Origin: Propionibacteriaceae bacterium
Lineage (GTDB): Bacteria; Actinomycetota; Actinomycetes; Propionibacteriales; Propionibacteriaceae
Assembly (NCBI GenBank): GCA_031266665.1
Contig: JAISAO010000067.1
Span: 1-48,709, forward strand
Length of the DNA stretch: 48,709 nt
Direction of reading: 5' to 3'
Under the pieces are notes generated by a model. The model was given only the letters and a program-made list of their open reading frames with translations. It had not been told where the DNA came from and searched no databases. The translations under genes were made by a program, and so were the position numbers. Shown here one piece after another: positions 1 through 48,709 of this stretch. Numbering within the stretch: position 1 is the stretch's first letter; the number at the start of each line of letters is the position of its first letter.

Positions 1-726
1 AACGTCGACACGACCGACCCCGGCCACATCAAAGTCGACACCGAGCCGGGGGCCGACGTCGTGATCCACGACGACGACGGCAAGATCATCTGCCAGACCA
101 CGGCCGACGACCAAGGCCAGGCCGTCTGCGTCCCGGAGCCGGGCAAGACGCCCCAACCGGGCGATCAGATCACCGTCATCGTGACCGACGACGCCGGCAA
201 CAGCACCAGCAAGGTGGTCCGCATCATAGCGGTGACGGTGGCCGACAAGGAGATCGTCTTGCCGGAGGAGACCAGCCAGCAGGCCACGGGCCGTTACTTC
301 CAGCCCGGCGAACTTGTCCACGGCCGGTCCGTCTCAGCCGCGGGGGTCGAGACCGACCTGGGCTGGCGGACCGCCGACGCCGACGGCCAAGTGGTCTTCG
401 CCTGGACGGTGGCCGACGCCGACTCGTCCCTGGGCGGCCACACGGTCATCCTGACGGGCAACCATTCCGGTCCGGGCAAGGACACCTTCCAGGTCGTCCG
501 ACAAACGCCGACCCCGCCCGACACCACCGGGCCGCCGACGGGTCCGCCGTCGCAGAAGCCGCCGCCGGCCGGCAAGCCGCCCCTGGTGGCCACCGGCGCC
601 ACCGTCGGCCTCGGAATGGCGGCCGCGGCCGGCCTGGTGTTAACCGCCGGCCTCGCCCTGGTCGCAGTCGGCTGGCGCCGACGCCACCGCGACCAGGCTG
701 CGGCCCGCGCCCAGCACCAGGCCTAG
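1..726 (+). CDS. C-terminal part of a wall-anchored surface protein with Ig-like repeats (5' end outside window)
   Basis: The reading frame is open from base 1, so the gene begins upstream of the window and only about 241 codons are seen. The visible part is Asp/Thr/Gly-rich, like bacterial Ig-like adhesin domains (for example the stretch around DDAGNSTSKVVRI). It then passes into a Pro-rich linker, a motif LVATG, a hydrophobic helix of about 25 residues and an Arg-rich tail (WRRRHRD). That order is the layout of a sortase sorting signal; LVATG fits a relaxed LxxTG motif rather than LPxTG. Role inferred: a protein attached to the cell wall. Its TAG stop lies inside the CTAG end of the repeat element at 723-786, so the element may have replaced the original C-terminus. 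Confidence 0.75.
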   Translation, partial: NVDTTDPGHIKVDTEPGADVVIHDDDGKIICQTTADDQGQAVCVPEPGKTPQPGDQITVIVTDDAGNSTSKVVRIIAVTVADKEIVLPEETSQQATGRYFQPGELVHGRSVSAAGVETDLGWRTADADGQVVFAWTVADADSSLGGHTVILTGNHSGPGKDTFQVVRQTPTPPDTTGPPTGPPSQKPPPAGKPPLVATGATVGLGMAAAAGLVLTAGLALVAVGWRRRHRDQAAARAQHQA

Positions 727-786
727 ATGGTTAATTCCAAGGGCTGGGCGTGAGGACGAGCCCATGGCTTGGAATTAACCATCTAG
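723..786 (+). mobile_element. 64-bp deletion derivative of the miniature inverted-repeat element (copy A)
   Basis: The ends are perfect 19-bp inverted repeats, CTAGATGGTTAATTCCAAG and its complement. The full-length copies at 19609, 20836 and 40076 are 163 bp. This copy lacks exactly 99 bp lying between two direct CTGGGCG heptamers that are 99 bp apart in the full element, and it keeps one heptamer. Recombination or slippage between the heptamers explains the loss. Confidence 0.85.
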
Positions 787-811
787 CCCAAGGGCCGGCT
801 CGGCGCTGAAA

Positions 812-847
812 TTGAAGGGGGCTCCCGCCCGAGGGAGCCCCCTTCAA
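812..847. terminator. Perfect 15-bp stem hairpin, probable terminator
   Basis: The arms at 812-826 (TTGAAGGGGGCTCCC) and 833-847 are exact reverse complements around a 6-nt loop. It lies between the surface-protein gene and the TA pair. There is no long T-run, so it may act as a GC-type terminator or simply as an RNA processing hairpin. Confidence 0.6.
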
Positions 848-913
848 CCCATGTCCGTATCCACAGCGCTCGCGGAACCGAGGGAGACAAGGCGTGGGCG
901 GTATGATCCAGCC

Positions 914-1135
914 ATGGTTAGCCTGGCCCTCCAAGAGTCTCTCGAAGCGCTGACGCCGGCCGAGCGCGTGGCTGTCATCGATTTCCTCCAGCGCTCTCTC
1001 GTCGCCCGTGACACCGGGCTGACCGAGGCGGAGAAGGCGCTGGTCCGCCAACGTGACGCTGAATTGGAGGCCGACCCGTCCCTGGGCCTGACCTGGGCGG
1101 AACTCGACGCCAGACTGCAGTCCATTTGGGGATGA
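914..1135 (+). CDS. RelB/ParD-like antitoxin (addiction module protein family)
   Basis: This is a 73-residue acidic protein. It reads MVSLALQESLEALTPAERVA at the start, continues with a helix-rich segment and ends LTWAELDARLQSIWG. That pattern (ALxLspeERxxLixxLl near the N-terminus, tryptophan-rich end) matches the small 'addiction module component' antitoxins paired with ParE/RelE toxins. The ATG at 914 is chosen because the family starts directly before this helix; a longer frame upstream reads through the terminator hairpin. The stop overlaps the toxin start by 4 nt (ATGA), so the two are translationally coupled. Expected role: binds and neutralises the toxin and represses the operon. Family assignment is by pattern only. 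Confidence 0.8.
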   Translation: MVSLALQESLEALTPAERVAVIDFLQRSLVARDTGLTEAEKALVRQRDAELEADPSLGLTWAELDARLQSIWG

Positions 1136-1506
1136 GCCAGCGCCTCCGGTTCCATCCCGCCGTCGCGAGCGACCTGTCCGAGGCGGCGGATTATTACGCC
1201 CAGGCGGACCCTGATCTGCCGAGGCGGCTGCGCGCCGACCTGAGACAATCCCTCGATCTGGTAGAGGCTTTCCCATATCTCGGCGGCACGATCTTCGAGA
1301 TCTACCGGCACATCACTTTGCGCCGGTTCCCCCACCTGGCCGTCTATCGGATCAAGGGCGACGTCGTGAGGGTGCTCGCCGTCGTCCACACTCGTCGTGA
1401 TCCCGCCTGGATTCAGAACACGGTTCGGGGCCGGGAGCGCAGCCGCGCGGCCCAGGCTGCGACCACAGTGTTCCCGCCAGAACTAACGATGGGCGACCTG
1501 AGCTAA
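1132..1506 (+). CDS. ParE/RelE-superfamily toxin
   Basis: A 124-residue protein. The N-terminal helix-rich half (FHPAVASDLSEAADYYAQ) is followed by the strands RRFPHLAVYRI and VVRVLAVVHTRRDPAWI, the characteristic C-terminal sheet of ParE-type toxins. ATG at 1132 is preferred over the in-frame TTG at 1126 because it gives the usual ATGA overlap with the antitoxin. ParE proteins poison gyrase and RelE-like relatives cut mRNA; the sequence does not decide which applies. After the family end (about residue 95) there is a tail of about 28 residues with no recognisable motif, longer than usual. Confidence 0.82.
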   Translation: MSQRLRFHPAVASDLSEAADYYAQADPDLPRRLRADLRQSLDLVEAFPYLGGTIFEIYRHITLRRFPHLAVYRIKGDVVRVLAVVHTRRDPAWIQNTVRGRERSRAAQAATTVFPPELTMGDLS

Positions 1507-1524
1507 CCCACGACCCGGCCGAAA

Positions 1525-3222
1525 CTACCCGGGTCCGCTTGGGCCGCCCACACCCGGGGGCGGGGAGGGCTGATAGGCGGACGGCTGATAAGTGGGCGGC
1601 TGATAGGGGGACTGGGTAATGGGACCCGGCCCGGGGATCGGGCCCGTGACAGTCGGAGACGGCTGGTATGGGGACTGGGGAGCGGGACCCGGCGCCACGC
1701 CGGCCGGCCCGACGAACCCGGTCGGCCCGGGCGCCATCGCCCCTCCCGGCCCGGTTGGAGCGGTCGGAGCGGGCGTCGGGCGGACGATGACTCCGCCCAG
1801 GGCCGCCACCGGCACGATCTCGATCAGGTTGCACAAGCCGAGCGAGAAGCCGATAAAAAGACCACGTATAAAGTAGGCGGACCAGTTCGAGTAGGCTAAT
1901 TCGTAGAACAGATCTGACGCCAGTATCTCCCCCATGGCCAGTCGTCCGATGAAAGCGGTCGCCAACACGACCGGCAGGGCGACGAAGGCCTTGTTCGGCC
2001 GGCCGCGCAGCTTGAACCAGCCGGCGCAGGCCAAAGCGGCCAGCACCGCCGGTGTCAGCCATCCGCCCAGCGTCAGCAGGGTGTAGCTGTAGTAATCATC
2101 AGTTTGCGCCAGCGTCGGCCCGGCATAGATGATTCTCGATATGAACGGCAGGTCGGACAAGAGGGAGGCGGCGATCAGGCCGATGAACCAGGGGGCGGCG
2201 GCCCGCCAGGCCGCCCGACCCCTCACTACCAGCCAGGCCCCGCCGAGAGCGATGGCCAAACCAAGCAGATCGGCCAGAATTATCAGGATCCGATAGATGA
2301 TATTCGCCACGCCGCCATAAGCGTCGATGACGTCCCAGAGGATGAAATCGATCAATGACTGCGCCAGTCCGAAGAACACCCCCCCGACGAAGACTCCGGC
2401 CACCGCCACCACCACCGGGAGGGCTGGCGTCGCCCGCCCACCCCCGGCCGCTGAGGCGGCGGGCGAGACCGGACCGGGCGAGACCATCGGCCCGCCGCCG
2501 CCCCACGGCACCGGCCCCGCTTCGGGGATTGATGCCGCTCCGGGGATTGGTGCCGTCCCGGGGGCTGGTGCCGTCCCGGGGATTGGCGCCGTCCCGGGGA
2601 CTGGCCCTGCCGCTGGACCGGGCGACCCTGCGGGGACGGCCGGCCAGGGCGCTGTCACAGCGGCCGGCTGTGACACCGGCCCGGCGGCCTGGGGTGGAAC
2701 GGCCGGAGGGGGCGGCAGTGGCGGCGTGGCGACCTGCCTGGCCCGCCGCTCGGCCACGGCGGCCGCGACCGCCGGATCGCCCAGAGCCGCCAACCAGTCC
2801 AATAAACCCGGATAAGCCGCCGGATGCCCCGCCACCGCCACCCGCGACTCGGGATGGCTATAAGCCCACTGGGCCAAGGCGGCCGCTGGCATCGCCGGAT
2901 CCAACAGCGGGACCCCCGAACCGGCGACCGGCGTCGACTCGGCGGCGCCCGCTGTCCGTGGCTCTGGCCCGGTGCCGCCAGAACCGTCGCCCGGCGCAGC
3001 CCCGGCGGCCTCCGAGCTGTCAACCGGCGCAGTCCCGGCGGCGCCCGCTGTCTGTGGCGCAGTCCCGGCGGCGCCCGAACCGTCGACCGGCGCAGGCCCG
3101 GCGACGTCCGCTGTCTGTGACTCTGGCCCGGAAGCTTCGGTCACGGTGCCAGCTGCGGGACGAGGCTCGCCCCAGCCCGCGCCGTCCTCGGGACGGTTCC
3201 CGCCCCCATCAGCCTCAGCCAT
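1525..3222 (-). CDS. Proline/alanine-rich multi-spanning membrane protein with an LRV-like motif
   Basis: 565 residues from the ATG at 3222, which has a strong purine-rich site (AAGGGGG) 5 nt upstream. The N-terminal third is Ala/Gly/Pro/Ser low complexity. Around residues 130-180 is a compact helical segment (PAYPGLLDWLAALGDPAVAA) resembling the variant leucine-rich-repeat segment found at the N-termini of actinobacterial membrane proteins. A second proline-rich stretch holds four 18-bp DNA repeats. The middle has about five hydrophobic segments (such as VVVAVAGVFVGGVFFGLAQS), then a Pro/Tyr-rich C-terminus (QSPYQPPTYQPS). No catalytic motif is seen and the function is unknown. An LRV-type domain would suggest protein binding; this is inference. 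Confidence 0.75.
   Translation of the reverse strand: MAEADGGGNRPEDGAGWGEPRPAAGTVTEASGPESQTADVAGPAPVDGSGAAGTAPQTAGAAGTAPVDSSEAAGAAPGDGSGGTGPEPRTAGAAESTPVAGSGVPLLDPAMPAAALAQWAYSHPESRVAVAGHPAAYPGLLDWLAALGDPAVAAAVAERRARQVATPPLPPPPAVPPQAAGPVSQPAAVTAPWPAVPAGSPGPAAGPVPGTAPIPGTAPAPGTAPIPGAASIPEAGPVPWGGGGPMVSPGPVSPAASAAGGGRATPALPVVVAVAGVFVGGVFFGLAQSLIDFILWDVIDAYGGVANIIYRILIILADLLGLAIALGGAWLVVRGRAAWRAAAPWFIGLIAASLLSDLPFISRIIYAGPTLAQTDDYYSYTLLTLGGWLTPAVLAALACAGWFKLRGRPNKAFVALPVVLATAFIGRLAMGEILASDLFYELAYSNWSAYFIRGLFIGFSLGLCNLIEIVPVAALGGVIVRPTPAPTAPTGPGGAMAPGPTGFVGPAGVAPGPAPQSPYQPSPTVTGPIPGPGPITQSPYQPPTYQPSAYQPSPPPGVGGPSGPG
2528..2599. repeat. Four tandem 18-bp repeats inside the proline-rich membrane protein gene
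   Basis: Units start at 2528, 2546, 2564 and 2582 with consensus ATTGGTGCCGTCCCGGGG. The length is a multiple of three, so each unit encodes six residues (PGTAPI-like) on the minus strand and copy-number change would keep the frame. Confidence 0.85.
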
Positions 3223-3511
3223 GACAACCCCCTTCGCCTCTGGCCCGACCGACCGCCGGCCCCTTAAACCCCCATTCAAGCACTCCTCCACCGGCCCGGG
3301 CCAGAGGGGGGTTCATCACCCTCCCCCCAACCCGCCGCCGCCGACGCCGCCGCTCTGCTGGCGACAGCCCAGGCCCCACGGCCTCAGCGCCCCCGACGCC
3401 GCCTACCGGTCACTGGCCCAACGCCTGGGCCTGGCACGGGCCACCCTCGACGCCGCCTCGAAGCGGGCCGCCCGGGACAGCGCCGTGAGCGTCATCCCCC
3501 GACCGCGCGCG

Positions 3512-4237
3512 TCACGGGGCGAGGCCGTTTCCCGAGGGCGAATCCGGGCCGGCGGAGGCCCGGTTGGTCTGGGACCAGTGGTACATGGCGATGGCGGCGG
3601 CGGCCCCGGCGTTGAGGGAACGAGTCGAGCCATATTGGCCGATGGCCACGACCTGGGCGCAGGCCGCCAAGGCCTCGTCGGTCAGCCCCGGCCCCTCGGA
3701 GCCGAACAGCAGGCAGCACGACCAGGGCAGCCGGGTGGTCTCCAAGTGGTCGGCGCCGGGGACGTTGTCAACGCCGATCAGCGGCGTCGATCCGAGGGCG
3801 GCCCGCAGGGAGGCGACGTCTAGGTGGTGCTGGAGGTGGAGGTAGCGGTCGGTCACCATCGCGCCCCGCCGGTTCCAGCGCCGCCGACCCAGGATGTGGA
3901 GGGCGGCGACGTTGAAGGCGTTGGCGGTGCGCACGATCGAGCCGATGTTGAAGTCGTGCTCCCAATTCTGGATCGCCACCTGGAGGCCGGCGCGGCGCGA
4001 GTCGAGGTCGGCCACGATGGCCGCGACGGTCCAATAGCGGTAGCGGTCGATGACATTGCGCCGGTCGTCGGCCGCCAACAGGGCGGGATCGAGGCGGGGA
4101 TCGGGGGGCCGCGGCCCGACCCAGGGGCCGACGCCGACCGTCGGCGCTGTGGGGTCGTCCGGCGCCTGCGGCCACTCCTGGTCCGCCCCCGCCGGGGCCT
4201 CCTTGGTCACGGCTTCCCCGCCCGGCTCGGCCGTCAT
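3512..4237 (-). CDS. TrmH/SpoU-family RNA 2'-O-methyltransferase
   Basis: 241 residues. All three SPOUT signatures are visible: motif 1 NIGSIVRTANAFNVAALHIL, motif 2 CCLLFGSEGPGLTDEAL and motif 3 GQYGSTRSLNAGAAAAIAMY. These form the knotted SAM-binding site; the Arg of motif 1 and the Ser/Asn of motif 3 are the usual catalytic residues. The N-terminal ~60 residues are Pro/Asp-rich and probably disordered. The expected reaction is methylation of a ribose 2'-OH in tRNA or rRNA; the exact target cannot be told. The start overlaps the end of the dedA-like gene (ATGA), so both are probably one transcript read leftwards. Confidence 0.88.
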   Translation of the reverse strand: MTAEPGGEAVTKEAPAGADQEWPQAPDDPTAPTVGVGPWVGPRPPDPRLDPALLAADDRRNVIDRYRYWTVAAIVADLDSRRAGLQVAIQNWEHDFNIGSIVRTANAFNVAALHILGRRRWNRRGAMVTDRYLHLQHHLDVASLRAALGSTPLIGVDNVPGADHLETTRLPWSCCLLFGSEGPGLTDEALAACAQVVAIGQYGSTRSLNAGAAAAIAMYHWSQTNRASAGPDSPSGNGLAP

Positions 4238-4944
4238 CGCCCGGACGGCTCCCCAGAAGCCGCGTCGGCGGCGGACCGGGCCTTGGCCCGGCGGTGTTTG
4301 AGATATTCCCAGGCCATCGGCAAGAGCGAGACCAAGACGATCAAGACGACGGCGGCCTCGAAATTATTCTTGATCACGGGGATGTCGCCCAGCAGATAGC
4401 CGGCGGTCACGATCAAGATCACCCAGAGCACGCCCCCGACCGCCGTGTAGGCGATGAAACGCCGCCACGGCATCCGGCCGACGCCGGCGATCAAGGTGAC
4501 GAAGGTCCGCACCAGGGGCACGAAACGGGCCAGGATCAAGGCTTTGGAGCCGTGCCGGTCGAAGAAGGCGTGGGTCCGGTCGACGTGCTTGGGATCGAGG
4601 ATCTTGCCCCACAGGCCGGGTCGGGGTTTGAACAGGGGCGGGCCGACGGCCCGGCCGATCCAATAGCCGGAGACATTGCCCAAAACGGCGGCCACGATCA
4701 AGACGCCGGCCACGATCAGGCCGGTTTGGAGCGGGGAGCCGAAACGGATCGTGCCCAGGGCGGTGAACATGCCGACGGCGAATAACAGCGAGTCGCCGGG
4801 CAGGATGGAGAAGATGCCGCACTCGGCGAAAATGATCAGCGCCACGCCCCACAGCGCCCAATTGCCCATGGCATCGATCAGGTATTCGGCGTTGAGCCAG
4901 TCCGTCAGGTCGAGCGGGATCGGGCCGAGGGCGGGAAAGAGCAC
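4234..4944 (-). CDS. DedA-family membrane protein
   Basis: 236 residues from the GTG at 4944. DedA/SNARE-associated features are clear: FAECGIFSILPGDSLLFAVG in the first third, then FVPLVRTFVTLIAGVGRMPW and a C-terminal helix (VLWVILIVTAGYLLGD). Several hydrophobic segments fit a polytopic protein. The family is linked to undecaprenyl-phosphate or phospholipid flipping and membrane homeostasis. A longer open frame reaches 5184, but its extra residues are Arg/Pro-rich and non-family-like. The start at 4944 is also supported by a TACCCT box exactly 6 nt upstream, consistent with a leaderless mRNA. It lies divergent to the SepX-like gene and overlaps the methyltransferase gene by 4 nt. Confidence 0.85.
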   Translation of the reverse strand: MLFPALGPIPLDLTDWLNAEYLIDAMGNWALWGVALIIFAECGIFSILPGDSLLFAVGMFTALGTIRFGSPLQTGLIVAGVLIVAAVLGNVSGYWIGRAVGPPLFKPRPGLWGKILDPKHVDRTHAFFDRHGSKALILARFVPLVRTFVTLIAGVGRMPWRRFIAYTAVGGVLWVILIVTAGYLLGDIPVIKNNFEAAVVLIVLVSLLPMAWEYLKHRRAKARSAADAASGEPSGR

Positions 4945-4950
4945 CGCACC

Positions 4951-4956
4951 AGGGTA
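4951..4956 (-). promoter_or_regulatory. Putative -10 box (TACCCT) of leaderless dedA-like mRNA
   Basis: On the minus strand TACCCT is followed by six bases and then the GTG start. The same box-to-start geometry recurs at five other genes in the window. No convincing -35 box is seen. Confidence 0.45.
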
Positions 4957-5087
4957 GCCGAGTTCGCGGCCGTGCCGCCGGGCCGAGCCGGGCCGGATCG
5001 GGTCGGGAGGGCCGGCGACGGCGGCGGGACCGACCACTAGTCGCGTCGGGAGCGGCGTGCCTGGCCCATCGGCGGGCCGAGACGCCG

Positions 5088-5093
5088 TAGCTT
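5088..5093 (+). promoter_or_regulatory. Putative -10 box (TAGCTT) of leaderless sepX-like mRNA
   Basis: TAGCTT is followed by GGCCGG and then the GTG start at 5100. There is no Shine-Dalgarno sequence, so a leaderless transcript is the simplest reading. Confidence 0.5.
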
Positions 5094-5099
5094 GGCCGG

Positions 5100-5864
5100 G
5101 TGGACACCACTGGCCTGATTTTCGTCGCCCTGATCGTGGCCTGGCTGATCTATCTCGTGCCCCGGCACCTGGCCCGGCGGACACCGGCCGCGCCGCCCGA
5201 ATTGGTGTTGCCGGCTCCGACGGAGCTGACCGTGACGCTGCATCACGGCGCCCCGGCGGAGGCGGCCCAGGACGAGAACGAGGGGCCGACCGCCGACGAA
5301 TGGCTCGACTCGTTGTTCGACCTGCCGGTGTCGACCGAGCTGACCCGCCGGGCCCAGCGTCACGCCCTGGCCCGGCTGGCCCGCCGCGCCGACGCCGCCC
5401 GCCGCCACTCCCTGATGGCCGGGCTGGCGGCCCAAGTGGTGGCGCTGACGTTGTGGCTGGCCGGCCTGACGAGTTGGATCACGCCGGTCGCGACCGTCGG
5501 CGTCCTGCTGGTCGGCCTGGGACTGCTGCGTTGGAGCACGGTCCGTGGCCGGCGCAAGCTCGAGGCCCTGGCCCGCGCCATCGACCAGTGCCAGGACGAG
5601 ACCACCGTCGACATCTACATCGAGACGTCGCTCAGCGTCGAGGTCGAGCGCGAGGACTCGGTCGACCTCTCCCAGGCCGTCGCCCAGCCCGAACTCTCCT
5701 TGTGGGACCCGTTGCCGGTGCCGGCCGCCACCTACGTCTCCCGGCCGATGGCCCCGCGCACCATCCGCACCATCGACCTGGCCGCGCCGCCCGCCGTCCA
5801 GCCGGCCGTCATCACGGCCGAGGCCGCGACCGACACCGCCGGCGAGGTCTCGGAAGCCATCTGA
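5100..5864 (+). CDS. SepX/GlpR-like actinobacterial membrane division protein
   Basis: 254 residues. A hydrophobic N-terminal helix (LIFVALIVAWLIYLVPRHLA) is followed by a basic patch, an acidic linker, then an Arg/Ala-rich helix (RRAQRHALARLARRADAARR) and two further membrane segments near residues 101-142. The rest is a soluble acidic tail. This order (one TM, ~90-residue linker, basic helix, TM pair) matches the actinobacterial GlpR/SepX family, which in Streptomyces is a membrane partner of the division machinery. Assignment is from architecture, since the family has no catalytic motif. The start is the GTG at 5100, six nt after a TAGCTT box. It is divergent to the dedA-like gene. Confidence 0.65.
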   Translation: MDTTGLIFVALIVAWLIYLVPRHLARRTPAAPPELVLPAPTELTVTLHHGAPAEAAQDENEGPTADEWLDSLFDLPVSTELTRRAQRHALARLARRADAARRHSLMAGLAAQVVALTLWLAGLTSWITPVATVGVLLVGLGLLRWSTVRGRRKLEALARAIDQCQDETTVDIYIETSLSVEVEREDSVDLSQAVAQPELSLWDPLPVPAATYVSRPMAPRTIRTIDLAAPPAVQPAVITAEAATDTAGEVSEAI

Positions 5865-5900
5865 GCCGCACCGTCCAGCCGGCGTTGATGTCACGGGCTG

Positions 5901-5931
5901 ACCGAGATTCCAGATCGAGTCCGGGATGACG
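5901..5931. repeat. REP-like intergenic palindrome (copy 1)
   Basis: The core TCCGGGATGACG at 5920-5931, preceded by an imperfect inverted arm, recurs with variation at 7751-7775, 39908-39933 and 42143-42154. All four copies are between genes. Confidence 0.5.
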
Positions 5932-5983
5932 ACCGCTGACGGCGCCCTGGTCGCGGCCGGCCGTCAAGAGGGCGGGGTGTGGG

Positions 5984-7672
5984 ATGATCGGGGCCATGGG
6001 TCACGGCCGACAGGGCCTTCGGGCGCTGCTCGTCGGCGGCGCACTGGTCGTCGGACTGGCGGCCTGCGACCAACCCGTGATTCCGGTGAACGACCCGACC
6101 GTCAGCCCCACCAGCCCCGCCTCGGCCGAGCCGGTGGCCGGGATCAACCAGCGCCAGCGCTCGGAATTGGCGACGGGCGGCGACTTCCGGCTCGGCCTGA
6201 CCACTTGGACCGAGGACTGGAACCCCTGGACCCAAGAGTTGTCGGACCAGCTTGAACTGGTGTTGGCAGCGCTGCGGCCACGGCTGTTCGAGATCGACGC
6301 CGGCGGCACCCTGACGCCCAACCCGGATTGGCTGGACGGCCCGCCGGAGGTCGCCTGGCAGCCGGACACAGCTGTGACCTACCACCTCAACCCCCAGGCC
6401 CGCTGGGGCGACGGCCAGCCGGTGACGGCGGCGGACTTCGAGGCCACCTGGCGGGACTGCGCCGCCGCGCGGGGAGACTGCGCCGACCGGGGTTTCGACC
6501 GGGTGCGGGCGGTGACGGCGGGAGCGGGCGCCCATGACGTGGTGGTGACCTATGACGGCGTCTATGTCGACTGGCCCTTCACCTTCATCGACGGCCCGGC
6601 CCGGGCCGGCTCGGCGACGGTCGCCTGGACAAGGTTGGCGGACCACCAGGAGTGGACCGCCGGCCCCTATGTCGTGGCCGCGGCCGACGCCAGTGGGCAC
6701 AGCCTGGAACTGATCCCCAACCGGCTGTGGTGGGGCCAGCCGGCCCTGCTGGACACGGTGACGGTCAGTCAGGTCGACCCGACGGTGGCGGCGGAGTTGT
6801 TCACGGCCGGACTGCTGGACACCTGGCCGCTGGAACTCGACCCCGCCCGCCACAGCGCCGCCGCCCAATTGGAGGGGGTCCAGATCCGACGGTCGGAGGG
6901 GTCGCGCTGGCGCCTGTTGGCCGTCGGCCAAGCCGGCCCGCTGGCCGACCGACGGGCGCGCCGAGGGATCATCCTGGGCTTGGACCGGGCGCTGATCGGC
7001 CAGGCCGACCTCCCCGGGATCGGCTGGCGGCCCACCACCTTGGGCAACTTGGTTTGGCAACCGGGGCAGGTCTCCTACAGCGATCAGGTGGCGGCGGCCG
7101 GGTTGGAGCACGACCCCCAGGCGGCCGCCGCCGCCCTCGACGCCGCCGGTTGGAGGCTGGGCGAGGACGGCTGGCGCCAACGGGACGGCCAGCCTCTGGA
7201 ACTGGTCTTCCTGGTCGACCCGGACGACCCGCTGAGCCAGAGCGAGGCTTTGCAGGTGGCGGCCCAGTTGCGCGACTTGGGCGTGGCCGTGACGCTGACC
7301 GAGCCCCAGTCCCACGAGGCTTTCGCGGCGGCCTGGGCGGCGGGCGACTTCGACCTGGCCGGCCAGGGGTGGAACAACCAGTTGCAACCGGCCCTGAGCC
7401 TGGCCCAAGGCTTCGTCACGGGCGCGGCCGGCAACGTCGGCGGTTACTCCAACGCGGTGGTCGACGCCGACCTCGAGTCGGCCGCCCGCAACCAGAACAG
7501 CGCCGCCCGCGCCCGTCTGCTGGCGGCGGCGGCCGCGACCCTGGCGGCCGATGTGGCGGCCATCCCGCTCTACGTCTTGCCCGAGACCTGGGCCACGGAC
7601 TCGACCCTGGCCAATTTCGGCCCCAGCGGCCTGGCCACGCTGCGCTGGCAGGACGTCGGCTTCACCCGTTGA
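5984..7672 (+). CDS. ABC transporter solute-binding lipoprotein, family 5 (peptide/nickel type)
   Basis: 562 residues. The signal peptide ends in a lipobox (GLAAC), so Cys becomes the lipidated N-terminus outside the membrane. The mature part has the SBP_bac_5 pattern: FRLGLTTWTEDWNPWTQELS, the signature region VTYHLNPQARWGDGQPVTAADF, a middle lobe (AGPYVVAAADASGHSLELIP with NRLWWGQ), and late segments QVAAQLRDLGVAVTL and IPLYVLPETWATDS. The expected ligand is an oligopeptide or similar. No permease or ATPase gene is adjacent, so it is an orphan binding protein here. The ATG at 5984 is preferred because GGGG lies about 7 nt upstream; ATG at 5996 is the alternative. Confidence 0.88.
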   Translation: MIGAMGHGRQGLRALLVGGALVVGLAACDQPVIPVNDPTVSPTSPASAEPVAGINQRQRSELATGGDFRLGLTTWTEDWNPWTQELSDQLELVLAALRPRLFEIDAGGTLTPNPDWLDGPPEVAWQPDTAVTYHLNPQARWGDGQPVTAADFEATWRDCAAARGDCADRGFDRVRAVTAGAGAHDVVVTYDGVYVDWPFTFIDGPARAGSATVAWTRLADHQEWTAGPYVVAAADASGHSLELIPNRLWWGQPALLDTVTVSQVDPTVAAELFTAGLLDTWPLELDPARHSAAAQLEGVQIRRSEGSRWRLLAVGQAGPLADRRARRGIILGLDRALIGQADLPGIGWRPTTLGNLVWQPGQVSYSDQVAAAGLEHDPQAAAAALDAAGWRLGEDGWRQRDGQPLELVFLVDPDDPLSQSEALQVAAQLRDLGVAVTLTEPQSHEAFAAAWAAGDFDLAGQGWNNQLQPALSLAQGFVTGAAGNVGGYSNAVVDADLESAARNQNSAARARLLAAAAATLAADVAAIPLYVLPETWATDSTLANFGPSGLATLRWQDVGFTR

Positions 7673-7750
7673 GTTGCAGCTAAAACGTCGAATCAGATAA
7701 ATCGGGTTCGTGGAGGTTTATTCGTGGACTTTATTCACGGGCTGGTCAAA

Positions 7751-7775
7751 ATCCCGGATGGAGTCCGGGATGATG
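7751..7775. repeat. REP-like intergenic palindrome (copy 2)
   Basis: ATCCCGGA at 7751-7758 and TCCGGGAT at 7764-7771 form an 8-bp stem with a 5-nt loop, followed by GATG. It shares its core with the copies at 5901, 39908 and 42143. Confidence 0.55.
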
Positions 7776-7892
7776 CCCTAATGTTATGGCGGGCGTCGCC
7801 GTCCGGGCACGAGCCGGCCGTGAATAACATGAGCCGGCCGTGAATGAATCGCCCGGGCGGAGGGCTCGGCGGGTGGAGGAGAGAGGGAACAC

Positions 7893-7929
7893 GGTGGTGG
7901 GTCCCTCACTAGAAGAGGGACCCACCACC
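7893..7929. terminator. Perfect 15-bp stem hairpin in the intergenic stretch
   Basis: GGTGGTGGGTCCCTC (7893-7907) pairs exactly with 7915-7929 around a 7-nt loop ACTAGAA. It may be the terminator of the solute-binding gene, although it is 220 bp past its stop, or the core of a structured RNA. There is no T-run on either strand. Confidence 0.5.
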
Positions 7930-8620
7930 GCTCGGGGGGATCGTCCAGCGCCGTGATGGGGCGCTGAGACGTTCAGCGCCGCCCGGCGGCCAGGCGGCGA
8001 GGGGGGGGACCGGAGGGACCAGACTTTTAACCTCCTGTGGGGCGGGCGGAGGCGCTGGTCCCCCCGGCTCATGACCCTCGGCCCAGACTCGGTTCGGCCT
8101 TCCGGCCACCGTCGAGTCGGGGTAGAGGGGGTCTGAGGATGGCTTCCGCGCGCCGCCGGGGGCGCCGGGGCGGCAATAATGATTGCGCCGTTAGAGCGTG
8201 TCCTGTTTCCATTTTACCTAGACGCTAAATCAAGGATGTTGAGCCAATGACGTCGCGCCAAGGCTCCGCCGGCATGACCGGCCGGTCGTCTGGGTGACGA
8301 CGCGCCGACCCGCGGCCCAATACCTTGGGCCGCCGCCGGTCAAAGCGCCGGCCACACTCTGGGGTGTGTTTCCAGCGCGATGTGAACTATACCCGGCCTA
8401 ATCAAATCCAGAAATCACACGGCGAGATTCGTCCCATTGACCATCCGTCTCCTTTTCGTCGCCTTTTTCGCCCGCCGCCGGACCGACCGCCGGACGGCTC
8501 GGCGATCCGCCCCGTCCGCGCCCAGCGTCATCGAGCGCCCAGCGTCAGCTCGGACTCGGTCCGGGTTCGGGGCCGGTTCGGGGGTCGGTTTGTCGGTCGG
8601 CGGCGGTAGGGTCTGGGGCC

Positions 8621-9271
8621 GTGGGTGGATACGCCGTGCTTGACACCGAGACGACTGGCTTCACGGCGGACGACCGGGTGATCGAGATCGGCCTGGTGCT
8701 GCTGGGGGACGATCTGAGCCGACAGGGGACCTGGGAGACGCTGGTCAACCCGCAGCGCGGCGTCGGGCCGACCCATGTCCACCGACTGCGCCAAGCCGAT
8801 GTGGCCGACGCCCCCCTCTTCGCCCAGGCCGCCGGGCCGCTAGCCGCCCGACTGGCCGGCCGCGTCCTGGTGGGACACAACCTGGCTTTTGACCGGCGGA
8901 TGCTCAACCAGGAGTACCGCCGGCTCGGCCTGGGCCAGCCTCTCGGCCCCGGTTTCAGCCTCGACACCTTGAACCTGGCCCGCCGGCTGAGGTTGAGCCC
9001 GACGCGGAGTTACACCTTGGACCACCTCTGCCAGGTCTTGGCGATCGACCGCGCCGGGGCCCACGCCGCCCTGGACGACGCTTTGGCCACGGCGGACCTC
9101 TTCGTCTTGGCCACCAGGCGATTGTCGCCGCCAGCCTCGTCTAGTCGGCCCGTTGACACGGCGACCGAGTCCGCCGTCGGGCGCTGGCCCGAACTCCACG
9201 CCCTGGCCGAGGCCGCCACTTGGCCCCGGACGACGGAGGCACCCTTCGTCGCCCGGCCCCGGAGACGGTGA
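8621..9271 (+). CDS. DnaQ-like 3'-5' exonuclease (DNA polymerase III epsilon type)
   Basis: 216 residues. The DEDDh exonuclease motifs are complete: Exo I VLDTETTGF near residue 7 (D and E metal ligands), Exo II VGHNLAFDRRML near residue 85, and Exo III HAALDDALATADLF near residue 147 with the His and last Asp. The family removes mismatched 3' nucleotides. A stand-alone protein of this size without a polymerase-binding tail could be a proofreading subunit or a separate repair or RNA-trimming exonuclease. The C-terminal ~50 residues are Ser/Thr/Ala-rich and unassigned. GTG start at 8621; a TAGGGT box 8 nt upstream suggests a leaderless or very short-leader transcript. Confidence 0.88.
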   Translation: MGGYAVLDTETTGFTADDRVIEIGLVLLGDDLSRQGTWETLVNPQRGVGPTHVHRLRQADVADAPLFAQAAGPLAARLAGRVLVGHNLAFDRRMLNQEYRRLGLGQPLGPGFSLDTLNLARRLRLSPTRSYTLDHLCQVLAIDRAGAHAALDDALATADLFVLATRRLSPPASSSRPVDTATESAVGRWPELHALAEAATWPRTTEAPFVARPRRR

Positions 9272-9428
9272 CCCCGCTCGGGCGCCGCGACGGCGGCCAT
9301 TATTATTCGACTAGGCCTGTACTATGGCCATCAGGCCTGGGCCGCGACTGGCGACAGCTTGGCGGTGGGCGGTAAAAGAGGAAGAGCTGGCGGTCGACTG
9401 CGACCGCCTTGATCGATGGAGTGGGCGA

Positions 9429-9881
9429 GTGGCTGTTGGGAGAGTTGTTAAATTCAACGCGGCGCACGGTTTCGGTTTCATCCAGCCGAGCGCGGGAGGG
9501 GACGATGTTTTCCTCCATGTCAACGATCTGACGTTCCCGGAGGAGTATCTCCGGGTCGGCCAGACGGTCGAGTTCGAGATGACCCGGGGAGACCGGGGGC
9601 CGAAGGCCCTGTCCGTGCGCCTGCCCGACCGGGGCGGGGCGCCGCTGCCGCAGACGACCTGGAAACAGTCCCAGGCGGCCGATGGCGCCGTTTCGGCCTC
9701 GGCCTCGGCTTTGGCCGGGCTGGGCGACGACGACGTCTGCGACGTGCTGACGGTCGAGGAGTTCAAGACTCAGGTGACCGAGGCTCTGATGGCCCGCTGC
9801 GACTCCTTGACCGCCGACCAGATCCTGGCCGTGCGGCAAGCCTTCGCCGAGGTCGCCGCCTCCCACAAATGGGTCGAGTGA
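9429..9881 (+). CDS. Cold-shock-domain protein with a C-terminal extension
   Basis: 150 residues from the GTG at 9429, which has GGAG about 7 nt upstream. Residues 1-65 are a cold-shock domain: VGRVVKFNAAHGFGFIQPSA carries RNP1 (GFGFI) and VFLHVND carries RNP2, followed by VGQTVEFEMTRGDRGPKALS. Such domains bind single-stranded nucleic acid. The remaining ~80 residues are not in the small Csp proteins; they include LTVEEFKTQVTEALMARCDS, a helical segment also seen in longer actinobacterial cold-shock proteins. The open frame continues upstream to an ATG at 9324 without homology. A TACTAT box at 9320-9325 would give a leader of roughly 95-100 nt, as is common for csp mRNAs. Confidence 0.85.
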   Translation: MAVGRVVKFNAAHGFGFIQPSAGGDDVFLHVNDLTFPEEYLRVGQTVEFEMTRGDRGPKALSVRLPDRGGAPLPQTTWKQSQAADGAVSASASALAGLGDDDVCDVLTVEEFKTQVTEALMARCDSLTADQILAVRQAFAEVAASHKWVE

Positions 9882-10033
9882 GCGTCAACGGCGTCTGAGC
9901 CGCCAGCGGCCCCTCTCGGGGTCGCTGGCCAGGCCGATCAGCGGTGGAGCTGGGCTGACCCCAAGCGACCGCCTCTCCCTCCCTCTCCCCCGGGAGCGGC
10001 GGGCCCGGGCCACTGTCAGTGGCGGGGTGCATG

Positions 10034-13000
10034 ATGGCCGCTATGACGGTTGAGGCGCTGGCGCGGTTCTCGCCCTTCACGGCGGACTGGTTCGAGCGAC
10101 GCTTCGGCCTGCCCACGCCGGCCCAGGTCGAGGCCTGGGCGGCCATCGGCTCGGGCCGCCACAGCCTGGTCATCGCCCCCACCGGCTCGGGCAAGACCCT
10201 GGCCGCCTTCCTCTGGCATCTGGACCGCCTGTTGGCCGCCCCCGGCGGCCCCGGTTGGCCGGCCGCCCCCCTCCTGCCGGGCGTCTGGGGCGGCCCGACG
10301 GCCGCTCGCGGCGACCTCCCGGCCGCCTCCTGCCGGCCGGACGACTGGGACGACTCGACGGACCCGGGCCAGACCGCCCCGCGGGCCTGCCGAGTGCTCT
10401 ACATCTCGCCCCTCAAGGCCCTGGCGGCCGATGTCGAGCGCAACCTGTCCCAGCCGTTGGCCGAGATCCGGCGCTTGGCGGCGGCCCGGGGTCGGCGGCT
10501 GCCGACGGTCGAGGTGGCGCTGCGGACCGGCGACACCACGACCGACGAGCGCCGCCGCTTCGCCCGCCGGGGGGCCGACGTCTTGATCACGACCCCCGAG
10601 TCCTTGTTCTTGCTCCTGACCTCGGCCGCCCGCCGCCAACTGACCACCATCGAAACTGTCATTGTGGACGAGATCCACTCCCTGGCCGCGACCAAGCGCG
10701 GCGCCCATCTGGCCCTCTCCCTGGAGCGGCTGGACGCCCGGCTGGCCGCCCCCGCCCAGCGCGTCGGCCTGTCGGCCACGGTCCGCCCGCCCCAGGCCGT
10801 GGCCGAGTTCCTGGCCGGTGGGAGGCCGGTCACCATCGTCGCCCCGCCGACGGCCAAGCGCTGGGACCTAAAAGTCGAATTACCGGTGCCGGACCTGGCC
10901 GACCTGGGACACGCCCCGCCGCCGAGCCGCCCCGGCGGGCGGCCTGGTCCGGGCGGCGGCAGACGTGATCGGGTGGGCCGGGCCGGCGGGCGGCCTGATC
11001 GGGTGGGCCGGGCCGGCGAGGGACGTGATCGGGTGGGTCGGGCCGGCGGACGGCCTGATCGGGGGGTTCCGGGGGCGAGCCGGGCCGACCCGTTAGATCA
11101 GGCCGACGGGCGGGGGGCTGGTGATGAGGCCGACCGGGCCGACCAGGGGACGCCGCCAGCCTCGATCTGGCCCCATGTCACCGCGCGGCTGGCCGAACTG
11201 ATCGAGCAGCACCATTCGACCATCGTTTTCGTCAACGCCCGGCAGACGGCCGAGCGGCTGGCCGCCCGGCTGAACGAGGTCTTGGAGCTGCGGCGGGCCG
11301 CCGCCGAGGGGCGCCAGCCAGAGATCGAGCGCTCCGGGGAGCTGCCGGCCAATTACATCGCCGCCGCCAGTGTGGCCGCCGCCGCCCCGGCCGTGGTCAT
11401 GGCCCACCACGGCTCGATGTCGCCGGAGCGCCGCCGCCAGGTCGAAGAGGCACTGAAAGCCGGCCAGTTGCGCGCCGTCGTGGCCACCAGCTCGCTGGAG
11501 CTGGGCATCGACATGGGGGCGGTCGAACTGGTGGCCCAGGTCCAGGCCCCCAGCTCCGTGGCCTCCGGCCTGCAGCGCATCGGCCGGGCCGGCCATCAGG
11601 TCGGGGCGGTCTCCAAGGGCCGTTTCTTCCCCCAACACCTGGGCGACCTGGTGGCCATGACCGTGGTGGTCTCGCGGATGCGTCAAGGCTGGTTGGAGAT
11701 CACCCGGATCGAGCGCCACCCGCTCGACGTCTTGGCCCAGCAGATCGTCGCCATGGCCGCCCTGGACGACTGGTCGGTGGACCAATTGTGGGCCTTGGTC
11801 AAGCGGGCGGCCCCCTTCGCCCAACTGTCCCGGCGGGCGCTCGAGGCCGTGCTCGACATGTTGTCCGGCCGCTATCCGGCGGAGGCTTTCGCCGAGCTGC
11901 GGCCGCGGATCGACTGGGACCGGGCGCGGGGCCGGATCAGCGGCCGGCGCGGCGCCCAGCGGCTGGCCGTCACCTCCGGCGGCACCATCCCCGACCGGGG
12001 CATGTTCAAGGTCTTCTGGTCCGAGGGCGGCCCGGGCGGGCGGCGGGTGGGGGAGTTGGAGGAGGAGATGGTGTTCGAGTCGCGCGTCGGCGACACCATT
12101 GTGTTGGGCTCCTCCCCCTGGCGGATCACGGCCATCACGGCCGACCAGGTCCAGGTCGTGCCGGCCCCGGGGTCCGCCGGGCGGATGCCGTTCTGGCGCG
12201 GCGACGGCCCGGGCCGGTCGGCCGAGCTGGGTCAGGCCATCGGCGCCTTCGTCCGCCAGCTGGGAGGCGGCGGGGCCGGGGGGGACCACGGGAACAACGG
12301 GGCCGAGGGGACCGCTGAGGCCAGGGTGGCCTACTGGGCCGACGAGGCCGTGGCCGACAGGGCCGACGTGACCGAGGGGGATACCGAGGCCGGGGGGGAC
12401 CACGGGAACGGTGGAGTCGAGGGGGCTGCTGAGGCCGAGGGGGACTGCGGGGCTGAGGGGGCGGCGGGGGCCGTCGGGGCCAGGCGCCGCCTGTCCGACT
12501 TGGGGCTGGACGACTGGGCGGCGGGCAACCTGTTGGCCTATCTGGAGGACCAGCGGCGGGCCGCCGGGGTGGTGCCCGACGACCGCACCATCGTGGTCGA
12601 GTCCTTCCGCGACGAGCTGGGCGACTGGCGGGTGGTCTTGTTGTCGCCCTGGGGCCAGCGCGTCCACCTGCCCTGGTCCTTGCTCATCGCCGCCCGCCTG
12701 CAAGCCGTCCACGGCATCGCCGCCCAGGCCATGGCGGCCGACGACGGCATCGTCTTCCGCCTGCCCGACACGGCCGCCGCCGGCGACCCGGAGGCCCCGG
12801 CCTGGGAGACTGGCGTCAAACCATGTCCCTCCGCCCGATCCGAGGCCCCGACGACAGAACAGCCTTCGACACCACCCTCCTGGGCGGGCGCCGGTCTGGC
12901 CGACCTGTTATTGACCGACCCGGACCAGGTCGAGGACCAGGTGCGGGCCGCCTTGGCCGACTCGCCCCACTTCGCCGCCCGCTTCCGCGAGGCCGCCGCC

Positions 13001-16000
13001 CGCTCCTTGTTGCTGCCCCGCCGCCAGCCCGGCCGCCGCCAACCCCTGTGGCAGCAGCGCCACCGCTCGGCCCAACTGCTGCGCATCGCCGCCGACCACC
13101 CCGAGTTCCCGGTCATGGCCGAGGCCGCCCGGGAATGCCTCCAAGACGACTTCGACCTGGCGGCCCTGAAGTCGCTGATGGCCGGCCTGGCCAGCCGCCG
13201 CATCCGCCTGGCCGAGGTGGTCACGCCGCGCCCCAGCCCCTTCGCCCGCAACCTCTTGTTCAACTATGTCGGTTTGTTCATGTATCTGGCCGACACGCCT
13301 CTGGCCGAGTTGCGGGCGGCCGGGCTGGCGGTCGACCCGGCCCTGCTGGCCGATCTGCTGGCCCAGGGCGGATTGGCCCCGGCGGACTTGCTCGACCCGG
13401 CGGCGACAAACCAGTTGGAGCGCGAGCTGCAAAGCCTGACCCCCACCCGCCAGGCCCGCGACGCCGAGGACGTCCACGATCTGGTGCGGCGGCTGGGGCC
13501 GATCACGACCGCCGCCTTGGCCGAGAGGGTGCAACCGGGCAAGGTCGGCCAGTTGGACGTCTGGCTGGACCAACTGGTCGCCCATGGGGCCATCACCGTC
13601 TGGGTGCCCCGGGCGGGCGGGGCGGTGGAGCGGGGCGGCGTGGTGGACCGGGGTGGCGCGTCCGGCCGGGGCGGCGTGGTGGAGCGGGAGGGGACGGTGG
13701 AGTGTGGCGGCGGGGCGGCGCGGTGTGACGCGGGCGCCTCGACGGCGGGGTTGGGCGAGTCGATTGGCCTAGCCGGGCCGGTTGGCGGGGCGGACCCGGT
13801 TGGTTCGGCGGTCGCGGCGATGGGCTTGGGCGAGTCGCCGGACAGAGAGGTCGCGGTCGGCGCCGCCGAGAGGGGCGGCGTCGAGCGGGGCGGCGCGACC
13901 CCCGCGCCGCGCTGGATCGCCTCCCTGGACGCCGACCTGCCCCTGGAGGCTCTGGTCCGGCGCTACGCCCGTAATCGGGGGCCGTTCACGGCGGTCGAGG
14001 GCGCGGCCTGGCTGGACTGGCCGGCGACCGAGGTGGCGGCGGTCTTGGCCCGGCTGGCGGCGGACGGCCGCCTGGAGCGCGGGCGGTTGCGCCCGGGGGC
14101 GGCTGGGGAGAGTTTCTGCGACCCGGCGGTCTGGGTCCGGCTCAAGGGCCGTTCCCTGGCCCGACTGCGGGCCGCCGTCGAGCCGGTGGGGGCGGCGGCC
14201 TACGCCCGCTTCCTCCTGGCCTGGCAGGGTGTGGGCGACCCGACCCGGCGCGGCCTGGACGGGCTGCGCCAAACGGTCGAGCAGTTGGCCGGCCTGCCCC
14301 TGCCGGCCAGCGCCTGGGAGAGCTTCATCCTGCCCGCCCGGGTGGCCGACTACCAACCGGGGCTGCTGGACCAGTTGTTGGCCGCCGGCGAGGTGGTCTG
14401 GGCCGGGCGCGGCCCGCTGGCCGTCGGCGACGGCTGGGTGACGCTACTGCCGGCCGAATTGGTCGAGGTCTTCCCGCCCACCCCGCCCGATCCCCCGCTG
14501 ACGGCGTTGGAGCGGCAGGTGCTTGACGTCCTGGCCGCCGGCGGCGCCTTCCGCCTGGATGAGATCGTCCGCGCCCTGCCCCTAACGACCGCCCCGAGCG
14601 ACGGGGCGGGGCGAGACGGCGGCCAGTCGTCCCTCGACCAGGCTGTGGGCGGGACGCCAGGCGGCGCTCCGTCTGGTGGGAGGACCGGCGTCGCGGCTGG
14701 CGCCGATGGTGGAGCGGTTGTCGCGGGGCGCGCGGACGGCGGGGTCCGGGGCGGGTGGAATGGCGGCGGCGCCTGGGCTGGATCGGCCCCGGTGGCCGAC
14801 GGGCCCCCGCTCCGCGACCGCCGGTCCGAGGTGTTGGAGGCCTGCTGGCGGCTGGCCTGGGCCGGGCTCATCACCAGCGACACCCTGACGCCGCTGCGCG
14901 AACGCCTGTCCCAGGTCCGGCCGACCCTCAAATCCCGCCCCCGGCCGCCCCGGGCGCGCTTCGGGCGGCCCCGCCTCAGCCTGGGGCCGGTCGGGCTGGG
15001 AGCCGGCGTCGGCCAACTGGGCGGGCGCTGGTTCCGACTGCCGACGCCCGAACCGGCTCCGCCGGCCGCCGACCCGTCCCTGGGGTGGCCGCCGGCTGGC
15101 TCGGCCGACTCGACCCAGTCCGCCGCGGAGTTGGACCGGTTCGCTTCAAACTCGGCCCGCGCGGCCGCTCCGGTCTCGACCCGTCCGTCCACTTCCGCCC
15201 CGGGCCGCCAGTCGGCCGCGGTCTTGTTCCGCCCGGCCGCCGTGGACCCGGCCGCCGCCGAGGCCGAGGCCCGCCGCGCCGTCACCCGGGCCGAGGTCCT
15301 GCTCGACCGTCACGGCATCCTGACCCGGGGCAGCTTGCGGGCTGAGAATGTGCCTGGGGGCTTCGCCGCCCTCTACCGCCTCCTGGCTCTGGCCGAGGAC
15401 CAGGGCCGGGTGCGCCGGGGTTATTACGTCGAACGTCTGGGCGCCAGCCAATTCGCCGCTCCGGGCGCGGCCGACCGCCTCCGCGCCCAGCCCGACGATC
15501 CCCCGACCGACCCTGCGCCGTCCGCCGATCCGGCAACGTCCCCGCCGTTAGTCGTGCCGCCCGCCGGACCGGAGGTGTCGTCCCCGCCGTTTCCACGGCC
15601 CCCGGCGTCGTCGTACCCGCCGGCCTCGGGCGCGACGGCCCCTGCGGCGGTGGCGCTGTTGCTGGCCGCCACCGACCCGGCCAGCCCTTACGGCGCCGCC
15701 GTGCCCTGGCCACCCTGGCCCGCACCGCCGCTCGACTCCCTCTCGGCCAGCGATGGGGCCGACCTCTCAGCCCAGCCGGTCGGCGCTGAGCCCGACCCGC
15801 TAACGGTTGGCCTATCCGGGGCCGACCGGGGTCACCAGCCGGCGCGCAAGGCCGGCGCCCTGGTGGCCCTGATCAACGGGGAACTGGCGGCCTTCGTGGA
15901 GCGGGGCGGTCGCACCGTTTTGACCTGGCGGCGTGACCGCGCCGGCCTGGCCGCCGTGGCCCGGGCCATGGCCGCCGCCGTCCACGACGGCCGAATCGAC

Positions 16001-16132
16001 CGTCTGACCGTTAAAACCATCGACGGCCGGTCGGTCCTGGCCCCCTCGGCCGCCACGGCGGCGGGCCTCGTCCCAGCCCTGGTGGCGGCCGGTTTCATCC
16101 TCGGCCCCCACGGCCTGCGCCTACGCCGCTGA
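10034..16132 (+). CDS. lhr: Lhr, large ATP-dependent helicase of superfamily 2
   Basis: About 2032 residues; usual Lhr proteins are near 1500. The core is clear: Walker A APTGSGKTLAAFLWHL near residue 49, motif II VDEIHSL near 212, motif III LSATVRPP, then motif V SSLELGIDMGAVELVAQVQA and motif VI LQRIGRAGHQVG near 515. These are followed by the winged-helix and Lhr-specific C-terminal regions (SSPWRITAIT, FARNLLFNYVGLFMYL, LYRLLALAEDQGRVRRGYYV). Lhr unwinds DNA or DNA:RNA hybrids 3' to 5' and is linked to DNA-damage repair. The excess length is several Gly/Ala/Arg/Pro low-complexity inserts (about 10905-11160, 12265-12480, 13595-13905, 14585-14800, 15025-15235, 15470-15840), which fall between, not within, the motifs. 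ATG 10034 is taken for its GGGG spacing; 10031 is the alternative. Confidence 0.93.
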   Translation: MAAMTVEALARFSPFTADWFERRFGLPTPAQVEAWAAIGSGRHSLVIAPTGSGKTLAAFLWHLDRLLAAPGGPGWPAAPLLPGVWGGPTAARGDLPAASCRPDDWDDSTDPGQTAPRACRVLYISPLKALAADVERNLSQPLAEIRRLAAARGRRLPTVEVALRTGDTTTDERRRFARRGADVLITTPESLFLLLTSAARRQLTTIETVIVDEIHSLAATKRGAHLALSLERLDARLAAPAQRVGLSATVRPPQAVAEFLAGGRPVTIVAPPTAKRWDLKVELPVPDLADLGHAPPPSRPGGRPGPGGGRRDRVGRAGGRPDRVGRAGEGRDRVGRAGGRPDRGVPGASRADPLDQADGRGAGDEADRADQGTPPASIWPHVTARLAELIEQHHSTIVFVNARQTAERLAARLNEVLELRRAAAEGRQPEIERSGELPANYIAAASVAAAAPAVVMAHHGSMSPERRRQVEEALKAGQLRAVVATSSLELGIDMGAVELVAQVQAPSSVASGLQRIGRAGHQVGAVSKGRFFPQHLGDLVAMTVVVSRMRQGWLEITRIERHPLDVLAQQIVAMAALDDWSVDQLWALVKRAAPFAQLSRRALEAVLDMLSGRYPAEAFAELRPRIDWDRARGRISGRRGAQRLAVTSGGTIPDRGMFKVFWSEGGPGGRRVGELEEEMVFESRVGDTIVLGSSPWRITAITADQVQVVPAPGSAGRMPFWRGDGPGRSAELGQAIGAFVRQLGGGGAGGDHGNNGAEGTAEARVAYWADEAVADRADVTEGDTEAGGDHGNGGVEGAAEAEGDCGAEGAAGAVGARRRLSDLGLDDWAAGNLLAYLEDQRRAAGVVPDDRTIVVESFRDELGDWRVVLLSPWGQRVHLPWSLLIAARLQAVHGIAAQAMAADDGIVFRLPDTAAAGDPEAPAWETGVKPCPSARSEAPTTEQPSTPPSWAGAGLADLLLTDPDQVEDQVRAALADSPHFAARFREAAARSLLLPRRQPGRRQPLWQQRHRSAQLLRIAADHPEFPVMAEAARECLQDDFDLAALKSLMAGLASRRIRLAEVVTPRPSPFARNLLFNYVGLFMYLADTPLAELRAAGLAVDPALLADLLAQGGLAPADLLDPAATNQLERELQSLTPTRQARDAEDVHDLVRRLGPITTAALAERVQPGKVGQLDVWLDQLVAHGAITVWVPRAGGAVERGGVVDRGGASGRGGVVEREGTVECGGGAARCDAGASTAGLGESIGLAGPVGGADPVGSAVAAMGLGESPDREVAVGAAERGGVERGGATPAPRWIASLDADLPLEALVRRYARNRGPFTAVEGAAWLDWPATEVAAVLARLAADGRLERGRLRPGAAGESFCDPAVWVRLKGRSLARLRAAVEPVGAAAYARFLLAWQGVGDPTRRGLDGLRQTVEQLAGLPLPASAWESFILPARVADYQPGLLDQLLAAGEVVWAGRGPLAVGDGWVTLLPAELVEVFPPTPPDPPLTALERQVLDVLAAGGAFRLDEIVRALPLTTAPSDGAGRDGGQSSLDQAVGGTPGGAPSGGRTGVAAGADGGAVVAGRADGGVRGGWNGGGAWAGSAPVADGPPLRDRRSEVLEACWRLAWAGLITSDTLTPLRERLSQVRPTLKSRPRPPRARFGRPRLSLGPVGLGAGVGQLGGRWFRLPTPEPAPPAADPSLGWPPAGSADSTQSAAELDRFASNSARAAAPVSTRPSTSAPGRQSAAVLFRPAAVDPAAAEAEARRAVTRAEVLLDRHGILTRGSLRAENVPGGFAALYRLLALAEDQGRVRRGYYVERLGASQFAAPGAADRLRAQPDDPPTDPAPSADPATSPPLVVPPAGPEVSSPPFPRPPASSYPPASGATAPAAVALLLAATDPASPYGAAVPWPPWPAPPLDSLSASDGADLSAQPVGAEPDPLTVGLSGADRGHQPARKAGALVALINGELAAFVERGGRTVLTWRRDRAGLAAVARAMAAAVHDGRIDRLTVKTIDGRSVLAPSAATAAGLVPALVAAGFILGPHGLRLRR
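10964..11083. repeat. Four tandem 30-bp repeats inside lhr
   Basis: Units begin at 10964, 10994, 11024 and 11054; the shared core is TGATCGGGTGGGCCGGGCC. Each encodes ten residues (RDRVGRAGGR-like), and units 1/3 and 2/4 are the more similar pairs, suggesting duplication of a 60-bp unit. The last unit is degenerate. Confidence 0.85.
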
Positions 16133-16195
16133 CCAATCGGCCTTTCACCGATTACGTTTCTTGCGTTATTTACGTTTATATGGAAGTCTGGGCGT

Positions 16196-16663
16196 GTGAC
16201 AGCGACCTATCCGAATGTTGAGCTGAGAGGTGTCGTCCCACCCCGCGACAGCGGCGGGCTCAGCCGGCTCAAGGCCTTTCTGGACGGGCATCGCGGCGCG
16301 GCCGTGCTGACCGCCGCCGACGGGGCCAGCGCGGAGCTGCCCGAGGAAGTCTATGAAGTCATCGCCCAGGCGGTAGACGCCCTGGCCGACGGCTCTGCCG
16401 TGACGGTGGCCCCGCTGTCGGCGCGGCTCACCACCACTCAGGCCGCCGCAGTCCTCGGCGTCTCGCGCCCCACTCTGACCAAAATGCTGGACGACGGGAA
16501 GATTCCTTTCGAGCAGCTCAACGTCCACCGGCGGATGCGCCTGGCCGACGTGCTGGCCTTCAAGGAGCGCCGCAGCCGCGAGCGCCGAGCACTGCTGGAC
16601 GAGATGACCCGGCAGGCCCAAGAGGATGGCCTGTACGAGGACTCGTACGCGGACTACGCCTAG
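16196..16663 (+). CDS. HTH (excisionase/MerR-like) antitoxin-type DNA-binding protein
   Basis: 155 residues, GTG start with GGAAG about 9 nt upstream. Residues 80-125 form an excisionase-type winged helix: LTTTQAAAVLGVSRPTLTKM and then a PF..LNVHRRMRLADVLAF wing-helix. The C-terminal tail (ERRALLDEMTRQAQEDGLYE) is acidic and helical, as in antitoxins that precede PIN-domain toxins. It is clearly related to the antitoxin at 20351-20761 (same TQAAAxxGVxR and ADVLA blocks). No PIN gene follows; the next gene is another antitoxin-like protein. The upstream 60 bp is AT-rich with two copies of TTACGTTT (about 16152 and 16170), possible autoregulatory sites. It is therefore either an orphan antitoxin or a regulator. 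Confidence 0.8.
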   Translation: MTATYPNVELRGVVPPRDSGGLSRLKAFLDGHRGAAVLTAADGASAELPEEVYEVIAQAVDALADGSAVTVAPLSARLTTTQAAAVLGVSRPTLTKMLDDGKIPFEQLNVHRRMRLADVLAFKERRSRERRALLDEMTRQAQEDGLYEDSYADYA

Positions 16664-16714
16664 GTCCTCAGGACGCCAGGCGCAAGACGTCGCGATACGG
16701 GCAGGAGATGAGAC

Positions 16715-17065
16715 ATGGATGACTACGACGGCCAGGCCGTGTATTGGGAGCTTCACCGCGAGGCCACCCGGGGCGGGCTGCGTCCGGCCGAGCCGGGCCG
16801 ACTGGCTTTGCGTGGGGCGGCGGCGGCCGAGGCCGGGGCGCGCGATCTGATGTGGGCGACCGGGGCGGACAATCTGGACCAGGCCTTGGCCGTCGCCCGG
16901 GGCGGGCGGCCCCGGTTGTCGCCGGGCGAGGGGCGGTCGCCCGTTGTGCGGGCGAGGTTGGAGGAGGCCGGCTTCGCCGCTTTGGAGGCCTTGGCCGAGC
17001 GGACGGGTCAGTCCCAGTCCGAACTCGTCCGGCAGGGCGTCAAACTGGTTCTGGCGGCAGCCTGA
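16715..17065 (+). CDS. Ribbon-helix-helix antitoxin-like protein
   Basis: 116 residues, ATG with GGAG about 8 nt upstream. The C-terminal half (SPVVRARLEEAGFAALEALA then ERTGQSQSELVRQGVKLVL) has the strand-helix-helix pattern of CopG/Arc DNA-binding proteins. The N-terminal half (MDDYDGQAVYWELHREATRG, RGAAAAEAGARDLMWATGAD) resembles the conserved leader of actinobacterial RHH antitoxins. It lies 51 bp after the HTH gene on the same strand. No toxin gene follows on this strand; the downstream 200 bp holds only a coding-like fragment. Likely an orphaned antitoxin. Confidence 0.7.
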   Translation: MDDYDGQAVYWELHREATRGGLRPAEPGRLALRGAAAAEAGARDLMWATGADNLDQALAVARGGRPRLSPGEGRSPVVRARLEEAGFAALEALAERTGQSQSELVRQGVKLVLAAA

Positions 17066-17118
17066 CGCGGCGGCCGGCTCTCCTGACGGCCTGCGCCCGA
17101 GGCCAGCTTCGCGGATGA

Positions 17119-17247
17119 ACACCGCCCAGCGCCGGATACCACCCGTCCAGCAAGTCGCGCGAGCAGCATTGTATGGACGGCATGGTGTGGGCGTACACGA
17201 ACGGCGCAGGCGTCAACGACAACATCAAGGTCGAGATCAACTCTTGA
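17119..17247 (+). pseudogene. Possible C-terminal gene remnant
   Basis: An open frame ending in TGA at 17245-17247 reads ...CMDGMVWAYTNGAGVNDNIK and a few more residues. The composition (Asn, Val, Tyr, Trp; GC-rich third positions) looks like real protein rather than a random frame. There is no start with a ribosome site and an in-frame stop lies at 17116-17118. It may be the tail of a lost gene, perhaps a vanished toxin or surface protein. No family is recognised. Confidence 0.25.
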
Positions 17248-17265
17248 CTTCCCGTGACCCGGCGG

Positions 17266-17778
17266 TCAGGCCACCACGGCGGCGGACGCGCGGAGGCGGT
17301 CCAGCGGTAGGAAGAGGGCACAGTCGTCCAGCGGTGAGGCGATGAAGCCGAAGTGGCGGTAGAAGCCGGCCGCGTCGTCGTCCAGGGCGTGGACCAGCAG
17401 AGCCCGGACGCCCACCACCTGTCCGGCCGCCAGAACCCGTCGGACCGCGTCCTGGAGAAGAGCCCGGCCCAGCCCTAGGCCTTGACACGAGTGATCGACG
17501 GCCAGCCGCCCCAGAAGGATCACCGGTATCGGGGCCGGCATATTCCGTCGGACCGTGCCCGGCGCCGCGGCCAAGTGGACCGACGACGAGGCCAGCGAAT
17601 AAAACCCGACCACCGTCGCCTGGCCCGCGGCCGTCACCACGAAGGTGCGCGGCGCCCCCGACCGCTGATTCCGCGGCGCCCGGTCCGCCAGCCAATCGTC
17701 CAGCGGCGACTGGCCGGAGTCGAACCCTGTCAGGTCGTGCGCCTCCCCCAGCGGCTGCGGGCGGGCGAACTCGGTCAC
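17266..17778 (-). CDS. GNAT-fold acetyltransferase toxin (TacT-like)
   Basis: 170 residues from the GTG at 17778. The acetyl-CoA loop is visible as DHSCQGLGLGRALLQDAVRR near residue 100, and the family's catalytic Tyr region as AAGFYRHFGFIASPLDD near residue 143. The N-terminal block (LTGFDSGQSPLDDWLADRAP) is diagnostic of the TacT/AtaT group, which acetylates aminoacyl-tRNA and stops translation. The gene follows the DUF1778 antitoxin with a GTGA overlap (start GTG 17778-17776, antitoxin stop TGA 17777-17775), so it is the toxin of a type II pair. A longer frame upstream is a shadow of the antitoxin and menF genes. Confidence 0.9.
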   Translation of the reverse strand: MTEFARPQPLGEAHDLTGFDSGQSPLDDWLADRAPRNQRSGAPRTFVVTAAGQATVVGFYSLASSSVHLAAAPGTVRRNMPAPIPVILLGRLAVDHSCQGLGLGRALLQDAVRRVLAAGQVVGVRALLVHALDDDAAGFYRHFGFIASPLDDCALFLPLDRLRASAAVVA

Positions 17779-18056
17779 CGGTCGAGGACGGTCGGCCGGG
17801 ACAACAGATCGACCAGGCGCGGGTCGGGCGCGGGCGGCTCGTCCAGGAGCCGGTTGAACTCGTCCCAGCTGGCTTGGTCGACCTCGAACAGCGGCCGGTC
17901 GGCCAAGACGTCTTCGGCTCGATCCAGCAGCGCGCGGACCGCGAAGTCGGTCACAGTGCCGCCCCGGACGGCGGCGGCCCGCTCGATGACGGCCTTCTGC
18001 CAAGTCGTCACTCGGATCGCCAGACGCTGATCTCGCGTCGAAGGGCTTATCGTCAT
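17775..18056 (-). CDS. DUF1778 (TacA-like) ribbon-helix-helix antitoxin
   Basis: 93 residues. The N-terminal ribbon-helix-helix (QRLAIRVTTWQKAVIERAAA then GGTVTDFAVRALLDRAEDVL) is the DUF1778 DNA-binding dimerisation unit. The C-terminal part (FEVDQASWDEFNRLLDEPPA) is the segment that in this family wraps around the GNAT toxin and blocks its active site. It precedes and overlaps the toxin gene. A palindrome just upstream (18062-18074) is a good operator candidate for repression by the toxin-antitoxin complex. Confidence 0.9.
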   Translation of the reverse strand: MTISPSTRDQRLAIRVTTWQKAVIERAAAVRGGTVTDFAVRALLDRAEDVLADRPLFEVDQASWDEFNRLLDEPPAPDPRLVDLLSRPTVLDR

Positions 18057-18061
18057 GACAC

Positions 18062-18074
18062 TGACTGTACGTCA
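18062..18074 (-). promoter_or_regulatory. Palindromic operator candidate for the GNAT/DUF1778 operon
   Basis: TGACTGTACGTCA, with arms TGAC/GTCA, lies 6 bp before the antitoxin ATG. On the minus strand it overlaps TACAGT, a plausible -10 box 7 nt from the start, so a bound complex would block transcription. Confidence 0.45.
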
Positions 18075-18133
18075 TTTTCACACACAAGTGGGCGGCGGTG
18101 TGGGGGCGGCCTCGGTCCGTCTCATCCCGCCCG

Positions 18134-19462
18134 TCAGCCGCGCAGGGCCTGGCGTAGGGGGAGCAGTTTGGCCTCGGTCTCGTCCCACTCCTGGGCCGGG
18201 TCGGAGCCGGCCACGATGCCGCCGCCGGCGTAGAGGCGGATGGTGCGGCGGTCGTCCAGCAGTTGGCCGGTGCGCAGGGCCAAGCCGATGTCGCCGTCGC
18301 CGTCGGCCCCGACCCAGCCCACCGGGCCGGCGTAGCGGCCCCGGTCCAGGCCCTCGAGCCGACGTATGGCCTCCCTGGCCCGGTCGGTCGGGGCGCCGCA
18401 GACGGCGGCCGAGGGGTGGATGGCGGCGGCCAGACGGATGACGCTGCCCGTGTCGGGGGCGGTGGCGGCGAGGTCGCTGGCCAGGTGGAGGACATTGGGC
18501 AGGCGGAGGACATATGGCTCCGGGGACACCACTGGCCGGCAGCCGAGGCCGGCCAGGGCCTGGGCCACGGAGGCGACGGCGAAACGGTGCTCGGCCAGGT
18601 CCTTGGCCGAGGCGGACAGGGCCTGGGCCAGGTCGGCGGCGTCGACGCCGGACGGGCGCTGGATGGTGCCGGCCAGGACGCGGCAGGCGATCCGGCCCCG
18701 GTGGCGGGAGACCAGCAGCTCCGGGGTGGCGCCGATGAGGCCGGCCACGGCGAAGGTCCAGGTGTCGGGGTAGGCGGCTTGGAGGCGGTCCAGCAGCCAG
18801 CCCGGCCGGATGGTCCGCTCGGCCCGTCCGATCTCGTCCCGGGCCAGAACCACCTTGTCCAACTGGCCGGCCTTGATCAGGTCCAGGGCCTGGGCCACGG
18901 CGGCCAGCCAGCGCGGCCGGTCGACGGCGCCGGGAGTGAGGCTGACCGCTCCCGGCGACGCCGGATCGGAATTATCGGCCCGGCCGTCCCAGCCGCTCGG
19001 CCAGCGGTCGCGGTCCGGGCCGCCCGACGTGGCGCCGGATTCCGCAGCGGCTAAGCGGTGGCCGCCTCCGAGGCCGGTCGGCGGGTCGCCCCAACTGGTC
19101 AGCCAGCCGGTCTGACCCCGCCGCCCGACCACGACCTGGGGGACGATCAACTGGCAGCGCGACCGGGTGTGGCCGGGGTCGAAGGGGAAGGAGACGAAGG
19201 CCACCGGCCCCGCGCCCTCGACCCCCGTCAACGCTGTCGTCCCCGCTCCGGCGGGGCGCTGCCAGCCGGCCGCCCGCTCGGCCCACCAGGCGTCGGCGGC
19301 CTCCGGCGTGGCGAAACTCTGCCGCCAGCGCTCGCCCAGGCCGACCAATCCCTCGCCCCGCCGCAGCCAGCAGGCCGTGATGTCGTCGCGGCGCAGCAGG
19401 CCCGCCAAGTCGCCCGGCGGCGTCAACCGGGTCTGGGGGGCGGACGGGGCGGACGACGGCAC
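18134..19462 (-). CDS. menF: Isochorismate synthase (chorismate-utilising enzyme family)
   Basis: 442 residues. The conserved C-terminal chorismate-binding half is complete: LDKVVLARDE, WTFAVAGLIGATPELLVSRH, CRVLAGTIQRPSG, SAKDLAEHRFAV, PNVLHLASDLAAT, IHPSAAVCGAPTDRAREAIR and LYAGGGIVAGSDPAQEWDET. It converts chorismate to isochorismate, the first step of menaquinone (or salicylate-type siderophore) synthesis. No siderophore genes are seen, and a geranylgeranyl-reductase-type flavoprotein of the kind that reduces menaquinone side chains lies nearby, so menaquinone is favoured and menF used rather than entC/dhbC. GTG start; a TAGTCT box 8 nt upstream suggests a leaderless mRNA. Confidence 0.88.
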   Translation of the reverse strand: MPSSAPSAPQTRLTPPGDLAGLLRRDDITACWLRRGEGLVGLGERWRQSFATPEAADAWWAERAAGWQRPAGAGTTALTGVEGAGPVAFVSFPFDPGHTRSRCQLIVPQVVVGRRGQTGWLTSWGDPPTGLGGGHRLAAAESGATSGGPDRDRWPSGWDGRADNSDPASPGAVSLTPGAVDRPRWLAAVAQALDLIKAGQLDKVVLARDEIGRAERTIRPGWLLDRLQAAYPDTWTFAVAGLIGATPELLVSRHRGRIACRVLAGTIQRPSGVDAADLAQALSASAKDLAEHRFAVASVAQALAGLGCRPVVSPEPYVLRLPNVLHLASDLAATAPDTGSVIRLAAAIHPSAAVCGAPTDRAREAIRRLEGLDRGRYAGPVGWVGADGDGDIGLALRTGQLLDDRRTIRLYAGGGIVAGSDPAQEWDETEAKLLPLRQALRG

Positions 19463-19608
19463 GTTGGACGAGACTACCCGGCCGCCGCCAACCGGTCTCC
19501 CCTCGTCAAAACGGCGGGGGCGATCCGGGGAGGGACTCTGGGGGCGCTGGTCCGGTCGGCGCGGCCGAGGAGTGGGGGTCGGGGGCGCCGGTCACTTCAC
19601 CGGGCGGG

Positions 19609-19771
19609 CTAGATGGTTGATTCCAAGCCATGGGCTCGTCCTCACGCCCAGACGACAGGCCGGACGGCGTCCTCGTCGGTCGGCGATGCCCACATCGCCT
19701 CCCCCCTCTTCCTGGCCGGCCCGCCGTCTGAGCGCGAATCCATCGCCCAGCCCTTGGAATCAACCATCTAG
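19609..19771 (-). mobile_element. 163-bp miniature inverted-repeat element (copy B, reverse orientation)
   Basis: The ends are CTAGATGGTTGATTCCAAG and its complement. The interior matches copies C and D, including a central hairpin with 7-bp arms GGCGATG/CATCGCC. It encodes no protein. CTAG at both ends fits insertion at a CTAG target with TA duplication, as for IS630/Tc1-type elements. The right end supplies the last codons and the TGA stop of the PIN-domain gene. Confidence 0.85.
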
Positions 19772-20335
19772 TCGTCGCCGGACACGGGCGGCGAAGGTCG
19801 GGGCGCCGGCGCCGGCGATCCGATCAGCCAGTTCGTCCGGAGTCACTGGCGGTCGGGTGCGGGCGTTCGCGGTCGCTATGAACGAGTCCGTCACCGCCTC
19901 GGGTCGTTGGCGTAGCAACTCGCACAGATAGTCGTCGGCGGTCATTACGCGGACACCGTGTTCGGCCAGCTTCGGGGACTGGTAATGCTTGAGGTTGCGG
20001 GTGATCAGCACGGTCGCACGTCCGCCGAGACAGGCGGCGACGTGGGCTCGGTCGCCGGGATCGGGCGAGAGATCGGCGGTGATCTGGTCGCGGTACAACG
20101 CTGGTCCGATGAGGCTGGAGGCGAAGTGGGCCCGGGCCGTGTTCGCCACCGAACGGGCTGATTCCAGGCCGCGCCGTCCTTCGCGCACTATGACCGCCTC
20201 CCACTCGTCCAGCAATTCATCGGTCCAGACCCAGGTGAAGATCAGTTCATCGGATAAGGTGAGCATCACGTCCATGATTGTGAACGGGAACAATTCAGAT
20301 GTATCGATGAAGACTCGGTCCAAATGATCGTCCAC
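19760..20335 (-). CDS. PIN-domain toxin (PIN_3/VapC-like ribonuclease)
   Basis: 191 residues, GTG start at 20335. Acidic PIN residues are visible: VFIDTSELFPF (first Asp), LLDEWEAVI (Glu), DRAHVAACLGG (Asp of the central motif) and a later RVMTADDYLCELL. The fold places these around Mg2+ for RNA cleavage. The C-terminal ~50 residues (VTPDELADRIAGAGAPTFAA) are an extension typical of this subgroup. The final three residues (LDG) and the stop codon are encoded by the inverted-repeat element, so the native end may have been changed. It lies 15 nt downstream of its antitoxin gene and is co-transcribed with it. Confidence 0.85.
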   Translation of the reverse strand: MDDHLDRVFIDTSELFPFTIMDVMLTLSDELIFTWVWTDELLDEWEAVIVREGRRGLESARSVANTARAHFASSLIGPALYRDQITADLSPDPGDRAHVAACLGGRATVLITRNLKHYQSPKLAEHGVRVMTADDYLCELLRQRPEAVTDSFIATANARTRPPVTPDELADRIAGAGAPTFAARVRRRLDG

Positions 20336-20350
20336 AGCGCCGCGTCCGTG

Positions 20351-20761
20351 TCAGGCGTTGTCCAGCAGGCCCGCGTCGGCGAAGGCGTCGCGCAGGGCGG
20401 CGTGTCCGGCCTGGCGCCGCTCACGTTCGGCGGCCAGGGCGAGCACGTCGGCGGCCTTGACCCGGCGGTGCTTGCTGCCGGGGAGCCGCTGGAAGGCCAA
20501 CACGCCGTCGGCCATTAGCCGGTCGACGAACTGGCGCGTCACCCCCATCATCGCTGCGGCCTGCGATGGGGTCAACTCTTGGTCTTGGCGCAGCACCGTG
20601 ACCCGTTCGCCTTGGGTGATGTTGTCGAGCATGGCGCGCACGACTCGGCTGACCGTGGTGTCTCGGCCGGAGTCGGCCGACAGCCGGGTGGCGAGCCGGC
20701 CCGCCTCGGCTCGAACGGCGGGATCGTTCGGATCAAGGGTGGCGAGAGCGTGGGCAACCAT
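20351..20761 (-). CDS. Excisionase-type HTH antitoxin of the PIN toxin
   Basis: 136 residues. The HTH is at about residues 62-112: ELTPSQAAAMMGVTRQFVDR, then LPGSKHRRVKAADVLALAAE. The N-terminal ~50 residues include a helical segment (VSRVVRAMLDNITQGERVTV) common to this antitoxin group, and the C-terminus (ALRDAFADAGLLDNA) is the expected toxin-binding tail. It is a paralogue of the protein at 16196-16663. The ATG at 20761 is preceded by TATGAT at exactly 6 nt with no Shine-Dalgarno, so the mRNA is probably leaderless. Expected role: neutralise the PIN nuclease and autorepress. Confidence 0.87.
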   Translation of the reverse strand: MVAHALATLDPNDPAVRAEAGRLATRLSADSGRDTTVSRVVRAMLDNITQGERVTVLRQDQELTPSQAAAMMGVTRQFVDRLMADGVLAFQRLPGSKHRRVKAADVLALAAERERRQAGHAALRDAFADAGLLDNA

Positions 20762-20767
20762 GGGCTC

Positions 20768-20795
20768 ATCATAACATCATCGACAATAACGACAA
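20768..20795 (-). promoter_or_regulatory. Promoter of the PIN toxin-antitoxin operon
   Basis: On the minus strand, -35 TTGTCG (20795-20790), a 16-bp spacer and -10 TATGAT (20773-20768) end six bases before the ATG. CGACAAT occurs twice (20781 and 20790), a possible binding repeat for the antitoxin complex. Confidence 0.6.
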
Positions 20796-20835
20796 TCACC
20801 GAGGACGATCCGGCCGCCAGCGGGGGCCGGCAAGT

Positions 20836-20998
20836 CTAGATGGTTGATTCCAAGGGCTGGGCGATGGATTCGCGCTCAGGCGGCGGGCCGGCAAGGACGA
20901 TGAGGGAGGCGATGTGTGGCATCGCCGACCGACGATGACGCCGCCGGCGCGTTGTCTGGGCGTGAGGACGAGCCCATGGCTTGGAATTAACCATCTAG
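20836..20998 (+). mobile_element. 163-bp miniature inverted-repeat element (copy C)
   Basis: Left end CTAGATGGTTGATTCCAAG, right end complementary except for one base (GATT versus AATT). It has the same central GGCGATG/CATCGCC hairpin as the others. It lies 75 bp before the antitoxin start, in the opposite orientation to copy B on the other side of the module. Confidence 0.85.
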
Positions 20999-21039
20999 GC
21001 CGTGGGGTCGGGGCGGCGTGGTTGGGCGCGGGCCGTGGG

Positions 21040-22320
21040 TCAGGCGGAGGGGGTCAGGCGGCGCAGGGCGTGGATCAGATAGTCGTAGACGTCGCCCGGG
21101 CGCTGGTCGGTCAGATTGGCCAGGGCGCGATGCACCAAGGTGGCCACGCCCGGCAGGGGCAGCAGCCAGCGGCTGGACAGGCGCATGATCTCGGGGCGGC
21201 CGATCAGTCGGAGGAAGCCGTTGCCGAGTTGGAAGTGGCGGCCCCAGCGGGCGCGCAGCGACCGGGGGTAGGCGGCCAGGGCGCGCTCGGCGGCGGCGCT
21301 CCCCGCTCCGGCGGCCAGGGCGTCGGCGATGTGGCCGGCGGCCAGGCGGCCGGACTCCAAGGCGTAGGACACGCCCTCGCCGTTGAAGGGCGAGACCAGT
21401 CCGGCGGCGTCGCCCACCAGTACCAGGCCGCGGCTGTACTCGGGCGGGCGGTTGAAGCCCAGGGGCAGGGCGCCGGAGCCGATCTCGCCCTCCTGGCCGT
21501 CCGGGGTGAAGCCCCACTGCGGTGGCGTCGAGGCCAGCCAGCGGCGCAACAGTTGGCGGTAGTCGGTGCGGCCGAAGGCCGGGGAGGTGTCCGTCAGGCC
21601 GAGGCCGACGTTGCAACGGCCGTCGCCCAGCGGGAAGACCCAGCCGTAGCCGGGCAGGAGGTGGGAGCGTCCGGGCGGGCCGTCCCACAGCTCCAGCCAG
21701 GACTCGATCCAGTCCTCGTCCGAGCGGGGGGATTGGAAATAGGCCCGCACGGCCACGCCCAGCGGCCGGTCTGGGCGCCGCTCCAGGCCAAGGGCCAGGG
21801 CCAGCCGGGCCGAGCCGCCGTCGGCCGCCACCGTCACCGGCGCCAGGAAGCGGCGGCCGTCCTTGGCCCGGACGCCGATCACCCGGCCGGAGGCGTCCAG
21901 GATCGGTCCGGTCACGGCCACGCCCTGGAGCACGGTCGCGCCCAGGCCCAGGGCGTGATCGGCCAGGCTCTGGTCGAGGTCGGCCCGCCGCCGGGTCAGG
22001 CCCAGGGGCGGGAAGTCCTTCAACTCGGGCCAGGGCAGCAGGTAGGGGTAGGGCCGCCCGGCCCAGATGCGCAGGCCGACGTTGCGCTTCCAGGAGCTGA
22101 AATCAAGACCCAGCAGGTCTAATTCACGCACCGCCCGGGGCGTCAGACCGTCGCCGCAGACCTTCTCCCTAGGGAAGACGGCTTTCTCCAAGACGGTCAC
22201 GGCCAGGCCGGCGGCCCGCAGGTGGCAGGCGACGGCGCAACCGGCCGGACCGGCGCCGACGACGACGACATCGCTCTCAGCGCTCTCGGCCACAACCCTC
22301 CCTTGCTCGCCGGAGTTCAA
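21040..22320 (-). CDS. Geranylgeranyl-reductase-family FAD-dependent oxidoreductase
   Basis: 426 residues from the TTG at 22320. Motifs: Rossmann FAD site VVVVGAGPAGCAVACHLRAA, then FPREKVCGDGLTPRAVRELD, the second FAD block LVLVGDAAGLVSPFNGEGVS and YALESGRLAAGHIADAL. These are those of GGR/MenJ proteins, which saturate isoprenoid chains of menaquinone or lipids with a reduced electron donor. The nearby isochorismate synthase supports a menaquinone role, as inference. The start is uncertain: TTG at 22320 has GGGGG about 8 nt upstream, while GTG at 22293 lies only a few nt after AGGGAGG. Either keeps the whole FAD domain. Confidence 0.85.
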   Translation of the reverse strand: MNSGEQGRVVAESAESDVVVVGAGPAGCAVACHLRAAGLAVTVLEKAVFPREKVCGDGLTPRAVRELDLLGLDFSSWKRNVGLRIWAGRPYPYLLPWPELKDFPPLGLTRRRADLDQSLADHALGLGATVLQGVAVTGPILDASGRVIGVRAKDGRRFLAPVTVAADGGSARLALALGLERRPDRPLGVAVRAYFQSPRSDEDWIESWLELWDGPPGRSHLLPGYGWVFPLGDGRCNVGLGLTDTSPAFGRTDYRQLLRRWLASTPPQWGFTPDGQEGEIGSGALPLGFNRPPEYSRGLVLVGDAAGLVSPFNGEGVSYALESGRLAAGHIADALAAGAGSAAAERALAAYPRSLRARWGRHFQLGNGFLRLIGRPEIMRLSSRWLLPLPGVATLVHRALANLTDQRPGDVYDYLIHALRRLTPSA

Positions 22321-22351
22321 TCTTAAGCCCCCGACGCCCGGGCGGTGGCGC

Positions 22352-22692
22352 TCAGAAGACGTAGGCGCCGATGGCGAGGACCATGAAGACGGTGAACGCT
22401 ATCATCGCTATCAGGAACAGGATGGCTAGACCCCAGATCACGGTGCCGATGATCCCCAAGACATAGCCCACGTTCAGGCTGGGCGATGGCAGGTAGCCTG
22501 GGGGTTGGCCGCCAACTCCGTCTTGGCCTTGCTCCCCATGACCAGGGCGACGATGGACAGGGGCGCGAACAGCACCAACCCTAAGATGCCCATGACCAAC
22601 ACGGTCGTGGACCGGGGATGCTCGCGCACCACCGGGTACGCCGCGTAGCCTCCCGGCGGCGGGTACAACGGCTGATACCTGGGCTCAGACAT
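22352..22692 (-). pseudogene. DUF4190-like small membrane protein gene interrupted by a frameshift
   Basis: From the ATG at 22692 the frame encodes a Pro/Tyr-rich N-terminus (YQPLYPPPGGYAAYP), a first membrane helix (TTVLVMGILGLVLFAPLSIV) and GSKAKTELAANP, then ends early. In another frame the sequence continues as GYLPSPSLNVGYVLGIIGTV and a second helix to a TGA at 22354-22352. This is the two-helix plan of DUF4190 proteins. Adding one base to the run of five G (22500-22504; C on the coding strand) joins both halves. It is either a true frameshift, a slippage switch or a sequencing error. A TAGACT box lies 6 nt before the ATG. Confidence 0.75.
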
Positions 22693-22698
22693 GGAGCC

Positions 22699-22704
22699 AG
22701 TCTA
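22699..22704 (-). promoter_or_regulatory. Putative -10 box (TAGACT), leaderless start of the DUF4190-like gene
   Basis: TAGACT on the minus strand, then six bases, then ATG. Same geometry as at 4951, 5088, 20768, 23852 and 27462. Confidence 0.45.
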
Positions 22705-22861
22705 AGCGCCGACCCGAGATCGGCGGGCTCCTCCGACGGCAGACCGGCCGCCCGAGGGCGCGGGGAATCGCTCGGGGGCGCGGGGAATCACTGGCGCCGC
22801 CAGGTCTGACACGGCCGCCGCGCCAACTGGGGCCAGGTCTTGCCACAGGCCCCGCGAGCCG

Positions 22862-23845
22862 TCAGCGGAACACGGTCGGCCCGCCCGGCGGCGGGGGCGA
22901 GGCGGTGGCGTCACTGTCGTCGAACGGCCGGGCGCCGCCCAGCCAGCGGGTCAACTCCTCCCCGGCCAGGACCCGGTAGGGGAAGGCCTCCCGGGCGGAC
23001 GACCGGTGCCAGGCGGCGGGATCGAGGCGGCCCCCGGCGGCCACCACGAGGTTGCCGAAACGGCGGCCCGTGAGGGTGGACGGCTCGACCGCCAGGGCCA
23101 GGCGGGTCGCTGGCCGGGCCCGGTCGGGTGGGCCCGCCCGACCGGCGGCGAAGCCCGGGACGATGCCGGCGATCGTCCGGCGGGACCAGGTCAGGGGGGC
23201 CTGGTCGGTCAAATTCATGATCATCACGCCGTCGCCGTCCAAGACCCGGGCGACAGCGGCGAACCACTCCTGGGTGGCCAACTCCCCAGGCACACTGGCC
23301 CCGGCGAAGGCGTCCACGATCACGATGTCGGCGTAGTCGTCGGGCAACTCGGCCAGTCCGGCCCGGCCGTCGCGGGCCCGCACCTTGACGCCGCAGCGAG
23401 GTGGCAGCGGGGCGACGGCCCGCACCGCCGCCGTCAAGCCGGCGTCGGGCTCGAAGACGATTTGGGCCGAGGTCGGCCGAGTGGCCGCCACATAGCGGGC
23501 CAGGGTCATCCCGGCGCCGCCGACGTGGACACAGCGCAACCGCTGGCCGGCCGGCGCGAACTGGTCCACGACGGCGGCGACGCGCCGCACGTAATCGAAC
23601 TCCAGCCAGGTGGGGTCCCCTGGATCGACGAACGACTGGTCCGTCCCCGCCACTCGCACGAACCAGGCCCCGGGCCGCTCCCGGTCGGCTATCAGGCGAG
23701 GATCGGAGCTGGGCTGAGGTGGGAGCGACGCCCGACCACGGCCCAGTCGGCGGCCGCCTGTCGTCCCGGACGCCCCCGGGTCAACTGCGTCAGCTAGGAC
23801 CTGATCCGGGATCTGGCCCAGCCGGCGCGGGTGAAGCAACCCCAT
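22862..23845 (-). CDS. Spermidine-synthase-like class I methyltransferase-fold protein
   Basis: 327 residues. The Rossmann core is seen in LRCVHVGGAGMTLARYVAAT, the acidic ribose-binding strand QIVFEPDAGL, RARDGRAGLAELPDDYADIV and IVDAFAGASVPGELATQEWF, which are the blocks of the PAPT/spermidine synthase superfamily. The fused actinobacterial relatives of unknown substrate share the pattern. The aminopropyltransferase gatekeeper tetrad is not clearly present: the segment after the ribose strand reads IVDAFAG rather than the usual D(S/T)xDPxGP. True spermidine synthesis is therefore doubtful. ATG at 23845 with a TAGCCT box 6 nt upstream and no ribosome site. Confidence 0.72.
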   Translation of the reverse strand: MGLLHPRRLGQIPDQVLADAVDPGASGTTGGRRLGRGRASLPPQPSSDPRLIADRERPGAWFVRVAGTDQSFVDPGDPTWLEFDYVRRVAAVVDQFAPAGQRLRCVHVGGAGMTLARYVAATRPTSAQIVFEPDAGLTAAVRAVAPLPPRCGVKVRARDGRAGLAELPDDYADIVIVDAFAGASVPGELATQEWFAAVARVLDGDGVMIMNLTDQAPLTWSRRTIAGIVPGFAAGRAGPPDRARPATRLALAVEPSTLTGRRFGNLVVAAGGRLDPAAWHRSSAREAFPYRVLAGEELTRWLGGARPFDDSDATASPPPPGGPTVFR

Positions 23846-23851
23846 GGTCTA

Positions 23852-23857
23852 AGGCTA
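23852..23857 (-). promoter_or_regulatory. Putative -10 box (TAGCCT), leaderless start of the spermidine-synthase-like gene
   Basis: TAGCCT on the minus strand, six bases, then ATG. The identical hexamer and spacing occur before the YqeY-like gene. Confidence 0.5.
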
Positions 23858-24012
23858 ATAGTCCGTCGCCGAGCGGCAGCCCACATTGACCGACGTCTGC
23901 GGACGGCCGCCGGGTCGCCGGCAGTGGGGCCGAGACTGCGTGCGATCCACCAACGACCGCTCGCCGCGGCGGCTATGCTGGCTCGCGACTGGCGGTAGTG
24001 GGAGGACGGCCG

Positions 24013-24762
24013 ATGGGTTGGGTCTTAATGGCTGCGGGGCTGGTCCTCGTGAGCGTCGGCCTGATCGCTTTCGGTCTGATCGGTTGTTATCGCGGCCTGG
24101 CCCAGGAGCGCCGCCGGGTGCGGGCGGCCTGGGACGAGTTGGAGGGCGAATTAGCCCGCCGCCACGCCCTGATCCCGCCCCTGGCCCGGGTCGTCATCCT
24201 CCACCTCCGCTTGGAGCGGGCCGCCCTGGAAGACCTCTTGGACCGGGCCGAGGCCGCCGCCGGACAACGGGACTTGGACTCGGTCGCCCGCCGGGCCGCC
24301 TTGGAGGCCGAGCTGGAGCGTGGACTGGAGCGGTTGCGCGCCCTGGCCCTGGTCCGGCCCGGGCTGAGCGCGGACGTCGACTTCCAAGCCCTGGTCGAAC
24401 AACTCCAGACGGCGGACGAGCGCCTGGCCGTCGCCCAGGAGTCCTATAACACGGCCCTGGACGATTACCTCGACCGACTGGAGGGCCGGTGGGCCAAGCT
24501 GTTGTCCCACTTGACCGCCCTCCCCGCCCCGGCCTATTTCACCACCGCCAACGCCACCGCCCGCCACGGCATTGAGACCCCCGCCGGTCCGGCCCACGGC
24601 CTGACGGCCGACCCCGCCGCCGTCCCGGCCGACTCCGCCGCCGCTATGGCCGACCACTTCCCCGGCTTGGGTCAGGCCAGCGACACCCGGCCCACCTTTG
24701 TGCCCTCGTTCCGCCTGGGCGACCGCCGTCCGGCCTCGCCCGGCCCCAGCGTCCGACCATGA
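24013..24762 (+). CDS. LemA-family membrane protein
   Basis: 249 residues from the ATG at 24013, with GGAGG about 7 nt upstream. One N-terminal membrane helix (VLMAAGLVLVSVGLIAFGLI) is followed by the LemA coiled-helix domain: VRAAWDELEGELARRHALIP is the signature, ending in VAQESYNTALDDYLDRLEGR. The C-terminal ~75 residues are Pro/Ala-rich. The LemA function is not settled; the proteins sit in the membrane with a helical outer or inner bundle. The stop overlaps the ATG of the next gene (ATGA), so the LemA protein and the hydrolase are likely made together. Confidence 0.85.
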   Translation: MGWVLMAAGLVLVSVGLIAFGLIGCYRGLAQERRRVRAAWDELEGELARRHALIPPLARVVILHLRLERAALEDLLDRAEAAAGQRDLDSVARRAALEAELERGLERLRALALVRPGLSADVDFQALVEQLQTADERLAVAQESYNTALDDYLDRLEGRWAKLLSHLTALPAPAYFTTANATARHGIETPAGPAHGLTADPAAVPADSAAAMADHFPGLGQASDTRPTFVPSFRLGDRRPASPGPSVRP

Positions 24763-26474
24763 CTGTTCCCCCCGTCCCGCCCGCCCTGCCGTCGCTGACC
24801 GCGCCCTGGCCGCCACCGCCCGGCGCCCGGCGGACGAACTTGGCCGTGCCGCCGCCACCACCGCCGTCGCCCGCCCGCCGGGCGGCCTTGATCATCGTCT
24901 TGGCCCTGGCCTTAATCGTCGGCGGCCTCTATCTCTGGCGCAGCGTCGGCCCTGGCCGGCCGGAGGGCGCGGACTCGCCCTCACCGGAGGTCTCCGGCGT
25001 CCTGTCCGGGCCCGTCGCCAGTCCGTCGCCGGACGCCCCGGCCGATCCCACTACCATGCCCGACCGGCCGAACACGCTCTTGCAAGATGTCTGGGTGCCC
25101 GGTTTCGTCGACCCCCCGCCCGGCCAAGGGCTGGAGCGCTACCTCCAGCAGACCGTCGATTGGCAGGCCTGCTCCGTCGGCCAGGTCGAGGCCCGCTGCG
25201 CCGACATCGCCGTGCCCCTCGACTACGACTACCCCGACTGGCGGGCCATCACCTTGGCCCTAGTGGTCCGCCCGGCCCAGAGCCCGGGCCTCGGCCCCCT
25301 GTTCATCAACCCCGGCGGCCCGGGCGCCCCCGGACGGACGATGCCGTTCATGATCGACGCCGCCGCCCTGCCCGGCTACGACCTGGTGGGGTGGGATCCC
25401 AGGGGCACCGGCGACTCCACCCCGGTGGTCTGCGACACCGACTTGGACCAGTTGCGGAGCCACGACGTCAGCCCGGACGACGCGGCCGAGGAACAGGCCC
25501 TGATCCAAGCCTGGCGAGACTTCGACCAGTCCTGCGCCGCCGGCTCGGGCAGCCTGCTGGGATTTATCTCCACGGCTGACACCGTGGCCGACCTGGATTT
25601 GATGCGCGCCCTCCTGGGGGCCTCCCAGCTCAACTATCTAGGTTTTTCCTACGGCACCGCCATCGGGGCGCTCTACGCCGACACCCACCCCGAACTGGTG
25701 GGCCGCATGGTCTTGGACTCGCCGGTCGACATCACCGGTGACGAGACCGTCGACCAGGCCATGGGCTTCGAGCAGGCCTTCGACCATTTCGCCCAGTGGT
25801 GCGGCCAGCAGGCCTGCCGCCTGGGCCAGACCGCCGAGGCCGTGGCGTCGGCCACAATCGCTTGGCTGGACGACCTGGACCAGGCCCCCGTCCCGGTGGG
25901 GGAGCGTCAGTTGACCCAATCCCTGGCCCTCGACGGCATCGCCTACTTCCTCTACTTCGACGCCTCGGTCTACCCCTACCTGGCCCAGGCCGTGGCCGAC
26001 GCCTGGGACGGCCGGGGGGAGGACCTGTTGACGGCCGCCGACGACCTCTGGGAGCGCGACGCCAACGGCGCCTACTCCACCCTCCTGCCCGCTTTCACGG
26101 CCATCCGCTGCCTGGACGAGGCCGACGACGGTCTGGCGGCCGCCCTCAAGCGGTGGGCCGGCCGGTCCTCCTGGTTCGCCCGCCTCTCCGGCCCCGATCT
26201 GGCCTGCGCCGTGTGGCCGCTGGGCGCCCTCCCGGCGCCTAGGCTGACAGCGGCGGGGGCGGCGCCGATCCTGGTGGTGGGCGCGACCGGCGACTCGGCC
26301 ACGCCCTACCAGTACGCCCAGGGGATGGTCCAACAGATGCCGTCCGCCGTCTTGCTGACCTACGACGGCCCCGGCCACGCCACCTACTCCGGCCGCAACG
26401 ACTGCATCGACGCGGCGGTCAACCGCTACTTCAACCAGGGTGTCTTGCCCGAGGCCGGAACCGTCTGCCGCTGA
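24759..26474 (+). CDS. Secreted or membrane-anchored alpha/beta hydrolase, tripeptidyl-aminopeptidase-like
   Basis: 571 residues. The N-terminus is Pro-rich cytoplasmic sequence, then a helix (ALIIVLALALIVGGLYLW) and a Ser/Pro linker. The hydrolase domain has the oxyanion block PLFINPGGPGAPG, the nucleophile elbow GFSYGTAIGALYADTHPELV (Ser near residue 297), Asp in VVGATGDSATPYQYAQGM and His in YDGPGHATYSGRNDC, as in the TAP/SlpD group that removes N-terminal tripeptides or hydrolyses esters. The C-terminal TAP-like block (CIDAAVNRYFNQGVLPE) with paired Cys is present. It acts outside the membrane. It overlaps the LemA gene by 4 nt. Confidence 0.9.
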   Translation: MTVPPVPPALPSLTAPWPPPPGARRTNLAVPPPPPPSPARRAALIIVLALALIVGGLYLWRSVGPGRPEGADSPSPEVSGVLSGPVASPSPDAPADPTTMPDRPNTLLQDVWVPGFVDPPPGQGLERYLQQTVDWQACSVGQVEARCADIAVPLDYDYPDWRAITLALVVRPAQSPGLGPLFINPGGPGAPGRTMPFMIDAAALPGYDLVGWDPRGTGDSTPVVCDTDLDQLRSHDVSPDDAAEEQALIQAWRDFDQSCAAGSGSLLGFISTADTVADLDLMRALLGASQLNYLGFSYGTAIGALYADTHPELVGRMVLDSPVDITGDETVDQAMGFEQAFDHFAQWCGQQACRLGQTAEAVASATIAWLDDLDQAPVPVGERQLTQSLALDGIAYFLYFDASVYPYLAQAVADAWDGRGEDLLTAADDLWERDANGAYSTLLPAFTAIRCLDEADDGLAAALKRWAGRSSWFARLSGPDLACAVWPLGALPAPRLTAAGAAPILVVGATGDSATPYQYAQGMVQQMPSAVLLTYDGPGHATYSGRNDCIDAAVNRYFNQGVLPEAGTVCR

Positions 26475-26486
26475 GGGGGATTGAGA

Positions 26487-26558
26487 GCCACCTATCGGAA
26501 TCGAACCGATGACCTGCTCATTACGAGTGAGCCGCTCTACCGACTGAGCTAAGGTGGC
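26487..26558 (-). tRNA. tRNA-Thr, anticodon CGT
   Basis: 72 bp on the minus strand. The acceptor arms GCCACCT and AGGTGGC pair fully. The D-arm GCTCAGTCGGTAGAGC, the anticodon stem-loop GCTCA-CTCGTAA-TGAGC (anticodon CGT, reads ACG) and the T-arm with GTTCGATTC are all canonical. No CCA is encoded. It lies just after the hydrolase gene on the opposite strand. No partial duplicate of its 3' end was noticed, so it does not look like an integrated-element attachment site. Confidence 0.97.
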
Positions 26559-26996
26559 GGGCCGGCCGCCAGGCCACTATACCCAGATCCACCTGGGCCA
26601 GCCGACCCATCACCCGCCGTCGGGCGTCCGCGCCGCCGCCGGCCGGAGGTCTGTTCGAGGCCGATCGACTGTCCGGGAATAACTATCCGAAGGCCGGCGT
26701 TGATTTGGCCGGTGGAGGACGGAAACGGACACCACCGGCTGACAGTCCCCGTCCTCCGGGACTGCTCAGAAGCTAGAGTGGCCTCGCCCCAGGGCGACCA
26801 CTCAGCCCAGTTTCGCCGATCCGAGGTGGCCTGGGACAAGACCAAGACGGGCTGCGATCTGGGGGGAACGCGGCCCGTCCTTCCCGGCGGGCGGTCGGGT
26901 CATCACGACCCGGCCGCCCGCACCCCCGCCGCCCGTCAGCCCGGGCCAGTCCCAACGTCGCCCTCAATGTCACGTCGCTCGCAACGTCGCATTCGC
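26559..26996. other. Intergenic stretch with no identified gene
   Basis: About 440 bp between tRNA-Thr and the YqeY-like gene. Open frames here are out-of-frame or overlap the neighbouring gene in antisense. A CTAGAGT box lies near 26775, which could serve a rightward transcript, but no gene follows it. Confidence 0.4.
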
Positions 26997-27455
26997 TCAG
27001 GCCGGGGGCAGCAGCGCCTTCACCTTGGCCGCCACCAGCGCGCCCTCGGCCCGGCCTTGAACCCGCGCCTGGACGGCCTTGACCACCGCCCCCATCTGAC
27101 GGCGGGTGGCCCCCGGGAAATCAGCCAGACCGGCCGCCACCATGGCGTCGAGCTCGGCCTCGGTCAGGGCGGCCGGGAGATAGGCCGCCAACAAGTCGGC
27201 CTCGGCCGTCTCCTTATCGGCCAAGTCGTCGCGGCCGGCCTCGCGGTAGAGGCTGGCGGACTCGCGCCGCCGCCGGACCTCGCGGCTCAAGACCTGCCGC
27301 TCCTCCTCCTCGGTCAGCTGGCGGGCTGTCGGACCGGCCACCTCCTGGTTGGCGATGGCGGCCAGCGCCATCCGAATGGTCTGGGTGTCGAACTGCGCGC
27401 GGGCTTTCATAGCGGCGGTCAAGTCCGCCCGGAGTTTGAGTTTCAATTCGGCCAT
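26997..27455 (-). CDS. YqeY/GatB-like domain protein
   Basis: 152 residues, the full usual length. Typical blocks: LRADLTAAMKARAQFDTQTI near the N-terminus, LREA-like YREAGRDDLADKETAEADLL in the middle, YLPAALTEAELDAMVAAGLA and FPGATRRQMGAVVKAVQARV at the end. This helical domain is shared with the tail of GatB, the tRNA amidotransferase subunit that contacts tRNA; stand-alone versions are thought to affect tRNA amidation or translation but are not firmly characterised. A TAGCCT box lies 6 nt before the ATG, though GGGG is also present there, so both leaderless and SD initiation are possible. Confidence 0.9.
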   Translation of the reverse strand: MAELKLKLRADLTAAMKARAQFDTQTIRMALAAIANQEVAGPTARQLTEEEERQVLSREVRRRRESASLYREAGRDDLADKETAEADLLAAYLPAALTEAELDAMVAAGLADFPGATRRQMGAVVKAVQARVQGRAEGALVAAKVKALLPPA

Positions 27456-27461
27456 GTCCCC

Positions 27462-27467
27462 AGGCTA
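27462..27467 (-). promoter_or_regulatory. Putative -10 box (TAGCCT), leaderless start of the YqeY-like gene
   Basis: TAGCCT on the minus strand, then GGGGAC, then ATG. The hexamer and spacing are identical to those upstream of 23845. Confidence 0.45.
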
Positions 27468-27712
27468 CCGCCGGGGGGGCCGAGTCGGGCCAGAGATATC
27501 GCCCCGCCTGTCTCAGGTGAACCGCCGGCCCCGTCCGAAGCGCCGTCCGAGGACGGTCCGACCGGGGTTGGGCCACGGTGGCCGCGTCCGGCGGTGGCTT
27601 TGGGATTTGATCGTCTAGGCTGGAGAGCGGTGTGGGCCTGTTCAGATGACTCTGGTAGTGGAGAAGCGGCCGGGTGCACACTGAGCGGTAACCCGTGCGG
27701 AAAGGGACAATA

Positions 27713-30352
27713 GTGATCACCTGCATGCATTGCGGACACGAGTTCTCGTCCGCTCTGGTGGCTTGCCCGGTGTGCCATATCCCGGTGAACGGGATTCCCC
27801 AATGGCTCTTCCGCGACTCCGGGAACCGGTCGGGGCTGGGCGGCCAGCCGCCCGTGACAGCCTACGACGTCGCCGCCACCGTCTCCCAACCCCCGCCGCC
27901 GGCCGCTCCGCCAGCCCCGAGCCCGACCGCTGAGACCACCTCGCCCCACGGCTGGGCGCCGTTGTCGGCCGTCCCCGGTTTGCCCCAGGGCGCGGCTGGT
28001 GGGGGCTCTGAGGCGGTTCAGACCACTTCGCCCCATGAGTGGGCGCCGTTGTCGGCCGCCCTCGGTTTGCCCCAGGTCGGGGTCGGTGGGGGCTCTGAGG
28101 CGGTTCAGACCGGTTCTGCGCACAGTTGGGCGCCGTTGTCGGCCGCCCTCGGCCGGCCCGGCGACACACTACCGTCGAGTCCCGCCACGGTTCCGCTCGA
28201 GCCGCCAGCCGCCCCGCCGCCAGTGGTGGGACCGGTTGTGACCCAGCCGGGTCCGATTCCGCCGCCGGCCCAGCCGGCCTTGATTCCGCCGCCGGCCCAG
28301 CCGGCCTTGATCCCGCCGCCGGCCCCGCCAGTTGTGGCCCAACCATTCCCACTGTCGGGTCCATTCACCCCCGCCGCCCCGCCCGCGCTGCCGCCGGCGG
28401 TGTTGTCACCGCCGGTTCCGGGGTCGCTCCCGCCGCCGCCCACGCCGGCCGCGCCCTTCGTCGCCACCGAACCGGCCGCGCCCTTCGCCGCCACCACGCC
28501 GTTCGCTCCCGCCTCCCCGCCCGCGCTGCCGCCGACGGTGTTGTCACCGCCGGTTCCGGGGTCGCTCCCGCCGCCGCCCACGCCGGCCGCGCCGTTCGCT
28601 CCCGCCGCGTCGTCCGCCTCGTTCTCTCCCGTCACCCCCGCTGCGCCGCCCGCGTCGTCCGCCTCGGTCACACCCGCCGCCCCGCCCCCTCAGCCGACGA
28701 TCTCCGAGGCCGACGATTCCAGGGAGGGGGCGGTGGGTCTCGGCTCGCACGCCGGGGTGGCGGACGTCTTGGCCGCCGGCTCGGGAGGGCTCTCCAGCCT
28801 CATCATCAAACCTCCCACCGGTCCGGCGGGCCTGGGGGCGGAGTCGTCCGCGACCGTGGCCGTCGAGGTCGAGCCCCCGTCCTTCGACGCTAAGCCGCCC
28901 GCCGCCGCAGTCGGACTGGCCGCCACGGTTGAACCAGCCGCCGCCGCAGTCGGACTGGCCGCCGAGTCTCCGGCCGTCGCCACGGCCGAGCCGGCCGTCA
29001 TCTTGAAGCCGTCGCCCGCTGTCGAGTCTTCGGCCGCGCCGCCACCCCTGGAGGAGTCACCCCAAACGGCCGGGCCGGCGCTGGCGCCCCCGGGCGATCA
29101 GGCCGTGGCCGTGGCCCCTCCGGCCGGAGACTCGCCGGCCGAGGTTTCGTCGCCGGCCGTGCTGATCGCTTCGCCCACGTCGCCCGCCGCTCCGTCGGCC
29201 GCTGAGGTTCCGCCGGCGGCCGCTTCGCCCACGTCGCCCGCCGCTCCGCCGGTCGCCGAGGTTCCGCCGGCCGAGACCCCGCCGGAGGGTTTCGAGACGA
29301 CGCTGCGGTTGTCGGAGATCCTGCCTGGCGCCCAGCACCAGGGGGCGGCTCTGTTCGGCATCCAGGAGGGCGTCACCGCCCAGTTGTCGTCCGAGATGTT
29401 GAACTCCGCCTCCCGGCTGAGGGCGCCGCTGGACCAACCGGTGGCGCCGACGGTGCCCGCTTGGCAGCAGCCCATGGGGGCCGCTCTCACCACCGGCCTG
29501 TCCGCCACCTCCTTGACCTCGGCCCTGGGTAATTTCCAGCCCGTCACAGACGACTTGTTCTTGTCGCGGCGCGTCCCCTCGGCGGCCGACATGGCCGCCG
29601 CCGCCAACGCCGCCCAGGGCGGGCAGGCCCAGGTGGGCGACAGTGGCCCGCGACCGCCGGCACCGCTGGTCTCGCCCGCCTCCGGCCAGTCGCCGGCCCT
29701 CGCCTCCGGCCCGGGACTGGGCGGCGACAGCCTGGGGGCGGCCACCTTGGCCCCCCAGCCCGGCCTGGTCTCGCCCAGGCCCGCCGGATCGGCCGAGACG
29801 CCGGCCGACGGCGCTGGCCCCGCCCGCCCGCCCACCCGGGGTCGGCGCCGGGGCGGATTCGGTTTTGTCGTCGGTGTCATCGCCATCATCGCCGGACTGG
29901 GCGTGTTGACCGTCTTGTTGTGGTATCTCATCAGTCAGTGGCAGCAAGCGCCGGTGCCGCCGGACCAGCCCGATGTCACGGCCAGCGCCAGCGCCACGGT
30001 CACACCCAGCGCCACGCCGGAGCCGAGCGCTGAGCCCAGCGCCACGCCGGAGCCGAGTGAGACGGCGGAACCGTCTTCCAACCGGCCCGCCGGCTCCATC
30101 CCGGCCGACACGGTGAAAGTCTGCGAGGACAACCGCCTGGGCGTGATGAACCTCAACCACTCCTGCGAGGTGGCGGTCAACGTCGCCCAAGCCATCCCGG
30201 CCGACGCCACGGGTGATTTCACGGTCGAGGCCTACGCCGCGCCCCTCGAAGCCACGGTCAGCTTCGCCTGCGTCACCCAGAGCACCTACTACGAGTGCCG
30301 GCTGTACACCGGCGCGATCTACCTCGTGGCCTTCGGCCGCGAGGGCCAGTAG
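27713..30352 (+). CDS. Zinc-ribbon, proline-rich single-pass membrane protein
   Basis: 879 residues from the GTG at 27713 (GAAAGGGAC just upstream; GTG at 27695 is less likely). The N-terminus is a zinc ribbon with CMHC and CPVC pairs. Then about 650 residues are Pro/Ala/Ser/Val low complexity, with three 29-residue repeats (WAPLSAALGLPQ core). A more ordered block around residues 525-630 (GFETTLRLSEILPGAQHQGA, ALTTGLSATSLTSALGN) precedes an Arg-rich stop and one membrane helix (FVVGVIAIIAGLGVLTVLLW). Outside lie a Ser/Thr/Glu linker and a small terminal domain with four Cys (VKVCEDNRL...). No family is recognised. Its place before rnhA and the FHA/PknB cluster makes it a candidate phosphorylation or envelope partner, by inference only. 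Confidence 0.8.
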   Translation: MITCMHCGHEFSSALVACPVCHIPVNGIPQWLFRDSGNRSGLGGQPPVTAYDVAATVSQPPPPAAPPAPSPTAETTSPHGWAPLSAVPGLPQGAAGGGSEAVQTTSPHEWAPLSAALGLPQVGVGGGSEAVQTGSAHSWAPLSAALGRPGDTLPSSPATVPLEPPAAPPPVVGPVVTQPGPIPPPAQPALIPPPAQPALIPPPAPPVVAQPFPLSGPFTPAAPPALPPAVLSPPVPGSLPPPPTPAAPFVATEPAAPFAATTPFAPASPPALPPTVLSPPVPGSLPPPPTPAAPFAPAASSASFSPVTPAAPPASSASVTPAAPPPQPTISEADDSREGAVGLGSHAGVADVLAAGSGGLSSLIIKPPTGPAGLGAESSATVAVEVEPPSFDAKPPAAAVGLAATVEPAAAAVGLAAESPAVATAEPAVILKPSPAVESSAAPPPLEESPQTAGPALAPPGDQAVAVAPPAGDSPAEVSSPAVLIASPTSPAAPSAAEVPPAAASPTSPAAPPVAEVPPAETPPEGFETTLRLSEILPGAQHQGAALFGIQEGVTAQLSSEMLNSASRLRAPLDQPVAPTVPAWQQPMGAALTTGLSATSLTSALGNFQPVTDDLFLSRRVPSAADMAAAANAAQGGQAQVGDSGPRPPAPLVSPASGQSPALASGPGLGGDSLGAATLAPQPGLVSPRPAGSAETPADGAGPARPPTRGRRRGGFGFVVGVIAIIAGLGVLTVLLWYLISQWQQAPVPPDQPDVTASASATVTPSATPEPSAEPSATPEPSETAEPSSNRPAGSIPADTVKVCEDNRLGVMNLNHSCEVAVNVAQAIPADATGDFTVEAYAAPLEATVSFACVTQSTYYECRLYTGAIYLVAFGREGQ
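27935..28170. repeat. Tandem 87-bp repeats (about 2.7 copies) in the zinc-ribbon protein gene
   Basis: Units start at 27935, 28022 and 28109; each encodes 29 residues (TTSPHxWAPLSAALGLPQ plus a Gly-rich spacer). The period is a multiple of three, so recombination between units keeps the frame. Confidence 0.88.
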
Positions 30353-30355
30353 CCC

Positions 30356-30892
30356 ATGCTGGTGGCGGCGGCCGACGGCTCCTCGCTGCGCAATCCCGGC
30401 CCGGCCGGCTGGGCCTGGTACATCGACCCGACCCATTGGGCGGCCGGCGGCTGGCCCCGGGGGACCAACAACCAGGGCGAGCTGATGGCGGTCTTGGACC
30501 TGCTGCGCCAGACCCACGGACAGGGCGAGGCGCTGCGGATCGTCTGCGACTCGCGCTACGTCATCGACAGCTGCACCAAGTGGATGGCGGCCTGGAAGCG
30601 GCGCGGCTGGCGCAAAGCCGACAACAAGCCGATCCTCAACCTGGAGTTGGTCCAGGCCATCGACCAGGCCCTCCAGGGCCGGACGGTCCAATTCGAATGG
30701 GTCAAGGGCCACGCCGGCCACCCCCTCAACGAGCAGGCCGACTACCACGCCCGGGCCGCCGCCGAGGCCTTCCAATTGGGCCTCGCCCCGGATGTCGGCC
30801 CCGGCTTCGGCCCCGGGACGGCCGCCCGGTCGGCCGTCGTGGCCCCGTCCGGCCCGCCCCCAGCGCCAGACCAACCAACCTTGTTCGGCTGA
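30356..30892 (+). CDS. rnhA: Ribonuclease HI
   Basis: 178 residues. The DEDD metal-binding set is complete: AADGSSLRNPGPAGWAWYI (Asp1), TNNQGELMAVLDLL (Glu), RIVCDSRYVIDSCTKWMAAW (Asp2) and VKGHAGHPLNEQADYHARAA (His and last Asp). It cuts the RNA strand of RNA:DNA hybrids, for example at replication primers and R-loops. The last ~30 residues are Pro/Ala-rich and dispensable to the fold. It starts 3 nt after the stop of the zinc-ribbon gene, so it is co-transcribed and probably coupled. Confidence 0.95.
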   Translation: MLVAAADGSSLRNPGPAGWAWYIDPTHWAAGGWPRGTNNQGELMAVLDLLRQTHGQGEALRIVCDSRYVIDSCTKWMAAWKRRGWRKADNKPILNLELVQAIDQALQGRTVQFEWVKGHAGHPLNEQADYHARAAAEAFQLGLAPDVGPGFGPGTAARSAVVAPSGPPPAPDQPTLFG

Positions 30893-30989
30893 CATTCGGG
30901 CGCCGCCTTGGCCCAGGCGAGGGGCGGCGTTGGGGCGGCTTCGCTAGAGTTGGCGTCGTCCAGCCGCTGTCGGGAGAGGAAGGAGCCCC

Positions 30990-31697
30990 ATGGGCGTCTT
31001 CGGTGCCATCGAGAAGGGCATCCAATCGGCGGTCGACTGGGTTTTCCGGCGGGGTGCCATGGTCGAGATCCCAGAGATCGCCCAGAGCCTGCAAAAAGAG
31101 CTGGACGCCAAGGCCCAGTTGATCCGGCGCGACCACTGGACGGTGCCCAATGATTTTCGGGTCCACCTTTCCAAGGCCGATTACGCCCGCCTGTTCCCGT
31201 TGTCGGGGGCGATGAACCAAGAAATCGCCCAAGAGTTGCGCCATTACGCCGACGAGCGCTCCTATTCCTTCCCCGGCCCCATCGCCATCGGCTACGACGA
31301 GCGCCCTGAGCTGCCGACCGGCCGCTTCAAGGTCGTCTCGCGCAGCCTGGCCCAGGTGGTCGACCCGGCCGCCGACCGCGCGGCCCGGCGGGGCGACCTG
31401 GTGCTGGAGGTCAACGGCATCCGCCACCCCTTGGCGCCCGGCTCGTTCATCATCGGCCGGGGCAACGACGCCAACGTCACCATCTCCGACGCCGGCATCT
31501 CCCGCAGCCACGCCGAGATCATGGTCCGGGCCGCCGCCGCCGGCCCGACCGTCCACATCCTCGATCTGGGATCGCGCAATGGCGTCTACGTCAACGACCA
31601 GCGCATCGCTCCCGAGGTCGAGCACGAGTTGCGCCTGGGCGACCGGATCACGCTGGGCGAGACCCAGTTGTTCGTCCGCGCCCTGTCAGCCGACTGA
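30990..31697 (+). CDS. fhaA: FhaA, DUF3662 and FHA domain protein
   Basis: 235 residues; ATG with GGAAGGAG about 5 nt upstream. The N-terminal DUF3662 domain (MGVFGAIEKGIQSAVDWVFR, ... IAQSLQKELDAKAQLI, RDHWTVPNDFRVHLSKADYA) is followed by a short linker and a C-terminal FHA domain: FIIGRGNDANVTISDAGISR SH, then LDLGSRNGVYVNDQRI. The Arg, Ser-His and Asn phosphothreonine-binding residues are present. FhaA binds phosphorylated PknB targets and, in mycobacteria, the MviN pseudokinase at the membrane. It is shorter than the mycobacterial version because the glycine-rich linker is almost missing. TAGAGT at 30945-30950 is a possible -10 box for the cluster. Confidence 0.94.
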   Translation: MGVFGAIEKGIQSAVDWVFRRGAMVEIPEIAQSLQKELDAKAQLIRRDHWTVPNDFRVHLSKADYARLFPLSGAMNQEIAQELRHYADERSYSFPGPIAIGYDERPELPTGRFKVVSRSLAQVVDPAADRAARRGDLVLEVNGIRHPLAPGSFIIGRGNDANVTISDAGISRSHAEIMVRAAAAGPTVHILDLGSRNGVYVNDQRIAPEVEHELRLGDRITLGETQLFVRALSAD

Positions 31698-31706
31698 GCC
31701 TCGGCC

Positions 31707-32203
<497 letters not shown>

Positions 32204-32204
<1 letters not shown>

Positions 32205-34099
32205 TGGCGCTGGAGCTGAGAATCTGGGCCCACTCCGAGACCGGTCTGATCCGCAAAGACAATCAGGACTCCGGCTTCGCCTCGCCCACCATGGTGATGG
32301 TGGCCGACGGCATGGGCGGCGCGGCGGCCGGCGACCTGGCCTCCCGCATCGCCATCGATGAGTTCCACCGGGTCGACGGCCAAGGCCGAGGCGAGGACAT
32401 GCTCGACGTCTTGGACGCCGCCTGTCGCCGGGCCAACACCCGGCTGGCCGCCTTGGTGGACCAGGACCCCGATCTCGACGGCATGGGCACCACCGTCTCC
32501 GGCGGCCTGTTCGACGGCCAAGACCTCGGCATCGTTCACCTGGGCGACTCCCGGGGCTACCTGCTGCGGGGCGACCGGCTGCTGCGTCTGACCCACGACC
32601 ACTCCTGGGTCCAATCGCTGATCGACGAGGGCCGCCTGGGGGAGAGGGCCGCCTTAACCCACCCGCATCGATCCCTGCTGTTGCGCGTCCTCAACGGCCA
32701 GCCCTACTCCCGCCCCGACCTGCTCCTGGTCCGGCTGCGGGACGGCGACCGGCTGTTGTTCTGCACCGACGGCCTGTGCGGCTTGGTGGACGACCCCGCC
32801 ATCGCCGGCGGGCTGTCCCTGCCCGACCCGACCGCCGCTCTGGACGATCTCGTCCAAGCCGCCCACCAAGCCGGCGGCTCGGACAACATCACCATCATCT
32901 TGGCCGATGTGGTCGACCCCAACCCGGCGGCGGCCACCAGCAACGACACCGTTCCGCTGACCCTGCCGGAGCCGACGCCGGCCCCGACCACCCCGCCGGT
33001 GGCCCCGATCACGTTGCCGGGGGCCCAGCCCGCCCTGGTCCCCCTGGTGGCGGCGTCCGCCGGCTCGGGCCAGGCCCCGACCGCCGCCGCGCAGTCGTCC
33101 CAGGAGGCCGACCCGACCACAGCCCCTCCCGAGGCGGCGCCGTCCGCGCCGGGCCAGGCCCCGACCACCCCCGGAGCGAACACCCTCGGCCTGAACACCG
33201 CCAGCCCGTCGTCCCAGGAGGCCGCCCCGACCAGTCCGACCACTCCGGACGAGGCGGTGACCACCCCGGACGACCGCACCGTTCCGGTCGACACCCCGGC
33301 CGCGTTCAGCCCGTCGTCCGCCGCCAGCCCCTGGGCCACCCGGCGGGCCGAGATCATCGCCGCGCCGCCGGTCCAGGGCGAGGGCCGGCCGGCCGGGGCC
33401 GGCCGACTGATCGGGGCCGCAGCCAGCACCGCGCCGCTGAGCCTGGACGGGGAGGCCGCCGCCGAGTCGGGCGGCGGCCAGGACGGGCCCCGCCGGCCGG
33501 GCCGCCACCGGCTGCTCGGCCGGGTGGCCCTGGTCCTGGCCGTCATCGTGGTGGCCCTGGCCGGCCTGACCATCTACACCAGCCAGCAATACTTTGTGGG
33601 CGAGGGGGACGGCCGGGTGGCCGTCTTCCGGGGCTTCCCCGGGTCCATCGCCGGCTGGGCGACCAGTTGGGAGCAGTCCCGCTCCGACATCGCTCTGGCC
33701 GACCTGCCCTACAGTCAGCGCGACCGGCTGCGCCGTGGGGTCGAGGTCGACGACCGGGCGGCGGCCGACGCCCTGGTGGACCAATTGGCCCTGGAGTCGC
33801 TGGCCTGCCTGGAGCGCCGCGCCGCCCGCCAGGCCGGCCAGGCCGACCCGACCCCGACCGTCCCCGGGGCGTCCGCCGCCACCTCCGGGTCGTCCACCGC
33901 CGCCACCAGCCAGAGGTCGTCCGCCGCCAGCCCGGCGTCCGCCAGCCCCAGCCCCACTCCCAGACCCACCGCCACCACCGTGGCCAGTCCCACCGCCAAC
34001 GCCACCACCGTCACGACCGCCGCCGCCCCTGCCAGCCCCGCCAGAGCCACCCCCAGCCCGACGACGAGCATCACGCTCTACCCCGACGATGGCTGTTGA
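32204..34099 (+). CDS. pstP: PstP, PP2C-type Ser/Thr protein phosphatase
   Basis: 631 residues. The catalytic domain (about 1-240) has all PP2C metal motifs: RKDNQDSGF, VMVADGMGGAAAGDLASRIA, GMGTTVSGGLF, VHLGDSRGYLL, RLTHDHSWVQSLIDEGRL, LLFCTDGLCGLVDD and GSDNITIILADV. A Pro/Thr-rich linker of about 190 residues follows, longer than in the mycobacterial protein. It is followed by a membrane helix (VALVLAVIVVALAGLTIYTS) and an outer domain with VFRGFPGSIAGWATSWEQSR, ending in a Thr/Ser/Pro tail. It removes phosphate from PknB and its substrates. Start ATG shares one base with the fhaB stop; the end overlaps the next gene by 11 nt. Confidence 0.94.
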
Positions 34100-35906
34100 C
34101 ATCGCCCGGGCGCCCGCGCCCGTTTCCGGCCCCGCCGGCTCTCGGCCCCCGGCCGCCGGCCCAGCGGCCGGCCGACGGCGGCGCAATGTCGAGCTGGCCC
34201 TGGTGCTGGTCGCCCAGGCCATCGGTTGGGGGGGCTTCGTCCTGACCGGTTTCAACCGTGACAACGCCTGGCCGGTCCACTGGATCCCGGTCACCATCGT
34301 CTGGTTCGGCCTCGGCCTGGCCCTCCACCTGGTCATCCGCTGGCGCGCTCCCCAGGCCGATCCGCTGCTGCTGCCGGCCGCCCTCTGCCTGGTCGGGGTC
34401 GGCCAGGCCGCCCTGTACCGCTACTCGCTCGATTTCGACCCGGCCTTCCCGCCCGACTTCTCCGTCGCCTCCCAACTGGTGGCCGTGTTCTTGGGGGTGG
34501 CCGGCTGTGTCGGCCTGATCGTCTGGGGGTTCGACTTCCGCCGCCTCAAGTCCTACCCCTACCTGCTCTGCCTGGCCGCCCTGGGGCTCATCCTGCTGCC
34601 CCTGATCCCCGGGCTGGGGGTCGAGATCAACGGCTCGCGCATCTGGATCTACCTGGGCCCGTTCTCGCTCCAACCGGCCGAGATCGCCAAGCTGCTCCTG
34701 GCGGCCGGCTTCGCCGCCTACCTGGCCGAGAAACGCGACCTGTTGGCCCAGGCCGGCCGCCGCCTGCTGGGGCTGCGGCTGACCCGGCTGCGCGACATCG
34801 GGCCACTGGTGCTGATGTGGGGGGTGTCGCTGGTCGTCATGATGTGGGAGCGCGACCTCGGCACATCGATGTTGTTCTTCGGCCTGATCGTGTTGATGTT
34901 GTTCGTGGCCACCGGCCAGGCCCGCTGGCTGGTCATCGCCGCCCTGTTGGGGCTGGTCGGCGGCCTGGCGGCCTGGCGGCTGTTCGACCACGTCCAACGC
35001 CGGGTCGACTTCTGGCTGCGGGCCGAGGACTTCCCCCAGGAGGCCACCCAGATCCTGTCCGCCCAGTACGGCCTGGCGGCCGGCGGGCTGATCGGGTCGG
35101 GCTGGGGGGAGGGCCGCCCCGACCTGACGCCGCTCTACTTCAGCGACATGATCGCCCCCTCCCTGGGCGAGGAGATCGGCGTCGCCGGCCTGATGGCGCT
35201 GGTGGTGGTCTACGGCGTCATCGGCTTCCGCGGCCTGAGCCTGGCCCTCAAGGCCGAGGACGGCTTCACCAAGCTGTTCGCCACCGGGCTGAGCTTCGGT
35301 TTCATCCTCCAGGTCTTCGCCATCGTCGGCGGCTCCACCCGGCTGCTGCCCCTGACCGGTCTGACCTGTCCCTTCCTCAGCCAGGGCGGCTCCTCCATGA
35401 TCGCCAACTGGCTGTTGCTGGGCCTGCTGATCGTGATCTCGAACCAGGTCCGCCGGCCGGCCGCCACCCTGCGCCCGGTCGACCTAGCCGATGAGCGCAC
35501 CATGACCATCGACGTCCGCCGGCTGCGCCGCGTTGCCACCGGCCGGGCCGGCGAGTTGCTGGCCTTCGCCGCCGACCAGGTCAAAGAGGACGACCTAGAG
35601 CCCGTGGGGCCGCCGGACGAGCTGACCCGGGCTGTGCCCGGTCCGGGGGCGCCGGACGAGCTGACCCGGGCCGTGCCCGGTCCGGGGGCGCCGGACCAGC
35701 TGACCCGGGCCGTGACGCCGCCGGCCGGGGACGTGTCGCCTCCCGGTGGGGACCAGCCGACCGGGTTTGTGCCGTCCCCCAACGGGGACCAGCCGACCGC
35801 GCCCGAGGTCGGGGACGGTCCGATCCAGGCCGTGACACCCCCACCCCTCAACACCGCACCGTCGACCGACCCCGCCCCGCCCGCCGACCCGGGGGGTGGG
35901 AGGTGA
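34089..35906 (+). CDS. rodA: FtsW/RodA/SpoVE-family peptidoglycan glycosyltransferase
   Basis: 605 residues. Ten or so membrane helices carry the SEDS signatures: NGSRIWIYLGPFSLQPAEIA (with the Pro-Ala-Glu-Ile-Ala block), the WERDLGTSMLFFGLIVLMLF segment with the essential Asp, and near the end PLTGLTCPFLSQGGSSMIAN. It polymerises lipid II into glycan strands with its partner transpeptidase, PbpA, which starts inside its stop codon (GTGA). Because of this cluster position it is the RodA/FtsW paralogue of the pbpA-pknB operon; which of the two names is right cannot be fixed from sequence alone. The cytoplasmic tail of ~120 residues has a 13-residue tandem repeat and is unusual. Confidence 0.9.
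   Translation: MAVDIARAPAPVSGPAGSRPPAAGPAAGRRRRNVELALVLVAQAIGWGGFVLTGFNRDNAWPVHWIPVTIVWFGLGLALHLVIRWRAPQADPLLLPAALCLVGVGQAALYRYSLDFDPAFPPDFSVASQLVAVFLGVAGCVGLIVWGFDFRRLKSYPYLLCLAALGLILLPLIPGLGVEINGSRIWIYLGPFSLQPAEIAKLLLAAGFAAYLAEKRDLLAQAGRRLLGLRLTRLRDIGPLVLMWGVSLVVMMWERDLGTSMLFFGLIVLMLFVATGQARWLVIAALLGLVGGLAAWRLFDHVQRRVDFWLRAEDFPQEATQILSAQYGLAAGGLIGSGWGEGRPDLTPLYFSDMIAPSLGEEIGVAGLMALVVVYGVIGFRGLSLALKAEDGFTKLFATGLSFGFILQVFAIVGGSTRLLPLTGLTCPFLSQGGSSMIANWLLLGLLIVISNQVRRPAATLRPVDLADERTMTIDVRRLRRVATGRAGELLAFAADQVKEDDLEPVGPPDELTRAVPGPGAPDELTRAVPGPGAPDQLTRAVTPPAGDVSPPGGDQPTGFVPSPNGDQPTAPEVGDGPIQAVTPPPLNTAPSTDPAPPADPGGGR
35613..35715. repeat. 39-bp tandem repeats (about 2.6 copies) in the SEDS protein tail
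   Basis: Units begin at 35613, 35652 and 35691 and encode PDELTRAVPGPGA-like 13-mers. The first two copies are almost identical, which suggests recent duplication. Each has Thr near Arg. Confidence 0.88.
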
Positions 35907-37378
35907 ATCGGCGCGTCCGGTTGGTCTCCTGGGTGGCCGGGCTGATGATCTTCGCCCTGCTCGGCAACCTGACCTATTTCGCGGCCGCCCGCGAGCCGAC
36001 CCTCCAGGCCGAGCCGGCCAACACCCGCACCGTCTACCAGGAGTTCGACCGCCAGCGCGGCCAGATCCTGGCCGGCACGACCGTCATCGCCGACACCGTG
36101 CCGTCGGCCGTCGGCGACGAGCGGTTCGAGCGCCAGCGGGTCTACCCGGAGGGCTCCCTCTACGCCCACATCACCGGCTTCTACTCCTTCGTCTACGGCA
36201 CCCGGGGGGTGGAGAACTCCTACGACTCCTACCTGGCCGGGAGCGACGACGCCCAGTGGATGCAGACCCTGCGCGACCTCTGGGAGGGCCGCGTCCCGGC
36301 CGGGGCCAATGTCCAAACCACCATCGACCCGGTGCTGCAACAGGTCGCCGCCCAACAACTGGGCTCGAGCAAGGGGGCGGCCGTGGTCTTGGATCCGGCC
36401 ACCGGGGCGATCAAGGCCCTGGTCTCGACGCCCAGCTACGACCCCAACCGGCTGGCCGGCCACGACTTCGAGGCCATGGCGGCCGAGTGGGCCGCCCTGA
36501 CGGCGGACCCCGACAAGTCGATGCTGAACCGGGCCGCCCGCGAGGTCTACCCGCCCGGCTCGACCGCCAAACTGATCACCGCCGCCGCCGCCCTGGCCGC
36601 CGGCTACACCCCGGAGACCATGATCGACACCCCCAGCTCGATCCAGCTGCCCAACTCCAACAACTGGCTGCCCAACGCCTCGGCCTGCGGCAACGGCCAA
36701 CAGTCCTTCTCCTTCGCCCTGGCCATGAGCTGCAACACCTCCTTCGCCAACATCGGCCGCGACCTGGGGGCTGAGAAGCTGCGCCAGCAGGCCGAGCTGT
36801 TCGGCTTCAACAGCACCCACCTGGACGACCTGGGCGACGCCGCCAGCCGCTACCTGACCAGCTTGAACGACCAGGGCGAGCTGGTGGTGGAGTACCCCGA
36901 CGACGCCCAGGTGATGATGGCGGCCATGGGCCAGTGGGATGTCGCCGCCAGCCCCCTGCAGATGGCCATGGTGGTGGCCGCCATCGTCAACGACGGCGTC
37001 CGCCAGGAGCCCTACGTGGTCTCCCAAGTGACCGCCGCCTCAGACCAACAGTTGCTCTACCAGCACGTCGCCCAGCCCACCCAGGCGATGACCGTCGAGC
37101 ACGCCCAGACCCTGCGCCAGATGATGACCGGCGTGGTCCAGTGGGGCACCGGCACGGCCGCCGCCCTGCCCGGCGTGGTGATGGGCGGCAAGACCGGCAC
37201 GGCCGAGTGGCAGGCCGGCCAGGCGCCCTACTCCTGGTACGTTGCCTACGCCCTCGACCCGGCGGTGGTGGTGGCCGTCTTCATCGAGTCGGCCGACGTG
37301 GCCGCCACCGACATGGCCTCCGGCGCCCTGGTCGGACCGATGGTGCGTCAGATTATCGCCGCCACCAGGCCGGGATAA
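35903..37378 (+). CDS. pbpA: PbpA, class B penicillin-binding protein (D,D-transpeptidase)
   Basis: 491 residues. After a membrane anchor (LVSWVAGLMIFALLGNLTYF) and a dimerisation region (RVYPEGSLYAHITGFYSFVY), the transpeptidase domain holds the three active-site motifs: STAK in VYPPGSTAKLITAAAALA (nucleophile Ser), SCN in FALAMSCNTSFANIG and KTG in VVMGGKTGTAEWQ. It cross-links peptidoglycan peptides outside the membrane and is the partner of the SEDS protein. GTG start overlaps the preceding stop (GTGA), implying translational coupling and matched amounts. Full usual length for the family. Confidence 0.95.
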   Translation: MNRRVRLVSWVAGLMIFALLGNLTYFAAAREPTLQAEPANTRTVYQEFDRQRGQILAGTTVIADTVPSAVGDERFERQRVYPEGSLYAHITGFYSFVYGTRGVENSYDSYLAGSDDAQWMQTLRDLWEGRVPAGANVQTTIDPVLQQVAAQQLGSSKGAAVVLDPATGAIKALVSTPSYDPNRLAGHDFEAMAAEWAALTADPDKSMLNRAAREVYPPGSTAKLITAAAALAAGYTPETMIDTPSSIQLPNSNNWLPNASACGNGQQSFSFALAMSCNTSFANIGRDLGAEKLRQQAELFGFNSTHLDDLGDAASRYLTSLNDQGELVVEYPDDAQVMMAAMGQWDVAASPLQMAMVVAAIVNDGVRQEPYVVSQVTAASDQQLLYQHVAQPTQAMTVEHAQTLRQMMTGVVQWGTGTAAALPGVVMGGKTGTAEWQAGQAPYSWYVAYALDPAVVVAVFIESADVAATDMASGALVGPMVRQIIAATRPG

Positions 37379-37561
37379 GGCCGTGTCGAGCATTAGTCCG
37401 CCCCGTCGCCCGGGCGTGGGGCCCGTTCTTAAGGCTGTTCTCAGGGTTTACGGTAAGAATGTGCTCATGCCGGCGCCGCTGTGGGGGATGACCCCAGGCG
37501 GGGCGGGGATCAGGCCGAATCGAGGTGGAGGCGCCCGGCGCCTGCCCGTGAAAGGACGGGG

Positions 37562-39388
37562 ATGACCGAGAACCTGCTGGGTGATCGCTATATAGTCGGT
37601 CCCCTGCTGGGCCGTGGCGGCATGGCCGAGGTCCGACGGGGCCGCGACATCCGTTTAGAGCGCGATGTCGCCATCAAGCGGCTGCGTCCCGACTTGGCCG
37701 GCGACGCCATCTTCCAGGCCCGCTTCCGGCGCGAGGCCCAGGCCGCCGCCGGGCTCAACCACCCCAACATCGTCAGCGTCTACGACACCGGCGAGCAATT
37801 CGACTCCAGCGTCGGCTTCGACATCCCCTACATCGTGATGGAGCTGGTGATCGGCCACACCCTGCGCGACGTTTTGCGCGACGGCCGCAAGATCCAGCCC
37901 GAGCGGGCGCTCGAGCTGACCACCTCGGTGCTCAACGCCATCGACTACTCCCACCGCCACGGCATCATCCACCGCGACATCAAACCGGCCAACGTCATGG
38001 TGACCACCAACGGCCAGGTCAAGGTGATGGACTTCGGCATCGCCCGGGCGGTCTCCGACACGGCCGCCTCGATGACCCAGACGGCCGCCGTCATCGGCAC
38101 CCCGCAGTACCTCTCGCCGGAACAGATCCGGGGCGAGACGGTCGACCGCAGGGCCGATGTCTACGCCACCGGCTGCCTGCTGTACGAGTTGCTGGCCGGG
38201 AGGCCGCCCTTCCAGGGCGACGAGCCCGTCTCCTTGGCCTACCAGCACGTCCGGGAGCGGCCTATCCCGCCCAGCCAGGTCGACCCCGTGGTCACCCCGG
38301 AGATGGACGCCATCGTCTTGAAGGCGCTGCAGAAGGACCCGGCCGACCGCTACCAGACCGCCAAGGAGATGGCCGACGACATCGCCCGACTGCTGGCCGG
38401 CCAACAGGTCACCGCCCTCATCCCGCTGCCGGCGGTGGTCCCGGGGGAGGCCGCCGGGGCCGGCGACCCGACTCGGCTGCTGACCTCGTCCAGCGTCCCC
38501 CAGCCGGTCATCGGCTCGCGCGGCCTGCCGCCGGACGACGCGGACGAGGCCGAGGAGACACGCTCGCACAAGGGTCTGATCGCCTTGATCGTCTCGCTGT
38601 CGGTGGTGTTGGTGGCCCTGGCCGTCGGCTTGTTGGTGTATATCAACCGGCCGGTGGACCCGCCGGCCGAGACCACGGTCGAGGTGCCCTACGTCCAGGG
38701 CATGACCCAGGAGAACGCCGAGCAGACTATCGCCGCGGTCCAATTGAACGGCGAGCCCGCCCTCAAGGTTGAGGTCGAGCACGAGAACGGGCCGAACGAC
38801 GACAGCGTGGGCAAGGTCATCCGCCAGAGCCCACGGGCCAAGGAAAAGGTCGAGAAGGACACGACTATTACCATCGTGGTCAACGACGGCCCCAAGAAGG
38901 TCATCCTGCCGACCGGTTTGATCGGCCTGGACAAGGCCGAGGCCGAGCAAGCTCTGAAAGACGCCGGCCTGACCAAGTACCGTATCGACCCGGCCCCGCT
39001 GGACAAGTACGGCTATCAGCAGTCCTACGTCAAAGACCACATCGTCGACTGCCAGCCTGCCCCCGGCCAGCAGGTCACGGTCGACACGGTGATCCAGCTC
39101 TACTACGACTCGGGCGACGGCCTCCTGCCCAATGTGGCCTCCTACGACCGGACCAGGGCCGTCCAAGACCTCACCCGGGCCGGCTTCGCCAACGTCCGCA
39201 CCGAGGAGCAGGAGTCCAACGCCGCCGCCGGCACAGTCATCAGCATGGACCCCGCCCCCAACTCCCAACTGCCGCGTGACACCCAGGTGACGCTGTGGAT
39301 CGCGGTCCCGCCGACGGTCCCGACGGACTCCCCCCCGGAGACGTCGCCATCCGATTCCGCGTCACCGACAAACGGTGCCACGCCCTGA
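37562..39388 (+). CDS. pknB: PknB, PASTA-domain Ser/Thr protein kinase
   Basis: 608 residues, ATG with AAAGGACGGGG upstream. The kinase domain (about 1-275) has the Gly loop GRGGMAEV, Lys in VAIKRLRP, catalytic HRDIKPANVM near residue 137, DFG in VMDFGIARAV and the activation loop SMTQTAAVIGTPQYLSPEQI with phosphorylatable Thr. A juxtamembrane stretch and helix (LIALIVSLSVVLVALAVGLL, near 340-360) lead to three PASTA repeats outside (starting about VEVPYVQGMTQENAEQTI, ILPTGLIGLDKAEAEQAL and LLPNVASYDRTRAVQDLT), which sense muropeptides or lipid II. The tail is Ser/Pro-rich. There is a 183-nt gap after pbpA holding TAAGAAT near 37454, so pknB may have its own promoter. Confidence 0.95.
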   Translation: MTENLLGDRYIVGPLLGRGGMAEVRRGRDIRLERDVAIKRLRPDLAGDAIFQARFRREAQAAAGLNHPNIVSVYDTGEQFDSSVGFDIPYIVMELVIGHTLRDVLRDGRKIQPERALELTTSVLNAIDYSHRHGIIHRDIKPANVMVTTNGQVKVMDFGIARAVSDTAASMTQTAAVIGTPQYLSPEQIRGETVDRRADVYATGCLLYELLAGRPPFQGDEPVSLAYQHVRERPIPPSQVDPVVTPEMDAIVLKALQKDPADRYQTAKEMADDIARLLAGQQVTALIPLPAVVPGEAAGAGDPTRLLTSSSVPQPVIGSRGLPPDDADEAEETRSHKGLIALIVSLSVVLVALAVGLLVYINRPVDPPAETTVEVPYVQGMTQENAEQTIAAVQLNGEPALKVEVEHENGPNDDSVGKVIRQSPRAKEKVEKDTTITIVVNDGPKKVILPTGLIGLDKAEAEQALKDAGLTKYRIDPAPLDKYGYQQSYVKDHIVDCQPAPGQQVTVDTVIQLYYDSGDGLLPNVASYDRTRAVQDLTRAGFANVRTEEQESNAAAGTVISMDPAPNSQLPRDTQVTLWIAVPPTVPTDSPPETSPSDSASPTNGATP

Positions 39389-39572
39389 GCCCAGATCCGC
39401 CGCTGATCGGCCGGATGGGCGGCGGGGCGTGGGGGCGGCTACGGTCGGGGCGCCGCGGCGGGGCGTGGGGGCGGCTCCGGGGCCGTCCCGGGGCCAATCC
39501 GCCCTGATCGACGGCGCGGAGTCCCGGACGGGCCGTCTGGCCTAAGCTAGTCCAGTCCGAAAGGTGGTTGCC

Positions 39573-39860
39573 ATGCCCGAGTCCAAGAGCCGCGCCGCGG
39601 CCGACGACAAGCGCAAACTCAAGCGACACGAGCAGGTCCAGTCGGTCCAGCGCGAGAAAGCCCTCAAGGGGGCGCCCAACGAGCGCCGCTGGGTGCCGCC
39701 GCTGTTCATCGCCTGCGCCCTGCTGGGCGTCGTCTGGATCATCGTCTTCAGCGTCGCCGGCGGCTCGATCGCCTTCCTGAACTCACTGGGCAACTGGAAC
39801 ATGCTCATCGGCATGGGCCTGATCGCCTTGTCCTTCCTCTTGATGACCCTGTGGAAGTGA
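39573..39860 (+). CDS. crgA: CrgA, cell division protein
   Basis: 95 residues; ATG with GAAAGGTGG about 4 nt upstream. The N-terminal half is basic and helical (DDKRKLKRHEQVQSVQREKA). It is followed by the CrgA pattern of two close membrane helices: WVPPLFIACALLGVVWIIVF, then SVAGG and LGNWNMLIGMGLIALSFLLM, ending TLWK. CrgA sits at the septum, binds FtsZ/FtsI-type partners and helps regulate polar growth and division in actinobacteria. Position next to the pknB cluster is typical. Confidence 0.92.
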   Translation: MPESKSRAAADDKRKLKRHEQVQSVQREKALKGAPNERRWVPPLFIACALLGVVWIIVFSVAGGSIAFLNSLGNWNMLIGMGLIALSFLLMTLWK

Positions 39861-39907
39861 GCCGTCGACCCGGCCCGGCCAGTCGCCCGGCCCCCACGGA
39901 CTGACCG

Positions 39908-39933
39908 CGATCCCGGATCGCGCCCGGGACGAC
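39908..39933. repeat. REP-like intergenic palindrome (copy 3)
   Basis: TCCCGG and CCGGGA form the arms around ATCGCGC, followed by CGACG. It shares its arrangement with the copies at 5901, 7751 and 42143 but has diverged most. Confidence 0.4.
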
Positions 39934-40075
39934 GCCGGCCGACGTCGGCGCGGTTGGAGCCGGCCACGACATCCCTGCCCCGGGCTCGCCCCCCGGCCCG
40001 TCTCTACCCCACGGACCGCCCGCCCCGAAAGACCGGACGAGACTCCCCGCCGCCTGGTTGACGAGGCCCCGTTGA

Positions 40076-40238
40076 CTAGATGGTTAATTCCAAGGGCTGG
40101 GCGATGGATTCGCGCTCAGACGGCGGGCCGGCCAGGAAGAGGAGAGAGGCGATGTGTGGCATCGCCGACCGACGATAACGCCGCCGGCGCGTCGTCTGGG
40201 CGTGAGGACGAGCCCATGGCTTGGAATTAACCATCTAG
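40076..40238 (+). mobile_element. 163-bp miniature inverted-repeat element (copy D)
   Basis: Perfect 19-bp terminal repeats CTAGATGGTTAATTCCAAG, two direct CTGGGCG copies 99 bp apart (40097 and 40196) and the central hairpin GGCGATG (40148-40154)/CATCGCC (40160-40166). The right end stops 12 bp before the -35 box of the downstream candidate promoter. Confidence 0.87.
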
Positions 40239-40250
40239 ATCCCACCCACA

Positions 40251-40281
40251 TTGACGTTAGCGGGGGGGGGGGGGGTAACTT
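40251..40281 (+). promoter_or_regulatory. Candidate slippage-prone promoter with G14 spacer tract
   Basis: -35 TTGACG (40251-40256) and -10-like TAACTT (40276-40281) are separated by 19 bp, of which 14 are an unbroken G run (40262-40275). Loss of two G would give the optimal 17-bp spacing. The -10 box matches the strongly conserved T, A and final T positions only. It lies 72 bp upstream of the ABC exporter start. Confidence 0.5.
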
Positions 40282-40352
40282 TGGGCCATCTTGACGGACC
40301 GACCGTGAACTGAGGCCCGAGCCATCCGTCGCCCAAGCCGCAGGAGGCCGCC

Positions 40353-41309
40353 ATGCCCGTCACCCCCACCCAGTCGCGATCCCAGACCACGGCCGCCCCG
40401 CCTGGCGCCCTAGACCCCATCGTCTTGCGGGGTGTCCACAAACACTTCGCCGCCGTGCGGGCGGTCGACGGCGTCGACCTGACCGTGCGCGACGGCCAGG
40501 TGGTGGCCTTCCTGGGTCCCAACGGCGCCGGTAAGACCACCACCTTGGACATGGTCCTGGCCTTGTCCGACCCGACGGCGGGCACGGTCCAAGTCTTCGG
40601 CCAGGCGCCGCGACGGGCGGTCGACGCCGGTCTGGTGGCCGCCGTCACCCAGTCCGGCGGGCTGATCCCCAACGTCAGCGTCTGGCGGCATATCCGCCTG
40701 ATGGCCGACTTGTTTGGCTATCCGGTGGAGCGGGCGCGAGAGGTCATGGCCCAGACCAAGTTGGAGCCGCTGGCCAAACGCCAGACCAAGTTGTGCTCGG
40801 GCGGCGAGCGCCAACGGGTCAAGTTCGCCATGGCCCTGGTGACGCGCCCCCGCCTGCTGATCTTGGACGAGCCCACCACGGGCATGGACGTCAACGCCCG
40901 GCGCGACTTCTGGGCCGGGGTGCATGAGGCCGCCGACCAGGGCACGACGGTCCTCTTCGCCACCCACTACCTGGAGGAGGCGGACGAGTACGCCGACCGG
41001 GTGGTCATCTTGGTGGGCGGCCAGATCGTGGCCGACGGCTCCATCGGCGAGATCCGCAACCTGGTGTCGGGGCGGACCGTGACTTGTGAGTTCTCCAATC
41101 CGGACCAGGCCTCCACCGCCGCCGCCCTGGTCCAAGACCTGGTGGACTCGTCCCGCCTCCAAGGCTCGCAGCTGATCGTCCGCAGCCGTGACTCCGACGC
41201 CGTCTTGGAACGGCTGATCGTCCGACGAGCCGGGGCCCGCGACATCCTGGTCGCGGGCCAGAGCGTCGAAGACGTCTTCGTCGCCCTGACCGAGGGAGGC
41301 CAACGATGA
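40353..41309 (+). CDS. ABC exporter ATP-binding protein (DrrA-like)
   Basis: 318 residues; ATG with AGGAGG 5-6 nt upstream. Walker A FLGPNGAGKTTTLDMVLALS near residue 55, Q-loop AAVTQSGGLIPNVSVWRHIR, signature LCSGGERQRVKFAMAL (a variant of LSGGQ), Walker B LLILDEPTTGMD and the H-loop FATHYLEEADEYADR are present. The C-terminal ~80 residues (VSGRTVTCEFSNPDQASTAA) fit the DrrA-type regulatory tail. It energises the permease encoded just downstream (ATGA overlap). Substrate unknown; relatives export drugs, lipids or antibiotics. Expression may depend on the G14 promoter. Confidence 0.92.
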   Translation: MPVTPTQSRSQTTAAPPGALDPIVLRGVHKHFAAVRAVDGVDLTVRDGQVVAFLGPNGAGKTTTLDMVLALSDPTAGTVQVFGQAPRRAVDAGLVAAVTQSGGLIPNVSVWRHIRLMADLFGYPVERAREVMAQTKLEPLAKRQTKLCSGGERQRVKFAMALVTRPRLLILDEPTTGMDVNARRDFWAGVHEAADQGTTVLFATHYLEEADEYADRVVILVGGQIVADGSIGEIRNLVSGRTVTCEFSNPDQASTAAALVQDLVDSSRLQGSQLIVRSRDSDAVLERLIVRRAGARDILVAGQSVEDVFVALTEGGQR

Positions 41310-42097
41310 CCGCGCCGATAGTGGCCGCGTCTGGCACGGCGGCGACAGGCCGGCCGCGACGCCCGGGCTGGTACTTCCTCCGGCTGGAGGTCATCCGCGT
41401 CCTGACCAACGTCTCCACCCTGGTCTTCTGCTGCGCCATGCCCCTGGGCTTCTACCTCTTGTTCGGCGCGGCCTACGGCAAGGACCAGGCCGGCGTCGGC
41501 AACATGAACGCCGTCGTCTTGGCCATGATGGGCATCTACGGCGCCGTCATGACCGCCACGGCGCCGGCCTACACCCTGCCCACGGAGCGAGTCAGCGGCT
41601 GGAACCGCCAACTCCGGCTCACCCCGCTGCGGCCGCTGGTCTACGTCGGCGGCAAGGTGGCGGCGGCCGTGCTGTCGTCCCTGGCCTGCCTGATCGTCCT
41701 CTACGGCGTCGGGCTGGCCCTGCGCCAGGCCGAGATGCCGGCCTCCGTCTGGTTCGGCACCCTGGGGATCGCCTGGCTCGGGTCGCTGGGCTTCGCCGCC
41801 ATGGGCCTGTTCATCGGCCTGGTGATGCGCAAGGGCGAGCCGGCGGCGGTCATCGTGCCGATCACGCTGGTCTGCTCGTTCCTGTCGGACGCCTTCCAAC
41901 TGCCGGTGTCGGGGCGGATCTGGGACATCATCCAGAACATCGTGCCGATGGGCGGCCTGGTCCGCTGGTCCCAATCCCTGTTCGGCCCCGATATCGCCAC
42001 CACCGACTGGAAGGTCTGGGTCAACGTCGTCGGCTGGACTCTGATCTTCACCTTCTTGGCGGCCCTGGCCTTCAGCCGCGACAGCAAGCGGGGGTGA
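41306..42097 (+). CDS. ABC-2 type exporter permease
   Basis: 263 residues. Six hydrophobic segments are visible, beginning with STLVFCCAMPLGFYLLFGAA and including VVLAMMGIYGAVMTATAPAY, KVAAAVLSSLACLIVLYGVG and LGIAWLGSLGFAAMGLFIGL, and ending VVGWTLIFTFLAALAFSRDS. The RVSGWNRQLRLTPLRP segment is the cytoplasmic coupling loop typical of this family. It forms the membrane channel of the exporter together with a dimer of the ATPase. Start overlaps the ATPase stop by 4 nt. Confidence 0.92.
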   Translation: MTAPIVAASGTAATGRPRRPGWYFLRLEVIRVLTNVSTLVFCCAMPLGFYLLFGAAYGKDQAGVGNMNAVVLAMMGIYGAVMTATAPAYTLPTERVSGWNRQLRLTPLRPLVYVGGKVAAAVLSSLACLIVLYGVGLALRQAEMPASVWFGTLGIAWLGSLGFAAMGLFIGLVMRKGEPAAVIVPITLVCSFLSDAFQLPVSGRIWDIIQNIVPMGGLVRWSQSLFGPDIATTDWKVWVNVVGWTLIFTFLAALAFSRDSKRG

Positions 42098-42142
42098 GGC
42101 TTCCCACGACGGTGTTGAGACGACCGCGAGGGCGTCAGCTCG

Positions 42143-42154
42143 CGTCATCCCGGA
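42143..42154. repeat. REP-like core (copy 4, reverse)
   Basis: CGTCATCCCGGA is the exact complement of the core TCCGGGATGACG seen at 5920-5931. It lies in the gap between the permease gene and tetR and is followed by ATCAGGGCTGA, which matches the end of the 161-bp palindrome at 43011-43171. Confidence 0.4.
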
Positions 42155-42343
42155 CTGTATCAGGGCTGAAAATCTGGGCCAGCCACGGATAAGCCTTGGT
42201 GAGCCGGTCGCGTTCGTCCCCGGGCGGCCACCTGGGGACGAACAGCTGTGGACGGCCGTCGGACGGCCGGATCGCGGCCCCGGAGCGCCGACGCGCCGGC
42301 CACCGGGGCGGCGGACAGTCGCGCCCGGGCCGTCCCCCGGGTA

Positions 42344-42358
42344 GACTGACCGTTAGTC
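42344..42358 (+). promoter_or_regulatory. TetR operator (autoregulatory)
   Basis: GACTGACCGTTAGTC differs by one base from the perfect palindrome GACTGACCGTCAGTC found before the citrate transporter. It overlaps TAGACT (42342-42347), a likely -10 box, and lies 35 bp before the tetR ATG. Confidence 0.7.
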
Positions 42359-42393
42359 AGTGACGACCGGAGCGACGAGGAGGCGGTGGGTCG

Positions 42394-43011
42394 ATGGCGC
42401 GCAAGGTCAAACCGCCGGAGCAGCGCAAGCTTGAGATCGTCGGCTCGGCCAAGCGTCTGTTCGGACTGCGGGGCTACGCCAAGACCACTATCACCGAGAT
42501 CATCGAGGACGCCGAGATCTCCAAGGGTCTGTTCTACTACTATTTCGGATCGAAAGAGGAGATCTTAGACGAGATCGTCAACCAGTTGGTCGAGGAGGAC
42601 GTGGCCGCCCTCAAAGTCTGCGCCGCCCGGCCGGCCCCCGCCCCGGACCGTCTGGTCGACATGGTGCGCCAGCACCGCGCCTTGTTCGTGCGCTCCGAGG
42701 GCCACATCAAATCCCAGCTGCGGGCCATCAACAACCCCGAGATCGGCATCCGCGCCATCCGCCTGGCCGTCGTCAGCCTGACCCCTCTGCTGGCGGACGT
42801 CGTCCGGGAGGGCCTGGCCGACGGCTGCTTCCAGGTGGACGATCCCGACGGGGCGGTCGAGCTGCTGCTGTTCGCCGCCACCTTCGAGGCCGCCTTCGGG
42901 CCGGCCCATCACGCCTCGAAGCGGGACCGGGCGCTGCTGATGATGATGGAGCGGACCCTGGGCGCCCCCCCCGGCGCCATGCTCTCCGTCGCCGCCCGGA
43001 CGACGGGCTGA
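42394..43011 (+). CDS. TetR-family transcriptional regulator of the citrate operon (predicted)
   Basis: 205 residues. The N-terminal HTH is standard: RKLEIVGSAKRLFGLRGYAK, TTITEIIEDAEISKGLFYYY and FGSKEEILDEIVNQL. The ligand domain (from about residue 65) is unlike named subfamilies. Operators in front of its own gene and of the citrate transporter indicate that it represses both, and the inducer could be citrate or a related metabolite. This is inferred from the shared palindromes, not from homology. It is on the same strand as the ABC exporter, but no operator copy is seen there. Confidence 0.9.
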   Translation: MARKVKPPEQRKLEIVGSAKRLFGLRGYAKTTITEIIEDAEISKGLFYYYFGSKEEILDEIVNQLVEEDVAALKVCAARPAPAPDRLVDMVRQHRALFVRSEGHIKSQLRAINNPEIGIRAIRLAVVSLTPLLADVVREGLADGCFQVDDPDGAVELLLFAATFEAAFGPAHHASKRDRALLMMMERTLGAPPGAMLSVAARTTG

Positions 43012-43171
43012 GCCCTGATCCACCGATTTTCGACTACCGAGCGACCCTATCCGGGCGCGCTGACGGCGGTGCCGACGCTCAACGGACGTCCAGTCCGTCT
43101 TCGCCTCGGCCCCACCGCCATCACACCCGCCTAGGGCCGCTCGCCACGGAGACCATCGGTGGATCAGGGCT
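43011..43171. repeat. 161-bp long imperfect palindrome with 17-bp perfect ends
   Basis: AGCCCTGATCCACCGAT (43011-43027) and ATCGGTGGATCAGGGCT (43155-43171) are exact complements. The inner halves also pair imperfectly (for instance CGAGCG-CCCTA and TGGCGGTG-like blocks), closing at ACGGAC/GTCCGT around the centre. The whole could fold as one hairpin. It starts at the last base of the tetR stop. It may be a miniature mobile element or a terminator between tetR and the citrate operon. Confidence 0.7.
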
Positions 43172-43247
43172 GAGGCGCTCCGGGCCGGGGCGGCGGGCGG
43201 TCGGCCAAATCGGGCCTCCTTGAGCCTTGCCCCCGCCCGGCCGCCGG

Positions 43248-43253
43248 GATAAT
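43248..43253 (+). promoter_or_regulatory. Putative -10 box (GATAAT) of the citrate transporter promoter
   Basis: GATAAT matches five of six consensus bases and is followed at once by the two operators. No well-placed -35 box is seen (TTGAGC at 43220 would give 22 bp), so activation or a weak -35 is possible. Confidence 0.5.
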
Positions 43254-43255
43254 AT

Positions 43256-43288
43256 GACTGACGGTCAGTCGCTGACTGACCGTCAGTC
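43256..43288 (+). promoter_or_regulatory. Double TetR operator before the citrate transporter
   Basis: Two perfect 15-bp palindromes, GACTGACGGTCAGTC (43256-43270) and GACTGACCGTCAGTC (43274-43288), are separated by 3 bp (18 bp centre to centre). Both lie just downstream of GATAAT, across the expected transcription start, a position that gives repression. The tandem spacing suits two cooperating dimers. Confidence 0.75.
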
Positions 43289-43388
43289 GGTAGTTGGTGC
43301 GGGTGATGGGGCGGGGCGCCTGGGCGCCAGCCTCCGGCTCCCCCCGCCAGCGGCCGACAGACTCAGTCTTCAAAGGAGAAGAGTTCTC

Positions 43389-44756
43389 ATGCTGGCTATC
43401 TTCGGCCTGATCATCGTGGTCGGGTTCATGACCCTGATCATGACTAAAAAGGCCACCCCCTTCACCGCTTTGGCCCTGGTGCCGCTGCTGGTCGGTATCA
43501 TCACCGGCCTGATAAGCCGAACCGAGTACAGCGCCAGCGACATAGCCAAATTCGCCCTGGCCGGCCTGACCGGAAATTCCAGCCTCGACCACCCCGTCTC
43601 CGGCATCGCCGGCACGGCCATCATGTTGTTGTTCGCCATCTTGTACTTCGGCCTGATGCTGACGGCCGGCCTGTTCGACCCGGTGGTGGCCTTCATCTTG
43701 CGGATCGTCAAGGGCGACCCGCTCAAAGTCATGGTCGGCACCGCCGTCTTGGCCTTGGCCGTGTCGGTCGACGGCGACGGCTCGACCACCACCTTGGTGG
43801 TCTGCTCGGCCCTGATACCGGTCTACAAACAACTTAAAATGAAGATGATGGACTTGGCCGTCATCATCATCTTGGGCAATTCGATCATGAACCTGCTGCC
43901 CTGGGGCGGGCCGACCGCCCGCATCATCAGCGCCCTCGGCGTCGACGAGGGCGTGCTGCTGCGCAAGATCGTCCCCGGCATGTTGATCGCCTCCGTCTGG
44001 GTCATCGCCGTGGCCTTCATCCGAGGCCGGGCCGAGCGCAAGCGCCTGGGCGTGGTGACGCAGACCGAGGCCGACATCGCCGAGGTCCGGGCCCAGCAGC
44101 ACGCCACCGACGCCGAGTTGAGCCGCCCCAAGATGATTTGGTTCAACCTGGCGCTGACCGTGGTCATGCTGGTCATCTTGATCTTCGGCGACATCTGGAT
44201 CATCCCCAAGGTCAACGCGGCGGTCATCTTCGCCGTCGGCCTGGCCATCGCCATGACGATCAACTACCGCTCGCTCAAAAACCAGCGCGAGATCATCGAG
44301 AAATACGGCTCGTCGGCCCTGCACGTCGTCATCATGGTCTTGGGCGCCGGCATCTTCATGGGCATACTGATCGGCACCGGCATGAGCGACGCCATGGGCC
44401 GGGCGCTGGCCGATTGGATGCCGGACTTCCTGGGCAGCCACTGGGCCATCGTCACCGCCGTGGTGTCGGCCCCCGGGACCTTCCTGCTGAGCAACGACGC
44501 CTTCTATTACGGCGTGCTGCCGGTGCTGAACGAGGTCGGCCTGAAGAACGGTTTCGAGGCGATGGACATGGCCGTGGCCTCGACCGTCGGCCAGGCCTTC
44601 CACCTGCTCAGCCCGCTGGTCGGCTTCATCTACCTGCTGCTCCACCTGACCGGCGTCGACATGGGCGCCTGGCAGCGCAAGACGGCCAAGTGGGCCCTGG
44701 GCACCTTCGCCATCTTCCTGCTCAGCATTCTCACCTTCGGGGGGGTGCCGGCGTAG
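43389..44756 (+). CDS. CitMHS-family metal-citrate:proton symporter
   Basis: 455 residues; ATG with AAAGGAG about 9 nt upstream (longer frame rejected, it would begin before the operators). Twelve or so membrane segments; family blocks include FAILYFGLMLTAGLFDPVVA, the conserved LAVSVDGDGSTTTLVVCSAL, NSIMNLLPWGGPTARIISAL and the C-terminal LLSNDAFYYGVLPVLNEVGL. CitMHS proteins import citrate complexed with Mg2+ or another divalent ion together with protons. The gene heads the citrate operon behind the double operator, so uptake is switched on with the lyase. Its use in place of CitS-type Na+ carriers or CitT-type antiporters is less usual for citrate fermentation. Confidence 0.93.
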   Translation: MLAIFGLIIVVGFMTLIMTKKATPFTALALVPLLVGIITGLISRTEYSASDIAKFALAGLTGNSSLDHPVSGIAGTAIMLLFAILYFGLMLTAGLFDPVVAFILRIVKGDPLKVMVGTAVLALAVSVDGDGSTTTLVVCSALIPVYKQLKMKMMDLAVIIILGNSIMNLLPWGGPTARIISALGVDEGVLLRKIVPGMLIASVWVIAVAFIRGRAERKRLGVVTQTEADIAEVRAQQHATDAELSRPKMIWFNLALTVVMLVILIFGDIWIIPKVNAAVIFAVGLAIAMTINYRSLKNQREIIEKYGSSALHVVIMVLGAGIFMGILIGTGMSDAMGRALADWMPDFLGSHWAIVTAVVSAPGTFLLSNDAFYYGVLPVLNEVGLKNGFEAMDMAVASTVGQAFHLLSPLVGFIYLLLHLTGVDMGAWQRKTAKWALGTFAIFLLSILTFGGVPA

Positions 44757-44840
44757 TCGCGGGGACGGTCCCCAAGCCGGGGGCCGGTGAGCGGCGGCCG
44801 CCGCCCGCCGGCCCCCGGTCGGGAGCGACACGAGAACGAT

Positions 44841-45986
44841 ATGGACGACATCGTCATCACCAGCTGGGCCCCGGGGTCGGACCCGGTGGACCCGGTGGAC
44901 CAGGCGGTCCCGGCGGCCGTGGCCGGGCTGCTGGAGCGGGCCGGGCTCGGCCTGGAGGCCGACGTCGAGGTCTGGGCCCTGGCCCGCCGCGACGGCCGGC
45001 TGGTCGGCTGCATGGGCCTGGCCGGCGACCTGGTCAAGGACGTGGTCGTGGACCAGGGGCTGCGCGGCCACAATCTGATGGCCGGGCTGCTGACCGAGTT
45101 GCGCCACCAGGCCGTCGCCCGCGGCCGGACCCGGTTGAGTTGCTACACCCGGCCGTCCCTGGCCGCCGTCTTCGCCTCCCTCGGCTTCCGCGCCCTGGCC
45201 CAGGCCGACGGCCTGGCCGTCCTGATGGAGGACGACCCCCGCGGCGTCGAGCGCTACCAGGCCGACCTGGCCGCCTCCCGGCGGGAGGGGGAGCGCATCG
45301 CCGCGGTGGTGCTCAACGCCAACCCCTTCTCCCTGGGCCACCAGCACCTGCTGCGCCTAGCCGCCCGCGACTGCGACCTGGTCCACGTCTTCGTGCTGGG
45401 GGAGGACCGCTCCCAGTTCAGCCCGGCCGAGCGTTTCGCCCTGGTCCGGGACGGCTTGGCGGCGCTGCCGGAGCACGACCGCTTCGTGCTCCACCCGGGC
45501 TCGCGCTACATCGTCTCCCGCCTGACCTTCCCCCAATATTTCCTCAAAGACCAGGCCGACATCGCCCGCGCCCACGCCGGCATCGACCTGCAGCTGTTCC
45601 GCCAGCGCGTCGCCCCCGTCCTGGGCATCCGCCACCGTTTCGTCGGCAGCGAGCCGACCAGCCGGATCACGGCCCACTACAACCAGGAGATGAGGCGCTG
45701 GCTGCAGTCTCCCCAGGCGGACTGGCCGACCATCGAGGTGCATCAGGTGGAACGGCTGGAGGTGGGCGGGCGGCCCGTCTCGGCCACGCGCGTCCGCCAG
45801 GCGCTGGCGGCCGGCCGGTTCGACCAGTTGGCCGAGCTGGTGCCGGCGACCACCTGGGACTACCTGGTCCGCCGCCCGCCCCGGGCCGAGCCCGCGCCCT
45901 TGGGGCCGCCCGCCCCGCCCCGCCGGCAGGGCGGCCGAAGCCAGCCGCCCGACGACCACCGACAAGCCAAGGAGCTGTCATGCTAA
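44841..45986 (+). CDS. citC: [Citrate (pro-3S)-lyase] ligase CitC
   Basis: 381 residues. The N-terminal GNAT-like part (GCMGLAGDLVKDVVVDQGLR) precedes the nucleotidyltransferase domain: LNANPFSLGHQHLLRLAARD (GHxxL nucleotide motif), HVFVLGEDRSQFSPAERFAL, HPGSRYIVSRLTFPQYFLKD and PVSATRVRQALAAGRF. It acetylates the thiol of the prosthetic group on CitD with acetate and ATP, which activates the lyase. The last ~20 residues ([17 protein letters not shown]) are encoded by the first unit of a 56-bp tandem duplication. ATG at 44841 begins directly before the family region; there is no strong SD. Confidence 0.92.
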   Translation: MDDIVITSWAPGSDPVDPVDQAVPAAVAGLLERAGLGLEADVEVWALARRDGRLVGCMGLAGDLVKDVVVDQGLRGHNLMAGLLTELRHQAVARGRTRLSCYTRPSLAAVFASLGFRALAQADGLAVLMEDDPRGVERYQADLAASRREGERIAAVVLNANPFSLGHQHLLRLAARDCDLVHVFVLGEDRSQFSPAERFALVRDGLAALPEHDRFVLHPGSRYIVSRLTFPQYFLKDQADIARAHAGIDLQLFRQRVAPVLGIRHRFVGSEPTSRITAHYNQEMRRWLQSPQADWPTIEVHQVERLEVGGRPVSATRVRQALAAGRFDQLAELVPATTWDYLVRRPPRAEPAPLGPPAPPRRQGGRSQPPDDHRQAKELSC

Positions 45987-46042
45987 GCGGCCGAAGCCAG
46001 CCGACCGGCGACCACCGACCAGCCAAGGAGCCGCCATGCTAA
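45931..46042 (+). repeat. 56-bp tandem duplication at the citC/citD junction
   Basis: Unit 1 is 45931-45986 and unit 2 is 45987-46042, about 50 of 56 bases identical. Both contain CCAAGGAG and end with ATGCTAA. In unit 1 TAA ends citC; in unit 2 ATG starts citD. Confidence 0.93.
45980..46042 (+). CDS. 20-codon relay ORF between citC and citD
   Basis: ATG at 45980 has CCAAGGAG upstream. The ORF encodes [20 protein letters not shown] and stops at 46040-46042. Its start overlaps the citC stop and its stop overlaps the citD start by the same 7-base ATGCTAA. Its peptide repeats the sense of the citC tail. It may be translated and so couple citD to citC; no own function is expected. Confidence 0.55.
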
Positions 46043-46335
46043 TCAGCCGCCCGGCCGTGGCCGGGACCCTGGAGTCCGGCGACGCCACGGTCCGGATCAC
46101 GCCCCACGACAGCTTGGAGGTGGTCGTCACCAGCAGCGTCGAGGCGCAATACGGCGATGCCGTCCGCCGGGTTGTCCGACAGACCTTGGAAGGCCTCGGC
46201 GTGGCCCGCGCCCTGGTGACGGTGACCGACAAGGGGGCGCTCGACTACGCCCTGCGGGCCAGGGTCGAGGCGGCCGTGATGCGGGCCGGCGACGAGCCGG
46301 TCGACTGGGACGTCCTGATCGGGGGGGAGCGATGA
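46036..46335 (+). CDS. citD: Citrate lyase acyl carrier subunit (gamma) CitD
   Basis: 99 residues, the usual length. The N-terminus [20 protein letters not shown] holds the Ser (LESGD) that carries the phosphoribosyl-dephospho-CoA prosthetic group. Later blocks ([40 protein letters not shown]) match the family. The acetylated thiol arm swings between CitF and CitE. Start at 46036 lies in the second unit of the 56-bp duplication with CCAAGGAG 5 nt upstream; the stop overlaps citE (ATGA). Confidence 0.94.
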
Positions 46336-47291
46336 CCGACGTCCTCAACCCGCCGGCGGCCACGCTCGACGCCGCCCAGCCGGCCTGGGGCAAGTACGAC
46401 CAGGCCGCGGCCCCGCCCCACCGCTCGGCCCTGTTCGTGCCGGCCTCGAACGCCGCCATGCTGGCGACGGCCTGGGTCTACGGGGCCGACCTCTACATGT
46501 TCGACCTGGAGGACGCCGTCGCCCTGCGGGAGAAGGACTCGGCCCGCCTGCTGGCGATCAACGCCCTGACCAGCTACCCGTGGCGCGACATGGCGGTGGC
46601 GGTCAGGGTCAACGGCATCGACACGCCCTTCTTCGCCGACGACCTCCAAGCCGTCGTCCGGGCCGGGGCCGACATGGTGCGCCTGCCCATGACCGACAGC
46701 GCCGAGCTGGTCCACCGCCTGGACGCCGAGCTGACCGCCATCGAGCGGGCCTGCTCCAGGCCGGTCGGCTCGACCAAAGTGATAGCCGCCATCGAGTCGG
46801 CCGCCGGCGTCGTCAACGCCTCCGCCATCGCCTTGGCCAGCCCCAGAGTCGTGGCCATCGCCCTGGCCGGCTTCGACTACCTGTTGGACATGGGGGCCGA
46901 GCCCACCCAGGACGGCTCGGAGCTGTTCTACGCCCGCTGCGCCGTCCTCCACGCCGCCCGGGCGGCGGGCGTCTGGTGCTACGACGTGGTCTGGGGCGAC
47001 GTCGACGACGAGGCCGGCTTCCGGGCCGAGGTCGAGCTGGTCAAACACCTCGGCTTCGACGGCAAGACCCTGGTCAACCCGCGCCAAATCCCCTGGTTGC
47101 ACGAGGCCTACTCGCCCACCGCCGCCGAGCTGGCCCGGGCCGAGCGCGTCGTCCGGGCCGCCGAGGCCGCCCGCGACCGCGGCCTGGGCGTCATCGCGGT
47201 CGACGGCAAGATGGTCGACGGCCCCATCGTCCAAGCGGCCCGCCGCGCCATCGCCTATGCCGCAGCCTCCGGCGTCAGGGAGGACCGATGA
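46332..47291 (+). CDS. citE: Citrate lyase beta subunit (citryl-lyase) CitE
   Basis: 319 residues. HpcH/HpaI-type TIM-barrel motifs: [40 protein letters not shown] (metal-binding acidic cluster), [12 protein letters not shown] (substrate Arg), [20 protein letters not shown] (metal Glu), [20 protein letters not shown] and [20 protein letters not shown]. It splits citryl-CitD into oxaloacetate and acetyl-CitD. It overlaps both citD and citF by ATGA, so subunits are made in step. Confidence 0.95.
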
Positions 47292-48709
47292 ACCAGCCCC
47301 GTCCCGCCGCCTCCAAGATCTGCTCATCCTTGGAGGAGGCGGTCAAACGCTCCGGCCTGGCCGACGGCGGCACCATCAGCTTCCACCACCACTTCCGCGA
47401 GGGCGACCAGGTGATGTTGGCCGTGGTCGCCGAGCTGGCCCGCCTCGGCCTGCGCGACCTGACCCTGGCCCCGTCGTCGCTGGGAGCCTGCCACGCCGGG
47501 CTGATCGAGTTCATCCGCCGAGGCGTCATCACCCAGATCTACACCTCCGGCCTGCGCGGCCAGCTGGCCGAGGCCGTCTCCCACGGGCTGATGGACCGGC
47601 CGGTCCAGCTCCACTCTCACGGCGGGCGCTGCGCCCTCATCCAGTCGGGCGAGATCAAAATCGACGTGGCCTTCCTGGGGGTCTCGGCCTGCGACCGGCT
47701 GGGCAACGCCAACGGCGTCACCGGGCGGTCGCCCTGCGGCTCGCTGGGCTACGCCCAGGTCGACGCCCAGCACGCCCGCGGCGTCGTGCTGGTGACCGAG
47801 CAGCTGGTGGACTACCCCAACCAGCCGGCCTCGATCCGCCAGGACCAGGTCGATTGGATCGTCCAGCTGCCGGCCGTGGGCGACCCGGCCAAGATCAGCA
47901 GCGGCGCCGCCCGCGTCACGACCGATCCCCGGGAACTGCTGATCGCCCGCCACGCGGCCGAGGTGATGGCGGCCTCCGGGCTGTTCGTCGATGGCTTCTC
48001 GCTCCAGACCGGCTCCGGCGCGGCGGCCATCGCCACCACCCGCCACCTGCGCCGCAAGATGGCCCACCGCCGGGTCAAGGCCGCCTGGGCGCTGGGCGGA
48101 ATCACGGCCGACATCGTCGAGCTGGCCCAAGACGGCTGGCTGGACCGGATCGTCGACGTCCAGGACTTCGACGTCCAAGCGGCCGAGGATCTGCGGACGA
48201 ACCCGCGCCACCACGAGATCAGCGCCGCCGAGTACGCCAACCCCATCGGCAAGGGGGCCTGCGTGGACGAGTTGGACCTGGTGATCTTGTCGGCCCTGGA
48301 GGTCGACCTGGATTTCAACGTCAATGTCCTGACCGGCTCCGACGGCGTCATGCGGGGGGCCTCCGGCGGGCACTGCGACACCGCCGCCGGGGCCAAGCTG
48401 GCCATCGTGGTGGCGCCGCTGCTGCGCTCGCGCATCCCCACCGTGGTGCGGCGGGTCACGACCAAGGTGACGCCGGGGCGCGACGTCGGCGTGCTCGTGA
48501 CCGACGCCGGCATCGCCGTCAACCCTGATCGGCCGGAACTGGCCGAGCGGCTGCGCCAGGCCCGCCTGCCGGTGGTGGCGCTGGAGGATCTGCACGAGCG
48601 CTCCCTCAAGATCGCCGGCCGGCCCCGGCCGTTGGAGTTCGACGACAAGGTGGTGGGCGTGGTGCGCTACCGCGACGGGTCGATCCTGGACACGGTCCGC
48701 CAGGTGGCC
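47288..48709 (+). CDS. citF: Citrate lyase alpha subunit (citrate CoA-transferase type) CitF, 3' end outside window
   Basis: 474 codons are seen without a stop; the family is usually near 510, so about 35 are missing. Family blocks: [120 protein letters not shown], and [20 protein letters not shown]. It exchanges acetyl for citryl on CitD. ATG overlaps the citE stop. citX and citG, needed for the prosthetic group, are not in the window and would be expected downstream or elsewhere. Confidence 0.95.

Follow-up and report, generated by a model that had tools for sequence, protein, structure and literature searches.

A run of 14 guanines lying between two promoter-like hexamers, upstream of an ABC-2 type exporter operon in a Propionibacteriaceae bacterium, is probably the spacer of a housekeeping-sigma promoter, with a length that changes by slippage and exporter levels that would vary from cell to cell. 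The site itself is seen in one assembly. A slippage-controlled promoter is supported because the same arrangement recurs across the genus and because homopolymers occur at the orthologous exporter in relatives. The preliminary description had proposed a phase-variable exporter promoter acting through spacer slippage. Our comparison, which found TTGAC-Gn-TANNNT genus-wide and homopolymers at the exporter of three relatives, strengthens that proposal, whereas promoter activity, slippage, the switching itself and its effect on export at the G14 site are what we still infer.

Anatomy of the G14 promoter-like site

The window analyzed here is the whole 48.7-kb stretch of DNA (72% GC), which is a single contig out of the 106 in a 3.28-Mb genome (G000). 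On its forward strand, a −35-like hexamer, TTGACG (positions 40251–40256), is followed by TTAGC (40257–40261), the G14 homopolymer (40262–40275), and a −10-like hexamer, TAACTT (40276–40281), which fits the pattern TANNNT. The spacer between the hexamers is 19 bp long (5 + 14), the tract accounting for 14 of its 19 bases, and the ATG of the exporter ATPase gene, at 40353, lies 72 bp from 40281. These elements and distances are exactly as first described, and two further statements of the preliminary description held: a mobile element ends 12 bp before the −35 box (at 40238, with TTGACG starting at 40251), and the tract is the longest in the window, where the next-longest G/C runs are of 8. On the same strand, a ribosome-binding site, AGGAGG (40342–40347), precedes the ATG by 5 nt.

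The −35-like assignment draws on the recurrence of TTGAC before G tracts in the genus, and the −10-like assignment on a similar recurrence of TANNNT and on the local sequence: in the 114 bp between the end of the mobile element and the ATG (40239–40352), TAACTT is the sole TANNNT, and TTGAC occurs twice, at 40251 and 40291. TAACTT matches TATAAT at three of six positions. A strict sigma-70 scan of positions 39850–40420 (spacer of 16–18, at least 4/6 matches per box) returned no promoter, because the spacer is 19 bp long and the −10 hexamer falls short of four matches; a terminator scan of the same interval found none. Rfam searches of the whole window at gathering thresholds yielded one tRNA only and no conserved RNA element at the tract. 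The site nevertheless has the features of the promoter-spacer type: the homopolymer lies between recognizable −35 and −10 boxes, of which the −10 box is weak; downstream of it, in the same orientation, lies a gene preceded by a ribosome-binding site; and the arrangement recurs in the lineage beyond chance, as the counts below indicate. A location of the tract within the exporter coding region, in the manner of two relatives described below, was considered and rejected: the open frame extends 13 codons above the ATG (331 versus 318 codons) and does not reach the tract.

In the mechanism that we propose, a housekeeping-sigma promoter of the form TTGACG-19-TAACTT would transcribe the exporter ATPase and permease genes, and slipped-strand mispairing at replication would add Gs to the G14 tract or remove them from it. 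A 14-G tract gives a spacer of 19 bp, for which weak promoter activity is expected; at 13 or 12 Gs the spacer would shrink to 18 or 17 bp, close to optimal. Higher- and lower-exporter cells would then coexist in a clonal population.

The exporter operon and its neighborhood

The ATPase encoded at 40353–41309 (+ strand; P0001) is DrrA-like and matches Pfam ABC_tran (1.7e-28). The following gene (41306–42097, + strand; P0002) encodes an ABC-2 type permease (Pfam ABC2_membrane, 1e-9), its start overlapping the ATPase stop by 4 bp. An ATPase of PF00005 thus stands beside a permease of PF01061, both above cut-offs, as in ABC-2 exporters. The pair is DrrAB-like and is not filed as a member of the DrrAB daunorubicin exporter subfamily, the scores being under the cut-offs of both TIGR01188 (206.6 bits for P0001 versus 312.45) and TIGR00025 (28.4 versus 146.9 bits). 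The best bacterial PDB relative of the ATPase is Rv1218c, an efflux-system ATPase (2.1e-39), with human ABCA proteins ranking ahead of it; for the permease, no solved-structure relative was found at E 0.01. The next gene (42394–43011, + strand; P0003) encodes a TetR-family regulator (Pfam TetR_N, 2e-15). To the right of the TetR gene, at 43389–48706, lie a citrate transporter gene and genes that Pfam assigns to the ligase, acyl carrier, and beta and alpha subunits of citrate lyase.

To the left of the tract, Pfam matches identify an FHA-domain protein, a PP2C phosphatase, RodA/FtsW, a penicillin-binding protein, and a PASTA kinase, followed as the last gene by crgA (39573–39860, + strand; P0004; Pfam CrgA, 1e-23). 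The crgA locus was rejected as the owner of the tract, since none of the 11 crgA regions fetched from relatives contains a run of 9 or more. In these regions, which represent 11 of the 18 remaining genomes of the genus and extend 3.6–9.7 kb beyond crgA, no permease match was found, and the ABC ATPases present are only distant (25–30% identity). An exporter beside crgA was found in the window species only. By this comparison of gene neighborhoods, the tract is assigned to the exporter and not to crgA.

The mobile element lies between crgA and the promoter-like site (40076–40238, + strand). It is 163 bp long, multi-copy, and bounded by terminal inverted repeats with 27-nt arms at 89%, and is therefore MITE-like. 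At least 40 copies, the window copy included, are present in G000 at 90–100% identity, two of them shortened to 137 bp, and three are in the window (40076–40238, 20836–20998, and 19609–19771). Elsewhere in the genus only weak relatives were found, in 3 of the 18 other genomes (G007, G009, and G012). The ends of the family read CTAGATGGTTAATTCC..., and among the copies listed the flanks outside CTAG differ from copy to copy at both ends, with no repeat outside CTAG..CTAG; the duplicated target might be CTAG, or TA, itself. The suggestion that the element had brought the promoter context did not survive this comparison: it stops 12 bp short of TTGACG, the promoter-like site is outside its bounds, and its right flanks differ among copies. 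TTGAC is found no more than 25 nt from the right end in 2 of the 35 matches listed, a count that includes the window and in which some copies appear in both orientations.

Moving left from the tract, the multi-copy element is reached after just 24 bp, and the left neighborhood could be misjoined. This bears on a possible error of sequencing or assembly, in the run itself or in its length, which we consider highly improbable. Seven of the 17 tracts of 10 or more Gs in G000 are no farther than 150 bp from the end of a contig, and in other genomes several tracts are embedded in low-complexity debris where contigs end. Against an artefact, the G14 tract is interior to a 48.7-kb contig, lies between matching promoter boxes, and leads straight into the exporter gene, and other genomes show this arrangement too. 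A misjoin through the element, by which the adjacency of crgA and the exporter may have arisen, would leave the link between tract and exporter, to the right of the element, untouched. Homopolymers seem to break the G000 assembly, and real tracts may be undercounted; because of this tendency, the length of the tract is best given as about 14, a figure that may be off. The G000 contigs that have such tracts near their ends are C23, C56, C68, C73, C77, and C92.

Recurrence of the arrangement in the genus

In a window of 72% GC, the length of the run is by itself only moderately surprising. With the tract shortened to G4 in the training sequence, simulations of the window produced a G/C run of 14 or more 12 times out of 200 at first order and never at orders 2, 3, and 5 (200 runs each). 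Of 100 dinucleotide shuffles, 8 contained at least three overlapping G12 matches, the number observed. The position of the run, in contrast to its length, is strong evidence. A chance run in GC-rich intergenic DNA with coincidental boxes, which these first-order simulations and shuffles and the weak −10 box would allow, is quite improbable in our judgement, given that G tracts throughout the genus are associated with TTGAC upstream and TANNNT downstream and that homopolymers recur at the same exporter in relatives.

The association is apparent in several counts. TTGAC followed by 3–22 bases, nine Gs, and a non-G occurs at 12 sites in 8 of the 19 genus genomes, compared with 3 sites for the reversed pattern; the other 179 genomes of the family contain 20 versus 8. 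A narrower TTGAC-G pattern gave 13 distinct sites in the genus, one of them at a contig end, versus 2 in controls. A G9 run abutting TANNNT was found 9 times in the genus and never in reversed controls; of these nine, G010:C13:1 and G005:C21:78 fall at a contig end or close to one, and G002:C39 is a tract within codons read on the antisense strand.

The spacing between the boxes gives the sharpest contrast. TANNNT is present at a spacing of 15–22 in 10 of the 12 TTGAC sites with at least nine Gs and in 20 of the 811 TTGAC sites without a tract (Fisher p 5e-14), a range chosen after the sites had been seen, with the window site among the 12. The 823 distinct TTGAC sites come from the fetched genus DNA, so that the background is whatever DNA was fetched. 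For TTGACA without a tract, the corresponding figure is 8 of 102. The ten spacings are 16, 16, 18, 19, 19, 19, 20, 22, 22, and 22, and the remaining 2 of the 12 sites are without TANNNT in the range. The tract excess extends to C as well as G and is larger for G: TTGAC followed by C9 was found 7 times versus 2 in the control, one of the seven being the far side of a G005 tract already counted among the G sites.

Seven of the 12 G sites (L265, L266, L267, L268, L269, L272, and G000:C88) precede open reading frames with N-termini that, judged by eye, resemble signal peptides. The codon-based gene caller served well for the window genome but poorly for several relatives, whose downstream genes were read from ATG/GTG frames. 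The TTGAC-G9..15 sites at L265–L269 and L272 possibly mark a genus-wide set of secreted proteins under slippage control.

Several individual tracts deserve description. G000 has a second promoter-type tract, TTGACA-CAC-G15-AAGATT (C88:160850–160874; L042, L238), from which an ATG 11 nt downstream opens a 346-aa reading frame that looks lipoprotein-like by eye. At G005:C14:37446–37480, a G11 tract is flanked on both sides by inward-pointing TTGAC, such that a promoter is readable on either strand. At G002:C39 (L187, 1514–1526), a C13 tract lies a few codons past an ATG with a likely ribosome-binding site, and the reading frame is out of frame as assembled. G078, which we guess to be a Cutibacterium, contains TTGACAAAATCGC-G14.

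Homopolymers at the orthologous exporter

Both exporter genes are present side by side in all six close relatives compared, namely five members of the genus (G007, G014, G015, G017, and G018) and a Propionibacteriaceae MAG (L081), with the ATPases 53–61% and the permeases 37–63% identical to those of the window. In the DNA retrieved for these six, no TetR gene was found adjoining the exporter. The nearest named relatives of the window exporter are metagenome-assembled Propionibacteriaceae. A tree built from 33 members of the set of 85 ATPases collected places the six relatives and the window in two groups, supported at 95/93 and 92/89, alongside 23 further actinobacterial sequences; the fork that joins the two groups is unsupported.

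A homopolymer lies near the exporter start in three of the six close relatives (G007, G014, and G015) versus none of 75 other relatives. The survey covered the best 80 of 189 loci and returned runs in L078 (G007) and L082 (G015); that of G014 was found separately. No such run is present at the exporter start of G017, G018, or L081, and the 75 loci outside the group contain no G/C run of 8 or more and no A/T run of 9 or more between −400 and +150 of the match start. Calculated by hand, the probability of 3/6 versus 0/75 is 20/85,320 (~2e-4), and that of two G/C runs of 10 or more in six 550-bp windows, at the G000 density of 17 G10+ tracts per 3.28 Mb, is ~1e-4.

The three tracts are built differently. 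In G015, a G8 run begins inside TTGCGG, which is followed by a 17-bp spacer, TAGCCT, and, 6 nt on, the ATG; this run likely lies within a promoter, with the ATG placed as in a leaderless transcript. In G007, a G10 run extends from codon 8 of a frame that opens with ATG, and in G014 a C14 run is found about ten codons past an ATG, the upstream start being out of frame as assembled in both. Past the tract, the exporter is open to its final stop, over 297 codons in G014 and in a 309-codon open frame in G007. In the frame of the G007 exporter, there is no ATG, GTG, or TTG before two GTGs located 4–5 codons ahead of the Walker A motif; in G014, there is no in-frame start above the tract, and GTGs follow it at codons 14 and 20, with Walker A at codon 34. 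A GTG past the tract could serve as the start of a shortened product in G014 and also, 5 codons before Walker A, in G007. Because their position and base differ between species, the exporter tracts look independently gained. A second tract is present at the G014 locus (L225, 4621–4633; G014:C19), a G13 run on the exporter strand approximately 440 bp upstream of C14 and near a contig end.

Reversible switching versus a static spacer

The tract might instead be a real but static promoter spacer, with slow drift between lineages setting the exporter level and no reversible switching within a population. Passages of a study of Cutibacterium acnes lend this reading some weight, since tract lengths there match the clades and the authors suggest slow accumulation, not active modification (Scholz 2016, PMC4746626). 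We nonetheless regard a static spacer as rather unlikely here. In G007 and G014, the starts ahead of the tract are out of frame, yet the remainder of each gene reads through to its final stop; drift accounts for this less readily than do switching genes sampled in the off state. The spacers in the genus are, moreover, spread over 16–22.

With slippage control of the promoter as the preferred reading, a broader hypothesis suggests itself, on which our judgement is evenly balanced. In the genus and its closest kin, one DrrAB-like exporter would have come repeatedly and independently under slippage control through different elements, by a promoter G tract in the window and in G015 (G8) and by tracts within codons in G007 (G) and G014 (C). 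Export would then be a bet-hedging trait selected repeatedly, and the slippage promoters of the genus at large would mostly serve secreted proteins.

The sample codes of two relatives point to a habitat. In published work, Md513, carried by G015 (L082), is the code of MAGs obtained from guts of the termite Mastotermes darwiniensis (PMC12483993), and Nc150, carried by L081, stands for the termite Nasutitermes corniger (PMC7024585). From these codes, the window bacterium probably also comes from a termite gut. Work on phase variation has concentrated on human pathogens and, for the most part, on surface proteins. Here, the same logic would operate in uncultured, probably insect-gut bacteria and would act on an exporter; if this is true, heterogeneity of the exporter is under selection in that habitat.

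Comparison with known systems

The promoter tract of porA in Neisseria meningitidis is poly-G. Changes in −35/−10 spacing or in the size of a promoter homopolymer are reported to alter the expression of meningococcal porA and opc (van der Ende 1995 and Sarkari 1994, both cited in PMC5084427), and a size-variable promoter spacing or homopolymer of this kind is what we propose for the window tract. Unlike our site, which is known from sequence alone, those systems were established experimentally, and they control outer-membrane proteins in an unrelated bacterium.

The closest parallel is found within the same family. Passages on PPA1880 of C. acnes describe tracts of 11, 13, and 15 Gs that give putative spacers of 18, 20, and 23, with secretion only at 18, and also offer an N-terminal frameshift reading of the tract (Holland 2010, PMC3224659). 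As in the window, a G tract in a putative promoter spacer is proposed to set expression; unlike the window tract, which precedes an ABC-2 exporter in one assembly, that of PPA1880 precedes a secreted putative adhesin, and its length differences between strains were demonstrated. A wider survey of C. acnes, in its main-text passages, reports 54 variable homopolymeric tracts, nearly all of G/C and mostly upstream of genes, and names no ABC exporter switch (Scholz 2016, PMC4746626). One of them, HPT_37, lies between the −35 and −10 boxes of a leaderless gene and is associated with a 2-fold expression difference (PMC4746626); it resembles the window tract in occupying a promoter spacer but consists of only 5 or 7 Cs. 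Gardnerella, like the window host an Actinobacterium with G/C tracts, has many variable ones, ~70% of them upstream of ORFs; unlike in the window, no promoter-spacer exporter case appears in the passages of that report (PMC11287997).

A literature search on phase-variable ABC transporters and on homopolymers in Actinomycetota found no exporter precedent. A homopolymer switch in a promoter spacer is of a known kind, and what is likely new, judging from this search, is the repeated occurrence of differently built putative homopolymer switches on one exporter.
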